From: Buttiauxella sp. A111
Lineage (GTDB): Bacteria; Pseudomonadota; Gammaproteobacteria; Enterobacterales; Enterobacteriaceae
Direction of reading: 5' to 3'
Assembly (NCBI RefSeq): GCF_014189855.1
Contig: NZ_BJFN01000009.1
Location: 1 to 64,000 of the forward strand
DNA length: 64,000 nucleotides
In this document: positions 1 through 64,000 of the stretch, one piece after another
Layout of the letters: each line of letters starts with the position of its first letter
Position numbering within the stretch: position 1 is the first letter of the stretch
Program-made: the position numbers and the translations under genes
Notes under the pieces: model-generated
The model's database searches: none
The model's input: the letters and a program-made list of their open reading frames with translations, nothing else
What the model was told of the DNA's origin: nothing

Positions 1-3000
1 GGCTGCCAGAGACAACACATCGGTCTGGCCCAGCACGTTATCGGCAATCATTTTCAGGGTGCCGGAACGAATATCGGTATTCCCGACATAATCGTTGAGC
101 GTGTTGGACAACGACACGGTGTTGCCCGCGCCAGTGTCAATCGCCAGGTCACCGGTACCGGTGATTTTCGCGCTCAGGTCAGCCGCGTTGCCGCTCAGGC
201 CTGCCGCATTCAGCGCCAGTGCATCAGCACCCGCCGTCAGCAGGTCAACCTGGGTCAGACCGTAGTTAATGTACAGGCCGTCGCTGTTTTCACCGCTGGT
301 CAGACGGTAGTCATAGGTGCCTTTCGCCACCGTGCTGCCGTTCTGGGCAATATCTGCCGTGGTGCTGTCGGTAATAATGTTGCCGTCCTGGTCTTTCAGC
401 TTCAGCGCGCCGCCGCTGCCGATGGTCGCCGTGTCTGATTTACCCAGCTGCACCATGGTGGTGGCATCGTCCTGCGCCAGGATATCCAGCAACGTATCTG
501 CCAGCGGGTGATCGTTGCTCACGCTGCCTTTGGCAACCTGCACGTTACCGGTGCCACTCAGATCCATAGATTTGGTGGTGTGTACGCTACCTTTGGCCAC
601 GGTTTCGCCCGGGGTGCCGCTGTCAAACTTCAGCGTACCGCCGTTAAATTTCAGGCCAGCGATGGTCTGCTCGCCGTCACCGACGTGTGTATTGCTCAGA
701 CCATCCAGACGCAAAGTTGCATCGGACAGAGCTTTAGTGTTCACACCCGCCAGTTCCATATTGGCGCGGCTCAGAGCCACGGTGCCGGTGAATTTATCGC
801 CCGAGTTGTTGTCGGTGAAGGTAAAGTTTTTACCCTCTGCGAGGTTCACCTGTACCAGACCCGTGCCTGCCAGATGGCTTGCAAACGCCACGTCGTCTTT
901 ATTGGATAACGTCAGTGAGCTGTCCGCATCGATATTAAAGCCCGTTCCGGTGATATCCCCCTTAGCATCACCCAGTGGCAACAGGGTATTGTCCAGCGTC
1001 AGGTTGGATTTGCCAGCGGTTCCCTTGACCAGATTGACCTTTTCAAAACCAGACAATGCCGCAGGATCCGACAGATTGTAATCACTGCCAATCACGTTCA
1101 GGATATCGGTTCCGGTTCCTGCTACCAGGCTGCTGAATACACCAATCGTCTTCGAGCCCAGGTTGTTCAGGTTAAAGACATCATCACCTTCGTCAGTGAC
1201 AAAATCAGTGCCCTTACTGCCCACTTCCAGATTGACGGTGTTATTACCCGCCATCAGATTCACGTAGCCCTGAATGACAGCATCTGTCAGGTTAGTGAAG
1301 GTCACACCATTACCAGACAGTGTTTCTACTGCTTTCTGATCTTTAGTCGCCGCTTGAATAGTGCCGCTGTTTTTAAAGGTGGTTACCGTACCGTTATCAA
1401 TATCCACCACGCTGCTGATAGTCGACGTGGAAGTCAGGGTGCCAGACTGCTCAATGTTTTGGGTCGTACCGTTAACAATAACCGCAGAACCACCCTCAAC
1501 ATTGTCCACTGTAACGCTTACGCCCGTCTTCAGATCTGCTGAAGAATTTGTCACCAATCCTTTGCCATCTTTAGACTTCACCGTAATGACCAGATTCTTA
1601 GAGTCGGACATATCCATCGCTTGAGCGGTAGTACCACCGCCATCGCCAACTTTTTCGAACCGAATCCCGGCACCGCTACCGTTAACGGTGATAGTTCCGC
1701 TGTTTGTTTTTGCCATCGATACACCGGTGTGAACACCGGTACCGTCACCGACACTGATTGTGGTGCCAGTAAGGGCGATATTCGCCACACCGGCTTTGTT
1801 TTCAATCGCACTACCGCTGCCTGTCGCAGACATATTGATGGTTGCGCCGTTGACCGTCAGGGCTGTCGCCCCTGTATCCAATAGCACGCCATGCGCCGTT
1901 CCCGCAGCAGACGTGGTCCCTGTACCGGTTAAGGCGAGGCTGGCACCTTTGTCCACATGGTAAGCTGCAGTACCATCGGTCGCTTTCACAGAAGCACTGC
2001 CAGAGTTGGTGACCGTAGATGCGCCTTTGATGTGTACGCCAGTGCCATTCACTTCAATGCTGCCGCTGTTGGCCAGAATACCGCCATCAACCAGCACACC
2101 AGTGCTGTTAGCATCAGTAAAATCGATAGAACCCTGATGATCGAGTTTACCGCCGTTACGCGCGATATAACCGAAAGCCCCGCCCGTTGTGTTTTTAGAA
2201 GTCAACGCGGCATAGCTGGTCAGAACCGAATCGCCTTTATTTGCCACCACTTCTGTTCCGGTAATATCGAAGTATTTACCGTCAACAATACCGGCAGTGG
2301 TGCCTGTACCGCTGATTTGTTCCATGTTGGTGCCCGCACTCAGCGTAGCCGTTGCTCCACCTTCAACCTTGATACCTGTTGCGCCGTCACCATTAATTTT
2401 AAAGGTGCTGGAGTCAGAGGTGTATGCACTTTGTTTGCCGGTAATCTGGGCGATGGTAGAATTCTTACCTGAAGCCTGGAGTTCTACAGAACCGCTATCC
2501 GCACCAGAAAGCGCAGCACCCATATCAACACGATACAAAGTGGAGTCGGCTGTCGAGACATTTTTCTTCGCGGTAGAAGTATTGCTCAACGTGGAATCTG
2601 CGCCGAACAGGTAGTAACCCACCTGATGGTTTCCGTCGCTAAAGTTAATGTGCGCCTGATCTTTGACCTCAGCAACACCGCCATTAAGGATATACATACC
2701 AATGGTCTGGTTGCCTTTCAGGTTGATGATGCCGTCACCAGACATCACGCCTTTAGCTGATTGCGCTAAAATATTTTTCTCTGGGTTCGCCAATGTCCCC
2801 GCAATAAACATCCCTGCGCTCTGGTAGCGAACATCTTCCCCTGCTGGCAGGGTGTTGACGTTAATCACACCGGTGTTGGTTGCTTTTGCATCGCTGTTAA
2901 CCTGGATACCACGGGCATTCAGGCCATCGAGTGTGATCGAGCCGCTGTTGACCACGTCCTGCACGCCATCATGCGCATAGATACCTTTGTTATCTATGGT

Positions 3001-4845
3001 CGATGAGCCAGCAGTAATGTTTGCACCGTGGATAAGTATTTCGCCGCCCTGGAGCACATGAGATGTGCCAGCAGCATCGATACCCACCGAGTTTTCAACC
3101 TGGCTGCCAATAACAATTTGAGAGCCAGCCGTTCCGGTGTATGTCGCGTTCCCAGACAGACGCACGCCCTGCGATCGCTCTTTCAAGAACAAATCGTTAG
3201 TCGCGTCACCTGCCGTTCTTTGCGCTTCACGGCCAATATAAATAGTGCCGTTGTTGGTGATTTTTGAGTTACTTTGCGCATGAACACCGACATCGTACTG
3301 ACCCGCAGTGGCAGGGACCCCAACGGTACTCGCCACGTTGATGCTGCCGTTATTGGTCATCTGCGTTGTGCCATCAAGATGCGCCGCAATGTTATCGGCG
3401 TTCTGACCACGTGTAGAAACGTTGATAACACCTGAGTTGGTGACGGTCGATGCACCGTTTGCACGAATACCCGTTTGTTGCCCTAAAGCCGTGAAGCGGT
3501 TGACATCATAACCTTCCATATCCGGGTTGGTGCCAGCATCAATCACGCCGTTGTTTTCCACCACACCGTTGGTGGCTTTCACCACAACTGCGGCGCTTTT
3601 CGCCGTGTTACCTGCGGTACCCAGGGTACCGTTGTTCACCACTTTGGCCCCATTTTCAACGAAGACTAAAGACGCATCGCTCCAGAACAGTTCAACATTC
3701 GCGTCGTTGCCAATATTGACCTGAGATTTATCACCAGTCGCATGAATATAAGCAACACGATCGCGATCGTTTACATAAGGAATATCACTATTCTCAGCTA
3801 GATGAGTCGGGTCCGTCAGATAAATGCTTTTTATCTCGTTGTCCCACGCCAGCTTAATCTGTTCGTCGTAGACAGCCTGAGATTTAATGATTCCATCACC
3901 TATAGCTTTCTGTAAGGCTTGGTTATACACATCAAAATCATCGATATCTTTAATATCTTGTGGACCGATAATGCTGTCAAAGGAGCCTTTGAAGATATCC
4001 AGGGCAGCATTGAACACCGCAACTTTGGAGTCGTGAATGTTGTTGTTCTGGTTGCCAAGGTTCACCACTGTTTTAGCGTTATAGTTGAGCACGGTATCCG
4101 AAGAACCGTCAGACTCGACATAAAATGCAGATGAAGTGGTTTTCTTATCCACAGAGCCTTTCATGATCGCGCTAAATTGATTGCTGGCATCACGAGCCCA
4201 ACCCGCACCGGCCCCGGCGTTACCAACATTGACATCCACAGAACTGCCCTGGGTCAGCGTATGCAGACGGCGATCGAGATATTGACCATTAGCAATATCA
4301 TCCGTCGTTACGGTTACCTTATAATCTGCAACATTCTGTGAATCATCAAAATTGCTTTTGTCATAAGTTTTGATGGTGACATCGGAGTTCGTCTGGCCAT
4401 CATGGTAGGTAACGCCTTTATTCTGAGCACCAATTTTAAAAATCTTATTGCCCAGATATTCACTGCCCTTACTGAGAGAGGCTTCGGACAATTTAACGGT
4501 TTTGTAACCGCCATCACCACGGTTCATATTGGCAAAAGAGCCAACCAGGAAGTTATTATTGCCGTCAAAGACCATCTGCAAGTTGCCATCATCACGTGGC
4601 GAGAATAACCAGTCTTCTTCGTTTACCGTACCGCTTACCGCAGCATAGCTTGTTGCGACAGGAGCCATCGCCATTGCAAGCACAAGCGCTAAACGGCTAA
4701 ATGCAAAGGTCTTAGTACGGGTCGCCGCTTGCTCAGTTTCAGCCGAAAGCGTGCATTCAGATTTAGTTTTATTACGGGACAGCTCGGACACAGCAACGAA
4801 ACATTGCAGACTGTGATTCCAGATAACTTTGAAAACCTTATTCAT
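1..4845 (-). CDS. Large autotransporter adhesin, passenger part (3' end outside window)
   Basis: Reading leftward from the ATG at 4845, the frame stays open for 1615 codons to the window edge, so the gene is partial and its C-terminal beta-barrel is not visible. The N-terminus (MNKVFKVIWNHSLQCFVAVS...) is an extended signal peptide region as found in large type V secreted proteins. A hydrophobic core and signal cleavage site follow near residues 50-67 (ALVLAMAMAPVATSYAA). The rest is a low-cysteine beta-helix passenger full of NNG/NSG turns (for example VVNNGTLG, VTNSGVINV). By family knowledge it would be exported by Sec, threaded through its own barrel and displayed as an adhesin or biofilm factor. 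An AIDA/Ag43-like class fits, but the exact family cannot be fixed without the barrel. Confidence 0.9.
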   Translation of the reverse strand, partial: MNKVFKVIWNHSLQCFVAVSELSRNKTKSECTLSAETEQAATRTKTFAFSRLALVLAMAMAPVATSYAAVSGTVNEEDWLFSPRDDGNLQMVFDGNNNFLVGSFANMNRGDGGYKTVKLSEASLSKGSEYLGNKIFKIGAQNKGVTYHDGQTNSDVTIKTYDKSNFDDSQNVADYKVTVTTDDIANGQYLDRRLHTLTQGSSVDVNVGNAGAGAGWARDASNQFSAIMKGSVDKKTTSSAFYVESDGSSDTVLNYNAKTVVNLGNQNNNIHDSKVAVFNAALDIFKGSFDSIIGPQDIKDIDDFDVYNQALQKAIGDGIIKSQAVYDEQIKLAWDNEIKSIYLTDPTHLAENSDIPYVNDRDRVAYIHATGDKSQVNIGNDANVELFWSDASLVFVENGAKVVNNGTLGTAGNTAKSAAVVVKATNGVVENNGVIDAGTNPDMEGYDVNRFTALGQQTGIRANGASTVTNSGVINVSTRGQNADNIAAHLDGTTQMTNNGSINVASTVGVPATAGQYDVGVHAQSNSKITNNGTIYIGREAQRTAGDATNDLFLKERSQGVRLSGNATYTGTAGSQIVIGSQVENSVGIDAAGTSHVLQGGEILIHGANITAGSSTIDNKGIYAHDGVQDVVNSGSITLDGLNARGIQVNSDAKATNTGVINVNTLPAGEDVRYQSAGMFIAGTLANPEKNILAQSAKGVMSGDGIINLKGNQTIGMYILNGGVAEVKDQAHINFSDGNHQVGYYLFGADSTLSNTSTAKKNVSTADSTLYRVDMGAALSGADSGSVELQASGKNSTIAQITGKQSAYTSDSSTFKINGDGATGIKVEGGATATLSAGTNMEQISGTGTTAGIVDGKYFDITGTEVVANKGDSVLTSYAALTSKNTTGGAFGYIARNGGKLDHQGSIDFTDANSTGVLVDGGILANSGSIEVNGTGVHIKGASTVTNSGSASVKATDGTAAYHVDKGASLALTGTGTTSAAGTAHGVLLDTGATALTVNGATINMSATGSGSAIENKAGVANIALTGTTISVGDGTGVHTGVSMAKTNSGTITVNGSGAGIRFEKVGDGGGTTAQAMDMSDSKNLVITVKSKDGKGLVTNSSADLKTGVSVTVDNVEGGSAVIVNGTTQNIEQSGTLTSTSTISSVVDIDNGTVTTFKNSGTIQAATKDQKAVETLSGNGVTFTNLTDAVIQGYVNLMAGNNTVNLEVGSKGTDFVTDEGDDVFNLNNLGSKTIGVFSSLVAGTGTDILNVIGSDYNLSDPAALSGFEKVNLVKGTAGKSNLTLDNTLLPLGDAKGDITGTGFNIDADSSLTLSNKDDVAFASHLAGTGLVQVNLAEGKNFTFTDNNSGDKFTGTVALSRANMELAGVNTKALSDATLRLDGLSNTHVGDGEQTIAGLKFNGGTLKFDSGTPGETVAKGSVHTTKSMDLSGTGNVQVAKGSVSNDHPLADTLLDILAQDDATTMVQLGKSDTATIGSGGALKLKDQDGNIITDSTTADIAQNGSTVAKGTYDYRLTSGENSDGLYINYGLTQVDLLTAGADALALNAAGLSGNAADLSAKITGTGDLAIDTGAGNTVSLSNTLNDYVGNTDIRSGTLKMIADNVLGQTDVLSLAA

Positions 4846-5190
4846 TTTGTCTCTCAAGAGATTTATTTCGCACTTTCGTGCGAATAGCAGAAAACTAACG
4901 CTATCCGTCGCTTAACGGAAAGCATCACATAATGGTTAATATTTCTCAGTGGAATATCGACAAAAGATATTTGAATAAGCTCGAAAAACTTATCGCAGTA
5001 AATGTGCCACGGACTGCCGACCGAGCTATTAATTCTTTCCGACTTTCCTTTCCAGTGGAAAAACGTATTTCTGGATTTATCCTTTCCTTGGCTTAAAGTG
5101 CGAAGTTTTGAAATGTAGCGGGTAAAAACACGACAACCCGCTTGTTTGTGCGGATATTAAATAGCCATGTTACATATAGCAATAAAAATA

Positions 5191-5210
5191 CAAATTTTAG
5201 TTTTTAGAAA
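5191..5210 (-). promoter_or_regulatory. Candidate operator, copy 1 of a TTCTAA-type motif
   Basis: On the minus strand this reads TTTCTAAAAACTAAAATTTG. It matches the motif at 5497-5522 in spacing and in its flanking TGTATTT. It lies between the autotransporter and the regulator genes. Its role as a binding site is inference from repetition alone. Confidence 0.3.
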
Positions 5211-5496
5211 CATTGAATTTATTGATAAAAACCAGAACACATCACACCTAAGCACAGCTTAAGCATCTGATATCACATCATTAAAAAAATGACCAAAGAG
5301 AGTTATTTATTTTTTAGAAATGTTTATTACATTATTTCAAAGTAACAATCGAAATAAAATACTTTCGTTTTGGCTACCAATTATACTTAAAAGTATAAAT
5401 TCAATGCATTTATAAATAGGAATGCTCTGCTTTATACGCGCCCCCCCTCCTCTACTAGCCTGATATTAAAATACAAAACCTTTAAATTTTCGCGCT

Positions 5497-5511
5497 TTCT
5501 AAAAATTAGAA
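5497..5511 (+). promoter_or_regulatory. Candidate operator: perfect dyad TTCTAA-AAA-TTAGAA
   Basis: A perfect inverted repeat with a 3-bp centre, followed by TTTTGTATTTC. Related copies at 5191-5210 (minus) and 7912-7942 lie upstream of the autotransporter and of the pilin gene. This suggests a shared regulator, possibly one of the adjacent LysR-type proteins (inference). Confidence 0.35.
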
Positions 5512-5836
5512 TTTTGTATTTCATTGTAATTTATTCACTTCGAAACTAGATTGCCGACACTATCTGGTGACACAAGGCACCTTACCGGGAAATCCACACC
5601 AGAACCGTGATAGAAATAAACACCATCACTCGTGCAATAGCGGATAAAAGATATTCCTGGTGATTTCTATTTTTTACTGGTGTTTATTTTAAAAACTAAA
5701 ATACGCTGAATGAGAATTAATCCATGTCATCGCTGACATTTTTCAGCCTTTTATTACGCCAACCAACGCATCAATAGAAGTTACACCTGCGTTGAATTCT
5801 GTTTATAAAAAAAATTAAGCAAATGCGAGTTCGATT

Positions 5837-6739
5837 ATGAAGATAGATTTTAACTCTTTGGTCATACTTAACGCAGTGGTTGAAAGCGGTAGCGTTTCTG
5901 TTGCTGCACAACGGCTGTCCATTTCACCGTCGTCCGTTACCTATGCCATAAATAAGTTACGTCGCGTAACGGATAACCCAATTTTTACGCGTTCGAAAAC
6001 GGGCGTTAAACCGACCACCCTCGCCCACGAACTTAATACGCGTTATAAAAAAACGGTTCACATGATCAACGAAGGGTTAGGGATTGACAGTGAAGATAAC
6101 CCCTCTGATGTGTCAAAAACCATCACGATCAGCACCTATACTTACGTTGAACTGTGGATTTCGCAGATGACGCTCAAAAAAGAAAGCATTATTAATAATG
6201 GCATTCTTAATTTTCTGACGCATCCGAGCACCAATGACGAACGCCTGATGAAGTTACGTAATCGGGAAGTGGATATTGATATTGGCGCGCAGCTCCCTAA
6301 CGATCCGTCGATTGTTTCGTACCGGTTGTTCAGCTCTGCCTTCAAAGTGATGGTCAGTAAAAACCACTCCACCATTAAAGATTCGATGAGCATTAAAGAC
6401 TGGTCTGCCAACAAGCACGTCACCTGGAACCGGATTAACAGCGAGACGTCTTCGATGATGGGCGATGCTCAGATCATTGAGGAAATGCTGGATCGTGAAA
6501 CTCACATCACTTCTGACTCTTCTCTGAATATGATGATGATGTGCGCCCACAGCGACTCACTGATGTTGATTCCCGAGTATTTCTGTTGCTGCATTGACGA
6601 AATATTGCCGGTTAAATTCTTCGACATTCCGTTCCCAAACAGTATGGAATCGTCACTGTATGTCCACGCGCATACCACTTCGCTGAAAGATTCCGTTGTG
6701 GAAGGCTTCCTGAATGTCATTCGGCACTACAACTGTTAA
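5837..6739 (+). CDS. LysR-type transcriptional regulator, first of a tandem pair
   Basis: 300 residues. Residues 1-65 form a LysR winged helix-turn-helix: ILNAVVESGSVSVAAQRLSI, then SPSSVTYAINKLR and NPIFTRS, the classic order. The rest matches the size of a LysR effector domain but is divergent. Its next-door neighbour (6928-7851) is a clear paralogue, sharing SVTYAINKLR, NPIFTRSK, REVDIDIG and SSLNMMM. It lies between an autotransporter and a fimbrial operon, so control of surface adhesins is the likely job (inference). It ends at a strong intrinsic terminator and is therefore transcribed separately from the second copy. The effector is unknown. Confidence 0.85.
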   Translation: MKIDFNSLVILNAVVESGSVSVAAQRLSISPSSVTYAINKLRRVTDNPIFTRSKTGVKPTTLAHELNTRYKKTVHMINEGLGIDSEDNPSDVSKTITISTYTYVELWISQMTLKKESIINNGILNFLTHPSTNDERLMKLRNREVDIDIGAQLPNDPSIVSYRLFSSAFKVMVSKNHSTIKDSMSIKDWSANKHVTWNRINSETSSMMGDAQIIEEMLDRETHITSDSSLNMMMMCAHSDSLMLIPEYFCCCIDEILPVKFFDIPFPNSMESSLYVHAHTTSLKDSVVEGFLNVIRHYNC

Positions 6740-6798
6740 GCCATGTGCAGGTCAGCGCCATTTTCGTATGACGACTAGCAAAAGTTGCCGTTGTTAGA

Positions 6799-6828
6799 GC
6801 CTCGACGTAAGACGTCGAGGCTTTTTTA
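6799..6828 (+). terminator. Rho-independent terminator after the first LysR-type gene
   Basis: Perfect 11-bp stem AGCCTCGACGT / ACGTCGAGGCT with a 3-nt loop, followed by a run of T. It separates the two tandem regulator genes transcriptionally. Confidence 0.9.
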
Positions 6829-6879
6829 GTTTAAGCGAATGTTTATACAGCAGAATATCGACTGGTGAATTCGGGCTTT

Positions 6880-6898
6880 CTGTATATAGTCAATACAG
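6880..6898. promoter_or_regulatory. Dyad CTGTAT-N7-ATACAG upstream of second LysR-type gene
   Basis: A perfect 6-bp inverted repeat with 7-bp spacing, 30 bp upstream of the ATG at 6928. LysR-type regulators commonly bind interrupted dyads near their own promoters. Autoregulation is a reasonable but untested reading. Confidence 0.3.
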
Positions 6899-6927
6899 AG
6901 ACATTATATAAACTCAGCAGGTAAGCC

Positions 6928-7851
6928 ATGAAAAATGAAAAGATTGAGCTGAAGTCGTTAGGGATCCTTAATGCTGTACTGGAGACAAAAAGCGTTACGG
7001 CCGCCGCCGAATTGCTCTCTCTTTCGCCCTCCTCCGTCACTTACGCGATAAATAAACTTCGCGATGTGACCGCCAACCCCATTTTTACCCGCTCCAAAGG
7101 TGGGGTCGTTCCTACCACGCTTGCTCTGGATCTGAATGCGCGCTATCTGAAAGCGATGTCGCTGATCAATGGTGGCCTGGAGGTTGGTCATTTAAATGAA
7201 AGCGAAATGGGGTTTAGCAAAGAGATCAATATAAGTACTTATACGTTTATCGAGTTTTGGCTTTCGATGACCTCTCTGAATAGCGGCATGCTTGAAAGAG
7301 ACGGCGTTGCACTTAAATTTTCTACACATCCTCTCTCGTCAGAAGAGAGGATCAATAAGTTACGTAGCCGGGAAGTGGATATTGATATTGGTTCTGAGCT
7401 ACCAAGAGATAAATCCATCACCTCCTATAAATTATTTACGACGAATACCCAGGCTATGGTGAGTAATCGCCACCCATCAATTAAGAACAGACTGACCCTT
7501 GAAGACTGGCATAATTATAAACATTTGGTCTGGTTTAGAGACGACTACGGCAAAACGACTCTGTTAGGTGATGCGGTGACTCTCAATGAACTCAGGGAAC
7601 GCCGGGCCGTACTGGTTACCAGCACATCTTCTCTTAATATGATGATGCTGTGTGCTCAAACGGATAATATTATGCTGACCCCGCGGTTATTTACGCCTTT
7701 CCTGCAATCAATCCTTCCCGTCAATATCTTTGATTTGCCCTTCGATGTGGATATCAGCGTTGATGTCTACCTGCACTTTCATAATCAATCACTCAGCGAT
7801 CAATATATCAGTAAATTATTGAAAGAAATTAACAAGCTGGTAGGCAAATAG
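6928..7851 (+). CDS. LysR-type transcriptional regulator, second of a tandem pair
   Basis: 307 residues, with an N-terminal winged helix-turn-helix (ILNAVLETKSVTAAAELLSL, SPSSVTYAINKLR, NPIFTRSKGG). It is a paralogue of the preceding regulator, with the same block order over the whole length including SREVDIDIGSELP and SSLNMMMLCAQ. A tandem duplication is the simplest origin. The pair sits directly upstream of the fimbrial operon, so one or both probably control it (inference). The stop codon lies inside a 9-bp hairpin (CTGGTAGGC/GCCTACCAG, 7837-7859) that lacks a T run. Confidence 0.85.
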   Translation: MKNEKIELKSLGILNAVLETKSVTAAAELLSLSPSSVTYAINKLRDVTANPIFTRSKGGVVPTTLALDLNARYLKAMSLINGGLEVGHLNESEMGFSKEINISTYTFIEFWLSMTSLNSGMLERDGVALKFSTHPLSSEERINKLRSREVDIDIGSELPRDKSITSYKLFTTNTQAMVSNRHPSIKNRLTLEDWHNYKHLVWFRDDYGKTTLLGDAVTLNELRERRAVLVTSTSSLNMMMLCAQTDNIMLTPRLFTPFLQSILPVNIFDLPFDVDISVDVYLHFHNQSLSDQYISKLLKEINKLVGK

Positions 7852-7911
7852 CCTACCAGTCACAGCAATAATAGCCATTAACTTCAATCGCTTAACAGTG
7901 AGTTTTAGGGC

Positions 7912-7942
7912 ATTCTAAAAATCGAAATTTTCGTTTCTAATT
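7912..7942 (+). promoter_or_regulatory. Candidate operator upstream of the pilin gene
   Basis: Contains TTCTAAAAATCGAAATTTTC and a second TTCTAA at 7935-7940. This resembles the perfect dyad at 5497-5511 and lies about 140 bp before the pilin start. Its regulatory role is inferred from the recurrence. Confidence 0.3.
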
Positions 7943-8078
7943 GCAGCCATCGCTTATTTACTCCCCCTACGTTATTATCTTCACATCGACAAACATGCGT
8001 CGACAATCAAAAAGAAATTAATCATCAAATTTAATTTCTTTATCTTCAAACATCATTTTTAATTACCTGTGAGTTTTT

Positions 8079-8645
8079 ATGAACCATTTTACTAAAGTAG
8101 CAACTTTGACCTCTTTGTTAGTCGCTGGCGCATTTGGTGCAGCATCTACCGCATCAGCTAATACCGGTATTATTAAATTCTCCGGCGCTATTTCTGCGGC
8201 AACCTGTGATATGAACGTTTCCGTAAACGGTATTGTCTCCCCAACGGGTGTTGTTGATTTAGGCGTGCATAAAGCAAGTGATGTTACAGCCGTGGGTACC
8301 TTCGGTACGGCAGTTGACCTGGCGCTGACTCCAGACGAAGCGACTTGCGATATTTCTCCAGCGGGTGAAGATGCCCTGGTACAGATTTCTGCCGCACAAA
8401 CTGATGCCACCAACACCAGTGTTGTGACCTCTGCTGAAACCACAACCACCAATGCTGGCGTGCTGTTCCAGTTGGCAAGCGGCGGTAATGTGGTCAACAA
8501 CGGCAGCGTTTCTCTGACCTCTGGTTCTGCCGATCTCGACGCCGCAGGCGCTATCCACTTCACCGCACAGCCTTATGCCATCGCGGCAAGCGTAAACCCA
8601 GGCATCATTGGTGGTTCTGTTTCTTACACCGTTGCCTACCTCTAA
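8079..8645 (+). CDS. Major fimbrial subunit (chaperone-usher pilin)
   Basis: 188 residues. A Sec signal peptide covers about residues 1-27 (LLVAGAFGAASTASA). The mature part begins with the pilin-type first strand (GIIKFSGAISAATC). Two cysteines at about 43 and 90 are positioned to form the usual pilin disulphide, and the chain ends in the typical C-terminal beta strand (GSVSYTVAYL) that binds chaperone and the next subunit. It is first in the operon, the usual place for the most abundant subunit. Two stem-loops follow and may limit read-through into the usher gene. The adhesin specificity and fimbrial clade cannot be named from this sequence. Confidence 0.85.
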   Translation: MNHFTKVATLTSLLVAGAFGAASTASANTGIIKFSGAISAATCDMNVSVNGIVSPTGVVDLGVHKASDVTAVGTFGTAVDLALTPDEATCDISPAGEDALVQISAAQTDATNTSVVTSAETTTTNAGVLFQLASGGNVVNNGSVSLTSGSADLDAAGAIHFTAQPYAIAASVNPGIIGGSVSYTVAYL

Positions 8646-8649
8646 GTAT

Positions 8650-8722
8650 TCTATTAAATAAAATATCTCACCCATTTAATTAATAGATTCGTCGCAAATT
8701 TTCAGGCCAGCCTGCTGGCCTG
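8650..8722 (+). promoter_or_regulatory. Two intercistronic stem-loops between pilin and usher genes
   Basis: First dyad: TCTATTAA (8650-8657) with TTAATAGA (8680-8687). Second: CAGGCCAG, CCTG, CTGGCCTG (8703-8722), a perfect 8-bp stem with a 4-nt loop and no following T run. Stem-loops after the major subunit gene are commonly found in fimbrial operons, where they stabilise pilin mRNA and reduce downstream expression. That role is inferred here. Confidence 0.55.
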
Positions 8723-8778
8723 CGTACAACTCTGTCCTTAATTGGGTGACCTTTTAATTTTATTTATAGGTATTAAGA

Positions 8779-11175
8779 ATGCGTTATATTTCCTTCACAC
8801 TCTTTGGTACTTCATTATTAATTACCTTGACTCCGGCCTTTGCCAGTGAAGGGGACGATTTTAATACTGATTTTATTGTAGGGAAATATAACCAAACTGC
8901 TATTAGCAAGGCACTTGATGAAGGTTTAAATCAAAGTGCTATTTATGCTGTCGACGTAAATGGACAATTTGTCGGTAATTTTTATTTTAGTCGAAAAATG
9001 CAAGACCTGGTTTTTACCAAGGATTTTCTGGAGACACTTGCTCCATTAGTCAAAAAAGAGCGACTCGAAGAATTACAAAAAAACCTCTCTTTAGACGCGA
9101 CTTCTGAAGATTACAAGTTTCAGGAGAATACCAGCGAATCATCTTTGGCTATCTGGTTTAACGACCAGGATATGGTGCGTGCCGACAGCAGCAATATGGA
9201 ACTTGCCCAATCCATCAATGCCGCGATGATGAGCTACAACATGAGCAGCAGTTATTATCGCAATCGCAAAACCGGCGAGTCGCAAACCACATTGCCTTTC
9301 AGCAGCCATCTGCAATTGGGAATGTACGACTTTCCAATTAACCTTGATCTCTCAAGTTCGGACGTACTTAAAGAGGGAGTCAGCGTTGATAACCTGAGCG
9401 TCTCTCACCTGTTGCCGTCAATTAACAGTGAAGTCACTGCCGGACAAACTTACACCAGCAGCCGCTATGGTGAAGGTTTCAGTTTCATTGGTGCTCAATT
9501 AAATCATGTCAATGAACTCTTAAGCCGCCGTGAACGCCTTTACACGCCAAGCATCACAGGGTTTGCCAACAGCAACGCCACAGTAGAGGTTTATCAGGAG
9601 CAACGCCTGCTTTACACCAAAACGGTCGCAGCGGGTAAGTTTGTGATTGATGAAGTTCAGGGGTTATCTAACCAGACATTGCGCGTGGTCGTTAAAGAGT
9701 CTAATGGCTCAGAACACACTTTCTATTATGAGAACACGATTGTTCCCGGCCTGTTAACACCCGGAATTAATGATTATGAAGTTAGCTCGGGTCGCTATCG
9801 TTTTAACGATAACAGCATGGGTGATAATTTCGTTTCTGGTGAATACTCCCATGGTTTTGAATACTGGACGCCGACCATCAGCAGCATTGTTTCGACCGAT
9901 TATAAAAATATTACTTTGGGTGCGGCAGTCCCGTTGCAGCATATTGGTGCTGTCGGTCTGGCCGTAGCCAACTCTAAATTTAAACATAATGATAAAGAAG
10001 ATACCGGCCAGAGTTACAGCATCAACTACGCAAAATATATGACCAATGGGGTAAACATCCAATTGGCAGGCTACCGATATTCAACAAGGGATTACTACAC
10101 CTTCAACGAAGCGATGGAAGCCAAGCGTAGCGATAGCCAGAATCACAGTTCAGTGCGTAATCGATTTACGGCGACCGTGATGGCGCAGGAACCTATTTTT
10201 GACAACCAGATTTCAGTTAACTTTTTACGTGACAGTTATTGGGCGAATAAAGGAAAGCGTAATACTTATTCCGTGAACTATGGCGGCTATACCCATGGCG
10301 TCAGCTACAACGTCTCTTTGTCAAAATCATATACTGATGACTATAAGCCTGATACGAGTCTTGCGCTGTCGATTGATATTCCATTCGGAAACAACGGTAA
10401 AAGTGTTTATACCCGTTATAACCAGAACAATAACAGCAATAACACCGAAGTGGGGATGAACAGCTATGACGCTGATTCAAGTTATAGCGTTGCGGCCTCG
10501 CACGATAGCGGATCACATGAAAACACCTTGTCCGGTAGTTACAGTAAACATACCGACCGCATTAATTCGCAGATCAGTTCCAGCGTAGGGACCAGCTCAA
10601 TGTATGCCTCGGGTTCAGTCAGCGGCACAGTCGCGTTTGCCGACGGGCATTTTGTCACCAGCAGCAGCCAGTCCTCGACCATGGCGTTAGTCAAAATGGA
10701 TGGGGTAGAAGGTGCAATGGTGAATGGTATTCAGACCCAGAGCAACGGTTACGCACTGGTTCCTCTTAATGACAGCTTCGATGCACAGGATGTTTCGGTG
10801 GATACCTCATCGTTGCAGAACAATATTATGCTCGATAAGTCACAAATTAAAATCAGACCAAAGCGTGGCAGCGTGGTGAAAATGGATTTCTCAGCGAAAC
10901 GCGTGAAATACGTGCGTGCCGTATTGCTTGATCCGCAAGGTAAAGAGATGGGCTTTGGCTCTCAAATTTCAACGGATGATGGTCAGGAATATTACTTAGG
11001 AAATGGTGGCGGTTTGTTATTACAGCTGGCCATTAAGTCCCCGAAAGAATTGAAAAATATGGTTTTCATAAGCAGCGATACTGGCTGTAGCTATACTCTT
11101 CCTGTAGGCGTTTTGAAAAAGAACTTCCAGGAAGACTTTATTAATGCCGGAGAATTAACATGTTCAAGAAATTAA
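8779..11175 (+). CDS. Fimbrial outer-membrane usher
   Basis: 798 residues, close to the usual size of PapC/FimD-family ushers. A signal peptide lies at about 1-22 (ending TPAFA), followed by an N-terminal subunit-binding region, a 24-strand pore region and plug, and C-terminal domains. The usher-like stretch RRERLYTPSITGFANSNATV, followed by EVYQEQRLLYTKTV and FVIDEVQ, matches the pore/plug area of the family. It forms the outer-membrane channel that receives chaperone-subunit complexes and assembles the fibre. It overlaps the chaperone gene by 16 bp, so the two are translationally linked. Only one C-terminal cysteine (GCSYTLPVG) plus a terminal one are seen, so the conserved C-terminal disulphide pair may be atypical. 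Confidence 0.88.
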   Translation: MRYISFTLFGTSLLITLTPAFASEGDDFNTDFIVGKYNQTAISKALDEGLNQSAIYAVDVNGQFVGNFYFSRKMQDLVFTKDFLETLAPLVKKERLEELQKNLSLDATSEDYKFQENTSESSLAIWFNDQDMVRADSSNMELAQSINAAMMSYNMSSSYYRNRKTGESQTTLPFSSHLQLGMYDFPINLDLSSSDVLKEGVSVDNLSVSHLLPSINSEVTAGQTYTSSRYGEGFSFIGAQLNHVNELLSRRERLYTPSITGFANSNATVEVYQEQRLLYTKTVAAGKFVIDEVQGLSNQTLRVVVKESNGSEHTFYYENTIVPGLLTPGINDYEVSSGRYRFNDNSMGDNFVSGEYSHGFEYWTPTISSIVSTDYKNITLGAAVPLQHIGAVGLAVANSKFKHNDKEDTGQSYSINYAKYMTNGVNIQLAGYRYSTRDYYTFNEAMEAKRSDSQNHSSVRNRFTATVMAQEPIFDNQISVNFLRDSYWANKGKRNTYSVNYGGYTHGVSYNVSLSKSYTDDYKPDTSLALSIDIPFGNNGKSVYTRYNQNNNSNNTEVGMNSYDADSSYSVAASHDSGSHENTLSGSYSKHTDRINSQISSSVGTSSMYASGSVSGTVAFADGHFVTSSSQSSTMALVKMDGVEGAMVNGIQTQSNGYALVPLNDSFDAQDVSVDTSSLQNNIMLDKSQIKIRPKRGSVVKMDFSAKRVKYVRAVLLDPQGKEMGFGSQISTDDGQEYYLGNGGGLLLQLAIKSPKELKNMVFISSDTGCSYTLPVGVLKKNFQEDFINAGELTCSRN

Positions 11176-11837
11176 TCCCAGCAGGCGTAAGTCTGGCTCT
11201 GTTATTGGGTATGAATCACGCAAATGCGGCCCTGTCGCTCAGTAATACTCGCGTGATTATTGATGGCCAATCCTCGAATTCTGTCGAAGTGATTAACGGT
11301 TCCAACAGCCGTTACGGAGTACAGTCCTGGGTTGAAGACAGCGCAGGGAAAAACCCTGGCCGCGCACTGGTCGTCACCCCTGAGTTTCAGGCTCTGGGAG
11401 GCAAACAAAAAGCGGTGTTGCGCCTGCTCTCGTTTGCACCGGACAAAAATCAGGAACAGCTGTTTTTCCTGAATGTGCAGGAGATCCCGCCAAAAGGGCC
11501 CGATACCGGTCGCAATCAGCTTTCACTGGCGGTGAGGACAAAAATTAAAGTTCTGGTTCGCCCGGTCGCATTAAAAGAAGCGCGTAAGCAGGCTGAAGAA
11601 AAGATTGAGATATCCAAAACGTCCGGCGGATTGCGTTTCAAGAACCCGACGCCTTACTACTTTGCGATTTCTAAAGTTTCCGTGGGTGGAAAAGATTATA
11701 CCCGGACCGCGCTTGGGACTTTCGCCCCCTTCAGTACAGTAGAACTCAAAGTCAGCAACAATAATGCGACGTCGGCAACGCTGAGTTATCTGGATGACTA
11801 CGGTGCCGTGAGTAAAACGACAAAAAAAATAAACTAA
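11160..11837 (+). CDS. Periplasmic fimbrial chaperone (PapD family)
   Basis: 225 residues with a signal peptide (about 1-23, ending NHANA). Two immunoglobulin-like domains follow. The first starts ALSLSNTRVIIDG and contains the donor-strand segment and the chaperone signature FFLNVQEIPP. The second carries LRFKNPTPYYFAIS. It binds pilin subunits, supplies the missing strand and delivers them to the usher. The short F1-G1 loop around the signature points to the FGS-type subfamily (inference). Placing the chaperone after the usher is less common than chaperone-before-usher. Confidence 0.88.
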   Translation: MFKKLIPAGVSLALLLGMNHANAALSLSNTRVIIDGQSSNSVEVINGSNSRYGVQSWVEDSAGKNPGRALVVTPEFQALGGKQKAVLRLLSFAPDKNQEQLFFLNVQEIPPKGPDTGRNQLSLAVRTKIKVLVRPVALKEARKQAEEKIEISKTSGGLRFKNPTPYYFAISKVSVGGKDYTRTALGTFAPFSTVELKVSNNNATSATLSYLDDYGAVSKTTKKIN

Positions 11838-11886
11838 CGTAGATTGTTTTGCGATGTAAGGATTTCACTGGCATGAGAATGAATTA

Positions 11887-12912
11887 ATGAAAAAAATTAT
11901 CGCACTATTAGTGATTGTGCTGGGCTATGCGACAAATGGATTTGCCGCAGCAGATAAGGTTTGCTATCCCTCATCAGGCACACCGGGCAAGCAGAACTTT
12001 ACAATTACCAAAACGCTGACTAAAGATGAAAACATGGCGAATGCCGTTTTAGTCGATAAAGAAAGTACCACCAGTTCCGGTAGTGTTAGCTTCACGTGTG
12101 ACTGTACCAGCCCAAATACAAGTGTTTCTCACTGGTGGTCCACTCAGGGTATGTTCCCTTATACCACTTCTGATGGCTACTCCTGGCAGCAATTAAGCCC
12201 CTTCCTGGCCGCAAGCGTTGAGTTATATATTTATAATTCCGGTGGCAATAGTATGCACGTCGTACCGTTTACCGGTATCAGCAATAAAGTATCTGAAAAA
12301 TGTGGTATGAGCGGATCTGCAGCCTCTGGTAGCAGAGGGACGGTCTCTATAAAAATTATTAAACCTGCCGTTGGACAAATCAACTTCAACGGTACGGTGG
12401 CAAAAATGTGGCACTACAGGAAGGCAAATTACATCAACCCAGCCGACCCCGTCGAGATGATGGTTAATCTCAACCTTAATATCACCGTACCGGAAGGTTG
12501 TACTTTACTGGCAGGAAGTACGCTGAATATCGATCTGGGAAGCCAAACCCGGCAAACACAATTCGTTGGCCAGCCTTACCCCGAGCCGCCAACATCCTAC
12601 ACACCCCGTGCCGTTAATCTGCAATTTGACTGTGATTTTGCCAACGCAGCGCTTGATGTTGTGTTGTCTGGAAACGCAGACGATCAGGGCCAGGGTTTTG
12701 CAACATCAAGCCCGGATGTCTCCGTTATTGTGACAGACAGTAATGGCTCAATTATTCCCCCAAACACACAGGCTGGTAAGGTAAACGTGGGTCTTTCAAC
12801 CATAACCGATACGCTGAAGTTAAAGGCTTATCCAACCAATTCAGGCTCAGAAGTCGCCCCGAATGCTGCACCGTATACGGCGACTGCAACAATCTTGTTA
12901 ACTTATGAATAA
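11887..12912 (+). CDS. Fimbrial tip adhesin / minor subunit
   Basis: 341 residues with a signal peptide (ending TNGFAAA). The architecture is that of a two-domain tip adhesin. A cysteine-containing N-terminal receptor-binding domain (about 25-195; VCYPSSG, FTCDCTSP, SEKCGMSG) is followed by a pilin domain (about 200-341) that starts VPEGCTLLAGS and ends in the strand ATATILLTYE. It is the last structural gene of the operon, the normal place for an adhesin. The receptor is unknown. It is followed only by a weak AT-only dyad (12911-12931). Confidence 0.78.
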   Translation: MKKIIALLVIVLGYATNGFAAADKVCYPSSGTPGKQNFTITKTLTKDENMANAVLVDKESTTSSGSVSFTCDCTSPNTSVSHWWSTQGMFPYTTSDGYSWQQLSPFLAASVELYIYNSGGNSMHVVPFTGISNKVSEKCGMSGSAASGSRGTVSIKIIKPAVGQINFNGTVAKMWHYRKANYINPADPVEMMVNLNLNITVPEGCTLLAGSTLNIDLGSQTRQTQFVGQPYPEPPTSYTPRAVNLQFDCDFANAALDVVLSGNADDQGQGFATSSPDVSVIVTDSNGSIIPPNTQAGKVNVGLSTITDTLKLKAYPTNSGSEVAPNAAPYTATATILLTYE

Positions 12913-13097
12913 TTTTTTAAAATAAAAAATTGTACTTCATTGTTAAATAAGAGATCTGCATGAAATTACAAACATTAAAAAATACATTTTAAATGCTTAT
13001 TATTGGCAGTAAATATAAAATCATTCATTAATTGCTATTTAACCTTCAGCCCTCCCCTTGCTGTTGCCATGGGCATTGATATTCCAGGAAGCATGTA

Positions 13098-13700
13098 ATG
13101 ATTGATGTTATTATTTACAGTAAGAACCACTATGTGGGGTTAGGCCTGACTTCATTATTTAAGTCCTACAGGCAGACATATGATTTGTCGGTATACCAAT
13201 GCCAGTCCTATTTGTCAGCATTGAGGCAGGTAAAAAAAGCCAAGCTCATTTTTTATGATGAGCATGAAGGTGCAGAACAGACTAAAAGACAAATTTACCT
13301 CATAAAAAAACTAAACCCTGACATTAAAGTATTTTCCTTGGCTAGTGGCAGAGAATACAACTTTAAAAACTTAACTCGCACTTATATTGATAAGAAACAC
13401 ACTTTCATATTCTCCCCACTGGAGAGAATAATAAAAGAAATCCAATGCATTAAGTGGAACGTACCGGCACTGGACAGAGAGATCGATTACTCTGACAAAA
13501 CACAGATAAATATCAGCACCTTGCCAAGGCTAACCGAGCGGGAATCCATCATACTCAGTCTCATTATGAAGGGAAAATGCAATGCAAGAATATCGTCACT
13601 GCTTGATATTGCACCCAAGACCACCAGCGGTCATCGACGGAGTCTCTTCAGGAAAATTAAAGTTCGTGGTTTAGTCGAATTGTATGACTACATGCACTAG
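13098..13700 (+). CDS. LuxR-family transcriptional regulator near the fimbrial operon
   Basis: 200 residues. The C-terminal 60 residues form a LuxR/GerE helix-turn-helix (LTERESIILSLIMKGKCNAR, then ISSLLDIAPKTTSGHRRSLF). The N-terminal 110 residues resemble a degenerate receiver fold (MIDVIIYSKNHYVGLGLTSL; KLNPDIKVFSLASG). No clear phospho-acceptor aspartate is recognisable, so it may act without phosphorylation. The gene is noticeably more AT-rich and lysine-rich than its neighbours, as fimbrial regulators acquired by transfer often are. It probably modulates the upstream fimbrial operon (inference from position). A good terminator follows. Confidence 0.8.
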   Translation: MIDVIIYSKNHYVGLGLTSLFKSYRQTYDLSVYQCQSYLSALRQVKKAKLIFYDEHEGAEQTKRQIYLIKKLNPDIKVFSLASGREYNFKNLTRTYIDKKHTFIFSPLERIIKEIQCIKWNVPALDREIDYSDKTQINISTLPRLTERESIILSLIMKGKCNARISSLLDIAPKTTSGHRRSLFRKIKVRGLVELYDYMH

Positions 13701-13731
13701 AGTCTATTATTCTCGCCATTGACAAAAAGAT

Positions 13732-13760
13732 ATCCGGAAAGAAATTTCCGGATTTTTTTT
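13732..13760 (+). terminator. Rho-independent terminator after the LuxR-type gene
   Basis: 9-bp stem ATCCGGAAA / TTTCCGGAT with loop GAAA, followed by eight T. It closes the plus-strand fimbrial block. Confidence 0.92.
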
Positions 13761-13810
13761 GCTTTCATCTATCTCTATTTTCACTTCATGTTAGCACGGT
13801 GTATTTTAGA

Positions 13811-13849
13811 CAAAAAAAAGCATAACTGCTGTTACAGGCAGTTATGCTT
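13811..13849 (-). terminator. Rho-independent terminator of the BhsA/YhcN-family gene
   Basis: Read on the minus strand: AAGCATAACTGC, an 8-nt loop, GCAGTTATGCTT, then a run of T. It lies 23 bp past the stop of the minus-strand gene at 13873. Confidence 0.9.
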
Positions 13850-13872
13850 CTAAAGTGCTTTACTTTATAATA

Positions 13873-14178
13873 TTAATTATAAAGATCCGCTGTGCCGTAT
13901 GCTTCAGTATGGGTATTCAAAGAAGTAATAACGAAGTATTTTGCCCCCATTTCTGTTGCAGCACGTGCGAATTTAGCATCCAGATCATCGCTGGTGGATG
14001 CACTACCGCTGATGGTGCCAACTTTTTTATGCCCCATCATATCTTCTTTAGCTTTCTTCAACGCAACTTTGGTGATTTCTTTAGCCTGAGCTGGAGCCAT
14101 TTCTGAGGTCGTCGCAGCAAACGCTGAGAAAGAACCTGCTGCCATGAATAAAGCGGTTGCCACTGCAATTCTTTTCAT
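13873..14178 (-). CDS. DUF1471 (YdgH/BhsA/McbA-like) periplasmic stress peptide
   Basis: 101 residues with a signal peptide (about 1-21, ending FSAFA). The C-terminal half shows the family pattern: KKVGTISGSAST, then DLDAKFARAATEMGAKYFVI and TEAYGTADLYN. Members such as BhsA, McbA and YhcN are small secreted proteins of Enterobacteriaceae linked to stress resistance and biofilm. The exact orthologue cannot be chosen. The mature N-terminus has an extra acidic/lysine-rich segment before the domain (EITKVALKKAKEDMMGHKK). It has its own terminator and is separated from the upstream MXKDX gene by 53 bp. Confidence 0.85.
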   Translation of the reverse strand: MKRIAVATALFMAAGSFSAFAATTSEMAPAQAKEITKVALKKAKEDMMGHKKVGTISGSASTSDDLDAKFARAATEMGAKYFVITSLNTHTEAYGTADLYN

Positions 14179-14231
14179 TATAACTGTCCCTATTTATTTT
14201 ATTGATAATAAAAATACAGAATCAATAGCGA

Positions 14232-14516
14232 TTACTTAGCCATATCATCTTTTTTCATGCCATCTTTAGACATGTGACCCATTTCGTCTTTTTTCATGCC
14301 GTCTTTAGACATGTGGCCCATTTCGTCTTTTTTCATGCCGTCTTTAGACATGTGGCTCATTTCGTCTTTTTTCATTTCATCTTTAGACATATGGCCCATT
14401 GCCTCTTTCTTTGACATCTGGCCCATTTCGTCTTTTTTCATCGCATCTTCAGCATGAACGGTGGTGACACCAAATACCAAAGCGCTTGCCATCATAATTG
14501 CAGAGATGTTTTTCAT
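14232..14516 (-). CDS. MXKDX-repeat exported protein
   Basis: 94 residues. A signal peptide (ending TTVHA) is followed by an almost entirely repetitive mature chain built from a 12-residue unit (DGMKKDEMGHMSK register), repeated about five times with near-identical DNA. It matches the family of pentapeptide MXKDX repeat proteins. The chain is rich in Met, Lys, Asp and His, so metal binding or an intrinsically disordered role is plausible but not established. Copy number could vary by slippage. An ERIC element lies directly upstream. Confidence 0.75.
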   Translation of the reverse strand: MKNISAIMMASALVFGVTTVHAEDAMKKDEMGQMSKKEAMGHMSKDEMKKDEMSHMSKDGMKKDEMGHMSKDGMKKDEMGHMSKDGMKKDDMAK

Positions 14517-14548
14517 AAGAGCACCTTTCGATTAATTGAACACACATG

Positions 14549-14675
14549 TATACCCGTCATACTTCAAGCTGCTTATGCGTTGGCTGCGCTCAATCACCCG
14601 AATCACTTACCTGAGTAAGCTCATCGGGATTCTTTCTCTTGCCGCCTTCAAGCAACTCGAATTATTTTGGGTATA
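14549..14675. repeat. ERIC element (intact, 127 bp)
   Basis: Starts TATACCC and ends GGGTATA, with the characteristic central segment (CACTTACCTGAGTAAGCTC). The length is exactly 127 bp, the standard ERIC size. It lies between the MXKDX gene and the molybdopterin oxidoreductase gene. Confidence 0.9.
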
Positions 14676-14684
14676 AATAATAAA

Positions 14685-15476
14685 TTAACTTCCACCAAAC
14701 CAGTTATACCCCTGGTCTTCCCAATATCCGCCTGGATATTGGTTCGTTACTTCAATCACTTTAATATGCTTAGGGTTTTTATAACCTAGCTTTGTTGGCA
14801 TCCTTAATTTCATAGGGAAGCCATATTTTCGCGGTAAAATCTGACCATCATAGGTTAATGCCAGCAACGTTTGTGGATGCAACGCTGTTGCCATATCAAT
14901 ACTGGTATAATAATCATCTTCACATTTGAAGCTGACATACTTAGCCGTCAGATCGGCACCAATTATTTTAAGGAAGTCAGCAAAAGGAATCCCTCCCCAT
15001 TTACCAATGGCACTCCAGCCTTCAACACAGATGTGTCGGGTAATTTGGCTCACGCTACTCATTTTATGCAACATCGGCAGTGTCCAGCTGCGTTTATCCG
15101 ACACCAGTCCAGCAATGTCTAATTCGTAATTATTTGGGTCAATTACCGGTGCGTCATCTTCACCATAATATGCATTAAAAGGAAACGGTCGGGTCATTTG
15201 CGATTCTGTGTAAACCGGTGCAAGTCGCTGCCCGTCAAATAGCCATGCCTGAACACGATCGTTAAAACCTGACATTGTCGTCAACGCTTTATCCACACTG
15301 CTATTGTCGCTGATATCGCATCCGGTAAGCATAACAATGCCACCAAGCGTTAAGCCTTGTTTCAGGAACAAGCGTCTCTTTTCGCCATCTAATTTTTTGG
15401 CAACAATATTGTTCGCTTCGTTAATAAAAGCCCTGGTGTCAAGTGCAGAATTAATACTCTTCTTTTTTTCGCTCAT
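14685..15476 (-). CDS. Molybdopterin-dependent oxidoreductase, Tat-type lipoprotein-like leader
   Basis: 263 residues of the sulphite oxidase/YedY (Oxidored_molyb) fold. The molybdenum-ligand cysteine is at about residue 150 in TRHICVEGWS, followed by GKWGGIPF. The C-terminal part (LPRKYGFPMKLRMP, KWIKVIEVT-like region) is typical of the family. Residues 33-39 (KRRLFLK) form a twin-arginine motif, and the hydrophobic stretch ends in LTGC at about residue 53, a lipobox. The protein may therefore be a Tat-exported, lipid-anchored enzyme, with an unusually long region before the arginines. It is encoded 9 bp after a cytochrome b gene, which probably passes electrons to or from it. The substrate is unknown; MsrP-type sulphoxide repair is one option. 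Confidence 0.85.
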   Translation of the reverse strand: MSEKKKSINSALDTRAFINEANNIVAKKLDGEKRRLFLKQGLTLGGIVMLTGCDISDNSSVDKALTTMSGFNDRVQAWLFDGQRLAPVYTESQMTRPFPFNAYYGEDDAPVIDPNNYELDIAGLVSDKRSWTLPMLHKMSSVSQITRHICVEGWSAIGKWGGIPFADFLKIIGADLTAKYVSFKCEDDYYTSIDMATALHPQTLLALTYDGQILPRKYGFPMKLRMPTKLGYKNPKHIKVIEVTNQYPGGYWEDQGYNWFGGS

Positions 15477-15485
15477 GTTTTTATC

Positions 15486-16076
15486 TCAGCGGCCACGTAG
15501 CATGGTTAACAGTGTTTTAGGCACCAGCATGACCATAATTAAATGGATAACAACGAAGCCGACCATTGCCGACATAGCAAAGAAATGAACATATCTTGCG
15601 GCATCAAAGCCACCCATTAACGTATTCAGTAACGGGAATTGAACCGATTTCCATACCACCAGGCCGGAAACCACTAATAACACACCATCACACATCACAA
15701 ACAAATATGCCAGTTTCTGTACCATGTTGTATTGGCTTAGATCGGCATGAGCGAGTTTTCCGCGAAGTGCATCTTTAAAATCAGCAAAGATGCCTTGAAT
15801 AGTTAACGGGAAAAACTTCCTCTTCAGGCGGCCACTGAATATATTGATCAACAGGTAAACGACGCCATTAATACCGAATAGCCACATACCCGCAAAATGC
15901 CATTGAATTGCGCCGCCTAACCATCCGCCCAACGTTAAGTTATCAGGGAACATGGCATCAAACAGCGGCGAGGCGTTATAAATGCGCCATCCACTGGTCA
16001 CCATAATGAGCATTGCCAGGACATTAACCCAGTGGCATAGCCGTAACCAAACACTATGAATTGTTGCGCTTTTCAT
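15486..16076 (-). CDS. Cytochrome b (b561/thiosulphate-reductase type) membrane subunit
   Basis: About 196 residues from the ATG at 16076; a GTG four codons upstream at 16088 is an alternative. There are four hydrophobic helices, with haem-ligand type histidines in WLRLCHWVNVLAML, IQWHFAGMWLFG, YVHFFAMSAM and VVIHLIMVML. This family carries haem b and links the quinone pool to periplasmic molybdoenzymes. It is directly followed by the YedY-like gene, giving a two-gene redox module analogous in layout to MsrPQ, but with a b561-like rather than a YedZ-like partner. Confidence 0.82.
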   Translation of the reverse strand: MKSATIHSVWLRLCHWVNVLAMLIMVTSGWRIYNASPLFDAMFPDNLTLGGWLGGAIQWHFAGMWLFGINGVVYLLINIFSGRLKRKFFPLTIQGIFADFKDALRGKLAHADLSQYNMVQKLAYLFVMCDGVLLVVSGLVVWKSVQFPLLNTLMGGFDAARYVHFFAMSAMVGFVVIHLIMVMLVPKTLLTMLRGR

Positions 16077-16325
16077 CAATAACCACACACAATTGTGTTT
16101 AATAGAATCAAGCTATAATAATTGCCAAATAAATAAATCATACCAAAATGGTACTTTTAAATTTTAAAATCCATATGCGCAACACTGCTTATTTTAATTT
16201 TCAGAAAATGCTCTTTCAGAGCTATTTATCACCAGCAGCTTACTATCTGGTTATTCATTAAATTCGTGTAACTCCTCATTTGTTCTGGAGTTAACCACAA
16301 GCGTTAAAAACCAGAGGTCGTAAGC

Positions 16326-16670
16326 ATGAACATCACGAAAAAAGCCTGTGGACAAACCCAGTGTGCCTTAGCGTCTTCCTTCCCGCATATCGTCAAGTGT
16401 GAGCGGCTGAAGAATACACTTCTCGAAAAAGAGGAAACTGACCCTAACGGTTTTAATGCTTGCGGTGAAGCAAGCCCTAAATATGTTGCGATAACCATGT
16501 TTAATCGCGCACTCGCCCTGGCCCACACAGGCTATGCAAACGATGCCCTCACCTGCTATAGCGCGCTGGTGACGAGTTTTAGCGGCGACGAGGAAGGCAC
16601 ACAGGAAATTATTGCTGGTGCAAAACACAACCATAAAGTTTTAGAGAAGCTGATCGTTCGTTTCCCATAA
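16326..16670 (+). CDS. Hypothetical protein
   Basis: 114 residues. The start at 16326 has a good ribosome site (AGAGG) about 10 bp upstream. There is no signal peptide or membrane segment. It holds four cysteines in the first half. The second half (MFNRALALAHTGYANDALTC...) resembles a single helical tetratricopeptide-like pair. I do not recognise the family. It is divergent from the cytochrome/molybdoenzyme pair and separated from the cupin gene by 225 bp. Coding is likely but the function is unknown. Confidence 0.55.
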   Translation: MNITKKACGQTQCALASSFPHIVKCERLKNTLLEKEETDPNGFNACGEASPKYVAITMFNRALALAHTGYANDALTCYSALVTSFSGDEEGTQEIIAGAKHNHKVLEKLIVRFP

Positions 16671-16895
16671 TCTCTGTCATCCCCCCGTGTCTGAGAGCAT
16701 GAGTACCGCAAAAAATGCCCTCAGCTCAACCTTGTTCTGCAGCCTCTCCCCATCAGAGCTTTAATAAGTTGCTGGATAAATGAACGCTCCAATGAAAAGC
16801 GACAACGAAATTAAGCAATCTGCCGTATAAATCCCGGAAAAGCTTCCATATCAATGACATTATCCAGTGACAGTCCAACGAACCAGGCAACTCAC

Positions 16896-17372
16896 ATGAA
16901 ATCAATCACCCTAAATGACATGCAAAAACAGAGCGAAGCCGCAGCAAGCTCTCCACGCCTTCGCGCGCACCAAAACTTTCACCCTGAATTAAGCGATCCC
17001 GTACAGCGACTGGCTGTCGCCATGGAACCGGGTACTTACGTTCGACCGCATCGCCACCCACTCACTTTTGAGCTGTTGTTTGCACTCCGTGGGCGCTTCC
17101 TGGTGTTGAATTTTGATGACAACGGGACGGTGACTCATCGCGTGGTGTTGGGCGAAGAATGCAAAGCGCTGGAGATGGATGCCGGAACCTGGCATACGGT
17201 TCTGTCTTTGGATCATGGAGGGGTGATTTTTGAAGTGAAGCAAGGCGGCTATCAACCCGTTGCAGAAAAAGACTATGTCTCCTGGGCACCCGCCGAGGGT
17301 GAAAAAGGAACAACTGAGATGATGAAGTGGTACGCACTGGCACAGGTTGGTGACGGAGGTTTTACTTTGTAA
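16896..17372 (+). CDS. WbuC-like cupin metalloprotein
   Basis: 158 residues from the ATG at 16896. This start gives the family-like N-terminus (MKSITLNDMQKQSEAAASSP), whereas an ATG at 16854 would add 14 atypical residues. The cupin core shows LRAHQNFHPELSDPVQRL, then the metal-site segment YVRPHRHP, a glutamate in TFELLFALRG and a late histidine in TWHTVLSL. WbuC homologues are small cupins of unknown chemistry, often near surface-polysaccharide genes. None are adjacent here, and the gene precedes a two-component system. Confidence 0.8.
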   Translation: MKSITLNDMQKQSEAAASSPRLRAHQNFHPELSDPVQRLAVAMEPGTYVRPHRHPLTFELLFALRGRFLVLNFDDNGTVTHRVVLGEECKALEMDAGTWHTVLSLDHGGVIFEVKQGGYQPVAEKDYVSWAPAEGEKGTTEMMKWYALAQVGDGGFTL

Positions 17373-17449
17373 AACTGGCGGTGCATTCATGCAGGTGTCG
17401 CGTGTTACGCTCATTCCACGTGACTAAATGTGTGCCCACAGCAGGTTGT

Positions 17450-19102
17450 ATGAAACGCAGATTACCTTTTCAGGTGAAACTCTTTTTATCTTTGGTGGGG
17501 TTTTCCTGCCTGCTGTTAGCCCTGTTGGGGGCGATCTTGTTTCATGTTCTTGACCGCCAGCTTCATCGAGATCTTGGCCAACGCGCACGGGTTCAGGCCA
17601 CTCAGATTGCATTGATGCCAGGGCTTGCTGAGAAAGTCGCCGCCAGGGATGTGTCAGGCATTGCACATTTGATTCAACCCCTGCGCAATCAAAGTGATGC
17701 CAGTTATATCGTGATTGGCGATGTGCGTGAACAGCATCTCTATCACTCGGAATCACCGGAGCGGCTACATCTGCCGATGATTGGCGGTGATAACGCAGAG
17801 GTTTTGCAGGGGAAAACCATTATCTCCATGCGTAAAGGGGGAATCGGTGTTTCATTGCGCAGCAAAGCCCCTATTCTCGATGCCAACAATCAGGTCATTG
17901 GTATTGTTTCGGTCGGCTACCTCACCTCCTATATCGCCAATATTAATGCACGGCTGCTCTGGCAAGCCGGTTTATATGGCCTGTTGCTTTTAATACTGCT
18001 GTTTATTTTTTCGTGGATGTTTACCCGCAACGTCAAAAGGCAGATGTTTTGGCTTGAGCCAAAAGAGATCGCATTACTGGTGCTACAACAAAAAGCGCTG
18101 CTGGAAGCGATGTATGAAGGGATATTTGCGGTTAACGCCGAGAAACAGCTGATCTTAATTAACCGTGCCGCACGGGAATTACTGGATATTCGCCAGCCCG
18201 AAAATGAACTCATTGGCAAACCCATTGAGAAAATCGTGCAAACCCCGCTGACCTTTTTTGACCCAACCCGCGCGGTAGATAACCGCAGCCTCCACGATCA
18301 AATCACGGTATTGAATCAACGCGAAGTGATCGTCAACCGCGTGCCTATCGAAGTGGAACCCGGCGCTGAAAGGGGTTGGGTCTTTAGCTTTCGCGACAAA
18401 AATGACATCAACACCTTGAGCAGCCAGTTGAGCCAGGTGAAGCGCTATGCCGACAACCTGCGTATCATGCGCCATGAGCAACTGAACTGGACCGCGACAC
18501 TGGCCGGTCTGCTACAAATGCAACGTTATGACGATGCGATGCGCTACATTCAGGCGCAATCCGAAGGCGCACAGGCAGTGCTGGATTTTGTCTCCACGCG
18601 CATCACTTCCCCATGTTTATGCGGTCTGTTATTGGGAAAATTCGTCAGCGCGCGAGAAAAAGGAATTGAGCTGGCGTTCGATCCAGCCTGCCAGCTCACC
18701 CGCATTCCCAGTGGTATCAGCGAAACGGCACTGATGTCAGTGATTGGCAATTTGCTGGATAACGCAGTCGACGCCACGCTAAAAGCCCACAATAGTGCAG
18801 CGCCTGTAGAGCTTTATATTTCGGACAGAAATCAGGAATTGTTGATTGAAGTCGCCGATCAGGGTGTCGGAATTGAGGATGCATTAAAACCCCATATCTT
18901 TGAGCAAGGGGTGTCGAGCAAACCTTCAGACGTGCATGAGATGGCAGGCTCGGATCATGGCATCGGCCTGTATCTGGCTGCGGGATATGTCAATCAGGCT
19001 GGCGGCAGTATCGAAGTCACAGACAATTCGCCACAAGGTACGATATTTTCTGTTTTTATTCCGTTCCCCGGGAGCGTTTCAACAGGACAACACCATGAGT
19101 AA
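17450..19102 (+). CDS. CitA/DcuS-type sensor histidine kinase
   Basis: 550 residues from the ATG at 17450 (MKRRLPFQVKLFLSLVGF); an upstream in-frame ATG would add 23 atypical residues. Two membrane helices (about 9-31 and 168-190) flank a periplasmic PAS-like sensor of about 135 residues. Then come a cytoplasmic PAS domain (LLEAMYEGIFAVNAEKQLIL), a phospho-acceptor region with histidine at about 342 in MRHEQLNWTATLAGLL, and an ATPase domain (NLLDNAVDA, DQGVGIED, HGIGLYL). This layout is that of carboxylate sensors. The stop overlaps the response-regulator start by 8 bp. Control of the downstream ABC importer is likely from position. Confidence 0.88.
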   Translation: MKRRLPFQVKLFLSLVGFSCLLLALLGAILFHVLDRQLHRDLGQRARVQATQIALMPGLAEKVAARDVSGIAHLIQPLRNQSDASYIVIGDVREQHLYHSESPERLHLPMIGGDNAEVLQGKTIISMRKGGIGVSLRSKAPILDANNQVIGIVSVGYLTSYIANINARLLWQAGLYGLLLLILLFIFSWMFTRNVKRQMFWLEPKEIALLVLQQKALLEAMYEGIFAVNAEKQLILINRAARELLDIRQPENELIGKPIEKIVQTPLTFFDPTRAVDNRSLHDQITVLNQREVIVNRVPIEVEPGAERGWVFSFRDKNDINTLSSQLSQVKRYADNLRIMRHEQLNWTATLAGLLQMQRYDDAMRYIQAQSEGAQAVLDFVSTRITSPCLCGLLLGKFVSAREKGIELAFDPACQLTRIPSGISETALMSVIGNLLDNAVDATLKAHNSAAPVELYISDRNQELLIEVADQGVGIEDALKPHIFEQGVSSKPSDVHEMAGSDHGIGLYLAAGYVNQAGGSIEVTDNSPQGTIFSVFIPFPGSVSTGQHHE

Positions 19103-19793
19103 AAGCAGCGCATTCGATGTCGTCATCGTGGAGGATGAACCCTATCTCGCCAGTTTGCATCGTGACTTTATCGAGCAAAATTTCAAACTGCGCGTGGTGG
19201 GGATTGCCGCAACGCTTGAACAGGCTCGTGCCCTACTGGAATTACATCAACCCCCGTTGGTGTTGCTCGACAACTTTTTGCCCGACGGGCAAGGCGTGGA
19301 GTTAATTGATAGCCCCTTGCTGAAAAGCTTCGATTGCTCCGTGATTTTCATTACAGCCGCAAGCGACATGCAAACCTGCAGCCAGGCCATGCGCAGCGGC
19401 GCGTTTGACTACATCATAAAGCCCGTCTCTTTTCACCGCCTGCGCAGTTCGCTTGAACGGTTTATGCAACTGGTAGAAACAAAGCGCCATGTGAAAGTTG
19501 TGGATCAAACAGCGTTGGACCGGCTTTTTAATCTCCCTGCTATTAATATCCCGTCAGCCTCGTCAACCAAAGGGATTGAACCCAATACGCTTGAGCGAGT
19601 ACAGGCTGTTTTTACCTGTAAGCCTGATATCTCCTGGTCCGTAGAGCAGGTCGTGCAAGAGGTGGGGATCAGCAAAACGACCGGTCGCCGCTATCTGGAG
19701 TATTGCGTCGAAATGGGGTTAATCGTGGTGGAGATGCAGTATGGAAATATCGGCCATCCGCGACGGCTTTACCGCAAAAAAATCGGGGCGTAA
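19095..19793 (+). CDS. CitB/DcuR-type response regulator
   Basis: 232 residues from the ATG at 19095, which overlaps the kinase stop; upstream ATGs in the same frame lie inside the kinase gene. The receiver domain has acidic residues VEDEP, the phospho-acceptor Asp at about 59 (LLDNFLPDG), and the lysine in IIKPVSF. The C-terminal domain has a helix-turn-helix (VGISKTTGRRYLEYC) and ends with GHPRRLYRKK, as in regulators paired with CitA/DcuS kinases. Its stop lies within a short GC-rich terminator. The likely target is the ABC operon starting at 19969 (inference). Confidence 0.88.
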   Translation: MSKSSAFDVVIVEDEPYLASLHRDFIEQNFKLRVVGIAATLEQARALLELHQPPLVLLDNFLPDGQGVELIDSPLLKSFDCSVIFITAASDMQTCSQAMRSGAFDYIIKPVSFHRLRSSLERFMQLVETKRHVKVVDQTALDRLFNLPAINIPSASSTKGIEPNTLERVQAVFTCKPDISWSVEQVVQEVGISKTTGRRYLEYCVEMGLIVVEMQYGNIGHPRRLYRKKIGA

Positions 19794-19804
19794 AAGCCCC
19801 TTTT
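19785..19804 (+). terminator. Short terminator after the response regulator
   Basis: GGGGC, a 6-nt loop, GCCCC, TTTT. The stem spans the stop codon of the response-regulator gene. It is short (5 bp) so termination is probably partial. Confidence 0.5.
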
Positions 19805-19968
19805 GGGGTCCGATTGAAAACACTTTCCGTGGTGTTAATGGTGTTAATTGCCTGGAAAAAGCCCCGAATCACAATTCAGAAAGATATAAAAATCCCCCCA
19901 TTGCCTGAAAGATGGCTTGCGTTATGTTTACCTTTAGTTTCTCAAATGTAACTAGAAGGTTAAAAATA

Positions 19969-21057
19969 ATGTCGAATAAATTACGCATCTCTCTGATTAC
20001 TGCCGCTGTCCTTATGTCTTCATCTGCAATGTCTGCTCTACCGCAAGGCTACCCGGCCGACTATCAAAAAGTCGTCGATGCTGCGACCAAAGAAGGGAAA
20101 GTGGTTATCTATTCCACGACCGACACAAAAGCCGCAGGCCCGCTTATTCAAGGGTTTGAAGCGGCTTATCCGGGAATAAAAGTTGAATATAACGACATGA
20201 ACAGTACCGAACTGTACAACCGTTATATCAGCGAACAAGCCGCGGGTGGCAACAGTGGCGACGTGGTCTGGAGCTCTTCAATGGACACCGCGCTGAAACT
20301 GGCGGTGGACTATGCGCAAGAATATAAATCCCCTGAACAGAGCCAGTTGCCAAAATGGGCAATGTGGAAGGATAAGGCCTACGGTACAACCTACGAACCG
20401 GTGGTGTTTATCTATAACAAACGTTTGATTCCGGCAGGCGAAGTGCCTGATTCCCATAGCGCACTGGCGAAGCTGATTGCCAGCCAGACCGACAAGTTCA
20501 GCAAAAAAGTTACCACCTACGATATCGAGAAATCGGGCCTGGGCTTTATGCTTTCCGTTCAGGACTCCAAAGCCGATCCTAACTATTTCAAAACGCTGGC
20601 TGACGTCGCCAAAGGTGGGTTAGCGGTGCAGTCATCTACCGGCACCATGATGGAACGCGTGTCATCCGGCGAAAACCTGATTGGCTTTAACATTCTTGGC
20701 TCATACGCAGAAGCCCGCGCGAAAACCGATCCTTCGCTCGGCATCTCTTATCCAAAGGATTACACCCTGGTGTTGTCACGCGTTTCTTTCATCAGTCAGC
20801 AAGCGCAAAACGGCAACGCTGCGAAACTGTGGCTGGACTATGTGCTGTCTGATAAAGGGCAGAGTATTCTGGCAAATCAGGCTGATATCCCGTCCATCCG
20901 CAACGATATCGAAGGCAAAAACGATATTGATGGCATGACCAAAATGTTAGGCAGTGCGCTCAAACCTATCCCGGTCGATGAAAGCCTGCTTGAGTATCTG
21001 CAACCTAAAAAGCGTCTCGATTACATCAAGCAGTGGCGTGAAGCTGCTCAGAAATAA
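19969..21057 (+). CDS. ABC importer periplasmic binding protein (COG1840/Fbp-like)
   Basis: 362 residues from the ATG at 19969, preceded by AGAAGG. An upstream in-frame ATG would add 19 residues and spoil the signal peptide. The signal peptide ends near SSSAMSA. The mature part (GKVVIYSTTDTKAAGPLIQG, GDVVWSSSMDTALKLA, YEPVVFIYNKR) has the fold of the family that binds ferric iron, phosphoglycerate or 2-aminoethylphosphonate. I do not see the adjacent tyrosine pair typical of ferric-iron binding proteins, so iron is not assured. It is the first gene of an ABC operon next to a carboxylate-type two-component system, so an organic acid or metal-carboxylate substrate is possible. Confidence 0.85.
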   Translation: MSNKLRISLITAAVLMSSSAMSALPQGYPADYQKVVDAATKEGKVVIYSTTDTKAAGPLIQGFEAAYPGIKVEYNDMNSTELYNRYISEQAAGGNSGDVVWSSSMDTALKLAVDYAQEYKSPEQSQLPKWAMWKDKAYGTTYEPVVFIYNKRLIPAGEVPDSHSALAKLIASQTDKFSKKVTTYDIEKSGLGFMLSVQDSKADPNYFKTLADVAKGGLAVQSSTGTMMERVSSGENLIGFNILGSYAEARAKTDPSLGISYPKDYTLVLSRVSFISQQAQNGNAAKLWLDYVLSDKGQSILANQADIPSIRNDIEGKNDIDGMTKMLGSALKPIPVDESLLEYLQPKKRLDYIKQWREAAQK

Positions 21058-21129
21058 TTTACCCGTCATCCTTCAAGCTGCGAGTGCGTTGACCGCACTC
21101 GCTCACCCGAACCACTTACCTGTGGATTC
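21058..21129. repeat. ERIC element remnant (about 72 bp, internal deletion)
   Basis: Shares the ERIC left half (ACCCGTCAT...TTCAAGCTGC, CTCACCCGA, CACTTACCTG) and then jumps to GGATTC. About 13 central bases and the right arm are missing. It lies in the 91-bp gap between the binding-protein and permease genes, inside one transcription unit. Confidence 0.8.
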
Positions 21130-21148
21130 CTAACCGAAGGGAAGTTGT

Positions 21149-22918
21149 ATGAGTCCATTACTCAGAAAGTGGCAGAGCCTGCCGCGCGGTGTTGTGGTGT
21201 TGATAACCGCGCTCGTTATCTACATTCCACTCTCGTTCATCGTTATCCAAAGTTTTCTTTCCGCGCCATTCTTTGCGCCGTCAAAAGAGTGGAGCCTCGA
21301 ATCCTTCGGGTTTATTTTTACCGATCCTGATTTCTACAAAGCGCTGAAAAGTGGTTTTATTCTGGCATTCGGACTGGTGATTATTGCCATTCCGCTTGGC
21401 GGGATTCTGGCGTTTCTGATGGTGCGCACCGATTTACCCGGCCGACGTCTGATTGAGCCGCTGATCCTGGTGCCCATTTTTGTCTCACCGATGGTTCTGG
21501 GGTTTGGCTACGTGGTCGCCGCAGGTCCAGTAGGCTTCTTCTCGCTGTGGGCGCAGTCGGTTCTCGGTTTCGTGCCGTGGAACATCTACGACATGTCGAG
21601 CATCGTGGTTATCGCGGGCCTGACACACGTTCCGCACGCCTATCTATACATCTCTTCTGCGCTGCGTAGCGTGGGTTCCGATGTTGAAGAAGCGGCGCGT
21701 ATCGCCGGGGCATCGCCGTTACAGGTAATGACGGCAGTCAGTTTGCCCATGGTGCGCCCGTCGATTCTCTATGCTTCGGTTTTGCTGTTCTTCCTCGGTC
21801 TGGAAGTGTTCGGGCTGATGCTGGTGCTCGGTGATCCTGAAGGCAACATGGTGCTGGCGACTTATTTGTATCAGTTGACCAATAAGCTCGGCACGCCGTC
21901 GTATCACTTGATGGCCGCGGTTGCTGTGGTGCTGATTTGCATCACTATTCCGCTTGTGATGTTACAACGCCGCCTGATGCGCACCGCCAACCGCTTCGTC
22001 ACAGTCAAAGGTAAAGCGTCGCAGGCGCGTGCATTGCCGCTGGGGAAATGGCGCTGGGTGGCGGGTGCGGTGGTCGCATTCTGGCTGACGGTGACCATTG
22101 GCGTTCCATTAATTGGTGTCGTGCTGCGTGCTTTTATCTCCAACTGGGGCGTTGGGGTTTCCCTTTGGGATGAGCTGTCGCTCAATACGTTCCGCAATAT
22201 CTGGGAACAACCTAATCTGCTGCGCGCCATCATCAACTCCATGGCGATTGGAGTTATCGGCGGCGCACTCGCCGTGGCCTGTTACCTGTTTATCGGTATC
22301 GCCATGCATCGCAAACCTGACAACGTTACGCGTTTTCTGGATTACAGCGTGCTCGTGCCTCGTGCGGTTCCAGGTCTGTTGGCCGGCCTGGCATTCTTGT
22401 GGGTGTTCCTGTTCCTGCCAATGTGGCTCGATAGCGCGCTTAAATCTGGCTGGCTTTCCGGAATGCCGTGGTCGCAATGGCTGCGGGATAATCTGGTGGT
22501 CTGGTTACGGTCATTACGCAGCACTATTTTCAGCGTCTGGCTGGCGTACACCGTGGTGTGGATGGCATACGGCTTACGACTCATCTCCTCAACGCTACTG
22601 CAAGTTGGGCCGGAGCTTGAAGAAGCCGCGCGCAGCACCGGGGCCACTCGCGGGCAAATCACTCGCCACGTCACCATCCCGTTATCGCGCTACGGCCTGA
22701 TTGGTTCATGGCTGCTGATGTTCCTGATTTTCGAACGTGAATATTCAACGGGTGTGTACTTGCTTTCACCGGGAACCGAAACCATCGGCTCGATGCTGGT
22801 GTCCCTGTGGGCCGCAGGTGCCATTGATATTGTCGCAGCGCTCTCGTTTATTAACATCCTGCTGGTGGTGGTAGGTCTGGGTATTGCCCTTCGCTTCGGA
22901 GTCAAATTACATGATTGA
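21149..22918 (+). CDS. ABC importer permease, two fused permease domains
   Basis: 589 residues with about 12 membrane helices, in the double-length form typical of the Fbp/Sfu-type permeases. Each half carries an EAA-like cytoplasmic loop that docks on the ATPase (EEAARIAGASPLQVMTAVSL and LEEAARSTGATRGQITRHV). The ribosome site GAAGGGAAG lies 5 bp before the ATG. The stop overlaps the ATPase start by 8 bp, so the two are coupled. It imports the ligand of the binding protein at 19969. Confidence 0.88.
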   Translation: MSPLLRKWQSLPRGVVVLITALVIYIPLSFIVIQSFLSAPFFAPSKEWSLESFGFIFTDPDFYKALKSGFILAFGLVIIAIPLGGILAFLMVRTDLPGRRLIEPLILVPIFVSPMVLGFGYVVAAGPVGFFSLWAQSVLGFVPWNIYDMSSIVVIAGLTHVPHAYLYISSALRSVGSDVEEAARIAGASPLQVMTAVSLPMVRPSILYASVLLFFLGLEVFGLMLVLGDPEGNMVLATYLYQLTNKLGTPSYHLMAAVAVVLICITIPLVMLQRRLMRTANRFVTVKGKASQARALPLGKWRWVAGAVVAFWLTVTIGVPLIGVVLRAFISNWGVGVSLWDELSLNTFRNIWEQPNLLRAIINSMAIGVIGGALAVACYLFIGIAMHRKPDNVTRFLDYSVLVPRAVPGLLAGLAFLWVFLFLPMWLDSALKSGWLSGMPWSQWLRDNLVVWLRSLRSTIFSVWLAYTVVWMAYGLRLISSTLLQVGPELEEAARSTGATRGQITRHVTIPLSRYGLIGSWLLMFLIFEREYSTGVYLLSPGTETIGSMLVSLWAAGAIDIVAALSFINILLVVVGLGIALRFGVKLHD

Positions 22919-23981
22919 ATTATCGGTCGACAATCTTCATTTAACCTACGGCGACAACCCGGTGCTAAAAGGCGTTTCGATGAATTTGAAACGCGGCGAA
23001 GTGGTGTCGTTGCTCGGGCCTTCCGGTAGCGGAAAAACCACGTTGCTGCGGGCCGTCGCAGGCCTTGAAAAGCCGACGCAGGGTGCCATTACCATTGGCA
23101 ACAACAAAGTGTATGACGGCACACCGCGCAGTGAAATTCCTGCCGAGGAACGTAATCTCGGGCTGGTGTTTCAGTCCTACGCGTTATGGCCGCACAAAAC
23201 CGTGTTTGAGAATGTCGCCTACCCGCTGAAACTACGCAAAGTGCCGACCGCTGAAATCGCCCAGCGAGTGCAGGCGGTGCTGGATCAACTTGGCCTCGGG
23301 CATCTTGGCAAGCGCCATCCGTATCAGCTTTCGGGTGGGCAGCAACAGCGCGTGGCGATTGGCCGGGCACTGGTTTACAACCCACCGGTTATCCTGCTTG
23401 ATGAACCGCTGTCGAATCTCGATGCTAAGTTACGCGAGGAAGCCCGTGTCTTCCTGCGCGAACTGATTATTAAACTCGGTTTATCGGCGCTGATGGTGAC
23501 GCACGACCAGAACGAAGCAATGGCGATTTCTGACCGCATTCTGCTGCTTAACAACGGCAAAATAGAACAACAAGGTACGCCGCAGGAAATGTACGGCTCA
23601 CCAAAAACCCTGTTTACCGCCGAGTTCATGGGGAGCAACAACCGCTTGCACGGCAAAGTGACGGAGGTTCGCGATGGCTTTGCCCGCATTGAAGGAAAGG
23701 GTTGGAGTCTTTGGGGACAGGCAGGAGCAGGCGTACAGGTCAGCCAGGAAGGCACCGCCGTTATCCGCGTTGAGCGTGTGGAACTGGTGGACGGCCCGGG
23801 AGAAAATCAACTTGAATTGCCACTATTGACCAGCATGTATCTCGGCGACCGCTGGGAATATCTGTTCCGTACTTCAGGCGACGATTTTGTTATCCGGGCT
23901 TACGGCCGCGAGGTTCGTGACCCGCAACATTGCCATCTGGCGTTACCAAAGCAACATGTCTGGATTTTCCCAAAAGCCTGA
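22911..23981 (+). CDS. ABC importer ATP-binding protein
   Basis: 356 residues from the ATG at 22911, inside the end of the permease gene; the upstream ATG at 22884 would add 9 residues. It shows Walker A GPSGSGKTT, the Q loop (VFQSYALWPHKT), signature LSGGQQQRVAIGRA, Walker B VILLDEPLSNLDA and the H-loop MVTHDQNEA. A C-terminal TOBE-like regulatory domain covers about 240-356. This is the MalK/FbpC/PotA class that powers uptake through the preceding permease. It is the last gene of the operon and a perfect hairpin follows 21 bp later. Confidence 0.9.
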   Translation: MIELSVDNLHLTYGDNPVLKGVSMNLKRGEVVSLLGPSGSGKTTLLRAVAGLEKPTQGAITIGNNKVYDGTPRSEIPAEERNLGLVFQSYALWPHKTVFENVAYPLKLRKVPTAEIAQRVQAVLDQLGLGHLGKRHPYQLSGGQQQRVAIGRALVYNPPVILLDEPLSNLDAKLREEARVFLRELIIKLGLSALMVTHDQNEAMAISDRILLLNNGKIEQQGTPQEMYGSPKTLFTAEFMGSNNRLHGKVTEVRDGFARIEGKGWSLWGQAGAGVQVSQEGTAVIRVERVELVDGPGENQLELPLLTSMYLGDRWEYLFRTSGDDFVIRAYGREVRDPQHCHLALPKQHVWIFPKA

Positions 23982-24002
23982 AAACCCAAAGCCTGAAAAT
24001 AA

Positions 24003-24029
24003 GAGGCAACCGCTAAAAGCGGTTGCCTC
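24003..24029. terminator. Perfect 12-bp hairpin after the ABC operon
   Basis: GAGGCAACCGCT, AAA, AGCGGTTGCCTC. There is no T run on either side, so it may be a weak or factor-assisted terminator or an mRNA-stabilising 3' structure. It sits between two convergent units. Confidence 0.6.
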
Positions 24030-24144
24030 GCAGGCTTCAACCATGACATTCACCCCACTTATTAAAATCTATAGATTCATTTTACAAAACATGACGTAAC
24101 ATCCTGCAAAGAGTTTGTTATAACGTTATGCACTGCCTAATAGA

Positions 24145-24288
24145 ATGAAAAAATGTATGTTTTACTGGTTCTTAGCTAGCCTGATTGTTTTAATGTCTGG
24201 TGTCTGGGGTTTACTGCTATTCAATGTTTTTGATATCACTCTGCATCTGGCTTACTTACTCGATACTCTCGAAGAGGCTATGCAGTAG
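24145..24288 (+). CDS. Possible small membrane protein next to arn operon
   Basis: 47 codons: starts MKKCMFYWFLASL and ends LAYLLDTLEEAMQ. One strong hydrophobic helix covers about residues 6-28, followed by a short amphipathic acidic tail, a layout common in regulatory small membrane proteins. It lies between the ABC operon and arnF, convergent with arnF. The ribosome site is weak (no clear GGAG), and a TATAAC at about 24119-24124 could be a -10 box. It does not match PmrR or MgrB as I know them. Coding is plausible, not proven. Confidence 0.45.
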   Translation: MKKCMFYWFLASLIVLMSGVWGLLLFNVFDITLHLAYLLDTLEEAMQ

Positions 24289-24296
24289 CGGCAAAT

Positions 24297-24677
24297 TTAA
24301 CGTTTTTTGTCAGGAATGCTGATCAATAACAAACCAAGAAAAATGACGCCGACCCCAACCAATTTCCCCATACTAAAACCTTCATGCAACCACGGCAGCC
24401 AGATCGCGGCAGCCCACACCAGCACGTAGCTTAAACTGAGCAACGGATAGGCTTTACTCAACGCCACTCGGCGCAACGCCAGAAACCAGCAGCCCATCGA
24501 ACAAACATATGCAAACAGGCCAACCAACAGCGCCACAGCACCAGGGCTGAGGGCTAAAAATGCCGTTAGCAGTTCATGGGGTCGGTTAACCAGAGGCAAC
24601 GTCATCATCGCCCATTTCATAATGAGCTGAGCGCAACTGACTAACAGCACGCTCATCAATGCCCAGAAGTATCCCAT
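24297..24677 (-). CDS. arnF: ArnF, undecaprenyl-phosphate-L-Ara4N flippase subunit
   Basis: 126 residues with four membrane helices of the small multidrug resistance/EamA-like fold ([39 protein letters not shown]). With ArnE it is thought to move Ara4N-phosphoundecaprenol to the periplasmic face of the inner membrane, where ArnT uses it. It is the last gene of the operon and abuts arnE. The gene order and sequence match the family. Confidence 0.9.
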   Translation of the reverse strand: MGYFWALMSVLLVSCAQLIMKWAMMTLPLVNRPHELLTAFLALSPGAVALLVGLFAYVCSMGCWFLALRRVALSKAYPLLSLSYVLVWAAAIWLPWLHEGFSMGKLVGVGVIFLGLLLISIPDKKR

Positions 24678-25000
24678 CAGGCAGCCCCTCCGAGGATGGA
24701 GATCCCGGCAATAATCAGCACCACGCCCAACCCATGCCGCAGGGAAATGGGCTCATGCCAGATAAAACGGGCAGCAAGCGTAATAAAGATAAAATTAAGG
24801 CTAAGCATCGGATAAGCAACGCTGACCGGTACACGCTGTAAAACCAGCAACCACAGCAGCATGGCGCAGCCGAGCAGCACAACACTGAACGCCAGCCAGC
24901 CCAATAAATGCCGCCTGCCTCGTTTCCAGGTGGCCTGCTTCTGGCAAAGCTGGCCGCCGCAACTCAGCAGGCTGGCCAGCATAATCAACAGATAACTCAT
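24677..25000 (-). CDS. arnE: ArnE, undecaprenyl-phosphate-L-Ara4N flippase subunit
   Basis: 107 residues with four membrane helices. The segment [20 protein letters not shown], followed by [19 protein letters not shown], is characteristic. It partners ArnF in the inner membrane. Its start overlaps the end of arnT by 4 bp and its stop shares a base with the arnF start, so the three are translationally coupled. Confidence 0.92.
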
Positions 25001-26658
25001 GGTGTTTTTTCGTAGAAGAAGAGCACGAAGCGCCCTTTACGATAAAGTTGATCGGGCTCAGGTACAGAGTGGTCTTCCGGCAGTTTATCTTTCGACAGTA
25101 GCATCACCAGCGAGACATTCCCCTCTTTACGATGAACCGACAGCCAACGGGCGAAATCCTCACGGGAAACCAGGTTGTCCTTTGCATCATCAAAATTAGT
25201 CAGGCCATAATTCAGCTCACCGGGTTTGGCGTACATCGTGATATCACTACGCTTTAATTCCCAGGCAATACCTGCGCCCACGCCTACGCTATCGGCAAGA
25301 ATGTAGCGGCTGCTTTCGAGTTCCGGACGTACCACGTCGATAAAGACCTGCGGATGTTTGGAATCGATAACTTTGTCAGGGATAACGCCGCCCACTAACA
25401 ACGCCAGGCCAAGTGGACATAACGCCGCCCACTGCCAGAGCCTGTTGTTATTACGCAACGTGAGGTAGCCCACCAGCGCCCACACCAGAAACGCAACGCT
25501 CGCCTGAATCACCTTCAGCACTTCATGATTGGCATAAACCGGATGCTTTGCCACGCCCCACGGTGCCAGCCCTATCAGCACCACCAACGTGCAGACTCCG
25601 CCAAAAATCATGTTAATCCAGCTATTGATTTTCAACGTCCGCGACTGGGCCAGCAACTGCGTGGCATGGCGTGCCAGCAGAATAGCCAGAGGAGCAAAAC
25701 ACGGCAGAATGTAGGTCGGCAGCTTTCCTTTCGCGATGCTAAAGAACAGCAACGGCATGACTACCCAACCCAGCAGATAAAGCGAGCCGCTTTCAATTTT
25801 GCGCTCCTGCCAGCCGCGTTTTAATGCGCCAGGCAGCAGCGCCAGCCATGGCAAACACCCGGCAATCAGGAACGGTATGTAGTACCAGAATGGCGCTTTA
25901 TGCTGAGCATCTTTTTCTGCGAAACGCTGAATATGCTCAACCCAGAAGAAGTAGTGCCAGAAATCAGGTTCCGCTTTAGCGATAGCCAGCGCCCACGGCA
26001 ACGTAATCAGCGTGGCGCTGATAACCGCCAGCGGCCCAAACAGCAGAACCTCTTTCCAGCGTTTCTGAGCAATTACCCACGGCAATACGCCCAGCACAGG
26101 CACAGCCAGCGCAAGGAAACCTTTGGTCATGACGCCCATTCCGCAGGCAAGTCCCAGCAGAATATAGCCGCCCGCCTTTCCCGCTGTCGTTTGCGCATTC
26201 GCCCCAAGCCAAAAACTGCACATTGCGGCCACCAGCCACAGCGTGATCATCGGGTCGAGCACGGCGTAAGAGCCCACACCATAAACCAGCAGACAGGTCA
26301 GGAAAATCACACCCGACATGACGGCGACGGTTTTATCGCGCCACAAACGAAACGCCAACCACGACACCATCAGCGCGCTTAACGTAATAGAAAAGACCGA
26401 ACCAAACCGCACCGCGAAGTTGTTATGGCCAAAAATTAACTGACTGATGTTGTTTATCCAGTAGCCCGCCACCGGCTTTTCGAAATAACGCACATCCAGA
26501 AAGTGCGGCACTATCCAGTTTCCTGCCGCCAGCATCTCGCGGCTGATTTCCGCATAGCGGGTTTCATCCGGCTGCCACAGGGCGCGAAACTCGAGGGGGA
26601 GCAGGTAAAGCAGAGCAAAACCTAATAACAGAACCACCGAATATTTGACTAATTTCAT
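24997..26658 (-). CDS. arnT: ArnT, lipid A 4-amino-4-deoxy-L-arabinosyltransferase
   Basis: 553 residues of a GT-C membrane glycosyltransferase. The N-terminal helix is followed by the conserved periplasmic loop [16 protein letters not shown], holding the catalytic-type acidic residue, and [11 protein letters not shown]. About twelve membrane helices precede a soluble C-terminal domain. It transfers L-Ara4N from the undecaprenyl carrier to lipid A phosphates, lowering negative charge and giving resistance to polymyxin and cationic peptides. It is fifth in the operon. Confidence 0.95.
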
Positions 26659-26662
26659 CCGT

Positions 26663-27559
26663 TTAACTCTTAATGTTCTGTTGGCAACCTAACCACCCTT
26701 CACGGCCAGGGATCACATCGCGCACCACTTTACCTAGCGGTAAAGTGGATAAATCTTCCGGTAACAATTCGCTTAACGGGCAGAACTGAATACCTTCCTG
26801 CGCGGCCAGGGTCAGCAATTGACTAAAGTCCCGGCGCATGACAATCCCCTCCACTTCGGCGTGAATGGTGTACACCGGGGTTCCCGTATCTTGCTTGATG
26901 CGATCCAGGATAAAACGGTTGTAACCTTCACGGCTGACGTCTGGGCCAATCACTTCATCCCAGGTGGGAAGCGTCACCGGTATTTGCACCGTCCCGATAC
27001 TGCCGTCGGGTAATAACGGACGAAACGGCGCGGTACCCCGGCAATCGCTATTGTAGGTAAAACCAAACGACTCCTTCGCCCGCACCACACGCTGATCAGC
27101 ACGCCATCCGGCAACGGCTGAGCACGTCACCGGTTGTTCGATGATCGCGCTTAACGTATCAAGCCCGAGGCGGATTTGTTTTTCCAGATGCGCGTTATCC
27201 CAGACACCCGCCCAGGTTTGCCAGGCAAAATGGTCCCAGGCGTGCAAGCCCACTTCGTGGTGATCCGCCGCGGCTGAAATGATCTCCGCGTTTCCCTCAC
27301 CGATTTTACGGCCCGGCCATGCGGTGCCGGCCAGTAAAATATCCCAACCGTAGAGCGATGCTGCTTTTGAGCGCAGCATCTTCCACAGAAACTGTGGCTT
27401 CACCAGCCGCCACAAATGTCGGCCCATATTATCCGGGCCAACACTGAAGAAAAATGTGGCCTGAATACTGTGCAAACTTAAGATCTCAAGAAGATGCGGA
27501 ACCCCTTGCTGGGTGCCCCGCCATGTATCTACATCAATGCGCAGGCCAACTTTTCTCAT
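26663..27559 (-). CDS. arnD: ArnD, undecaprenyl-phosphate-Ara4FN deformylase
   Basis: 298 residues of the polysaccharide deacetylase (NodB) family. The metal-binding aspartate region is RIDVDTWRG near the N-terminus, with metal-site histidines in [13 protein letters not shown]. It removes the formyl group from undecaprenyl-phosphate-4-formamido-L-arabinose on the cytoplasmic side. It overlaps the end of arnA by 4 bp and is followed 4 bp later by arnT. Confidence 0.94.
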
Positions 27560-29538
27560 GCCTGAGGTTCCGTCAGTTCAACTGTTTTCAGGAAGAAATC
27601 CAGCGTTTCGTCGATGGTTTTTTCCATCTCGACCCCAGGAGTCCAGTTTAGCAAGCGCTGGGCATTACGAATGCTCGGTTTACGGTGTTCCACGTCCTGA
27701 TAACCTTTGCCGTAATAGGTGCTGCTTTCCACTTCGCGGAAGCCAGCAAACGGCGGGAAGTGGCTGCGCAATGGGTGTTTTTCAAAGCTTGCCAACAGCA
27801 TTTCAGCCAGTTCTTTAATGCTCGCTTCGTTATCCGGGTTGCCGATATTGATGATTTGCCCGTCGCAGTTGCTGTTTTTGTTTTCAATGATGCGGAACAG
27901 CGCTTCGATACCGTCGCTGATATCCGTGAAGCAACGTTTTTGGCGGCCACCGTCAATCAGCTTAATCGGTGATCCTTCTACCAGGTTGAGAATCAACTGT
28001 GTAATAGCGCGCGAGCTGCCGATACGCGCCGCATTCAGGTTATCCAGGCGTGGCCCCATCCAGTTAAACGGACGGAACAGCGTAAAGCGTAACCCCTCTT
28101 TCTCGCCGTATGCCCAAATCACGCGGTCAAGAAGCTGCTTGGAAACCGAGTAAATCCAGCGTTGTTTGTTGATAGGCCCGACAATCAGGTTCGAGTTATC
28201 TTCATCGAAAACTTTGTCGGTGCACATGCCGTACACTTCGGAAGTAGACGGGAAGATAATGCGTTTTTGATACTTCACGCAGTCACGAATAATCTTCAGG
28301 TTTTCCTCGAAATCCAGCTCAAACACGCGTAGCGGATTGCGGGTATATTCAATTGGCGTGGCAATCGCCACCAGCGGCAGAACCACGTCGCATTTCTTGA
28401 TGTGATATTCAATCCACTCGGAGTGAATGCTGATGTCCCCTTCCACAAAGTGGAATCGCGCATTGCCAATGAAACGGCTGATTGCATCAGAGCTAATATC
28501 CAGGCCGAAAACTTCAAAGTTATCGTCCTGCAACAGACGCTCAGTCAGGTGGTTACCGATAAACCCGTTCACGCCGAGGATTAACACCCGGGTGCGGCGT
28601 TTTATGACAGAGGCCGGTTGGCTGCTGAGCAATGCGCCCGCCACCAGACCGAGGCTTTGTGCCAGTTGTGAACCCTGCATGTAAACGCCATTTTCGGTTT
28701 GCCCGGTCAGGATTTCCAGCGCACCGCCGCCGGTGGCAATCACTAACGGACTCGCAGACAGCACGGTTCCCGCTTTCGCTGCCTGCAAACCTTCCAGCAC
28801 GCGCGCTTTCCAGACGATGAATTTGCTGCCACCGACGTAGCTAAAGGCACCAGGCCACGGGTCAGTAACCGCGCGTACCAGGTTATTAATTTCACTGGCG
28901 GTTGATTGCCAGCTGATGCAGCCATCCTGCGGTGTCCTGCGGCCAACCACGGTAGCTTTCGTGTGGTCTTGTTCGAACTGGGGGAAATGCCCGGTTTTGA
29001 TAACGGGCAGGATGTCTTCCAGTAAGTCAGACGCCGCCTTAGTCAGTTTATGGTGCAGCGTTAATGCCGTGTCTTCCGGGGTAATCTTCACCCGGTTTTG
29101 TGCCACGATCGCACCTGCATCGGCACGTTTAACCATGCGGTGCAGAGTGACGCCGGTTTCAGTTTCGCCATTCACCAGTACCCAATTCAGCGGAGCACGA
29201 CCACGATATGCAGGCAAAGCCGAACCGTGCAAATTAAATGCGCCAACGGATGCGCTATTTAAAATTTCATCGCACAGCAAGTTGCGGTAGTAGAAAGAGA
29301 AAATCACATCAGGCTGAGCCGACTGAATGCGGTCAACCCACAGCGGATGATTCACGTCATCCGGGGCATACACCGGAATGCCGTGTTCCGCAGCCGTTCG
29401 CGCCACTGAGCCAAAGAAATGGTTTTCAGCAGGTGAATCAGGATGGGTATAAATCGCGGCAATGTCATAACCGGCGGCGACCAGTGCGTTAACGCCCGCG
29501 CACCCCATGTCGTGATAAGCAAAAACGACAGCTTTCAT
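27556..29538 (-). CDS. arnA: ArnA, bifunctional UDP-Ara4N formyltransferase / UDP-glucuronate dehydrogenase
   Basis: 660 residues in two domains. Residues 1 to about 305 are the formyltransferase ([18 protein letters not shown] holds the catalytic His/Asn region). Residues about 315-660 are an extended short-chain dehydrogenase with the NAD motif [10 protein letters not shown] and the catalytic YSVSKQ. The C-terminal domain oxidises and decarboxylates UDP-glucuronic acid, and the N-terminal domain N-formylates UDP-Ara4N. It shares a base with the arnC stop and overlaps arnD by 4 bp. Confidence 0.95.
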
Positions 29539-30533
29539 TAATGATTTTCCTCTGAAGAAGTTGAAACGGGATCGCGGCTAACATCATGGCTAACGACGCG
29601 TTGAATAAAGTAACGAGGGCGGGCGCGGACATCGGTGTAAATACGGCCAATGTATTCACCGAGCAGCCCCATGCCGACAAACTGCGCACCGATAAACATA
29701 AACAGGACGGCAAAGAGCATGAACACCCCTTCCGCCGCCCATTGCGGCCCGAAAGCAAGGCGTAAAACCACCAGCAGTACCGAAAGCGCAAATCCCATTA
29801 CCGCGATGATGCTGCCGAATACGCTGAGCATGCGCAGCGGCGTGGTCGTCAGGCAGGTGACCAGGTCGTACATCAGATTGATCAGGCGCATAAAGCTGTA
29901 TTTCGAATCACCAAACTCGCGTTCGGCGTGATGTACTGGGATCTCAGTGGCTTTACGGGCAAACGTGTTGGCAAGGATCGGGATAAACGTGCTGCGTTCG
30001 TGGCAGTTGAGCATCGCGTCGATAATATGGCGGCGATAGGCGCGCAACATGCAGCCGTAGTCGCCCATCGCTTTACCGGTGGTGCTCTGGATCAGGCGGT
30101 TAATCAGGCGTGATGCGCGTTTACGGAACCAGGTATCCTGACGGTTCTGACGCACGGTGCCGACCACGTCGTAGCCCTCATCGGCTTTTGCCACCAGGCG
30201 TGGGATTTCTTCTGGCGGGTTTTGCAAATCCGCATCGAGCGTGACGATTAAATCTCCGGTGACGTGGCTAAAGCCCGCCATAATCGCGTTGTGTTGCCCA
30301 TAATTTCGGTTGAGCAAGACGGCAACAATATGGCTGCCCGGCGCTTCGGCCGCATCGCTTAACATGTCCGCAGAATTGTCACTGCTGCCATCATCTACCA
30401 GCAGAATTTCATAATCTTTTCCCAGGGTTTCGCAGGCAGCCGTTGTCCGTCTGATCAGTTCGGGCAAACTTTCCTGCTCGTTATAAACCGGGATCACCAC
30501 AGACACTTTGTGAATGGCTTCGGGTTTGGTCAT
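29538..30533 (-). CDS. arnC: ArnC, undecaprenyl-phosphate Ara4FN transferase
   Basis: 331 residues. The N-terminal GT2 domain carries [24 protein letters not shown] and the metal-binding [12 protein letters not shown]. Two C-terminal membrane helices (about 235-300) anchor it to the inner membrane. It attaches formylated Ara4N to undecaprenyl phosphate. It lies between arnB and arnA with minimal spacing. Confidence 0.95.
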
Positions 30534-30534
30534 A

Positions 30535-31674
30535 TTATTTTCCTGCCACTTCGCGTAAGGCTGTAATCACGCGAGTGACATCGTCATCCGTCATCGTTGG
30601 GAATAAAGGAATGGAACAAATACGTTCACTGTTCCATTCGGTTTCAGGTAAAGAGAGTGCCGGGTAGCGTTCGCGATAATATTTCTGGGTGTGGGCGGCG
30701 CGGAAGTGCAAACCGGTGCCAATCCCTTTTGCTTTCAAAGCATCCATAAGATCATTACGGGAAATACCGCAGCGAGCTTCATCAACACGAATAATAAAAA
30801 GATGCCAGGCGTGTTTATGCGCCCAGTTTGGGTGGATAAGGGGTAAATAAGGCGTGTTCACCAGTTCAGCCAGATAACGCTCGGCTATTTCGGTGCGGCG
30901 TGCATTATTTTGTTCCAGTTTTTTTAACTGCACCAACGCGATGGCCGCGTTAATATCGGCAAGATTGTATTTATAACCTGGGCTAATCACCTCAGCCTGA
31001 GGCGCACGTCCGAGCGTTTGCCTGTCAAAGGCGTCAACGCCTAAACCATGAAACTTCAGGCTCCGCATCTTGTTTGCGAACGATTCATCGTCAGTGACAA
31101 TCAATCCACCTTCGGCACAGGTCATGTTTTTAATGGCGTGGAACGAGAATATTGCCGTCCCACGGTCACCCACATGTTTGCCTTTGTACCAGGTTCCAGC
31201 AGCATGTGCCGCGTCTTCAATCACTGGAATACCGTGGCGCTCACCTACCGCGCGGATAGCGTCAATGTCCACTGGCGCACCGGCATAATGGACCGGAATA
31301 ATTGCGCGAGTACGCGGGGTTATCGCGGCCTCAATACTTTCTGCGGTCACCATCAGCGTGTCGCGGTCAACGTCGATCATCACCGGCTCAGCGCCCAGCA
31401 GCACAATCATATTCAGGGTCGAAACCCAGGTCAGCGAAGGTGTTATCACCTCATCACCCGCCTGTATTCCCAACGCCATCAAAGCGACGTGCATCCCCGC
31501 CGTGGCGGAACTGACGGCTATCGCGTGTTTATTCCCGGTCAGTTCGCAAAATGCTTGTTCAAGCAGCTGATTCTTTGGCCCTGTGGTTATCCAGCCTGAT
31601 TGCAAAACTTCACTAACAGCGGACAGCTCTTCTGGCCCCATAGCGGGACGCGAGAACGGTAGAAATTCACTCAT
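30535..31674 (-). CDS. arnB: ArnB, UDP-4-keto-pentose aminotransferase
   Basis: 379 residues of the DegT/DnrJ/EryC1 PLP aminotransferase family. The PLP-binding lysine is at about residue 186 in [13 protein letters not shown], preceded by IEDAAHAAG. It transfers an amino group from glutamate to UDP-4-keto-arabinose to make UDP-L-Ara4N. It is the first gene of arnBCADTEF, so the regulatory region upstream (31.8-32.0 kb) controls the whole operon. Confidence 0.95.
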
Positions 31675-31830
31675 TGGATAATCCCATCATTGGCAAGCAC
31701 AGCATAAACGTTGTCCACATCGTGATTCGCCCATTAAGAAAACGCATGAAGGCATTCATCATGTAATAAATAATATAAATAAAAGTACAACATGACTGAT
31801 TCAACAAGCTGCTATCTAAACCGCAGCTAA

Positions 31831-31872
31831 ATTAAAAACAACCTAACAAAGTTTTCTTAGCTCAATATTAAG
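31831..31872 (-). promoter_or_regulatory. Candidate arn promoter with PmrA box
   Basis: On the minus strand: CTTAAT, 5 bp, GCTAAG at 31872-31856, fitting the PmrA half-site spacing with one perfect and one degenerate half (4 of 6). Nineteen bases further is TTTAAT (31836-31831), a good -10. The start would be about 150 bp before arnB. PmrA activation of arn operons is established in relatives. Use of this site is inferred. Confidence 0.55.
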
Positions 31873-31909
31873 AATGGGGAGGTTGGGATAAATAAATTTG
31901 CCTGATTTA

Positions 31910-31944
31910 AATAAGTGACAGATGTCTCAAATTTGTCACTTATT
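31910..31944. promoter_or_regulatory. 11-bp inverted repeat upstream of arn promoter
   Basis: AATAAGTGACA and TGTCACTTATT separated by 13 bp. It lies about 40 bp upstream of the candidate PmrA box, so it could be an operator for a second regulator. No regulator can be named. Confidence 0.35.
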
Positions 31945-32021
31945 CACATAACTGCAAGAATCCTTTCATCTTTCAGTCATCTGTGGGAAATGAGGAGGGG
32001 TTAACTGTTTTAAGTGAATAA

Positions 32022-32038
32022 ATTAAGGTTAAATTAAG
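32022..32038 (-). promoter_or_regulatory. Perfect PmrA-box-like direct repeat
   Basis: On the minus strand CTTAAT-N5-CTTAAT, both half-sites identical, part of an 11-bp tandem repeat (AAATTAAGGTT twice, 32020-32041). It is about 350 bp upstream of arnB, further than the site at 31856. It may be an auxiliary site or serve another transcript. Confidence 0.5.
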
Positions 32039-32237
32039 GTTGGTGGGAATAACTAAAATTTCTGTTATTTCCCTCCGATTGTGAATTACCGATTGCTCGG
32101 TTAAAAAGCGGGCAGCATTGGAAACACAGCAATAAAGTAAGTGTCGAGTTTTGAGGGGCAATCTGAGCAATCGCCTTTTTTCTCTTAGTCACATATTTGA
32201 GATGAGAGTGAGGGGTTTATATTGGAATTTGTGAAGG

Positions 32238-32852
32238 TTCCGTTCACTCGAAGTCTTCCGTTTTATGTGGCCACCGAACCGGTGAACGTATCAAGGGTGC
32301 CGCCGCGGCACCCTTGATAATCCCGGCTCCCGGCTCTAAATCGCCGCTGCGCGGGGACCTCCATTTTTCCTTCACCGTCCTGGGTCGGTTGTGATTCGCT
32401 CCCGGCGATCACAACCTCACGTCGTTCCCGACGACGTGACCCGTCCGTTAAAGTAAAAATGAAGGCGATTTATGCCGGACTCAAAGGTCAACATCAAAAC
32501 ACACAGTCAAAAGCCCAACCGGTGTTGACTTTGTTCCCGGTATAAATTGCTCCAGCGTTGCCCAAAAGTCAGGGTGGCGTGGTCGGGAACCACGCCAGTG
32601 AGCGATCGTCGGACAAAAATGTTAGGAACATTTTTGAGCAACGTTTACGTTGGCCACGAAGTGGTTCGTCACAGGGATGTGACGAATAACCGAATCGCGA
32701 ACGACCCTGAACGTTGGGGATAAGCTGGGGTTTACCGCGTAGCGGCAATTTAAAACCGGGCGCCGAGGTTGCCAGGAGGATGGCGTAATCCTCCTGGCAC
32801 GTTCACCGTGAGCTGTGGTGACAGAGATAACCAGTCGTACGGGTGAACGGAA
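32238..32852. repeat. Structured non-coding element with terminal inverted repeats
   Basis: About 615 bp with no credible gene. It is bounded by TTCCGTTCAC (32238-32247) and its reverse complement (32843-32852), and filled with perfect hairpins. These are ATCAAGGGTGCC at 32290-32318, GGTTGTGAT at 32387-32416, CACGTCGT at 32418-32438, TGGCGTGGT at 32575-32597, AAAAATGTT at 32615-32635, TTCGTCACA at 32665-32686 and GCCAGGAGGAT at 32771-32798. It lies between the arn upstream region and the iolB 3' end (28 bp away). It may be a dispersed repeat family or a structured RNA. Its name and mobility are unknown to me. Confidence 0.7.
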
Positions 32853-32880
32853 AACCTGAGAGGCTTACCGATCCCACGGT

Positions 32881-33696
32881 TTACTCTCGCGGATAATCAT
32901 GATTAATCCATGCGTGATCCGCTTCCCAAGTAAACATCCATTTGCGTACCGGCCCGGCCATCACGTTGAGGTAGTAACTGTCGTACCCCGCCATCGTTGC
33001 CACCGGGTGATACCCTTTTGGCACCATCACCACATCGCGATTGTAGACAGCCATACACTCATCGAGCTTCCGGTCATCGGTATAGACGCGCTGCATGCAG
33101 AATCCCTGCACCGGGTTGAGGCGATGATAATAGGTCTCCTCAAGGTAGGTTTCCTGCGGCGGATTGTCGGTGTCGTGTTTATGGCTGGGATACGAACTGG
33201 TGCATCCTTCGTTCGTCCAGACTTCCACTACAAGCAGGCTATCGGCTGCCTGATCCTCCGGCAGAATATTGTGTACATAGCGCTGGTTATGCCCCTTACC
33301 GCGGGCTTCAGCGTTAATATCCTGCGGTGCGATAAGCCGGGTCGGCCAGGTTCCTTTGCCAGGTGCTGCGCACACCGCCAACTCAATGCGGGTCAGCGCC
33401 TGCACATGCACGCTTTCGCCGGGCGTGACGTAGACCGCCCACGGTTTTTTACGCTCAAACGGGCTCATCCTTTCACCGATATCAGCAAAGTTTGCCGTCG
33501 ATGTACTGATGGAAGCCCGTCCGGCCACTAACACCAGACAGCGCTCTTCGCTCACCGCAGGCAAGTTCAGTTGCTGCCCTTCGGTTAGCTCAAAAACCTC
33601 AAAGCCAACATAGCCCCAGCCCGCACGCTCCGGCGTGACACATTGCGTGCGTCCTTGTGCATCCGGCGACTGCCAGCGCGATAATAAACGCGACAT
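32881..33696 (-). CDS. iolB: IolB, 5-deoxy-glucuronate isomerase
   Basis: 271 residues with a two-cupin fold. The metal-site region is SYPSHKHDTD with later histidines and YHRLNPVQGFCMQRVY, typical of IolB. It converts 5-deoxy-D-glucuronate to 2-deoxy-5-keto-gluconate, the substrate of IolC. A strong ribosome site (AGGAGGT) precedes the ATG at 33696. It is the last gene of the leftward iol operon, 9 bp after iolE. Confidence 0.93.
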   Translation of the reverse strand: MSRLLSRWQSPDAQGRTQCVTPERAGWGYVGFEVFELTEGQQLNLPAVSEERCLVLVAGRASISTSTANFADIGERMSPFERKKPWAVYVTPGESVHVQALTRIELAVCAAPGKGTWPTRLIAPQDINAEARGKGHNQRYVHNILPEDQAADSLLVVEVWTNEGCTSSYPSHKHDTDNPPQETYLEETYYHRLNPVQGFCMQRVYTDDRKLDECMAVYNRDVVMVPKGYHPVATMAGYDSYYLNVMAGPVRKWMFTWEADHAWINHDYPRE

Positions 33697-33705
33697 ATGA
33701 CCTCC

Positions 33706-34596
33706 TTAGATAAGCCCGGCGTGACGTGCAAAGCGGCTCAGATTGTTATAACCGAGCGTTGCATACGTCAGTGGATGCGCTATAGCCGGATCCTGCTCGG
33801 CTTCCACCACTAACCAGCCCTGATAATGGTGCTCTTTGAGCAGTGACATGATCGGCTCGTAATCGACACAGCCGTCGCCAGGTACGGTGAAGACACCGTT
33901 GAGTACGGCATCGAGGAAGCTGGTTTTACGGTTTTTGACCTCCGCTAACACTTCAGCACGCACATCTTTGCAGTGGACGTGATTAATGCGCGAAGCCCAA
34001 CGCTGCGCAACCCGTAGCGGGTCGGCCCCGGCAAAAGTCAGGTGGCCGGTATCCAGCAACAGTCCCACTTCCTCACCGGTGTGAGTCATCAGATTGTCGA
34101 CATCCTCAGCGGATTCAATCACCGTGCCCATATGGTGGTGATAGGCAATCTGCACACCCTGCTGCTGGGTGTAGCGCGCGAATGCGGTCAGCTTCTCGCC
34201 ATATTCCGCCCAACGTTCCTGCGGAAAACGCGGGCGCAGATGTACGGGGGTTTGCTGCTCGCCGTGGATGCAATGGCTGACTTCGGCAAACACCAACACC
34301 TTAGCCCCCAGTTCACGCAGTAGCGTCAGATGCGGCTGTACGGCGGCAATCTCCTCCTCCACGCTGCGCTCCAGCAAGCGGCCCGAGTACCAACCAGACA
34401 CCAGTTGCAGGTTGTGGCTTTGCAGAATCGGCCCCAGCAGGCGCGCTTCACGTGGGAATTTGTTGCCCAATTCAAAACCTGCAAAACCGGCTTGTTTACC
34501 TTCGCTCAAACAGGTCTCAAGCGATGTTTCAGCACCCAGTGATGGAAGATCGTCGTTGGTCCATGTCAGTGGGTTAATACCTAATTGCACAGTCAT
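33706..34596 (-). CDS. iolE: IolE, myo-inosose-2 dehydratase
   Basis: 296 residues from the ATG at 34596 (MTVQLGINPLTWTNDDLP), chosen for the AGGAG ribosome site; an upstream in-frame start would add 13 residues overlapping iolC. It has the xylose-isomerase-like TIM barrel, with metal/active-site stretches YHHHMGTVIE, LLLDTGHLTFAG and INHVHCKD. It dehydrates 2-keto-myo-inositol to the trione that IolD hydrolyses. It lies between iolC and iolB. Confidence 0.93.
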   Translation of the reverse strand: MTVQLGINPLTWTNDDLPSLGAETSLETCLSEGKQAGFAGFELGNKFPREARLLGPILQSHNLQLVSGWYSGRLLERSVEEEIAAVQPHLTLLRELGAKVLVFAEVSHCIHGEQQTPVHLRPRFPQERWAEYGEKLTAFARYTQQQGVQIAYHHHMGTVIESAEDVDNLMTHTGEEVGLLLDTGHLTFAGADPLRVAQRWASRINHVHCKDVRAEVLAEVKNRKTSFLDAVLNGVFTVPGDGCVDYEPIMSLLKEHHYQGWLVVEAEQDPAIAHPLTYATLGYNNLSRFARHAGLI

Positions 34597-34610
34597 AGTC
34601 TTCTCCTGAA

Positions 34611-36515
34611 TTATGCTTGCCCACGCTCGCGCCACCAGGCGATAAGCTGTAGATAGTTGTCCCGAATACGCGCGACGAACTGCGCATCGTTGATGTCATG
34701 TTTCAGCCATGCGAGGGAGGCATCGCCAAACAGTGTGCGACCGACGGCGAACCCTTTCACCAGAGGGTGATCGGCTACCGCTTTAAACCCGATGCGAAGC
34801 TGTTCCGCTGGCGCATCGAGCCCGAGAATAACGACGCCGCGGCAGTGCGGGTCCCTGCGTTCAATGATTTCACTCAGCGCCGACCAACTGTCAGAGGCAA
34901 GCGGCGGCAGTTTCCACCAGTCGGGGTAAATCCCCAGGTTGTAGAAACGGGAGACGGCTCGCAGATAGAGATCGTCGCGAGCAGGCATCCCGGCAGGCAA
35001 AATCACCTCCAGCAACAGCTCATGCCCTGACTGGCAACAGGCGTGATAGACCTCAGCTACTTTTTGCTCTTGCTCCAGGCGCAAACCGTGCGCATCTTCC
35101 GGATGGAAGAAAACCAGGCATTTCACCACATGTTCCTGCGGCCAGCTGATCAGCTGAGTGCCGATGTTGCCATGCTCCATTTCCAGCGGACGTGAGCCTG
35201 GCAGCTCAATGGGCCGCCCAATCCACCAGCCCTCTCCTGTTATCGAATTCAATGCGTCCTGACCGAAGGTGCCGTCGCACAGCAGCCCGGCTTTCCCCTC
35301 AAGATTGGCGCGTTCAGCCGCTTCACGGCTGGCTTTCAGGATGAGTGTTTTCAGCGTCGGTATGCGTTTCAGGCTGGCACCACACTGCAGTGCCATCTCT
35401 TCAAGTTGGCTGCGATGATCGAAAGCCATCACGCACAGTTCCGGCCACTCGCGGCGGCGGGTGGTTACCCGATGCAGGTGGTTAAGACGCGCGTCGAGAT
35501 CGGGACGCGGTACCTCGCTTGCGCGCGAGAGATAATCATCGAGTTCGATTTTGCTCGGCATGGCGGGCGCACAACCATGGCGCGATACCACCAGCGCACC
35601 GCAGGCATTGGCGTAGCGACAGGCCTGCTCCCAGCCTTCGTCATTAAGATAGCCGCGCAGCAGCCCGGAGATAAAGGCATCCCCGGCTCCCAGCACATTG
35701 AGCACGCCCACCCGCACACCTGTGACGGTCAGGCCATCATCAAGCTGTGATGGGATCTCCCCGGTATAGACCGAACAGCCCAGCGCACCGCGCTTGCACA
35801 CAAGGACGGCCTGGCTGACCTGGCGTACGCGGCCGAGCGCTTGCAAGGTATCGGTGCTGCCACCGGCAATATGAAACTCCTCTTCGGTGCCGACCACGAC
35901 GTCAAAAAGGTGCAGCACCTCTTGCAGCTCGCGAGTCACCTGGTCTGCGGCAATAAAGCGCGTCTCACCATCTCCCAGCGAAGTCAGCCCCCACAGTACC
36001 GGGCGATAATCAATATCCAGTACCGTGCGCACACCGTGGCGACGGGCATACTTCAACGCCGTCAGCACCGCATTGCGGGTTTGCGGGTGTGAAAGATGCG
36101 TCCCGGTGATGGCAAGGCTTCGTGAAGAGGCGATGTATGCCTCGTCCACATCGCTTGCGACAATCGCCATATCGGCACAGTTGTCACGGTAGAAAATCAG
36201 CGGAAAGGTGTCCTGATCCTTAATTCCGAGCAGCACCAGCGCCGTCAGGCGGTCTTTATCGGTGATCAGATGGCTGGTGTCGCAGCCCACCTGGTTGAGC
36301 TCCTCGCGCAGGAAGCGCCCCATGTGCTCGTCGCCGACACGGGCCAGCATGGATGAACGCAATCCCTGGCGCGCCGTACCGTAAGCCACGTTACCCGACG
36401 AGCCGCCAAGGTATTTGGCAAAACTCGACACATCCTCAAGTCGCGCACCAATTTGCTGGCTGTAGAGGTCAACGGCGACCCGGCCCATGCATATCACATC
36501 AAACTGTTTTTCCAC
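34611..36515 (-). CDS. iolC: Fused IolC kinase / DUF2090 aldolase
   Basis: 634 residues beginning with a GTG codon that has a GAGGG ribosome site. The first about 325 residues are a PfkB-family sugar kinase (GGSSGNVAYG; NVLGAGDAFISGLLRGY). Residues about 350-634 form a DUF2090/aldolase-like TIM barrel (LCVMAFDHRSQL; GLDAPAEQL; GFAVGRTLF). The protein should phosphorylate 2-deoxy-5-keto-gluconate and cleave the product to dihydroxyacetone phosphate and malonate semialdehyde. This explains why no separate iolJ is present. The fusion is known in Proteobacteria. Confidence 0.92.
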   Translation of the reverse strand: MEKQFDVICMGRVAVDLYSQQIGARLEDVSSFAKYLGGSSGNVAYGTARQGLRSSMLARVGDEHMGRFLREELNQVGCDTSHLITDKDRLTALVLLGIKDQDTFPLIFYRDNCADMAIVASDVDEAYIASSRSLAITGTHLSHPQTRNAVLTALKYARRHGVRTVLDIDYRPVLWGLTSLGDGETRFIAADQVTRELQEVLHLFDVVVGTEEEFHIAGGSTDTLQALGRVRQVSQAVLVCKRGALGCSVYTGEIPSQLDDGLTVTGVRVGVLNVLGAGDAFISGLLRGYLNDEGWEQACRYANACGALVVSRHGCAPAMPSKIELDDYLSRASEVPRPDLDARLNHLHRVTTRRREWPELCVMAFDHRSQLEEMALQCGASLKRIPTLKTLILKASREAAERANLEGKAGLLCDGTFGQDALNSITGEGWWIGRPIELPGSRPLEMEHGNIGTQLISWPQEHVVKCLVFFHPEDAHGLRLEQEQKVAEVYHACCQSGHELLLEVILPAGMPARDDLYLRAVSRFYNLGIYPDWWKLPPLASDSWSALSEIIERRDPHCRGVVILGLDAPAEQLRIGFKAVADHPLVKGFAVGRTLFGDASLAWLKHDINDAQFVARIRDNYLQLIAWWRERGQA

Positions 36516-36527
36516 GTTGAACCCTCG

Positions 36528-37661
36528 TCAGACAATATCAATCACGTTCAGCCAGCGGCCTTCACGGTGAGAAAGAGCGATAGCGTCAAGCACGCGCGAC
36601 ACCTTCCAGCCCTCTTCGAAGTCCGGCCACAGGGGCGCATCGGCGGCGATGCCATCCACCAGGTCGCGAACTTCCACCGTTTTCTGATCGTTAAAGCCAA
36701 TGCCATGCCCTGCCCCGAGGCAAAACGCGGCGTATTCTGGATGCGCTGGCCCCACCAGCAGCGTGCGAAAACCCTGACGATTCACCGGGTCGTCGTGCAG
36801 ATACAGCTTGAGTTCTGCCATACGCTCCTGGGTAAAACTGATGGTCCCTTTGGTGCCGGTTATCACGTACGACAGCCCCATTTTGCGTCCACAGGCCACT
36901 CGGGAAGTTTCAATCACACCCTGCGCGCCTCCGGCAAAACGCACCATCGCATGCGCCTGGTCTTCATTCTCTACCGCGACCATCCGCAATGTACCGGCGT
37001 GCGCCGGGCGTTCAGGGACAACGATTTTTAAATCGCCGCACACCTGTTCAATCTCGCCGACCAGGTAGTGCGCCATATTGACGATATGCGCGGCTAAATC
37101 CCCCAGAGCCCCCAGCCCGGCCGTTTCCTTAAAGCAGTGCCAGTGAATCGGGGAAAGAGGGTCGGCCATGTAATCTTCGTTGTGCGTGCCGTAAAAATGG
37201 ATGACCTCACCGATTTCACCCCGGGCGATAATCTCTTTGGCTAACGTGGCCGTCGGATTTTTCATGTAGTTAAACCCCACCAGCGTTTTCACACCGGCGT
37301 GTTTTGCGGCTTCCACCATTTCACGCGCGTCATGGGCATTAAGTGCCAACGGTTTTTCCGAATAGACATGTTTGCCGTGAGCGATGGCCGCCAGCGCCAT
37401 CTCTTTGTGCAGATGGTTCGGCGAGCAGATATCCACGACATCAATGTTCGGATCCGCCACCAGCTCGCGCCAGTCACCGGTTGAACGGTTAAAACCAAAG
37501 GCCTGCGCCCGTTGCTTTGCAAGTTCTGGCGTCACTTCCGCCACCATTTCGCGCACCAGTTTCCCGCGCAGGTTGAATACGGTTGGCGCCTGAGCATAAG
37601 CAATGGCATGTGCTCTGCCGATGTACCCGGTACCGATTAGTCCAATGCGTACGTCTTTCAT
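36528..37661 (-). CDS. Gfo/Idh/MocA-family oxidoreductase (second inositol dehydrogenase-like)
   Basis: 377 residues from the ATG at 37661 (MKDVRIGLIGTGYIGRAHA), chosen over a GTG 15 bp upstream because the AGGGA ribosome site lies between them. It has an N-terminal Rossmann fold with GTGYIGRAHA, the family signature SEKPLALN and a C-terminal substrate domain. It is a distant homologue of IolG, which is also present. It may act on scyllo-inositol or another isomer, or on a keto intermediate (inference). It overlaps no neighbour and lies between the ABC permease and iolC. Confidence 0.85.
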   Translation of the reverse strand: MKDVRIGLIGTGYIGRAHAIAYAQAPTVFNLRGKLVREMVAEVTPELAKQRAQAFGFNRSTGDWRELVADPNIDVVDICSPNHLHKEMALAAIAHGKHVYSEKPLALNAHDAREMVEAAKHAGVKTLVGFNYMKNPTATLAKEIIARGEIGEVIHFYGTHNEDYMADPLSPIHWHCFKETAGLGALGDLAAHIVNMAHYLVGEIEQVCGDLKIVVPERPAHAGTLRMVAVENEDQAHAMVRFAGGAQGVIETSRVACGRKMGLSYVITGTKGTISFTQERMAELKLYLHDDPVNRQGFRTLLVGPAHPEYAAFCLGAGHGIGFNDQKTVEVRDLVDGIAADAPLWPDFEEGWKVSRVLDAIALSHREGRWLNVIDIV

Positions 37662-37672
37662 GTTTTGTTCCC

Positions 37673-38701
37673 TCACAATGCGCCACGGCGGCTCTTGGCA
37701 TAGGTGTCAAAAGCAACAGCCAGCACGATAATCAGCCCCGTTATAATTTGTTGGTAGTACGCCGACACGTTCATCAGTACCAGGCCGTTAATCAGAACGC
37801 CCATGATGATGGAGCCGATAACGGTACCGGCAATCCGGCCATAACCGCCCATTAGCGATGTCCCGCCAATCACCACTGACGCGATCACACGCAGCTCAAA
37901 CGAGATCCCGGCGACCGCTTCGGCGCTGCCAAGGCGGGCGCTGAGGATAAAGCCCGCAAGCCCGGCAAGGCAGCCAATCAGGACATAGACGCTGACCAAC
38001 ACACGTTTGACGTTCACTCCGGCAAGACGCGCCGCTTCCGGGTTGCCGCCAATGGCGTAGACAAAACGTCCCCAGCGCGTTTTGTGCAGCGCCAGATATC
38101 CGCCAATCGCCACCAGTGCGAAGATCCAGATAGGAATCGATATCCCCAACAGTTCACCACGCCCCCACCAGCGGTATCCGGCATCGAAACCGGCAATCGG
38201 CGCGCCGTCGTTCACCACTAATGTCAGGCCGCGCCAGATGGTCATCCCACCAAGGGTGACGATAAACGGTGGCAGGCGCAGACGGGTCACGCCAAGACCG
38301 TGCAGAAAACCAATCACCGTCCCCATTCCAAGGCAGATACCCAGACCAATCAGCCAGCTCAATCCGCCCCAGGCGTCAGGGTCAACGGTGGTGAAGTTAT
38401 CCCCTTTAATGACATATGCCGCCGTCATGGCACATACCGCCAGAATGGAGCCGACGGAGAGGTCTATCCCGGCAGTCAGAATGACGAACGTCATCCCCAC
38501 CGCGATGATCCCGTAGATGGAAACCTCGGTCAGAATGTTGAAAATATTGCGTTCAGACAGGAAGTTGCTGTTCTGTAACTGGAAAAAAATCAGCAGCAGG
38601 AACAAGAAAATCAGTACCCCAAAGCGCTCGAAAAAAGCGATCAGGTCAAGACGTCCGGCGCGTTTCACCGGCATCTGGGTTTTGGAATCTATCTGCGTCA
38701 T
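37673..38701 (-). CDS. Inositol-type ABC importer permease
   Basis: 342 residues with about ten membrane helices of the RbsC/BPD_transp_2 family. It contains AGIDLSVGSILAVCAMTAAY and EAARLAGVNVKRVLV, the cytoplasmic coupling loop. It forms the membrane channel for the sugar bound by the protein at 40312. The stop overlaps the region just before the oxidoreductase start, and the ATPase gene ends 10 bp upstream. Inositol or an isomer is the likely substrate from the iol context. Confidence 0.9.
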   Translation of the reverse strand: MTQIDSKTQMPVKRAGRLDLIAFFERFGVLIFLFLLLIFFQLQNSNFLSERNIFNILTEVSIYGIIAVGMTFVILTAGIDLSVGSILAVCAMTAAYVIKGDNFTTVDPDAWGGLSWLIGLGICLGMGTVIGFLHGLGVTRLRLPPFIVTLGGMTIWRGLTLVVNDGAPIAGFDAGYRWWGRGELLGISIPIWIFALVAIGGYLALHKTRWGRFVYAIGGNPEAARLAGVNVKRVLVSVYVLIGCLAGLAGFILSARLGSAEAVAGISFELRVIASVVIGGTSLMGGYGRIAGTVIGSIIMGVLINGLVLMNVSAYYQQIITGLIIVLAVAFDTYAKSRRGAL

Positions 38702-38711
38702 GGGAACTCCG

Positions 38712-40259
38712 TTATGCCGCGTTCAGGGCGTTGTGGTTGATGGCCATCATCATCATGAGACGTTCTTCAGTGGCGTCATCCCCGTGAATTTCGCCAGTCA
38801 CCCGGCCTTCGCTTAGGGTGATAATCCTGTCGGACACGGCCATCACTTCCGGCAGGTCGGACGAAATCACGATCACCGCCACTCCCTGTTTCGCCATATC
38901 AAAGAGCACCTGATGCACTTCTGATTTGGTGCCGACATCAATACCGCGGGTCGGCTCATCAACGATAAGCACACGCGGGTTGAGCGCCATGCAGCGCGCG
39001 AGGATCACTTTTTGCTGATTGCCACCCGAGAGCTTGCGCACTTCCTGGTCGCTATTGACCATTTTTATCTGTAACGCCTTACGGTAAGACTCGATGAGGT
39101 CATCCTCTTTGCGGCTGTTAACAAAATAGCGCCAGTGTAATAACGAGGAGAGACAGGAGAGCGAGAGGTTGTCGCGAATGGACAGACCGAGAACCGCGCC
39201 CTCTTTTTTGCGATCTTCGGGGACCAGCGCGATGCCCATGTCCAGCGCGTGCATCGGATCTCGCGGTTGGTACGGAACACCATCAAGTACAAACGCACCG
39301 GAGGTGAAGCCGTCTGCACCAAACAGGCAACGAGCGACTTCGGTACGTCCGGCGCCCACCAGCCCGGCGATACCCAGCACCTCACCCGTATGAACGTGGA
39401 AGCTGATATCGTGAAGCGCGATGCCATGCGGATCCATTGGGGGTTTTACGCGGCTCAGGCCTTTTACCGCAAGGCGTACAGGTTTGTCTTGATGATGGGT
39501 TTCGCTGGCCGGGCGACGGTTAAATGCCACATCACGCCCGACCATCAGGCGAATCAGTTGTTCTACGGTTGTCTGTGCCACCAACCCCGTGCCCGTGAAA
39601 CGGCCATCCTGAAATACGGTGAATTTATCGCATAGCTGAAACACTTCGTGCAGACGATGGGTCACATAAATAATGCTGACCCCACGGCCTTTTAGCTCAC
39701 GCACGACCCGGTGAAGGCTTTCCACTTCGCTATCGCTAAGGGCTGCGGACGGTTCATCCATAATGATAAGTTTTGCATTGAGCGTCAGTGCGCGGGCGAT
39801 TTCCACCATCTGCTGCTGCGCAACACTTAACCGTGCCACCGGGGTGGTCGGTGCAACGTTCAGTTGCAGGTAATCCAGAATCACCTGTGCTTCCCGGTTA
39901 ACGGCATTTTCATCGACAATCAGATTACGTTTGCGTGGCTCACGCCCGAGAAACATGTTTTCTGCGATAGTCATATTGGGCAGCAGGTTAAATTCCTGAT
40001 AGATATTAATAATGCCCTTGTTTTGCCGGTCTATTGGCGAATCCTCCACCGACAGCGTTTCGCCGTTGAACCAGATTTCACCGCTTGTTTGCGGCTGCGC
40101 GCCTGCCAGCGCTTTGAGCAGCGTGGATTTTCCCGCGCCGTTCTCGCCCAGCAGGGCATGAATTTCGCCCACGCCTACGTCAAGCTGTGCGCTACTCAGC
40201 GCCCAGACGCCAGAAAAGCTTTTCGCCAGATTGCTTACGTTGAGTAAAGGTTGCGGCAT
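38712..40259 (-). CDS. Inositol-type ABC importer ATPase, two nucleotide-binding domains
   Basis: 515 residues in the RbsA/MglA arrangement. The first domain has Walker A LGENGAGKST, signature LSVAQQQMVE and Walker B LIIMDEPSAALS. The second has the degenerate Walker A GLVGAGRTE, signature LSGGNQQKV and LIVDEPTRGIDVG. It powers the adjacent permease. It follows a GC-rich hairpin that separates it from the binding-protein gene. Confidence 0.92.
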   Translation of the reverse strand: MPQPLLNVSNLAKSFSGVWALSSAQLDVGVGEIHALLGENGAGKSTLLKALAGAQPQTSGEIWFNGETLSVEDSPIDRQNKGIINIYQEFNLLPNMTIAENMFLGREPRKRNLIVDENAVNREAQVILDYLQLNVAPTTPVARLSVAQQQMVEIARALTLNAKLIIMDEPSAALSDSEVESLHRVVRELKGRGVSIIYVTHRLHEVFQLCDKFTVFQDGRFTGTGLVAQTTVEQLIRLMVGRDVAFNRRPASETHHQDKPVRLAVKGLSRVKPPMDPHGIALHDISFHVHTGEVLGIAGLVGAGRTEVARCLFGADGFTSGAFVLDGVPYQPRDPMHALDMGIALVPEDRKKEGAVLGLSIRDNLSLSCLSSLLHWRYFVNSRKEDDLIESYRKALQIKMVNSDQEVRKLSGGNQQKVILARCMALNPRVLIVDEPTRGIDVGTKSEVHQVLFDMAKQGVAVIVISSDLPEVMAVSDRIITLSEGRVTGEIHGDDATEERLMMMMAINHNALNAA

Positions 40260-40281
40260 TGACCTGCTCCTTCTTCAAGAA

Positions 40282-40303
40282 GGGCCGCCACAACGGGCGG
40301 CCC
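40282..40303 (-). promoter_or_regulatory. Intercistronic hairpin between binding-protein and ATPase genes
   Basis: GGGCCGCC and GGCGGCCC, 8-bp stem with 6-nt loop, 8 bp past the binding-protein stop. No T run follows. Such structures usually protect the upstream mRNA so that the binding protein is made in excess. Confidence 0.6.
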
Positions 40304-40311
40304 AGGACAAA

Positions 40312-41241
40312 TCAGTTACCGACCTCATTAATGCGCTCGGCCTGCTCCAGGTTTGCTTTGGTGATAAGTGTTGGCTGGTAGTCCGCGCCGGTGATCTCTT
40401 TCTTCTCACGCACGCTGGCAACCAACTGGCTCATCGCCGTCTGTACAGCAAAACCTGGGCGTTGATCCGCAGTCGCCGCCATCCAGCCGTCACGTACACG
40501 AGCCAGCGCTTCCGGCACCGCATCAAAACCCGTCACCAGGACTTCGCCCGGTTTCAGCCCCTGCCCCTGTAATGCTTCGATAGCCCCTAACGCCATATCG
40601 TCGTTAGCCGAGAGGATCACCTGCGGACGCTTTTGCAACGACGGTAGAACGCTCTCAACGATGCGCATCCCTTCAGAACGCATCCAGTTGCCCGTCTGAT
40701 CGGCGACAATCTTATATTTCTCGCCACCGGCCTTCAGGCTGTCGCGGATGCCTTTAGTACGTTCAATGTTGGAAGAGGAGCCCGGCTGCCCGGTCAGCAA
40801 AATAATGTCCGCACCGTTGGGGAATTTGGTTTTCACAAAGTCACCAATCGCCTGGCCACCTTTGTAGTTGTTAGCACCGAAGTGCGGCACTTTCTTCTGA
40901 CTGTCGACGGAACGATCGAGGGTAACGACTGGCAGCTTCGCATCCTGAATTTCATCTACCGCGCTGGAGATGGCATTGACATCATTTGGCGAGACGATAA
41001 ACCCCTGAGCGCCACGGGTGATGGCATTTTCCAGGTCGGCGGCCTGCTTGGGCGAACTGCCCTGCCCGTCCAGCACCTGCAAATTCACACCCATCTCTTT
41101 CGCGGCTTTTACCGCTGTACGCTGCATGTGCACTTCAAACGGCATCGCCAGGTTCGGCGTACTGAAAACAATCTGCTCGTTCTCAGCAATGGCCGCCCCA
41201 GATGTCACGGCGATGAGGGCAGCTAAGATCAGTTTTTTCAT
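40312..41241 (-). CDS. Inositol-type ABC importer periplasmic binding protein
   Basis: 309 residues from the ATG at 41241 (MKKLILAALIAVTSG), which gives a normal signal peptide; the longer frame start would add 11 polar residues. It is in the sugar-binding peripla_BP_4 (ribose/galactose type) family: KAAKEMGVNLQVLDGQG, GFIVSPNDVNAIS, LLTGQPGSSSNIERTKG. It delivers its ligand to the permease. The iol setting points to myo-inositol or isomers. Confidence 0.9.
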   Translation of the reverse strand: MKKLILAALIAVTSGAAIAENEQIVFSTPNLAMPFEVHMQRTAVKAAKEMGVNLQVLDGQGSSPKQAADLENAITRGAQGFIVSPNDVNAISSAVDEIQDAKLPVVTLDRSVDSQKKVPHFGANNYKGGQAIGDFVKTKFPNGADIILLTGQPGSSSNIERTKGIRDSLKAGGEKYKIVADQTGNWMRSEGMRIVESVLPSLQKRPQVILSANDDMALGAIEALQGQGLKPGEVLVTGFDAVPEALARVRDGWMAATADQRPGFAVQTAMSQLVASVREKKEITGADYQPTLITKANLEQAERINEVGN

Positions 41242-41279
41242 TTTTATGTCTCTCTGTGTAGGGGAAGCTATCAAACTTA

Positions 41280-42266
41280 TTAGAGGGAGACTTCTCGCTT
41301 GCTGTGCAGCGACTCCAGCGCTTTATCCGCCAGATAGAGCGCCCGTTCACCATCATCACCACTGCATTGAGGAACGGCATCACCGCGCATAACGGCAACA
41401 AAGTGTTCCCATTCCGCGGCGTAGGCAGATTTGTAACGTTGCAGGAAGAAATGTTCTGGCAAAGCACTGGTGCAGCCCTGCTGGCCGTAGTGCTGAACCT
41501 GGTTTTCCAGAATATTGCCCGCACACAGCAGCCCTTCAGAACCGTGCAGTTCAAGGCGCTGGTCGTATCCGTAGGCAGAGCGGCGGCTGTTGACGATTGT
41601 CGCCATTGCACCAGATGCATATTTAAGGACGATAAATGCAGTATCGATATCGCCCGCCTCACCAATCGCCGGGTCCACCAGATTGCTGCCTTTGGCGTAC
41701 ACCGACACCGGTTCTTCACCCATGATAAAACGCGCCATGTCGAAGTCGTGGATGGTCATATCGCGGAACATACCGCCGGACACACGGACGTACTCAACCG
41801 GTGGAGGCGACGGATCGCGGGAGATAATCAGCAGCGATTCAGGTTTACCGATACGCCCAGCCAGGACTTCAGTTTTCATCTTGCGGAACTGCGGGTCGAA
41901 GCGGCGGTTAAAGCCGATAAACAACGGTACGTCATACTCTTTAACCACTTTCAGGCAATCACGTACGCGCGCCAAATCCAGGTGGACTGGCTTCTCGCAG
42001 AAGATAGCCTTGCCATGACGAGCGGCGAGTTCAATCAAATCGGCGTGAGTATCGGTCGCCGAGGCGATCAGTACAGCGTGTACGTTAGGATCTGTCATCG
42101 CCTCGTCGATCGTCTGCAAACGGGCCTGATATTGCGTCGCGAGACGCGCGGCGAATTCCTGGTTTGGGTCAACGACGGACCACAGCGTCGTCTCGCTGTG
42201 GGTGGCGATGTTAGCGGCATGTACCTGGCCGATTCGGCCTGCGCCCAGTAAAGCAATGTTAAACAT
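41280..42266 (-). CDS. iolG: IolG, myo-inositol 2-dehydrogenase
   Basis: 328 residues of the Gfo/Idh/MocA family. The NAD-binding motif GAGRIGQVHA is at the N-terminus, the signature CEKPVHLD at about residues 91-98, and the catalytic DMTIHDFDMARF region near 170. It oxidises myo-inositol to 2-keto-myo-inositol, the first step of the pathway. A GGGAG ribosome site precedes the ATG. It starts the leftward operon iolG-ABC-oxidoreductase-iolC-iolE-iolB. Confidence 0.92.
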   Translation of the reverse strand: MFNIALLGAGRIGQVHAANIATHSETTLWSVVDPNQEFAARLATQYQARLQTIDEAMTDPNVHAVLIASATDTHADLIELAARHGKAIFCEKPVHLDLARVRDCLKVVKEYDVPLFIGFNRRFDPQFRKMKTEVLAGRIGKPESLLIISRDPSPPPVEYVRVSGGMFRDMTIHDFDMARFIMGEEPVSVYAKGSNLVDPAIGEAGDIDTAFIVLKYASGAMATIVNSRRSAYGYDQRLELHGSEGLLCAGNILENQVQHYGQQGCTSALPEHFFLQRYKSAYAAEWEHFVAVMRGDAVPQCSGDDGERALYLADKALESLHSKREVSL

Positions 42267-42543
42267 AACGGCTCCCGGTGTTGGTTAATGCGGTGAACTT
42301 GCTACCCTTCAAATAAAACATTTATTTCGTTTTTATAAATAGTGGAATACTATTTTTGAGCTGGAGTTAACACTTTTTAGACAATCTAGGTTATTTTTGT
42401 TATCAATATCACAACATTAAAGAAGCAATTTGAAGGTGAAAGCGTTCAGAGATGGGGAGGTAACTTACCCCGCCCCTTAACGGAGTGAGGTAAGCTGAAA
42501 GGAATGGAGAGAATGAAATGAATATTTCGTTATGGAGAGAAGC
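42267..42543 (-). promoter_or_regulatory. Promoter/operator region of the iolG operon and iolD 3' region
   Basis: 277 bp. A perfect interrupted dyad AATAGT-GGAAT-ACTATT (42338-42354) and TTTATTTCG (42321-42329) resemble the GGAAT/TTTATTTCGT stretch upstream of iolA (46030-46052). They are candidate IolR sites. An imperfect GC-rich stem (CTTACC...GGTAAG, 42464-42494) may end the iolA-iolD transcript. Both readings are inference. Confidence 0.4.
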
Positions 42544-44469
42544 TTAATACTGGCGAGCGATCTTCACCTGCGCTCTGGTGTGTTCCGCCGCTTCACAAAC
42601 TGCGGAAGATGCCGCCACTTGTGCATCACCGGTTCGCCACCAGGCTTCGTAATCATGCGTCATGGTCTTTGGTAGCACTTTGATATCGAGCAGCGTCGGC
42701 CCTGGGTGTGCGCGTGATGCTGTTAATGCTGCCAACAGGCTTTGTTCGTCATGTACCCGCCACGCACGACAGCCATAACTCTCTGCATTTAGCGCGAAAT
42801 CGACCTTCACCAGTGGCCCGTCAAGCTGCCCGGTACGCGAGTTTCGATGACGGTTTTCGGTGCCGAAACTGCCCATGCCGTGCCCCATCTGCAGGTTATT
42901 GATGCAGCCGAACCCGGCGTTATCAAACAGCAAGATGGTGATTTTTATCCCCTCCTGCACCGCTGTTTGCAGCTCGGAATGGAGCATCATGTACGAGCCA
43001 TCGCCCACCATGGCATAGACCGGTTGCTCTGGCATCGCAAGCTTTGCACCAATAGCGGCGGCAATCTCGTAGCCCATGCAGGAATAGCCATATTCCAGAT
43101 GATAGCTATCGGGGGTTTTGACCTGCCAGATGCGTTGTAAATCGCCCGGAAGCGATCCCGCCGCACCCACCACAATGGCGTTATCTTCGACATGTTGATT
43201 GATAAGCCCCAGCACCCGCGTCTGAGTCAGATGGGTGTTGAGCACTTCGCTGTACTCGGTCAGTTTTTCATCAAAATGACCGGCTATTTCCGGCGAGCTA
43301 TCGGGCTGCCACTCGCGCGCCCACAGGCGGTGACACTCGTCGCGCCAGGCAGATTTGGCTTCAGCCACTTCATTACCCCACTCACTACGATAGTGAGCAA
43401 GCGACGCGGTCAGCATCGTTAACCCGATACGGGCATCGGCCACCAGCGCCGTGGCGTCGAGTTTTAAGGCATCAAATTCGGCGACATTCAGTAATAAAAA
43501 TTCGACATCCGGGTGTGAAAACAGCGCTTTCGAACCCGTGGTGAAATCGGTCAGACGTGTGCCGATACCAATCACCAGATCAGCCTGCGGTGCCAGCTGA
43601 TTCGCCGCCAACCCACCCGTGACACCAATACCCCCCATATTCAGCGGATGATCGCTTGCCAGCGCACCTTTCCCCGCCTGGGTTTCAGCAAAGGGCAATT
43701 GCAACGTTTCAACAAACTCACTCAACGCCTCATGGGCGCCTGAGTAGCGCACCCCGCCACCACACACCACCAGCGGCTTACGCTTACGAGCAATCAATTC
43801 CCGTGCCATCTCCAGGCGTCGGGCGTCCGGTGGACGGCGTTCGATGTGGTGAAGCCGGCGGGCAAAGAAGCTTTCCGGGTAATCCCAGGCTTCGCCCTGT
43901 ACGTCCTGCGGCAGGCAGATAGTCACGGCACCCGTATTTGCCGGGTCGGTGAGCGTGCGCATCGCGCTCAGCATTGCGCTCATCAACTGTTCCGGGCGGT
44001 TGATCCTGTCCCAATAGCGGGAAACCGGACGGAAGCAGTCATTGGTGCTAATACTGAGATCGTGATACTGCTCGATTTGCTGTAATACCGGGTCCGGCTG
44101 GCGGCTGGCGTAGATGTCGCCTGGCAGCAGCAACAGAGGGATTCGGTTTGCCGTGGCGGTGGCCGCAGCCGTCACCATGTTGGCCGCACCTGGCCCCACA
44201 GATGATGTCACGGCGTAAATTCGCAGGCGGCGGTGCTGCTTGGCAAATCCCGTCGCCATGTGCGCCATTCCTTGCTCGTTACAACCCTGCATTACCTTCA
44301 GATGACCCGCATCTTGTTCCAGCGCCTGGCCGATGCCGAGCACGTTTCCGTGGCCAAATATGGTCGCCACGCCCTCCACGAAGGGCGTTTCCTGCCCGTC
44401 GACACAGACATACTGTTGATTAAGGAATTTGACCAGCGCCTGTGCCATGGTCATGCGTTCGGTTTTCAT
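42544..44469 (-). CDS. iolD: IolD, trihydroxycyclohexane-1,2-dione acylhydrolase
   Basis: 641 residues of the thiamine-diphosphate enzyme family. The N-terminal domain has [15 protein letters not shown], with the catalytic-type glutamate. The C-terminal domain has the ThDP motif [11 protein letters not shown], with the closing asparagine in [12 protein letters not shown]. It opens the six-membered ring of the trione to 5-deoxy-glucuronate. A good ribosome site (AGGAG) supports the ATG at 44469. It is coupled to iolA, ending 11 bp upstream. Confidence 0.94.
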
Positions 44470-44480
44470 AACTACTCCTG

Positions 44481-45986
44481 TCAGCCTAACGTTGGCATGG
44501 AGAATGCGGCACCTGTATCTTGTTGCATTTCGGGCCAGCGGGCGGTCACTGTTTTCATCCGGGTGTAGAAACGTACGCCGTCGCTGCCGTGAACGTTGAG
44601 CGGACCGAAAATGGAACGCTTCCAGCCACCAAAACTATGGAATGCCATCGGCACCGGGATCGGTACGTTAATGCCTACCATGCCGGCTTGAATCTCTTCG
44701 CTAAAGCGACGCGCGCAGCCCCCATCCCGAGTGAAGATAGCGGTGCCATTACCATATTCATGACGGTTAATCAGTTCCACTGCGCGGTGGTAATCTGCAA
44801 CGCGCACCACAGAAAGCACCGGTCCAAAAATCTCTTCTTTATAGATGGTCATCTCTGGGGTGACGTTATCGAACAGCGTCGGGCCGACGAAGTAGCCCTG
44901 TTCGTAATTTTTAACCTGATAACCCCGACCGTCGACGCGAAGTTTCGCCCCCTGAGCCTCACCGCTATCGATGTAACTGAGCACTTTACTGCGATGTACG
45001 GCGGAGATAAGCGGCCCCATCTCATTTTCTGGTACCTGGTCAAGACCCGGCCCGACACGTAATTCGGCAATGTGTTTTTCCAGCCGCTCACAAAGGTCGT
45101 CGGCCGTTTCATCGCCCACCGCCAGCACGACGGACAGCGCCATACAGCGTTCGCCTGCAGCACCGTACGCCGCGCCCATAATGGCGTTTGCCGCCATGTC
45201 CATATCCGCATCCGGCATCAGAATGCAGTGATTTTTTGCGCCACCCAGTGCCTGGCAACGTTTACCGTGCGCCGAAGCGGTCTGATAGATATATTCGGCG
45301 ATCGGTGTCGAACCGACAAAGCTGACCGCCTGTACCCGTTCGTCAGTCAGCAATACATCTACCACCTCTTTGTCACCCTGCACCACGTTGAAAACACCGT
45401 CTGGCAGGCCAGACTCTTTCAGCAGTTTTGCCAGCTCCAGCGCAAGCGAAGGGTCCTTTTCCGACGGTTTGAGCACGAAGGTATTGCCGGTCGCCAGCGC
45501 TATCGGGAACATCCACATTGGCACCATCGCCGGAAAGTTAAACGGGGTAATCCCAACACAAACCCCCAGCGGCTGCATTAGCGAGTGGCTGTCGACACCG
45601 GTTCCCACATTGGCGGAGTGCTCCCCCTTTTGCAGATGCGGGATCCCGCAGGCAAATTCCACGACTTCAAGGCCACGCGTCACCTCACCCACAGCATCTG
45701 AGTACACTTTGCCGTGTTCTTCACTGATAACCCGGGCCAACGCATCCATGTTTTGCTCAAGCAAGGCTTTAAAACGGAACATCACTCGTGAACGTTTTAG
45801 AGGCGACTGGCGAGCCCAGCCAGGGAATGCCTGTTCAGCGGCGGTGATCGCTTGCTGCGTTTCCTGCACGGTGCTCATCACCACCTGACGAATTTGCTCG
45901 CCCGTGGCTGGGTTGAAAATTGCCTGGATGCGCTGACCTGAACCGGTGGTACATTTGCCGTGAATAAAATTCGCTACCGTCTCCAT
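44481..45986 (-). CDS. iolA: IolA/MmsA, CoA-acylating malonate/methylmalonate-semialdehyde dehydrogenase
   Basis: 501 residues from the ATG at 45986 ([17 protein letters not shown]), supported by the AGAGG ribosome site; the frame is open further upstream but those residues are not family-like. Aldehyde dehydrogenase superfamily: [12 protein letters not shown], the catalytic cysteine in [13 protein letters not shown] and FGPVLSVV. It converts malonate semialdehyde to acetyl-CoA and CO2, the last pathway step. It starts the iolA-iolD unit, divergent from iolR. Confidence 0.93.
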
Positions 45987-46261
45987 CCTGAACCTCTCGC
46001 TGTTGATGTGTGTTTGTGACCTGAACACTGTATACGAAATAAACATTCCATTTTTAGTCAAAATAAAACATAAATTAATTATTGTGATCAATAGTTGATT
46101 TTTATGTTACAGCTATGCGTCAGCGACACAGATGGCGTTATTTATAATTTCAGGCGAACCTTTGCTGAAGTTGTTGTTTCATTTAGGCGCGTTTTGAATC
46201 ATCAACATTTAAAAAATGCGGTCTAGTGTTTAGAATGAGGGAATGACACCTTGGGGGTAAA
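45987..46261. promoter_or_regulatory. Divergent iolA-iolR control region
   Basis: 275 bp, AT-rich. The minus strand carries TGGAATGTTTATTTCGTATA (46051-46032), similar to sequences upstream of iolG. It is the probable position of IolR operators for both divergent promoters. The exact sites were not defined. Confidence 0.4.
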
Positions 46262-47104
46262 ATGACGACAGCATCCAGCCTGAATGAGCTACAGCAACAA
46301 ATCCGCGACCGCTACGATAACCTGAGCAAAAGGTTGCAGCAGGTATCCCATTATGTGCTGGACAACACCAACAGCGTGGCCTTCGATACGGTTGCCGTCA
46401 TCGCCGAACGTGCAGGGGTTCCTCCGTCGACGCTTATCCGATTTGCCAACGCCTTCGACTTCACCGGTTTTAACGAAATGAAACAGTTGTTCCGTATGAA
46501 TCTGGTTGAGGAGACGGCAAGTTACAGCGACCGCGCGCGAATGTTTCGTGAAATGGAAAGCGAAGCCATACCGGAAACACCACTGGATATTCTGCAGGAG
46601 TTCGCCCGTTCCAACGCCCAGGCGTTGCAGCAACTTGCCGCCCGCGCCGAACCGGAAATGCTTCAACGTGCGGTTGATTTGCTGGCGCAGGCCGACACGA
46701 TTTACATCGTTGGGTTACGCCGCTCGTTTAGCGTCGCCACCTATTTAACCTACTCGTTAAGCCATCTCGAGTGCCGACCTATTTTGCTTGATGGTATGGG
46801 CGGCATGCTGTCTGAGCAGATAAGCCGCATCAAGGCGAAGGATATTGTGGTTTCAATCAGCTTCTCACCCTATGCAGAAGAGACCTTGATGGTGAGTGAA
46901 ACTGCCGCCAATGCAGGCGCCCGGCAGATTGTCATTACTGACAGCCAGATTAGCCCGCTCGCGACCTTCAGCGATCTGTGCTTTGTGGTGAAGGAAGCGC
47001 AGGTGGACGCCTTCCGTTCTCAGTCCGCTACGCTGTGCCTGGTACAGTCACTGGTCGTCGCACTGGCGTATCAGTTGGGGAATGTGAATAATTCGCCGGC
47101 ATAA
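46262..47104 (+). CDS. iolR: IolR, MurR/RpiR-family regulator of inositol genes
   Basis: 280 residues. The N-terminal helix-turn-helix of the RpiR family (about 1-80) includes VAVIAERAGVPPSTLIRFAN, followed by a SIS sugar-phosphate-binding domain (about 125-265; IYIVGLRRSFSVATYL, VVSISFSPYAEETL). It most likely represses iol genes and responds to an inositol-derived phosphate. It is divergent from iolA. The last 35 bases of the gene are duplicated 12.1 kb downstream at 59217. Confidence 0.9.
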   Translation: MTTASSLNELQQQIRDRYDNLSKRLQQVSHYVLDNTNSVAFDTVAVIAERAGVPPSTLIRFANAFDFTGFNEMKQLFRMNLVEETASYSDRARMFREMESEAIPETPLDILQEFARSNAQALQQLAARAEPEMLQRAVDLLAQADTIYIVGLRRSFSVATYLTYSLSHLECRPILLDGMGGMLSEQISRIKAKDIVVSISFSPYAEETLMVSETAANAGARQIVITDSQISPLATFSDLCFVVKEAQVDAFRSQSATLCLVQSLVVALAYQLGNVNNSPA

Positions 47105-47116
47105 ATGATGAGGGCG
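47070..47116. repeat. 47-bp direct repeat, left copy (iolR 3' end)
   Basis: Starts ATCAGTTGGGGAATGTG and covers the last 35 bases of iolR, its stop and 12 bases beyond. It is identical to 59217-59263 except one base (47099 G versus 59246 T). With the right copy it brackets a 12.1-kb gene block. Confidence 0.9.
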
Positions 47117-47134
47117 CTTTACGCGCCCCTCTTT
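47112..47134. terminator. Bidirectional terminator between iolR and the DUF1937 gene
   Basis: GGGCGC, 5-nt loop, GCGCCC, followed by CTCTTT on the plus strand. It sits between convergent stops at 47104 and 47138. The left arm is part of the 47-bp repeat, the right arm is not. Confidence 0.6.
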
Positions 47135-47137
47135 GTA

Positions 47138-47494
47138 TCAGTCAAATTCTTTAGCGACATCAGACCATAAACTCACCCGCTGATGACGCCCCTGGTAAAA
47201 TTCAATTTCTCTTTTGATTCCAGCACTCTTATCCCAGCCTTCAAGGTCCAGAATAATAAGCTCTTCCATAGCATCGAGAAAAACAGCATCAACAGGAGCC
47301 CACATTTTACCTACGTTTGATTTTTCAGTTTTTTCCAGAGCCAGGTTTATTGGATGTGACATCGTTACCTGGCTAAAGACGGTATTGCCTGACTCTACAA
47401 TTTTGGCGGCAACTTTATTGCATGCCAGGAATCGATGGTGGATAACATTTTCGTCGGTATGGCTATATGGGCAGGCAAGAAATATTTTACGCAT
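47138..47494 (-). CDS. DUF1937 family protein (nucleoside deoxyribosyltransferase-like fold)
   Basis: 118 residues from the ATG at 47494 (MRKIFLACPYSHTDENVIHH), chosen because this is the family N-terminus; 12 upstream residues in frame would overlap the peptidase gene. Conserved points are ACPYSH, RFLACNKVAAKI, SHPINLAL and the acidic LDLEGWDKSAGI. The fold resembles nucleoside 2-deoxyribosyltransferases, and the biochemical role is not established. It is the last gene of the island operon, 16 bp after the M81 gene. Confidence 0.75.
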   Translation of the reverse strand: MRKIFLACPYSHTDENVIHHRFLACNKVAAKIVESGNTVFSQVTMSHPINLALEKTEKSNVGKMWAPVDAVFLDAMEELIILDLEGWDKSAGIKREIEFYQGRHQRVSLWSDVAKEFD

Positions 47495-47510
47495 AATGAC
47501 CTCATCGTGT

Positions 47511-49022
47511 TTATTCAGCAATCGGTGCAAATACCACAGACCAATCCAAAATATTCTTATCCGTCCAGGGATAGATATTTTTTGGCAACCGTTCGAAAGG
47601 CAAATGCTTCAGATCAGAGCTGGCCGAACCTGGTGTATTTGCTTCACAAATAACTCCCGCTAGTTTTTCGTACGCAACCCGGAACGAGGTTGATGCTTTG
47701 ACCACAACTAAGTCATATAACGTCGGTTCAATACCGTGCGCGCGATAAAGTTGCGGATCGCCATTACCGGCCATCCACTCACAAACTACGATATCCAGAT
47801 TACCCACGCTGAGGACTGCCGTGAGCCCGATCCGCTGCGTCATGCCCCTTCCGGCAGGCCCTTCTTGTCTGAAGACGCCATCATGAAGAGATTTTACATA
47901 GGCCTGCACCGTGACGGCCTGCGAGCGCTTGTCGCGAGATGCCCCTAAGGTAAACTCAGCTCGAGCACCTACACCTAATTTATGTGCTTTCTGCGCCGCC
48001 TTTTCATCATTCACCACCGTCGCGGCACGGAACTCGCAGTCTGACGCAAGAATTTCTGCCGCTACCGCCATATTGTCTCCGGCGGCTCCTGCATTACAGG
48101 AATCAGCGGAGTCCACCAGTATCACAGGCTTCATCACATGGGGATCATTGGCACGTTTAATAACCTCAGCGATTGGCATGAGTTGTAAACTAAATTCGTG
48201 CCGTTTGGCATACAGTAATTCTGCCAATTGTTGTGCATATTTTGCCGCGTCTTCTTGTGAATACGCTGCGACAACAACTGACGAGTTAGGTGTGGGTATA
48301 TCCAGCCACGGCTGCATTTGATAGACCGAGAAATCAATAATTTTGCGCTGCTGCTTCAGGTTATTTCCAAAATCAATAATCTCTTTAAACGCACCTTTAA
48401 GCGTATTATAAGCCGCGGCAGGAACAATCATCGGCACAGGCACCCAAGCCGTTACCGGTTTAACCGCGCTGGTAATACACTCAAGCCCTAACTTTGCCAC
48501 GCGATAACCCGTTTCAAAATAATCCACGTGCGGATAGGTAAGATATGCCAGCACGACGTTGGTATTGCGGACTAACGTTTCCGAAATATAAGCATGCAGA
48601 TCCGTCGCGACGGCAATCACAGCGGAATTGCCGACCAGTTCACGCACTCTCCGGGTTATTTCACCTTCCGGATCATCATATTCAGTGGTAACCAGCGCAC
48701 CATGATAAGAAATGAAAATACCGTCAAGAGGGAGGTTTGCGGTTATTTGTGGTATCAGTTTCGACATATAATGATCCATCACCGATTGCTCGGCAACCCC
48801 ACCACTCTGGCACGCCATCACCGTCCCACAGATAACTTCTGGTTTATGCTCCGACTCATCAAGAGCGTGTAAGAACCCGCCTATCGCGCAGGGATATCCG
48901 TCAAATTGTGCACGGACATCGGCACCTTCATACTCGCCAGTTTGCATCCAGAATTCTAAAGTAGAGTTTGTAGGGTTAAATGAATTACTTTCCTGGCGGA
49001 ATTCAGTAATAAGAGTCTTCAT
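47511..49022 (-). CDS. M81-family metallopeptidase-like protein (MlrC-type)
   Basis: 503 residues. The N-terminal DUF1485 domain has the family pattern: ITEFRQESNSFNP, FISYHGALVTTEYDD, the presumed metal-site VATDLHAYIS and TYPHVDYFETG. A C-terminal MlrC domain includes ILVDSADSCNAGAAGDN. The family includes microcystinase C, but most members have no known substrate. Here it is cotranscribed with a sugar-type kinase (the stop and start share one base), so hydrolysis of an amide or ester of a polyol/sugar compound is more plausible than peptide cleavage (inference). Confidence 0.85.
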   Translation of the reverse strand: MKTLITEFRQESNSFNPTNSTLEFWMQTGEYEGADVRAQFDGYPCAIGGFLHALDESEHKPEVICGTVMACQSGGVAEQSVMDHYMSKLIPQITANLPLDGIFISYHGALVTTEYDDPEGEITRRVRELVGNSAVIAVATDLHAYISETLVRNTNVVLAYLTYPHVDYFETGYRVAKLGLECITSAVKPVTAWVPVPMIVPAAAYNTLKGAFKEIIDFGNNLKQQRKIIDFSVYQMQPWLDIPTPNSSVVVAAYSQEDAAKYAQQLAELLYAKRHEFSLQLMPIAEVIKRANDPHVMKPVILVDSADSCNAGAAGDNMAVAAEILASDCEFRAATVVNDEKAAQKAHKLGVGARAEFTLGASRDKRSQAVTVQAYVKSLHDGVFRQEGPAGRGMTQRIGLTAVLSVGNLDIVVCEWMAGNGDPQLYRAHGIEPTLYDLVVVKASTSFRVAYEKLAGVICEANTPGSASSDLKHLPFERLPKNIYPWTDKNILDWSVVFAPIAE

Positions 49023-50512
49023 TAATATTCACCATTAAGTTCATTATATATTTCTTTCAGAGCCGGATGGAGTTTCATATAAACACGGTAGTTTCTGTCA
49101 TAAATTTCACGATGAGTTGGATTCGGTGCAAACACTTTGCCAATATTGACCTCGCTGCCCATGGCATCAGCGTTACTAAGCCAGCCTAACCCTTGTGCAG
49201 CACAGTAATACGCGCCAAGCGTTCCGCTATATCGCGGGGATTCAGGTACCTGAACACTGATATTCAAAATATCCGCCAGCATCTGCATCCACACATCGCT
49301 TACCGCGCCCCCACCCACAACGCGAATATGGCTCAGTTGCATGTTGCTACGCTCTTGTAAGGTGGAAATATTCCGACGATGCGTAAAGCACACACTCTCC
49401 ATCATGGCCCTGACCATATGGCGGCGGTCATGATTTGTCGTGAGATTAAAGAACGATCCTTTCGCATTTTTAGATAAAGGCGCCAGTTCCCCGGTCAGCC
49501 AATGGGTGGCGATAACGCCATCGCTTCCTGGTGAAATCTGGCTGACTTCATTGCCAATAAAGCGATAGATGTCTGGACCCAAAACGCTGCGTTCAGTGCG
49601 ATAAACCTGATCTATCACCCAGTCTAGCGCCAGGCATCCCGTCTGCAGAGCGTATACCGCACCTTCTTTATCCTGGTTAATAGAGAAATAGAGAGGCGCC
49701 TCTAATTCTGAACGATTTGTTATAATGCTCACCAGCCAGGAAGAGGTGCCAAAATAAAGATGTGCATCGCTCAGTTGCGCTTTGCCAGCACCCCAGGTAA
49801 TGGCGACTAAATCTCCAAACCCACCAATAACCGGCGTACCCGCAGCTATACCGAGTTGCTGCGCTGCCGTTTCGGTCAGATTCCCGACTATTTCGGTTGC
49901 GTCTTTGGCTACGGGAAATTTTTCTGTATCCGTTAATAGATCTGCGGCTTTCAATATAGTCTGATAATAATCATTTAATTCTGGATTGGCTGAGCGAATA
50001 AAATCATCCGAGGGTTCGGTATAGACCTCACCCGTCGCCCTAAATTTAAAATAGGTATTCAGACCGATAATATGCCGAGCCCGATGCCATAATTCAGGTT
50101 CTTGCTCTTTCATCCACATCAAACGCGGCCAATATTCTTGCCCGCTGCCAACAAATTTACCGACGGATTGATTCAAACGTTCTGCTTGCTCGGCCGCGCG
50201 TGCATCCATCCAAATAATGCTGTCTCGTAAAACTTTGCCCTGGTCATCAAGCGCAATAATATTTTTCCATGGTGCAACAAATATCACCGCGCTAATTTCA
50301 TTCGCACTGGCTGCGCTTTGGTTAATAACATCCTGACTTGTTGCACAAATATGGTTCCATATTTCTTCAGGATCTTGTTCGGCCCAACCTGGTTTTGGAT
50401 GAGAAACGGTATAACTTGTCCCACCTTCAGCCACCACCTTTCCCGATTGATCAATCAATGCGGCTTTCAGGGAAGATGTCCCTATATCAAATGTCATGAT
50501 GTGCATGGGCAT
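49022..50512 (-). CDS. FGGY-family carbohydrate kinase
   Basis: 496 residues, of the xylulose/glycerol kinase size. The N-terminal phosphate-binding motif is MTFDIGTSSLKAALID, with GWAEQDPEEIW, and the C-terminal ATP-site region is VVGGGAVSDVWMQMLADIL. It phosphorylates a polyol, ketose or related compound using ATP. The ATG at 50512 is close to GGAGGT (ATGs at 50506 and 50497 are alternatives). It precedes the M81 gene and follows the DeoR regulator. The substrate is unknown. Confidence 0.88.
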   Translation of the reverse strand: MPMHIMTFDIGTSSLKAALIDQSGKVVAEGGTSYTVSHPKPGWAEQDPEEIWNHICATSQDVINQSAASANEISAVIFVAPWKNIIALDDQGKVLRDSIIWMDARAAEQAERLNQSVGKFVGSGQEYWPRLMWMKEQEPELWHRARHIIGLNTYFKFRATGEVYTEPSDDFIRSANPELNDYYQTILKAADLLTDTEKFPVAKDATEIVGNLTETAAQQLGIAAGTPVIGGFGDLVAITWGAGKAQLSDAHLYFGTSSWLVSIITNRSELEAPLYFSINQDKEGAVYALQTGCLALDWVIDQVYRTERSVLGPDIYRFIGNEVSQISPGSDGVIATHWLTGELAPLSKNAKGSFFNLTTNHDRRHMVRAMMESVCFTHRRNISTLQERSNMQLSHIRVVGGGAVSDVWMQMLADILNISVQVPESPRYSGTLGAYYCAAQGLGWLSNADAMGSEVNIGKVFAPNPTHREIYDRNYRVYMKLHPALKEIYNELNGEY

Positions 50513-50642
50513 AAGACCTCCGGTATAAGGTGGGTTATGTATTGTTTTGATAATTCTTTTTGTTTATTACTTTTAATAATGACTAAATTGAGGGTGCACG
50601 GTACCGCAACTTATTTGCAGGCACAGCCACCACCCTCTCGGC

Positions 50643-51425
50643 TCAGGATTTTCCGTTAATCGCGTTGGTCGTCAAAACTTCAACACCCGCTTCTTTAAGC
50701 GCCGCCAGTAAGTCATCATCCGGCACGGCATCCGTGATGAGCCGATCAACCTGATTGAGTGAACAAACAGAAAACAGTGCTGAGCGCCCCAACTTGCTGT
50801 TATCCGCCAGAACGGTGACTTTTTTTGCCATGGAAATCATAGCCTTGGCAATTTCCGTTTCTTCCAGGTCGTAGTCCATTACACCATTGGTATCAAGCGC
50901 CCCAATCGTCATAACGACATGAGCGGCCTGGAACTGTTTAATTTGAGCTACGGCTATCGGGCCAATATTTTCAGCCGCATCATCACGATATTGCCCACCA
51001 ATCAGGAACACACGATGATTGCCACCACTGGAGGCAAGTATCTGGGTAATGGAGACAGAATTAGTAAAAATCGTGAGCTCTTTTGCGCTGACTGCCAGTT
51101 CTCGGGCAAAGGCTAATGTCGTGGTTCCGGTATCAATAAATAGTGAGTCGCCTGTCTGAAATAACGTTGCAGCCAGCTGAGAAATAGCTTTCTTTTCATG
51201 TGATTGCTCACTCAGTCGGGTACTGAATTTACCTTCATGAAAGTTATCCAGTACCGTTGCCCCACCATGAAATTTGCGCAACTGCCCACTGATGGCCAGA
51301 TCGGTTAAATCACGGCGGATAGTCTCCCTCGATGCACTGAAATTTTCCGACAAAAAGTCAACCGTCACTTTTCGTTTCTCGTTGACCAGTGTGAGGATCT
51401 CTGCACGTCGTTGCTCAGGTCGCAT
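50643..51425 (-). CDS. DeoR/GlpR-family repressor
   Basis: 260 residues from the ATG at 51425; a GTG two codons upstream is also possible. The N-terminal helix-turn-helix is RRAEILTLVNEKRKVTVDFL, with SASRETIRRDL. The C-terminal effector domain (DeoRC) contains FIDTGTTTLAFA and KVTVLADNSKLGR. Members sense sugar phosphates and repress catabolic operons, so it probably controls the surrounding kinase/oxidoreductase/ABC genes. Confidence 0.88.
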   Translation of the reverse strand: MRPEQRRAEILTLVNEKRKVTVDFLSENFSASRETIRRDLTDLAISGQLRKFHGGATVLDNFHEGKFSTRLSEQSHEKKAISQLAATLFQTGDSLFIDTGTTTLAFARELAVSAKELTIFTNSVSITQILASSGGNHRVFLIGGQYRDDAAENIGPIAVAQIKQFQAAHVVMTIGALDTNGVMDYDLEETEIAKAMISMAKKVTVLADNSKLGRSALFSVCSLNQVDRLITDAVPDDDLLAALKEAGVEVLTTNAINGKS

Positions 51426-51512
51426 GACCACTTACCTCCCAAAAACCTGTCGCGATATTATTAGCAAGCGTAACAAATAACCCAAGCTACCCCAGCTTCA
51501 TTTGAAACGTGT

Positions 51513-51535
51513 TTCAGGCGAAAATCCCGCCTGAA
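51513..51535. terminator. Hairpin between the FAD-oxidoreductase and DeoR genes
   Basis: TTCAGGCG, 7 nt, CGCCTGAA. It lies 76 bp after the oxidoreductase stop and 78 bp before the regulator. There is no T run, so it may be an attenuating 3' structure or an operator. Confidence 0.4.
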
Positions 51536-51610
51536 CCACTATCATCCGAAGATAATGCATTTATTCTGTGTAATAGTCAGCATCATTAATATGATATTGC
51601 TTCCTGTTTA

Positions 51611-52846
51611 TCAGTTGTTTTTCAGTGAGATGCTTATCTTGCTGAATGAATCCGTTAACGGAATTTGCTGCAACGGTATTAAAATTCGCCGCTCTGGTAA
51701 TAACTTCATTTCTTTGCTCCAGATAACGCGGCCATTCTGGATGAGCTGTAATTCTCCTTGCGCCGATTGCAACGCCCGAAGTTGTAGATTATCCATGCCT
51801 CTGTCTTTTTCAGTCGCCACAATACGTTGTGGGACTATCCATTTAATCTGCTTATCTGCCACCACCAGTTGTACGTATTCCTGAGATGATTTTCTTTCAC
51901 CCGCTAAATCACTGGCTACCATTTCACCTACACGATTGCCTTCACGGAAAGACCAGCCTGCGGTTTCCAGCGCTCTGAGCATATTCCCGGTGGCGTAGTA
52001 AGAGGGATCGCTGCAACGACCAAATTGATCAATTTCAGGACCACCGCTGGACGGATCCAATTGTAGATGACTCCCCCGGATAAGGGCCGAGTCGGGAATA
52101 AAACGTCCGGTAAACAGCACACCATCACAGGCTATTTCACGCTCCTTCCCTTCCTGGCGAATCAGCACTGACTCCACACGCTTCATCCCATCAATGCGTG
52201 CAATCTCGCAGTTGTAATGCAACGGCACGCCCAGCAAACGGGGTAATAGCATCATCGGGCGTCTGGCTGTTGGCCGTTGATTGGCTTCCACCATAGCAAC
52301 AGGTTTGATACCGGCCTTGCGACAGGTCAGCAACGCGGACAGCGAAACCAGCTCAGTACCGACAATTAAGGGCCGTTTGAAAGGAAGCAGACCACGCAAA
52401 TAGACCCAGGACTGCAACGCACCTGTATTGAGTACGCCTGTAGGGCGATCGCCAGAAACCAGCAATGCAGAGCGTGGCGATTCACGAACGCCGGTTGCCA
52501 TAATCACACGCAGGCCTGTAAGTCGGCGCAGGCCTTCATGATTGCTCACCAGAAGCGTCGCATTAGGTTCCACATTGATAACAGTGGTATTCGTCATTAT
52601 TTCAATTTGATGTTCTCTGGCTAATTGCACCAAACGGCGCGCATATTCAGGCCCGGACAGAATGCGCCCAAATTCCCGCATACCAAAAGGAGGATGGCCA
52701 CAATGACGCGGAATACCGCCAGCTTCTGGCTCGCGTTCAATAATAATCACGCGTTTTATCCCTTTGCGTCGCAATGCGACTGCAGCGGAAATGCCAGCAG
52801 GCCCTCCCCCGATGACCAACACATCAGCATCAAATTCGTTATTCAT
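51611..52846 (-). CDS. FAD/NAD(P)-dependent oxidoreductase, second subunit
   Basis: 411 residues. The FAD-binding motif VIGGGPAGISAAVALRRKGI is at the N-terminus, a second nucleotide site region is around FKRPLIVGTELVSLSAL, and MATGVRESPRSA is typical of pyridine-nucleotide-disulphide-type oxidoreductases. Members with the same partner (a GlpA-like protein) are annotated as subunits of glycerol-3-phosphate, opine or cyanide-forming dehydrogenases. Its start overlaps the neighbour's stop by 8 bp, so the two probably form a complex. The usual DUF1667-type third subunit is not seen. Confidence 0.82.
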   Translation of the reverse strand: MNNEFDADVLVIGGGPAGISAAVALRRKGIKRVIIIEREPEAGGIPRHCGHPPFGMREFGRILSGPEYARRLVQLAREHQIEIMTNTTVINVEPNATLLVSNHEGLRRLTGLRVIMATGVRESPRSALLVSGDRPTGVLNTGALQSWVYLRGLLPFKRPLIVGTELVSLSALLTCRKAGIKPVAMVEANQRPTARRPMMLLPRLLGVPLHYNCEIARIDGMKRVESVLIRQEGKEREIACDGVLFTGRFIPDSALIRGSHLQLDPSSGGPEIDQFGRCSDPSYYATGNMLRALETAGWSFREGNRVGEMVASDLAGERKSSQEYVQLVVADKQIKWIVPQRIVATEKDRGMDNLQLRALQSAQGELQLIQNGRVIWSKEMKLLPERRILIPLQQIPLTDSFSKISISLKNN

Positions 52847-54230
52847 TGACGTCTCCTACAATGAGGGATTCACCCCATTTTTCCCGGCTTAACTCAGCAA
52901 CCCGACTACTGCAATAGAACCCCTGGCAGCGCCCCATACAGACGCGAGTTCTTCGTTTCAGCCCCCCAAGATCCCTGGCAGGCACCGGGCCATTGAGTGC
53001 TGCATCTATTTCGCGCCGTGTGACACGTTCGCAATGGCAAACCATTTCGTGACTGCCTGGCATCTGCCAGTCACGAGGTAAATGTTCAGCCAGGTTAGGG
53101 ACTGAGTTCGCTACTGGATCAAATAAGGGAGTTAATGTCGTTGAAGGTTGAGTGCTGTAGAGGTCAAACAAATGTGCTGCCAGCCCAAGTGAAGCCGTCA
53201 GACCGGTGGAGCGAATTCCCCCCGCCGCCAGATAACCGACATCGGCGTCATGATAGATACGATACTCTTTACGCTCCGTCGCAGGGCGTAACCCCGCATA
53301 AACCGCGGTAACCGGCACACCCGACAGCGCAGGGATCAGGGAAACTGCTTTAGCAATTAGCTGCTCAAGCATCGGCTTTTCAACCGCCGCATGCAGACGA
53401 TCGTCTTGCTCCTCGGCTGTTGGCCCAACCAGTAGATTGCCAAATATGGTTCTGACGAGCACCACACCTTTGGTGCGCTCATTCGGGACCGGCAATAGAA
53501 TGGTGTTAAGCAAGCTTGAGGCGACTTTATCGAATACCACGAACTGGCCTTTACGCGGTTTAATCGTAAAGCGCGATGTCCCCAGCAGAATTGATTCCAC
53601 CTTATCACCCCAAACACCGGCGCAATTGATGACCGTTGAGGCGCGAATTTCTCCCTGATTCGTCGTAAGAATCCATTCGTTCCCCTCTCTTATGGCGGAG
53701 AGAAGCTCGGTGTCACACATCACCTGGCCACCGTTCTCGACGGCCTGCCGTAAATAGGCTAGCGGCGCACTCCAGGGGTCAATCACATGTTCTTCAGGGA
53801 CTAACAATCCCCCCAATACTTCAGGAGACAGAAAAGGTTCGCGTTTTAGTAAGCTTGCGCGATCCAGCATTTGCACATCTGCAACACCATTTTGTTTGGC
53901 CTGCGCCATAATGCCAGGCAGACGATCCATTTCATCCTGATTCCAGGCGGCCACCACTGCGCCCGTTTTTAGTATCGGCAGATTCAGCTGACCGGAAATT
54001 TCCAGATATTCGCGGTAGCCTCGTTGCATACAGGATAATTCGGTACTGTCTGGCGGAGCATCAAACCCGGTGTGCAAGATAGCGCTGTTGGCTTTGCTGG
54101 CACCCGACAGAATATCGCTGCTTTTTTCAATCAGCAGAACGCGAGCCCCCTCGAGGACAAAGCGGCGAGTGACCGCGCAACCGACAACACCGGCACCAAT
54201 CACGACGACATCAACGTTCAATTTCTTCAT
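52839..54230 (-). CDS. GlpA-like FAD oxidoreductase with C-terminal [2Fe-2S] domain
   Basis: 463 residues. The N-terminal DAO/GlpA fold has VVIGAGVVGCAVTRRF, SDILSGASKANSAILHTG and AGGIRSTGLTASLG. The C-terminal BFD-like region carries clustered cysteines (MVCHCERVT and VCMGRCQGFYC) that can bind a [2Fe-2S] cluster. It probably oxidises the phosphorylated product of the FGGY kinase, as GlpA does with glycerol-3-phosphate (inference). It shares an ATGA overlap with the upstream permease. Confidence 0.85.
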   Translation of the reverse strand: MKKLNVDVVVIGAGVVGCAVTRRFVLEGARVLLIEKSSDILSGASKANSAILHTGFDAPPDSTELSCMQRGYREYLEISGQLNLPILKTGAVVAAWNQDEMDRLPGIMAQAKQNGVADVQMLDRASLLKREPFLSPEVLGGLLVPEEHVIDPWSAPLAYLRQAVENGGQVMCDTELLSAIREGNEWILTTNQGEIRASTVINCAGVWGDKVESILLGTSRFTIKPRKGQFVVFDKVASSLLNTILLPVPNERTKGVVLVRTIFGNLLVGPTAEEQDDRLHAAVEKPMLEQLIAKAVSLIPALSGVPVTAVYAGLRPATERKEYRIYHDADVGYLAAGGIRSTGLTASLGLAAHLFDLYSTQPSTTLTPLFDPVANSVPNLAEHLPRDWQMPGSHEMVCHCERVTRREIDAALNGPVPARDLGGLKRRTRVCMGRCQGFYCSSRVAELSREKWGESLIVGDVNE

Positions 54231-55201
54231 TGCGACACCTGCTTACGGTGATTGCGAGCAAAGTTAATGCTCTGATCGAGAAGAAGAATGCAAATAATGA
54301 TTGCACCTTTATAGAGATCCAGACTGGAAGGTTCGACACCTAAGATACGCAGTGCTGCCGTGAGTAAACTGATGATGAGCGCACCGCAAATCACTCCGCC
54401 AACGCTCCCACGACCACCGAATAAGCTCGTACCGCCAATGACCGCCGCCGCTATCGCATCTAGCAGCAGACTGACACCGCCAACGTTCGGATTGACGACA
54501 GGGATACGTGAAATGAACACGGTTGCCGTCAGGAAAACAAACACAGAAGAGAGAACAAAAACGCCAATCTTCTGTTTTTTCACAGAAATACCTGCCAACT
54601 CGGCGCGTTCTGCTGACGAGCCGACCGCGTAGGTCTTCAAACCGAAAGCTGTACGGCGTGAAATCCACCAGCACAGGAGCGCCATTAAACAGACAAACAC
54701 GACTGTTGGCGGAAACCACAGTGAAGAAGTAAATGCCCCAAAGCTGCGCAGCAATGGGTTAAACACGAGAATGGTGCCGGTTTTCGCCACCATCAATGTT
54801 GCCCCCTGCAGGAACAACATCGTGACTAAAGTGGCAATAAACGACGGTAATTTGAGAACAGTCACCATCAGGCCGTTTAGAAAACCAAAGGTCAGACACG
54901 CAAAGAAGCCAATCGCTAACGCGGGTGCCAAACCCGTCCCGGATGAGAGCAACGTGCCCATGGTTACGGCGCAAAATGAAACCAGGTGACCGGCTGATAA
55001 GTCAATTTCGCCTGTCAGTAGGATCCAAAATAGTCCCAATCCCATCAGCGCAACTGACGTTGCCTGTAACATGATGATGTTTAAATTATTTAATGAAACA
55101 ATTCTGTTATCCACCACACCGAACACCAGCAGCAGAATGATTAACAGCAGTATCGGAGCCAGGTCCAACACCAGATTTACCCGCGAACGCGATGACTTCA
55201 T
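54227..55201 (-). CDS. ABC importer permease (RbsC family)
   Basis: 324 residues from the ATG at 55201 (MKSSRSRVNLVLDLAP), preceded by AAGGA; the longer start at 55225 would overlap the fusion gene. It has about nine membrane helices, with LTGEIDLSAGHLVSFCAVTM and SSAERAELAGISVKKQKIG, the coupling loop. It works with the fused permease-ATPase downstream of its own operon start, so the importer likely has two different permease chains. It overlaps the GlpA-like gene by 4 bp. Confidence 0.88.
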   Translation of the reverse strand: MKSSRSRVNLVLDLAPILLLIILLLVFGVVDNRIVSLNNLNIIMLQATSVALMGLGLFWILLTGEIDLSAGHLVSFCAVTMGTLLSSGTGLAPALAIGFFACLTFGFLNGLMVTVLKLPSFIATLVTMLFLQGATLMVAKTGTILVFNPLLRSFGAFTSSLWFPPTVVFVCLMALLCWWISRRTAFGLKTYAVGSSAERAELAGISVKKQKIGVFVLSSVFVFLTATVFISRIPVVNPNVGGVSLLLDAIAAAVIGGTSLFGGRGSVGGVICGALIISLLTAALRILGVEPSSLDLYKGAIIICILLLDQSINFARNHRKQVSQ

Positions 55202-55217
55202 GATGGTTTTTCCTTGT

Positions 55218-57746
55218 TTAAACATATTTAAAGGCCAGACTCATCACCTGTTCTTCTGTAGCCCCACGGGGTAATTCCCCGGCAATGCGCCCTTTGCTAA
55301 GAACGATTATTCTGTCGGCTACACCCAAAGCTTCCGGCAGTTCGCTGGAAACCATCAAAATGCCCATGCCCTGCTGTTTCAATTCGGCAATTAAATTGTG
55401 AATTTCAAATTTCGCACCGACATCAACACCGTTGGTCGGTTCGTCGAGCAGAAGTAACCGGGGACGGGTTGCCAGCCATTTACCGATAACAATTTTTTGT
55501 TGATTACCACCGGACAAACTGGCAACAAGGTTTTCGGGATTGGATGGGCGCACACCCAATTGCGTAATGATATTTTTTGCTAATTTGGCAATGGCTTGCC
55601 TGCGCAGGATGCCGACAAAGCTGTTATGCAAAATCCAGCGTAAGGAAATGTTATCTTTCAGAGACATACTGCCAATAAAGCCCTCTTTGTGACGGTCCTC
55701 CGGCACATAAGCGACGCCTAACTGGCTGGCGCGGCGGGCATGTCCGGACGTCATCTTCTGGGCATCAAGCGTGATAGAGCCGTGATTAAAGTGGCCAAGC
55801 CCGGCGATACACCGCATCAGCTCAGTACGACCACTGCCCATCAAGCCGGTTAATGCCACCAGCTCACCATGACGAACGGTGAGGTTGATGTTTTGTAGCA
55901 AGCCACCCGCTGACAGGTCTTTCACTTCGAGCAACGCCTCTCCCGGCACGGTTTCATGCCATGGGAAAACATTGCCGATATCGCGTCCAACCATCATATT
56001 GATCAGCTCAGATTCTGAGGTTTTAGGCAAAGGAGCCTCGCCCACTTTTTGACCGTCACGCAACACCACCGCTCGGCTGGCCAGGGTATAAATTTCCTGC
56101 ATTTTGTGCGAGATATAGAGGACGCAGCAGTTTCTTTTCAGCAGACGATCAATCAGTAAATAGAGTTGATCGCGTTCAGGGTTAGTTAACGCACTGGTCG
56201 GTTCATCCATCACAATCAGCCAGGCGTCAGCCATCATTGCCTTGGCAACTTCCACCATCTGGCATTGTCCGATTGTCAGTTCTGCAACTTTCGCATCCGG
56301 ATCGACATCAAGCTGTAATTCATTAATTAATGTTCGTGCATGCTGGCGCATTTTTTTCCGGTTAAGCGCAATACCGAAATACCGTGGAAGTTTTGTCTGC
56401 GCCAGTGCCAGATTCTCTGCCACTGTTAATTCTGGGATCAGGCTGAAATGCTGATGAATAATCGAAATGCCTGCCCGACGGCTTTCTGCTGGCGAAGTTA
56501 ATTTGATTTCGGCATCATCGAGCCATATTCCGCCTTCTTCCGGGTGATAAATCCCAGAAAGCACTTTTACTAGCGTGGATTTACCCGCGCCGTTTTCCCC
56601 CATTAACGCCACCACTTCTCCACGATTCAGGCGCAATGAAACGTTAGATAAGGCCTTCACCCCAGGGAATATTTTAGAAATACCCTTTAATTCAATGCTA
56701 TTTACCGACTGGGTAATATTTTCACCTGAAGACAAACTGACGTTTTTTGGCGGAAATAACGCTTTTAGGCTTATTCCTTGCAGGAGGCCACGCTGGCTGA
56801 GCAGTACAGCGACCAGCACAAATCCTCCGGTGACGAAGTAATTGACCTGTTGGGAAACTTGCAAAAAGGAGAGCCCGGTATTCACCACGCCCAGTAACAG
56901 TGCGCCCAGCGCCGTACCTAAAATAGAACCCTGCCCGCCTGCCAGTCTCGCACCACCAATAATTGCAGCTGTAATGGCAGAAAACTCCAGGCCAAACCCA
57001 GCCAGTGGCTGTGCTGAGCCGACTCGCCCCGTGGTGAGCAATGCGCCAATCCCGGCGCTGGCACCTGCAAATACATAAATTAGCGTACAGGTGACGCGCA
57101 CCGGTATTAATGATGCATGAGCAGCCTCTGTATTTCCGCCAGTGGCGTACACCCAGCGGCCAAATATGGTGCGATTAAGCAAGAACATCCATAATGCGGC
57201 CAGTACAACAGCAATAAGCAAACTGACTGGAATACCTGCAATATCGGTATGACCAAACCATAAATATAATGAAGAATCGACAGCCACTGACTGTGAGCCG
57301 GAAAAACTCAGCGCAACACCACGGGCAAAAGCATAAACCGCAAGAGTCGTAACAAAAGGACTGATGCCAATGACACTAATCAGTGTGCCATTTAACAGGC
57401 CAAATCCTGCACCTATTAAAATCACGACTATGATACCCAGCCAGCCTGGTATGCCTGTATTTTGCATAATCAGTGCTGCCAGAATTCCGCTTGCTGCCAG
57501 GACGCTTCCGACTGAAATATCAATACCTTTACAGATGATGACCGCCGTTATCGCATAGGCAACAGTCGCTATCACTGAGGTTTGCTGGCCAATATTAAGC
57601 AGATTTTCCGGGGATAAATAATCGGGTGTAGCAATACCAAACACCGCCACGGCAATAAGGATAATGACAAATAAAACCATTTCCTGATTGAGTCTCAGGC
57701 CCTTTAACCCCGGGGAGATGGGGGTACTCTCACTGTTTTGCGACAT
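55218..57746 (-). CDS. Fused sugar ABC permease and double-domain ATPase
   Basis: 842 residues from the ATG at 57746, which has a GGAG site at suitable spacing; the GTG at 57776 has none. Residues 1 to about 330 are an RbsC-type permease (ICKGIDISVGSVLAASGI; NTEAAHASLIPVRV). Residues about 350-842 are an RbsA-type ATPase: Walker A GENGAGKST, atypical signature LTIGQCQMVE, LIVMDEPTSALT, then GLMGSGRTE, LSGGNQQKIV and LLLDEPTNGVDVG. In most relatives these are separate genes. No stop or frameshift is seen at the junction, so the fusion looks genuine. Confidence 0.88.
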   Translation of the reverse strand: MSQNSESTPISPGLKGLRLNQEMVLFVIILIAVAVFGIATPDYLSPENLLNIGQQTSVIATVAYAITAVIICKGIDISVGSVLAASGILAALIMQNTGIPGWLGIIVVILIGAGFGLLNGTLISVIGISPFVTTLAVYAFARGVALSFSGSQSVAVDSSLYLWFGHTDIAGIPVSLLIAVVLAALWMFLLNRTIFGRWVYATGGNTEAAHASLIPVRVTCTLIYVFAGASAGIGALLTTGRVGSAQPLAGFGLEFSAITAAIIGGARLAGGQGSILGTALGALLLGVVNTGLSFLQVSQQVNYFVTGGFVLVAVLLSQRGLLQGISLKALFPPKNVSLSSGENITQSVNSIELKGISKIFPGVKALSNVSLRLNRGEVVALMGENGAGKSTLVKVLSGIYHPEEGGIWLDDAEIKLTSPAESRRAGISIIHQHFSLIPELTVAENLALAQTKLPRYFGIALNRKKMRQHARTLINELQLDVDPDAKVAELTIGQCQMVEVAKAMMADAWLIVMDEPTSALTNPERDQLYLLIDRLLKRNCCVLYISHKMQEIYTLASRAVVLRDGQKVGEAPLPKTSESELINMMVGRDIGNVFPWHETVPGEALLEVKDLSAGGLLQNINLTVRHGELVALTGLMGSGRTELMRCIAGLGHFNHGSITLDAQKMTSGHARRASQLGVAYVPEDRHKEGFIGSMSLKDNISLRWILHNSFVGILRRQAIAKLAKNIITQLGVRPSNPENLVASLSGGNQQKIVIGKWLATRPRLLLLDEPTNGVDVGAKFEIHNLIAELKQQGMGILMVSSELPEALGVADRIIVLSKGRIAGELPRGATEEQVMSLAFKYV

Positions 57747-57763
57747 CGTGGGATACTCCAAAG

Positions 57764-57780
57764 CCCGGTTATTCACCGGG
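57764..57780 (-). promoter_or_regulatory. Intercistronic hairpin after the binding-protein gene
   Basis: CCCGGT, 5 nt, ACCGGG, directly after the binding-protein stop. It resembles in position the hairpin in the iol ABC operon and likely favours excess binding protein. Confidence 0.5.
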
Positions 57781-57792
57781 CAACAGTTTTTA

Positions 57793-58827
57793 TTACTGTT
57801 CAGCGACTGTCATGGCTGAGTCAGGCTTCGAAGGTGACATTTCTGTACGGTATTCCTTCGCAACCAATTCGGCCTTAGACGGAGTGATATAGGGGAAGCT
57901 CAGACCATTAGCTTTTAATTCAGCCGCCGTTTTATCTGATGTAACAAAATAGGTAGGCATAAACAGATCTGTTGGGTATTTCGCCCCTTTAGCGAGACGA
58001 GCAGCAACGGCAATATTCCAGTAACCCACTCGAGATGCACCGTTTAATACATCAACGACATTCGAGCCATCGCTGACATGAGGGAACATTTCAGGGTCGC
58101 CTTCATAGCTGGCAAATGAAATAGGACGGCCATTAGCATCCGCAATCGCTTTTGCCGCAACGCAGATTGAATCGGCGAAACAACCTACGCCTTTTAAATT
58201 TGGATAGGTTGATAACCATGTTTGCATGGCATCAGAAGAGCGCGTGCTATCCCAGTTGGTTGCTTCGACTCCCACCAGTTTGATACCAGGGAATTCTTTT
58301 GACATCACATCGCGAAACGCTTTTTCGCGAGTGTCAGAGACATAGTTGCCTTTTCCGCCAACCAGTAGAGCCACCTCGCCTTTGCCGTCGAGTTTCTTGG
58401 CTAATGCACGGGCGACCGTACTCATATTGGAATAGTCGGGATAAAGTGTGTTGTAATTCCAGTTACCATCGACTTTATTACCCATGGCAACCACAGGAAT
58501 ATTTTTTGCTTTCGCTTTTTGAACCGCATTGGCAATAGCAGCACGATCAAGAGGATCAACTAAAATGACATCGACGCCCTGGTTAACAAAGTTTTCAATA
58601 TTTGAGATTTCTTTCTCAAGGCTACCTTCAGAACCCTGCCATATAACCTTAACGCCATAATCTTTTGCCGCCTCATCACCCGCCTGTCTCATCCGTACAA
58701 AAAATGAGTTTTGCAGATCAATGGCAACCACACCGATTACCGGTACTTTTTCCGCAGCAAAGGTTGAAGCCGATGCAACTAACGCCAACATCACAGCACT
58801 GGCAACACCTGTCTTGTTTATAAACAT
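57793..58827 (-). CDS. ABC importer periplasmic binding protein (peripla_BP_4)
   Basis: 344 residues with a signal peptide (ending SASTFAA). It has the sugar/autoinducer-binding fold: VGVVAIDLQNSFFVRMRQAG, IENFVNQGVDVILVDPLDRA, VVAMGNKVDGNWNYNTL. It is the first gene of the island's leftward operon and supplies the fused permease-ATPase and second permease. The ligand is unknown; small polyols or pentose-like sugars fit the family. Confidence 0.9.
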   Translation of the reverse strand: MFINKTGVASAVMLALVASASTFAAEKVPVIGVVAIDLQNSFFVRMRQAGDEAAKDYGVKVIWQGSEGSLEKEISNIENFVNQGVDVILVDPLDRAAIANAVQKAKAKNIPVVAMGNKVDGNWNYNTLYPDYSNMSTVARALAKKLDGKGEVALLVGGKGNYVSDTREKAFRDVMSKEFPGIKLVGVEATNWDSTRSSDAMQTWLSTYPNLKGVGCFADSICVAAKAIADANGRPISFASYEGDPEMFPHVSDGSNVVDVLNGASRVGYWNIAVAARLAKGAKYPTDLFMPTYFVTSDKTAAELKANGLSFPYITPSKAELVAKEYRTEMSPSKPDSAMTVAEQ

Positions 58828-59079
58828 GTTTACCCCTTGATTGAAATCCCAACGTTACTGAAATGAAGCCTCATACCTGGCTACTGGTATTAAGCGGCTA
58901 TAAAAAAAGCACCTCACGACTGAAAGGTATATCTTGAGTTACCAAACGGTCAATTGAGATGTTGTGAAAAAGTGATCAATACGTAATATTTTTACTGCGA
59001 AGGGGTAACAAACACCTTAAAACAAGCTCTGTGTCGCATAAGCATGCAAAATTTTTCCGAGAATTGTTTTTTAGATAAA

Positions 59080-59097
59080 AATGACCGAACGGTCATT
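59080..59097. promoter_or_regulatory. Perfect 18-bp palindrome, TetR-operator-like
   Basis: AATGACCGAACGGTCATT. The GACCGNNCGGTC core is typical of operators bound by TetR-family repressors. No tetR gene is adjacent in the window. Confidence 0.45.
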
Positions 59098-59216
59098 AAA
59101 GAATGGTATTTCTAGCCTGGTGATTACCGGTATTGGGTTTGTCGGAAAGAAAGGTAAACATCCGATGGACTCATCATCACAGGGTTTTTAGACGAAGAAA
59201 GGAGTTCGCCCGCTCC

Positions 59217-59263
59217 ATCAGTTGGGGAATGTGAATAATTCGCCGTCATAAATGATGAGGGCG
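59217..59263. repeat. 47-bp direct repeat, right copy
   Basis: 46 of 47 bases match 47070-47116, the end of iolR. Here it is not attached to an iolR gene. Unlike the left copy, the matching terminator right arm is absent and the sequence continues AAAAAGCAAGC. Confidence 0.9.
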
Positions 59264-59312
59264 AAAAAGCAAGCATTCTGCCTGGCCATCAACGCGTTGA
59301 AAATTTGACCCA

Positions 59313-59415
59313 GGCGCCAGCATAAACATTTAACACAACTAAAAGAACAGCATTATAAAGGTGGATTTCGTTCCCTTTAATAAATCCTTTAGTTCGGTTG
59401 GCGTATGCTGGCGCC
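59313..59415. repeat. Possible small inverted-repeat element
   Basis: GGCGCCAGCATA (59313-59324) and TATGCTGGCGCC (59404-59415), perfect 12-bp inverted repeats about 79 bp apart, just before the peroxidase 3' end. It could be the remnant ends of an insertion element or a terminator-like stem. No transposase is present. Confidence 0.4.
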
Positions 59416-59429
59416 ACAACGTCTTCTCC

Positions 59430-62400
59430 TTATCCGATTAGAATAAAATCATGAATATCGATACTTTTAGAGTTTACGTTTTCTAAAGTAATGACATTGT
59501 CATTAGCAGGATTGCCGATGCTAATGACGGTACTATTACCGGCTCCCCCAGCAATCGTGACGCTGCTGGCAAAATTCGCCACGCTAATGCCTAATAAACT
59601 CAGATCGAGGTAGTCCTGTCCGCCGCTGGGATTACTATCGAAACCGTTGGTAATACGGTCTCGCCCAAAGCCTTCGCTAAAGACGAAGGTGTCATTTCCG
59701 GCACCACCTGACATGATATCAGCGCCCTGGCCACCATCGAGTCTATCGTCACCCGCTCCGCCTATCATGTTATCGTTGCCGGCCCCGCCCTGAAGGTTAT
59801 CGGCACCGATACCACCATCAAGGGAGTCATTTCCTGCCCCCCCCCTGAGCGTGTCGTTTCCTCCCAGACCATACAAAAAGTCATTACCGCTGCCACCGTT
59901 GATGGTGTTGGCAATGGCATTCCCTCTGCCGGTGAAAGAGCCTGTCCCGGTGAATACCAGTGTTTCAACGTTATTGGTCAACGTGTAATTGTTGAGGGTG
60001 GTCTGGACAACATCCGCCCCGCCATCAAGAGCCTCCTTGACAACATCCATAGCATTATCAACCAGATAAACATCATCTCCGGCACCACCTGTCATGCTAT
60101 CGGCACCCTGACCACCATCGAGTCTATCGTTACCCGCTCCGCCTATCATGTTATCGTTGCCGGTCCCGCCCTGAAGGTTATCGGCACCGTCACCACCATC
60201 AAGGGAATCATTTCCTGCCCCACCGTTCAGCTGGTCGTTTCCTCCCATTCCATACAAAAAGTCATTACCGCTGCCACCGCTGATGGTGTTGGCAATGGCA
60301 TTCCCTCTGCCGGTGAAATTGCCTGTCCCGGTGAACACCAGTGTTTCAACGTTATCGGTCAAGGTGTAATTGTTGAGGGTGGTCTGGACGACATCCGTCC
60401 CGCCATTAAGACCTTCCGTGACAACATCACCCTTATTATCAACGATATAGGTGTCATTACCGAGACCGCCCGCCATCGCATCGGCACCAGAACCGCCGTT
60501 GAGGGTATCGCTGCCGGCCCCACCGTTGAGCGTGTCGTTGCCGCCGCCGCCATTGAGGACGTCGTCGCCGAGCCCACCATTGAGGACGTCAATGCCATTT
60601 CCACCATTGAGGACGAGGTTGCGGTAGGCAACGACCGGCGGATTATCGAGCTGACTCGTCCCGAAGATGTTCTCGGGAAGATTGGTCAGGCCCGTGTTGC
60701 GTGCCACGATCCCGGCAAAGCCCTGCTCCTCAATGGCCTCGTAGAGGTCCAGATGCTCCACGCGGTCGAGATAATACAGCCGGTCACCTTCCTGGATCCG
60801 GTCAAGTTGCTCGTGAATGATGACCCAGAAGGTCTGGCCAACCACACCGCCATTGATGTGCTTCTCGGCGAGTCCGCCAACGAACAGATCCACTCTGTCG
60901 ATGCCTTTGACGGTGTTTCCGTTGACCAATTTATAGCCAGGATTAGCCGCCAGGAAGTTTGCAATTTGAGCATCCTCCAGAACGAGGTCTGGATAGGCCT
61001 GTTTGAATTGCGCAATGACGGTGTCGCTGAGATTGTTCCGTGCCTGGAAGTCCTCCCACGAACTGTATGGTGTGAGATCGCCGGCAAAGCTGACCGCCTC
61101 CCTCACATACGGATCGAGAGAGGCCATAAGGTCGGCCCGGATCTGGTTCATCGAACCCAGACCGACGTCCCACTCGCGGGCGACGTCAAAGGCGAACACG
61201 TCAGCACTGATACGAATGAGGTCATTTCGGACAGCATCGACGATATTGACGTCGACTTCTTCCGCAGGCTGGACAACACCACCGGCAATGATCCCGGCGA
61301 CACCTATTTGCTCATAGCCAGGCTGTGGAGAGTAAGGCAATTGCGCTTTGGGGAAGTTGAACGCGCTCGTATCGTTGGTCGGATTGAGGAATGCGTCGAA
61401 CAGCGGCACCTGTGTTGCATTGCCCTGAGCATCTAGCACCGTCAGCGTCTGCCCTATCAACGAATGACCGAACCGGTAAGCTGCCGTCGCGAACTCGTGC
61501 GAGACTCGTGCATCCACTTCCGGATTGTACCCGGCGAAGCCGTGATCGCCCTCGCCTCTCATGCCACCAAGCAACTTGTCGGCAAAGTCGGTGTAAATAA
61601 CGCGCTGATATTCAGCCTCGTTGATGATCTTGGCAGCCTGGAAAAGCTCTTCCGCTGTTCCATTAAATCCGGCGTCGAGCAATCCGTTGACATGGAAGTT
61701 GTGATTCCGCGCCCAGATGTTGTGGACCGCAGTGAGTGCGATGTTCTCGTTCGCCCGTCCATCACCCGCCACGTAGTGGTCGAGCAGGTTGATAAAGGGG
61801 TTGGTGTCGAGCAGCAGCGCAAAGCCACTTCCCATGAAATTAGATGTCATGGCAGGGAGCATCGCCTGGTTGATAACGCCATTGCTGTCGACCAGTCCGG
61901 CGAAGTACTCCTGGAAGGTCACGCTGTGGTCGCCCGGCAGTGAGCTGTCGGTGAATCGCGTGTTGTTGTTCCAGTGATTCAGGATCAGTTCCCTCAGTGT
62001 GGGCAGCAGCTTGAAATTCGGATTTGATGGATCCAATCCGCCCTCCAACAGCTTGCCCGTAAACCCGCCATGTCCGTCGCCTTCGCGCAGGAACAAGCCG
62101 ACGAGTTCGTTCGAGCCATAAGTTTGGTTCTGGTCAGCGAATGGTGATGTCTTATTGAGATGCTGCGGGATGCCATTGGCATCAATGCTGTCAACGGTGC
62201 CGCGAGTCAGGTCCGCGGGATTTGGAACCGTGCCAGGAGCACCAATCTGGATCGTTCCGTTACCTCCCTTACCGAGGAAATCGAGACCGTGATCGAAGTA
62301 CTGACCGAAGGCCGTGAACAAGCTGTTCACACCGGCGGCGTTGCCGGAAAGGTTTGCTTCCTGTGCGCCAAGGACATTGCTGATGGCACGCGGGTCCAGC

Positions 62401-63176
62401 CCAGAAAACAGGGGATTAATGTCGCGGTTGTGAGTCGTCTCATTGTATGCACCGTAGTGCGCGTCGGTGAGTCGTATGAACGGCTGATCGGCCGAACCAT
62501 AGTCAAGGTGAACACGGTTATTGCCGGTACCTTCGAGATCGCGGATCCCGAGTGCATCGTTGTCTTCACCTCCTTCAAGCCCGTTGACGAGATTCTTCAG
62601 GTTGGCGACATCACTGGCGTTGAGCGGGAAGGCACCGTCGCCGCCGACATCGTCATCGTCATCGCCATCCTTCGACGTTTCCTTGCTTGCTAAGAGAGTT
62701 GGAGCTGTAGGGTTCGACTTGGTGTTCATGCCGTCAGGCACTTTGCTCGTGTCCTGGGTCAGCGTAGAAGGCCCGGATCTCGACGCCAGCTCAATAACCT
62801 CCTGCGGCGATGGCGTGCCAAACATACCATCCAGACCAGTGCCGATCGCGGGATCGGTACCTTTGTTCACTTCAACTGCGGATAAGATGTGGGCGGTCTT
62901 GTTACTGATAATCCATGACGGCGGATCTATAACCGACCATATTCCATCGTATCTCGCTTGAAACGAGGAATCAAAAAAGCGCAGGAAGGAATGGTCTGCG
63001 GCCCCAAACTTGCCTAGCCCTGTGACCAGGTTGTTAAAGCTACCATCGAAGGTATGCATACCGAATGGAACCAGACGGTTGGATAGTATATTTAAGTTGA
63101 CATCGTCGACATCCGTTTGTGTTATAGAGACTTGCTTGAGGATATATTTTAGGTCAGGCTTTTTGGCATCGGTCAT
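59430..63176 (-). CDS. RTX-type animal-haem peroxidase (type I secretion substrate-like)
   Basis: 1248 residues from the ATG at 63176 (MTDAKKPDLKY), supported by GAGAG 8 bp upstream; the frame opens earlier with TTG/ATG codons. Residues about 225-850 form an animal (myeloperoxidase-like) haem peroxidase domain. The distal His is in FGQYFDHGLDF (about 296), the catalytic Arg in GRANENIAL (about 474) and the proximal His in YRFGHSLIG (about 571). The last 400 residues hold calcium-binding GGxGxDxLx repeats. There is no Sec signal, as expected for type I export. No ABC exporter genes are nearby. Similar proteins are known in rhizobia and other soil bacteria. Confidence 0.88.
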   Translation of the reverse strand: MTDAKKPDLKYILKQVSITQTDVDDVNLNILSNRLVPFGMHTFDGSFNNLVTGLGKFGAADHSFLRFFDSSFQARYDGIWSVIDPPSWIISNKTAHILSAVEVNKGTDPAIGTGLDGMFGTPSPQEVIELASRSGPSTLTQDTSKVPDGMNTKSNPTAPTLLASKETSKDGDDDDDVGGDGAFPLNASDVANLKNLVNGLEGGEDNDALGIRDLEGTGNNRVHLDYGSADQPFIRLTDAHYGAYNETTHNRDINPLFSGLDPRAISNVLGAQEANLSGNAAGVNSLFTAFGQYFDHGLDFLGKGGNGTIQIGAPGTVPNPADLTRGTVDSIDANGIPQHLNKTSPFADQNQTYGSNELVGLFLREGDGHGGFTGKLLEGGLDPSNPNFKLLPTLRELILNHWNNNTRFTDSSLPGDHSVTFQEYFAGLVDSNGVINQAMLPAMTSNFMGSGFALLLDTNPFINLLDHYVAGDGRANENIALTAVHNIWARNHNFHVNGLLDAGFNGTAEELFQAAKIINEAEYQRVIYTDFADKLLGGMRGEGDHGFAGYNPEVDARVSHEFATAAYRFGHSLIGQTLTVLDAQGNATQVPLFDAFLNPTNDTSAFNFPKAQLPYSPQPGYEQIGVAGIIAGGVVQPAEEVDVNIVDAVRNDLIRISADVFAFDVAREWDVGLGSMNQIRADLMASLDPYVREAVSFAGDLTPYSSWEDFQARNNLSDTVIAQFKQAYPDLVLEDAQIANFLAANPGYKLVNGNTVKGIDRVDLFVGGLAEKHINGGVVGQTFWVIIHEQLDRIQEGDRLYYLDRVEHLDLYEAIEEQGFAGIVARNTGLTNLPENIFGTSQLDNPPVVAYRNLVLNGGNGIDVLNGGLGDDVLNGGGGNDTLNGGAGSDTLNGGSGADAMAGGLGNDTYIVDNKGDVVTEGLNGGTDVVQTTLNNYTLTDNVETLVFTGTGNFTGRGNAIANTISGGSGNDFLYGMGGNDQLNGGAGNDSLDGGDGADNLQGGTGNDNMIGGAGNDRLDGGQGADSMTGGAGDDVYLVDNAMDVVKEALDGGADVVQTTLNNYTLTNNVETLVFTGTGSFTGRGNAIANTINGGSGNDFLYGLGGNDTLRGGAGNDSLDGGIGADNLQGGAGNDNMIGGAGDDRLDGGQGADIMSGGAGNDTFVFSEGFGRDRITNGFDSNPSGGQDYLDLSLLGISVANFASSVTIAGGAGNSTVISIGNPANDNVITLENVNSKSIDIHDFILIG
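59695..60465 (-). repeat. Two tandem 381-bp repeats inside the peroxidase gene
   Basis: Matching sequence recurs at an offset of exactly 381 bp (127 codons); for example GTCTATCG at 59741 and 60122. It encodes two near-identical copies of the VVQTTLNNYTL plus RTX-repeat block. This indicates a recent in-frame internal duplication. Confidence 0.85.
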
Positions 63177-63612
63177 TTTCATTTCTCTCAATAATGATTA
63201 TGAAAAGGCACGAAAAGCCGAAGCCGGTACGCGGCACTCGAATTACGCGCCTGGAGTTGCTAACTGAGCAAATAGACAGAGCAGCTCCGAGTTCCGGGGG
63301 GTAAACGATCTATATTCCCCTTCACTTCACAAAAGACCCGATGATGGATATGCTCAGCCCCCTGGAAAATCGCGACGACTTACTTTGCCAAAGTGATAGC
63401 AGGCTTCAGACAAGCGATCCCCTAACATTTAATAAAGCTAAAAAATTAACAACCGTCAATTATTTGTAATTACCATCAACAACCTTCAATTCTCCAGACA
63501 AATATTGAACCAATCATAAAGATAATTAATTATTAATATAGCCATGCTAAAATCAATAATATAAAAGTTTATAAAACAAACCTGAAAATAATACTTTATT
63601 AGTACCGCTTCG
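63177..63612. other. Upstream region of the peroxidase gene
   Basis: About 435 bp, with moderate GC to about 63420 and strongly AT-rich after. It must carry the peroxidase promoter, but I see no clear paired boxes, repeats or genes. Confidence 0.4.
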
Positions 63613-63640
63613 TTGACATATCTAAACTAACTTATATTTA
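63613..63640 (+). promoter_or_regulatory. Candidate sigma-70 promoter
   Basis: TTGACA (63613-63618), 16 bp, TATTTA (63635-63640). It lies about 30 bp upstream of a GAGG ribosome site and an ATG at 63671. Confidence 0.5.
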
Positions 63641-63670
63641 CTTGTCATCAACATCATAATCGAGGTCATT

Positions 63671-63777
63671 ATGTGTGATGTGACCTGCCCGCAGATATTA
63701 ATGATTTTCCTGGCGTGAACAATATCGCTGAACCCGTGCTCATTCAGGCATTCATCGCCATGCTTCGTAGTGAGTAG
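63671..63777 (+). pseudogene. Small frameshifted open reading frame
   Basis: The ATG at 63671 has a GAGG ribosome site but closes after 15 codons. TGTGA is duplicated in tandem directly after the ATG (63674-63683). Removing one copy gives a continuous 33-residue frame (MCDLPADINDFPGV... ending AFIAMLRSE) with balanced codons. The promoter at 63613 fits it. This suggests a small gene broken by a 5-bp duplication. The family is not recognised. Confidence 0.35.
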
Positions 63778-63886
63778 CTAAAGACAGTGACTATGCTCAA
63801 ACTATAGGGCCTATGACAGTTATTGCTTCCAGCAGGGACACTAAAGGGTTAGGAGGCGTCAACTTATGGTAAAAACACCAGAAACG

Positions 63887-63918
63887 AAAAAGCCCCAGCT
63901 TATTTCTAAGCTGGGGCT
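63887..63918 (-). terminator. Terminator of the tRNA-Ser gene
   Basis: On the minus strand: AGCCCCAGCTTA, 4-nt loop, TAAGCTGGGGCT, then a T run. It is 8 bp past the tRNA 3' end. Confidence 0.92.
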
Positions 63919-63925
63919 TGAATGT

Positions 63926-64000
63926 TGGTGGAAGCGTAGAGATTCGAACTCTAGAACCCTTTCGGATCGCCGGTTTTCAAGACCGGTGCCTTCAACCACT
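63926..64000 (-). tRNA. serT: tRNA-Ser (anticodon UGA), 5' part outside window
   Basis: The minus strand shows the anticodon stem-loop with loop CUUGAAA (anticodon UGA), a long variable arm, the T loop GTTCGAATC and the 3' end CGCTTCCACCA encoded in the DNA. It matches enterobacterial serT in all visible parts. tRNA 3' ends are common sites for island insertion. Confidence 0.95.

Follow-up and report, generated by a model that had tools for sequence, protein, structure and literature searches.

Which kind of element is the 615-bp stretch at positions 32238-32852 of the window, by which we mean the whole 64,000 nucleotides of Buttiauxella sp. A111 DNA that were analysed, and what does its wealth of hairpins signify? 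The core element sits between arnB (30535-31674, minus strand) and iolB (32881-33696, minus strand) and begins about 29 bp past the iolB stop codon; the gene names are those of an earlier sequence-only reading, and we take them to be correct, as they are consistent with the ORF products. This reading had considered a large structured RNA, a miniature non-autonomous element or a 3' region that regulates the iol operon. Of these three explanations the first two are supported, and supported together; an iol-specific role is not. With moderate confidence, we favour the view that the element is a non-autonomous mobile palindrome of two inverted RNA half-units related to the TwoAYGGAY motif, the transcript of which would present GGA loops to CsrA or a related protein.

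A palindrome of two inverted half-units

A scan for non-overlapping perfect hairpins (stem of at least 8 bp, loop of 3-10 nt) returned six within 32238-32852, with stems of 14, 12, 10, 9, 9 and 9 bp, and a seventh (32387-32416), whose stem has 9 bp and whose loop has 12 nt, was read directly from the sequence. This agrees with the at least seven hairpins described in the sequence-only reading; the longest stem is of 14 bp and not 12. Two hundred dinucleotide shuffles of the element held on average 0.08 such hairpins (maximum 2), and of 210 segments of 615 bp taken along the 64 kb, 167 held none, 37 one, three two, one three and two five. The core termini are inverted repeats with 12 of 13 positions complementary and the outer 10 exact, as expected from the 10-bp repeats first described. 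The boundaries proposed at the same time match the core, but similarity between copies extends further out, with an IS50-like left end at about 32178-32196. The ORF list holds no frame of at least 80 aa within the element, in line with the judgement that no protein frame is credible there. At the gathering threshold Rfam returned tRNA alone from the window, and phage and plasmid collections searched with the window element gave no match; with the element of a relative (L129), 30 records of the plasmid collection were matched, several of them chromosome-sized.

The element is a non-coding palindrome made up of two half-units, each some 200 nt long, in inverted arrangement (Table 1). On one strand, each half-unit has nested stems around two GGA-loop hairpins, followed by a separate end hairpin; the right half-unit is longer because of an insert at 32613-32690. 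A profile of the right half gave 315 hits in 193 loci, of which 236 were near full length and 220 unique. The half-units counted below are the 209 with a length of 185-215 nt, a range that excludes the right half of the window copy. A covariance model, R1, was built from 29 half-units of other genera (alignment A1, which comprises 29 of 31 representatives, both rows of locus L119 being left out). Applied to 86 loci, R1 gave 128 matches, including 41 neighbouring pairs within 700 bp, and 38 of these pairs were ordered minus-then-plus, that is, outward, with two plus-then-minus and one minus-minus.

Table 1. Features of the window copy (window coordinates; GGA, loop motif; R1, covariance model built from other genera).
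Feature	Position	Strand	Basis
Left outer end, IS50/Tn5-like 19-bp repeat CTGTCTCTTAGTCACATCT	32178..32196	+	3 mismatches to the family's own left end
Stretch in whose place G009, second genome of the species, has 33 bp at the arn-iol site	32182..32878	.	genome comparison
Core element bounded by inverted repeats	32238..32852	.	
Core terminal inverted repeat, left arm	32238..32250	+	
Core terminal inverted repeat, right arm	32840..32852	-	
Left half-unit, GGA loops on minus strand	32281..32476	-	R1, 115.2 bits, model positions 1-203 of 203
Right half-unit, GGA loops on plus strand	32539..32807	+	R1, 87.4 bits, model positions 1-203 of 203
End hairpin HP1, left half; stem varies among copies, pairing kept	32289..32319	.	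hairpin scan; helix 9 in Buttiauxella alignment
Hairpin HPb, left half; loop holds GGGA on minus strand	32387..32416	-	read from sequence and consensus loop
Hairpin HPa, left half; CGGGA loop on minus strand	32417..32439	-	hairpin scan
Hairpin HPa, right half; CGGGA loop	32575..32597	+	hairpin scan
Hairpin HPb, right half; loop widened by inserted module	32602..32698	+	copy comparison and R1
78-bp insert, second GGA-hairpin module	32613..32690	+	other copies of the same genome without it
Insert hairpin, loop TTAGGAA	32614..32636	+	hairpin scan
Insert hairpin, loop CAGGGATG, form of the CsrA/RsmE consensus CANGGANG	32665..32686	+	hairpin scan
End hairpin HP1, right half	32770..32799	.	

Copies, sites and outer ends

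Searching the genome with the element gave 48 matches that merged to 14 loci, two of which have a shortened form of some 207-210 bp and one a single half. The element was matched in 12 of 12 Buttiauxella genomes, and its core mostly measures 546-549 bp from end to end; the search for further copies suggested in the sequence-only reading was thus productive both within the genome and across the genus. Several draft contigs start or end inside the element (C4, C20, C45 and C67 of genome G006, and others), so that draft genomes probably understate the number of copies. In Leclercia adecarboxylata (L221, 5999-7000) part of a half-unit repeats every ~162 bp next to a full copy.

In G009, the second genome of the species, 33 bp occupy the arn-iol site in place of the 697 bp of the window, with a junction too untidy to show a target duplication. 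This empty site, the 14 copies and the 9-bp duplications at some other copies support the miniature non-autonomous element proposed earlier. That the stretch instead serves to regulate the iol operon from its 3' side we regard as very improbable: its position just beyond the iolB stop codon would suit such a role, but a close relative lacks the element at this site and the further copies adjoin many different genes. At 5 of the 10 loci common to both genomes of the species the element is oppositely oriented (L031/L104, L035/L098, L038/L096, L040/L103 and L041/L105), which reflects either true inversion or draft-assembly error in the window's 37-contig genome. The short forms L042 and L043 are found where the second genome has 569 bp (L100) and 561 bp (L099), and look as if the palindrome had lost its inner part.

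The core is flanked in a number of copies by 19-bp outer ends of the form CTGTCTCTTA..., which we take to resemble the ends of IS50/Tn5. When up to 7 mismatches are allowed, 21 of the 54 copies examined carry both ends and 33 are without a recognisable pair; the window copy has a left end with 3 mismatches and lacks the right one, the best candidate having 11 mismatches of 19. The 9-mers on the two sides match exactly at L076, L084 and L092 and agree at 8 of 9 positions at L077/L107, which is one site in two genomes, and in the remaining 16 of the 21 two-ended copies they differ by at least 3 mismatches. The Tn5-type transposase domain PF14706 was found in none of the 12 Buttiauxella genomes, the E. 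coli control being positive. Taken together, the ends, the 9-bp duplications and the lack of PF14706 suggest that a Tn5-type transposase, no longer present, probably carried some copies along as passengers. In B. agrestis, copies with IS50-like ends (L084, L076, L077 and L082) are often located within CCCTCTCCC...GGGAGAGGG palindromes, which hints at a target preference.

A purely selfish miniature transposon would also be expected to have IS50-like ends and 9-bp duplications at some of its copies; template switching and gene conversion, among copies as well as between halves, would preserve its palindrome, and its loops would have no function. The apparent deletion forms (~207-210 bp at L042 and L043 against 561-569 bp in the second genome) and a preference for gene 3' ends like that of other such repeats fit this explanation as well. 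It nevertheless appears quite unlikely to us, since the loops are conserved across families of the order while the stems change on both sides, which exceeds the needs of palindrome repair, and since compensatory changes occur between genera and not only within one genome.

With respect to neighbouring genes, the 54 Buttiauxella sites, several of which are the same site in different genomes, comprise 25 codirectional, 24 convergent and 4 divergent arrangements and 1 that is unclear. Thus, the element is mostly situated past the ends of genes, where transcription might reach it by read-through. Single half-units (n=48, an incomplete list assembled by hand from R1 matches plus the copy of E. coli K-12, with L121, L128, L140 and L211 among those left out) have the GGA strand in sense at 10 and in antisense at 8 codirectional sites, with 25 convergent, 1 divergent and 4 unclear sites. 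There is accordingly no sign of selection for the sense orientation, and this, along with the antisense position of the K-12 copy, argues against a 3' UTR site selected in cis.

Covarying fold, GGA loops and strand

The fold is under selection or kept up in some other way. Among the 29 half-units of other genera in A1, 94.7% of cells are paired and both sides have changed in 41 of 54 pairs, and in a second alignment, A2, of 21 Buttiauxella half-units, 97.6% of cells are paired with both-side changes in 28 of 55 pairs. When partners were slid as a control, pairing fell to 38-45% (A1) and 31-46% (A2), a comparison that favours the structure strings, as these were derived from the alignments themselves. 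Further pair types in A2 did not rise above shuffles (53 against 54.1, with 389 of 500 shuffles as high). The aligned copies thus display, in strong form, the covariation that the sequence-only reading had proposed to look for, in support of its large structured RNA, and the case that it had set against a selected structure, a single copy with neither conservation nor covariation, is excluded by the many copies and the covarying fold.

The GGA loops are conserved. GGA occurs in both inner hairpins of 120 of 120 half-units of other genera with a length of 185-215 nt, and in 88 of 89 and 89 of 89 Buttiauxella half-units for the two inner hairpins, respectively, with stems that vary. GGA loops per half-unit number 0.99 and 1.49, compared to 0.12 and 0.19 in shuffles. 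Among the 120 half-units from other genera, 95 have loops that read A-N-GGA-X and sit on a C-G pair, A being present in 94 of 95 and 95 of 95 and N and X being variable, a count that is partly circular for one of the two hairpins because this group was picked for at least one CANGGANG. The other 25 of the 120 and the Buttiauxella half-units have CNGGA pentaloops. Accordingly, the core loops of the window copy are of the CGGGA type and not ANGGAX hexaloops, and one loop of the insert (32665-32686) has the consensus form; the Buttiauxella core loops have drifted from ANGGA to CNGGA. A GNRA tetraloop was considered as the cause of the loop conservation and rejected because N is also T or A.

An ANGGAX loop directly on a stem is a high-affinity RsmE site (PMC4005645, in the part available), and the CsrA consensus obtained by SELEX is RUACARGGAUGU (PMC7652899, in the part available). 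CsrA is encoded in the window genome. As the core loops are CNGGA and not ANGGA, binding of CsrA by the core of the window copy would be the weakest step of the reading that we favour.

To ask which strand matters, G-U was compared with A-C among the predicted pairs. A first test on one strand gave an apparent ratio of 14:1, which a control on the reverse strand showed to be mostly prediction bias. One-strand predictions being biased towards their own strand, only pairs predicted from both strands were used thereafter, and on the GGA strand these gave 56 G-U to 18 A-C cells (39 to 12 column types), or 14:4, 24:5 and 18:9 in the three groups; on representatives the ratios were 5:3, 9:3 and 3:1, with a total of only 17 to 7. 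Predicted fold energies were lower on the GGA strand in 3 of 3 groups. This modest strand test favours a functional single strand, be it RNA or DNA.

The hairpins might instead work as DNA, the folded single strand or cruciform being the substrate of a recombinase or transposase, as with REP or IS200/IS605-like elements, and the loop being the mark of the protein, with no part played by RNA. Mobility and inversion are observed in the DNA, the element being oppositely oriented at 5 of the 10 loci common to both genomes of the species, there is no sense-strand preference beside genes, and the G-U excess is compatible with this explanation in that G-T pairs are tolerated in DNA hairpins too. We nonetheless hold it to be unlikely. 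The A-N-GGA-X loop, in which N and X are free, corresponds to an established contact between protein and RNA, relatives of the element pass the model of a published RNA motif, and an unsystematic look between the halves found no recombinase gene.

Relatives and comparison with known systems

In the own family, R1 finds relatives in 42 of 119 genomes (at most 20 candidates scored per genome), and in the order in 21 of 197, 14 of the latter lying outside the own family, in six families; in the class, 7 of 143 genomes are matched, the own genome among them and the others weakly. When 20 of the 35 listed out-of-family matches were fetched, all 20 had GGA in both loops, and in 38 of 40 loops an A precedes GGA directly or by one base, a conservation that is not fully independent as the R1 consensus itself holds GGA. 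Of 16 distant loci scanned, four (L296, L297, L310 and L315) pass the Rfam cut-off for TwoAYGGAY (RF01731) at the same place and on the same strand as R1, and the cut-off is also passed by three genomes of the own family (G013, G014 and G020), over the two-hairpin core. These matches indicate homology at the level of the models, and we accordingly class the enterobacterial half-unit as related to TwoAYGGAY. No RF01731 match was obtained in 11 Buttiauxella genomes, and 14 well-known genomes taken as control were also silent. The Buttiauxella copies, which miss both the RF01731 cut-off and the AYGGAY loop, are therefore to be regarded as a variant rather than a tested member. In the distant relatives (L296-L315) a long hairpin of the type GGTGACTTT...AAAGTCAC replaces the end hairpin.

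E. coli K-12 MG1655 has a full half-unit at NC_000913.3 915033-915237 on the plus strand (L289, 5034-5238), which R1 matches with 183.2 bits. It lies between lysO and aqpZ at a site without annotated feature, is antisense to both neighbours, and has loops that are both of the CANGGANG form. Of 5426 complete E. coli genomes, 3904 contain a match to a 91-base piece of the element. If the half-units are the same kind of RNA as TwoAYGGAY, the question of CsrA binding is testable in the K-12 copy.

The insert in the right half of the window copy is situated within hairpin HPb and is absent from other copies of the genome, a similar module being present at 45024-45108 of contig C7 of the same genome. 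Its hairpin order is that of AaHKsRNA22 (RF02902), with GGA loops in the first and last hairpins; however, it scores 20.5 bits against a cut-off of 39.8, and the nearest copy of the insert, L044, is unmatched. RsmV is matched weakly within the insert (32663-32683, 13.8 bits). RF02902-like modules were found in 9 of 12 Buttiauxella genomes (E of 0.001 or better), one of them above the cut-off. Several reside inside repeats at L265, L274, L275, L267, L272 and others, repeats that we presume to be ERIC from their appearance, and one, at L271, lies between 23S and 5S rRNA.

How the pieces might fit together can be outlined as follows. A TwoAYGGAY-type RNA unit would have given rise to an inverted pair, and this pair would have spread in the form of a miniature transposon, some copies travelling as passengers between IS50/Tn5-like ends, with duplication of 9 bp of the target. 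Since the two halves face in opposite directions, transcription from either side would yield one half in the GGA form, most often presumably within the tail of a neighbouring mRNA, and the two loops of that half could be presented to the CsrA dimer, or to a related GGA-binding protein, resulting in titration or in marking of the RNA. The inverted pair would render orientation irrelevant, which would suit a selfish unit that needs RNA from any site. More tentatively, and with a good deal of doubt on our side, it might be speculated that enterobacteria possess a transposon-borne, dispersed CsrA sponge, in which head-to-head TwoAYGGAY-type units give a two-loop docking site from either strand and wire new genes into the Csr network where they land, possibly to the benefit of the host. 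Buttiauxella would then represent an altered CNGGA branch that either evades CsrA or has switched to a different GGA-binding protein, and that regains consensus loops via a second hairpin module. We consider the CsrA sponge the most useful hypothesis, and it has already been suggested in print for the related family. If it is true, mobile repeats, often dismissed as junk, can spread the sites of a global RNA regulator, and a large enterobacterial repeat family has a common strand-specific RNA architecture.

Several known systems share features with the element. ERIC, YPAL/RU-2, RU-3 and REP/REPIN are likewise short, non-coding, palindromic, intergenic and dispersed (PMC2229807 and PMC3733652, in the parts available). 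ERIC, RU-2 and RU-3 are of 127, 168 and 103 bp (PMC2229807, in the part available), in contrast to the ~547 bp of the element with its two half-units and nested stems. An origin as a REP/RAYT 'TIRtron' was dismissed, as the available part of PMC3733652 yields no testable sequence match. With the miniature elements of the IS50/Tn5 type (IS4 family) some copies share 19-bp ends and 9-bp target duplications, but PF14706 is lacking in the 12 genomes and 33 of 54 copies have no pair of ends.

On the side of RNA, the CsrA- and RsmA-sequestering CsrB, CsrC, RsmX, RsmY, RsmZ and RsmV resemble the relatives of the element in their paired ANGGA-type hairpins, and RsmV belongs to the same Rfam clan as TwoAYGGAY. 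Unlike these RNAs, the element has only two GGA hairpins per half-unit and many dispersed copies. None of the literature matches listed, in the parts available, links CsrA with enterobacterial intergenic repeats. TwoAYGGAY itself was reported from the human gut, gamma-Proteobacteria and Clostridiales, its function being unknown to its discoverers (PMC2864571, in the part available), and was proposed to bind CsrA (PMC4333381, in the part available); the available portions of these two descriptions, PMC4333381 and PMC2864571, make no mention of mobility. The likeness to this motif (RF01731, clan CL00106) lies in two adjacent GGA-loop hairpins inside closing stems, and such nested closing stems around the two hairpins are present in the window, where R1 matches both halves at full length and where the Buttiauxella fold covaries. 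The insert loops of the window are AGGGAT and TAGGAA, and the first loop letter of the core is C. The Buttiauxella copies differ from TwoAYGGAY in staying under the RF01731 cut-off and in having CNGGA and not AYGGAY loops, and in that their unit is doubled in inverted orientation and mobile.
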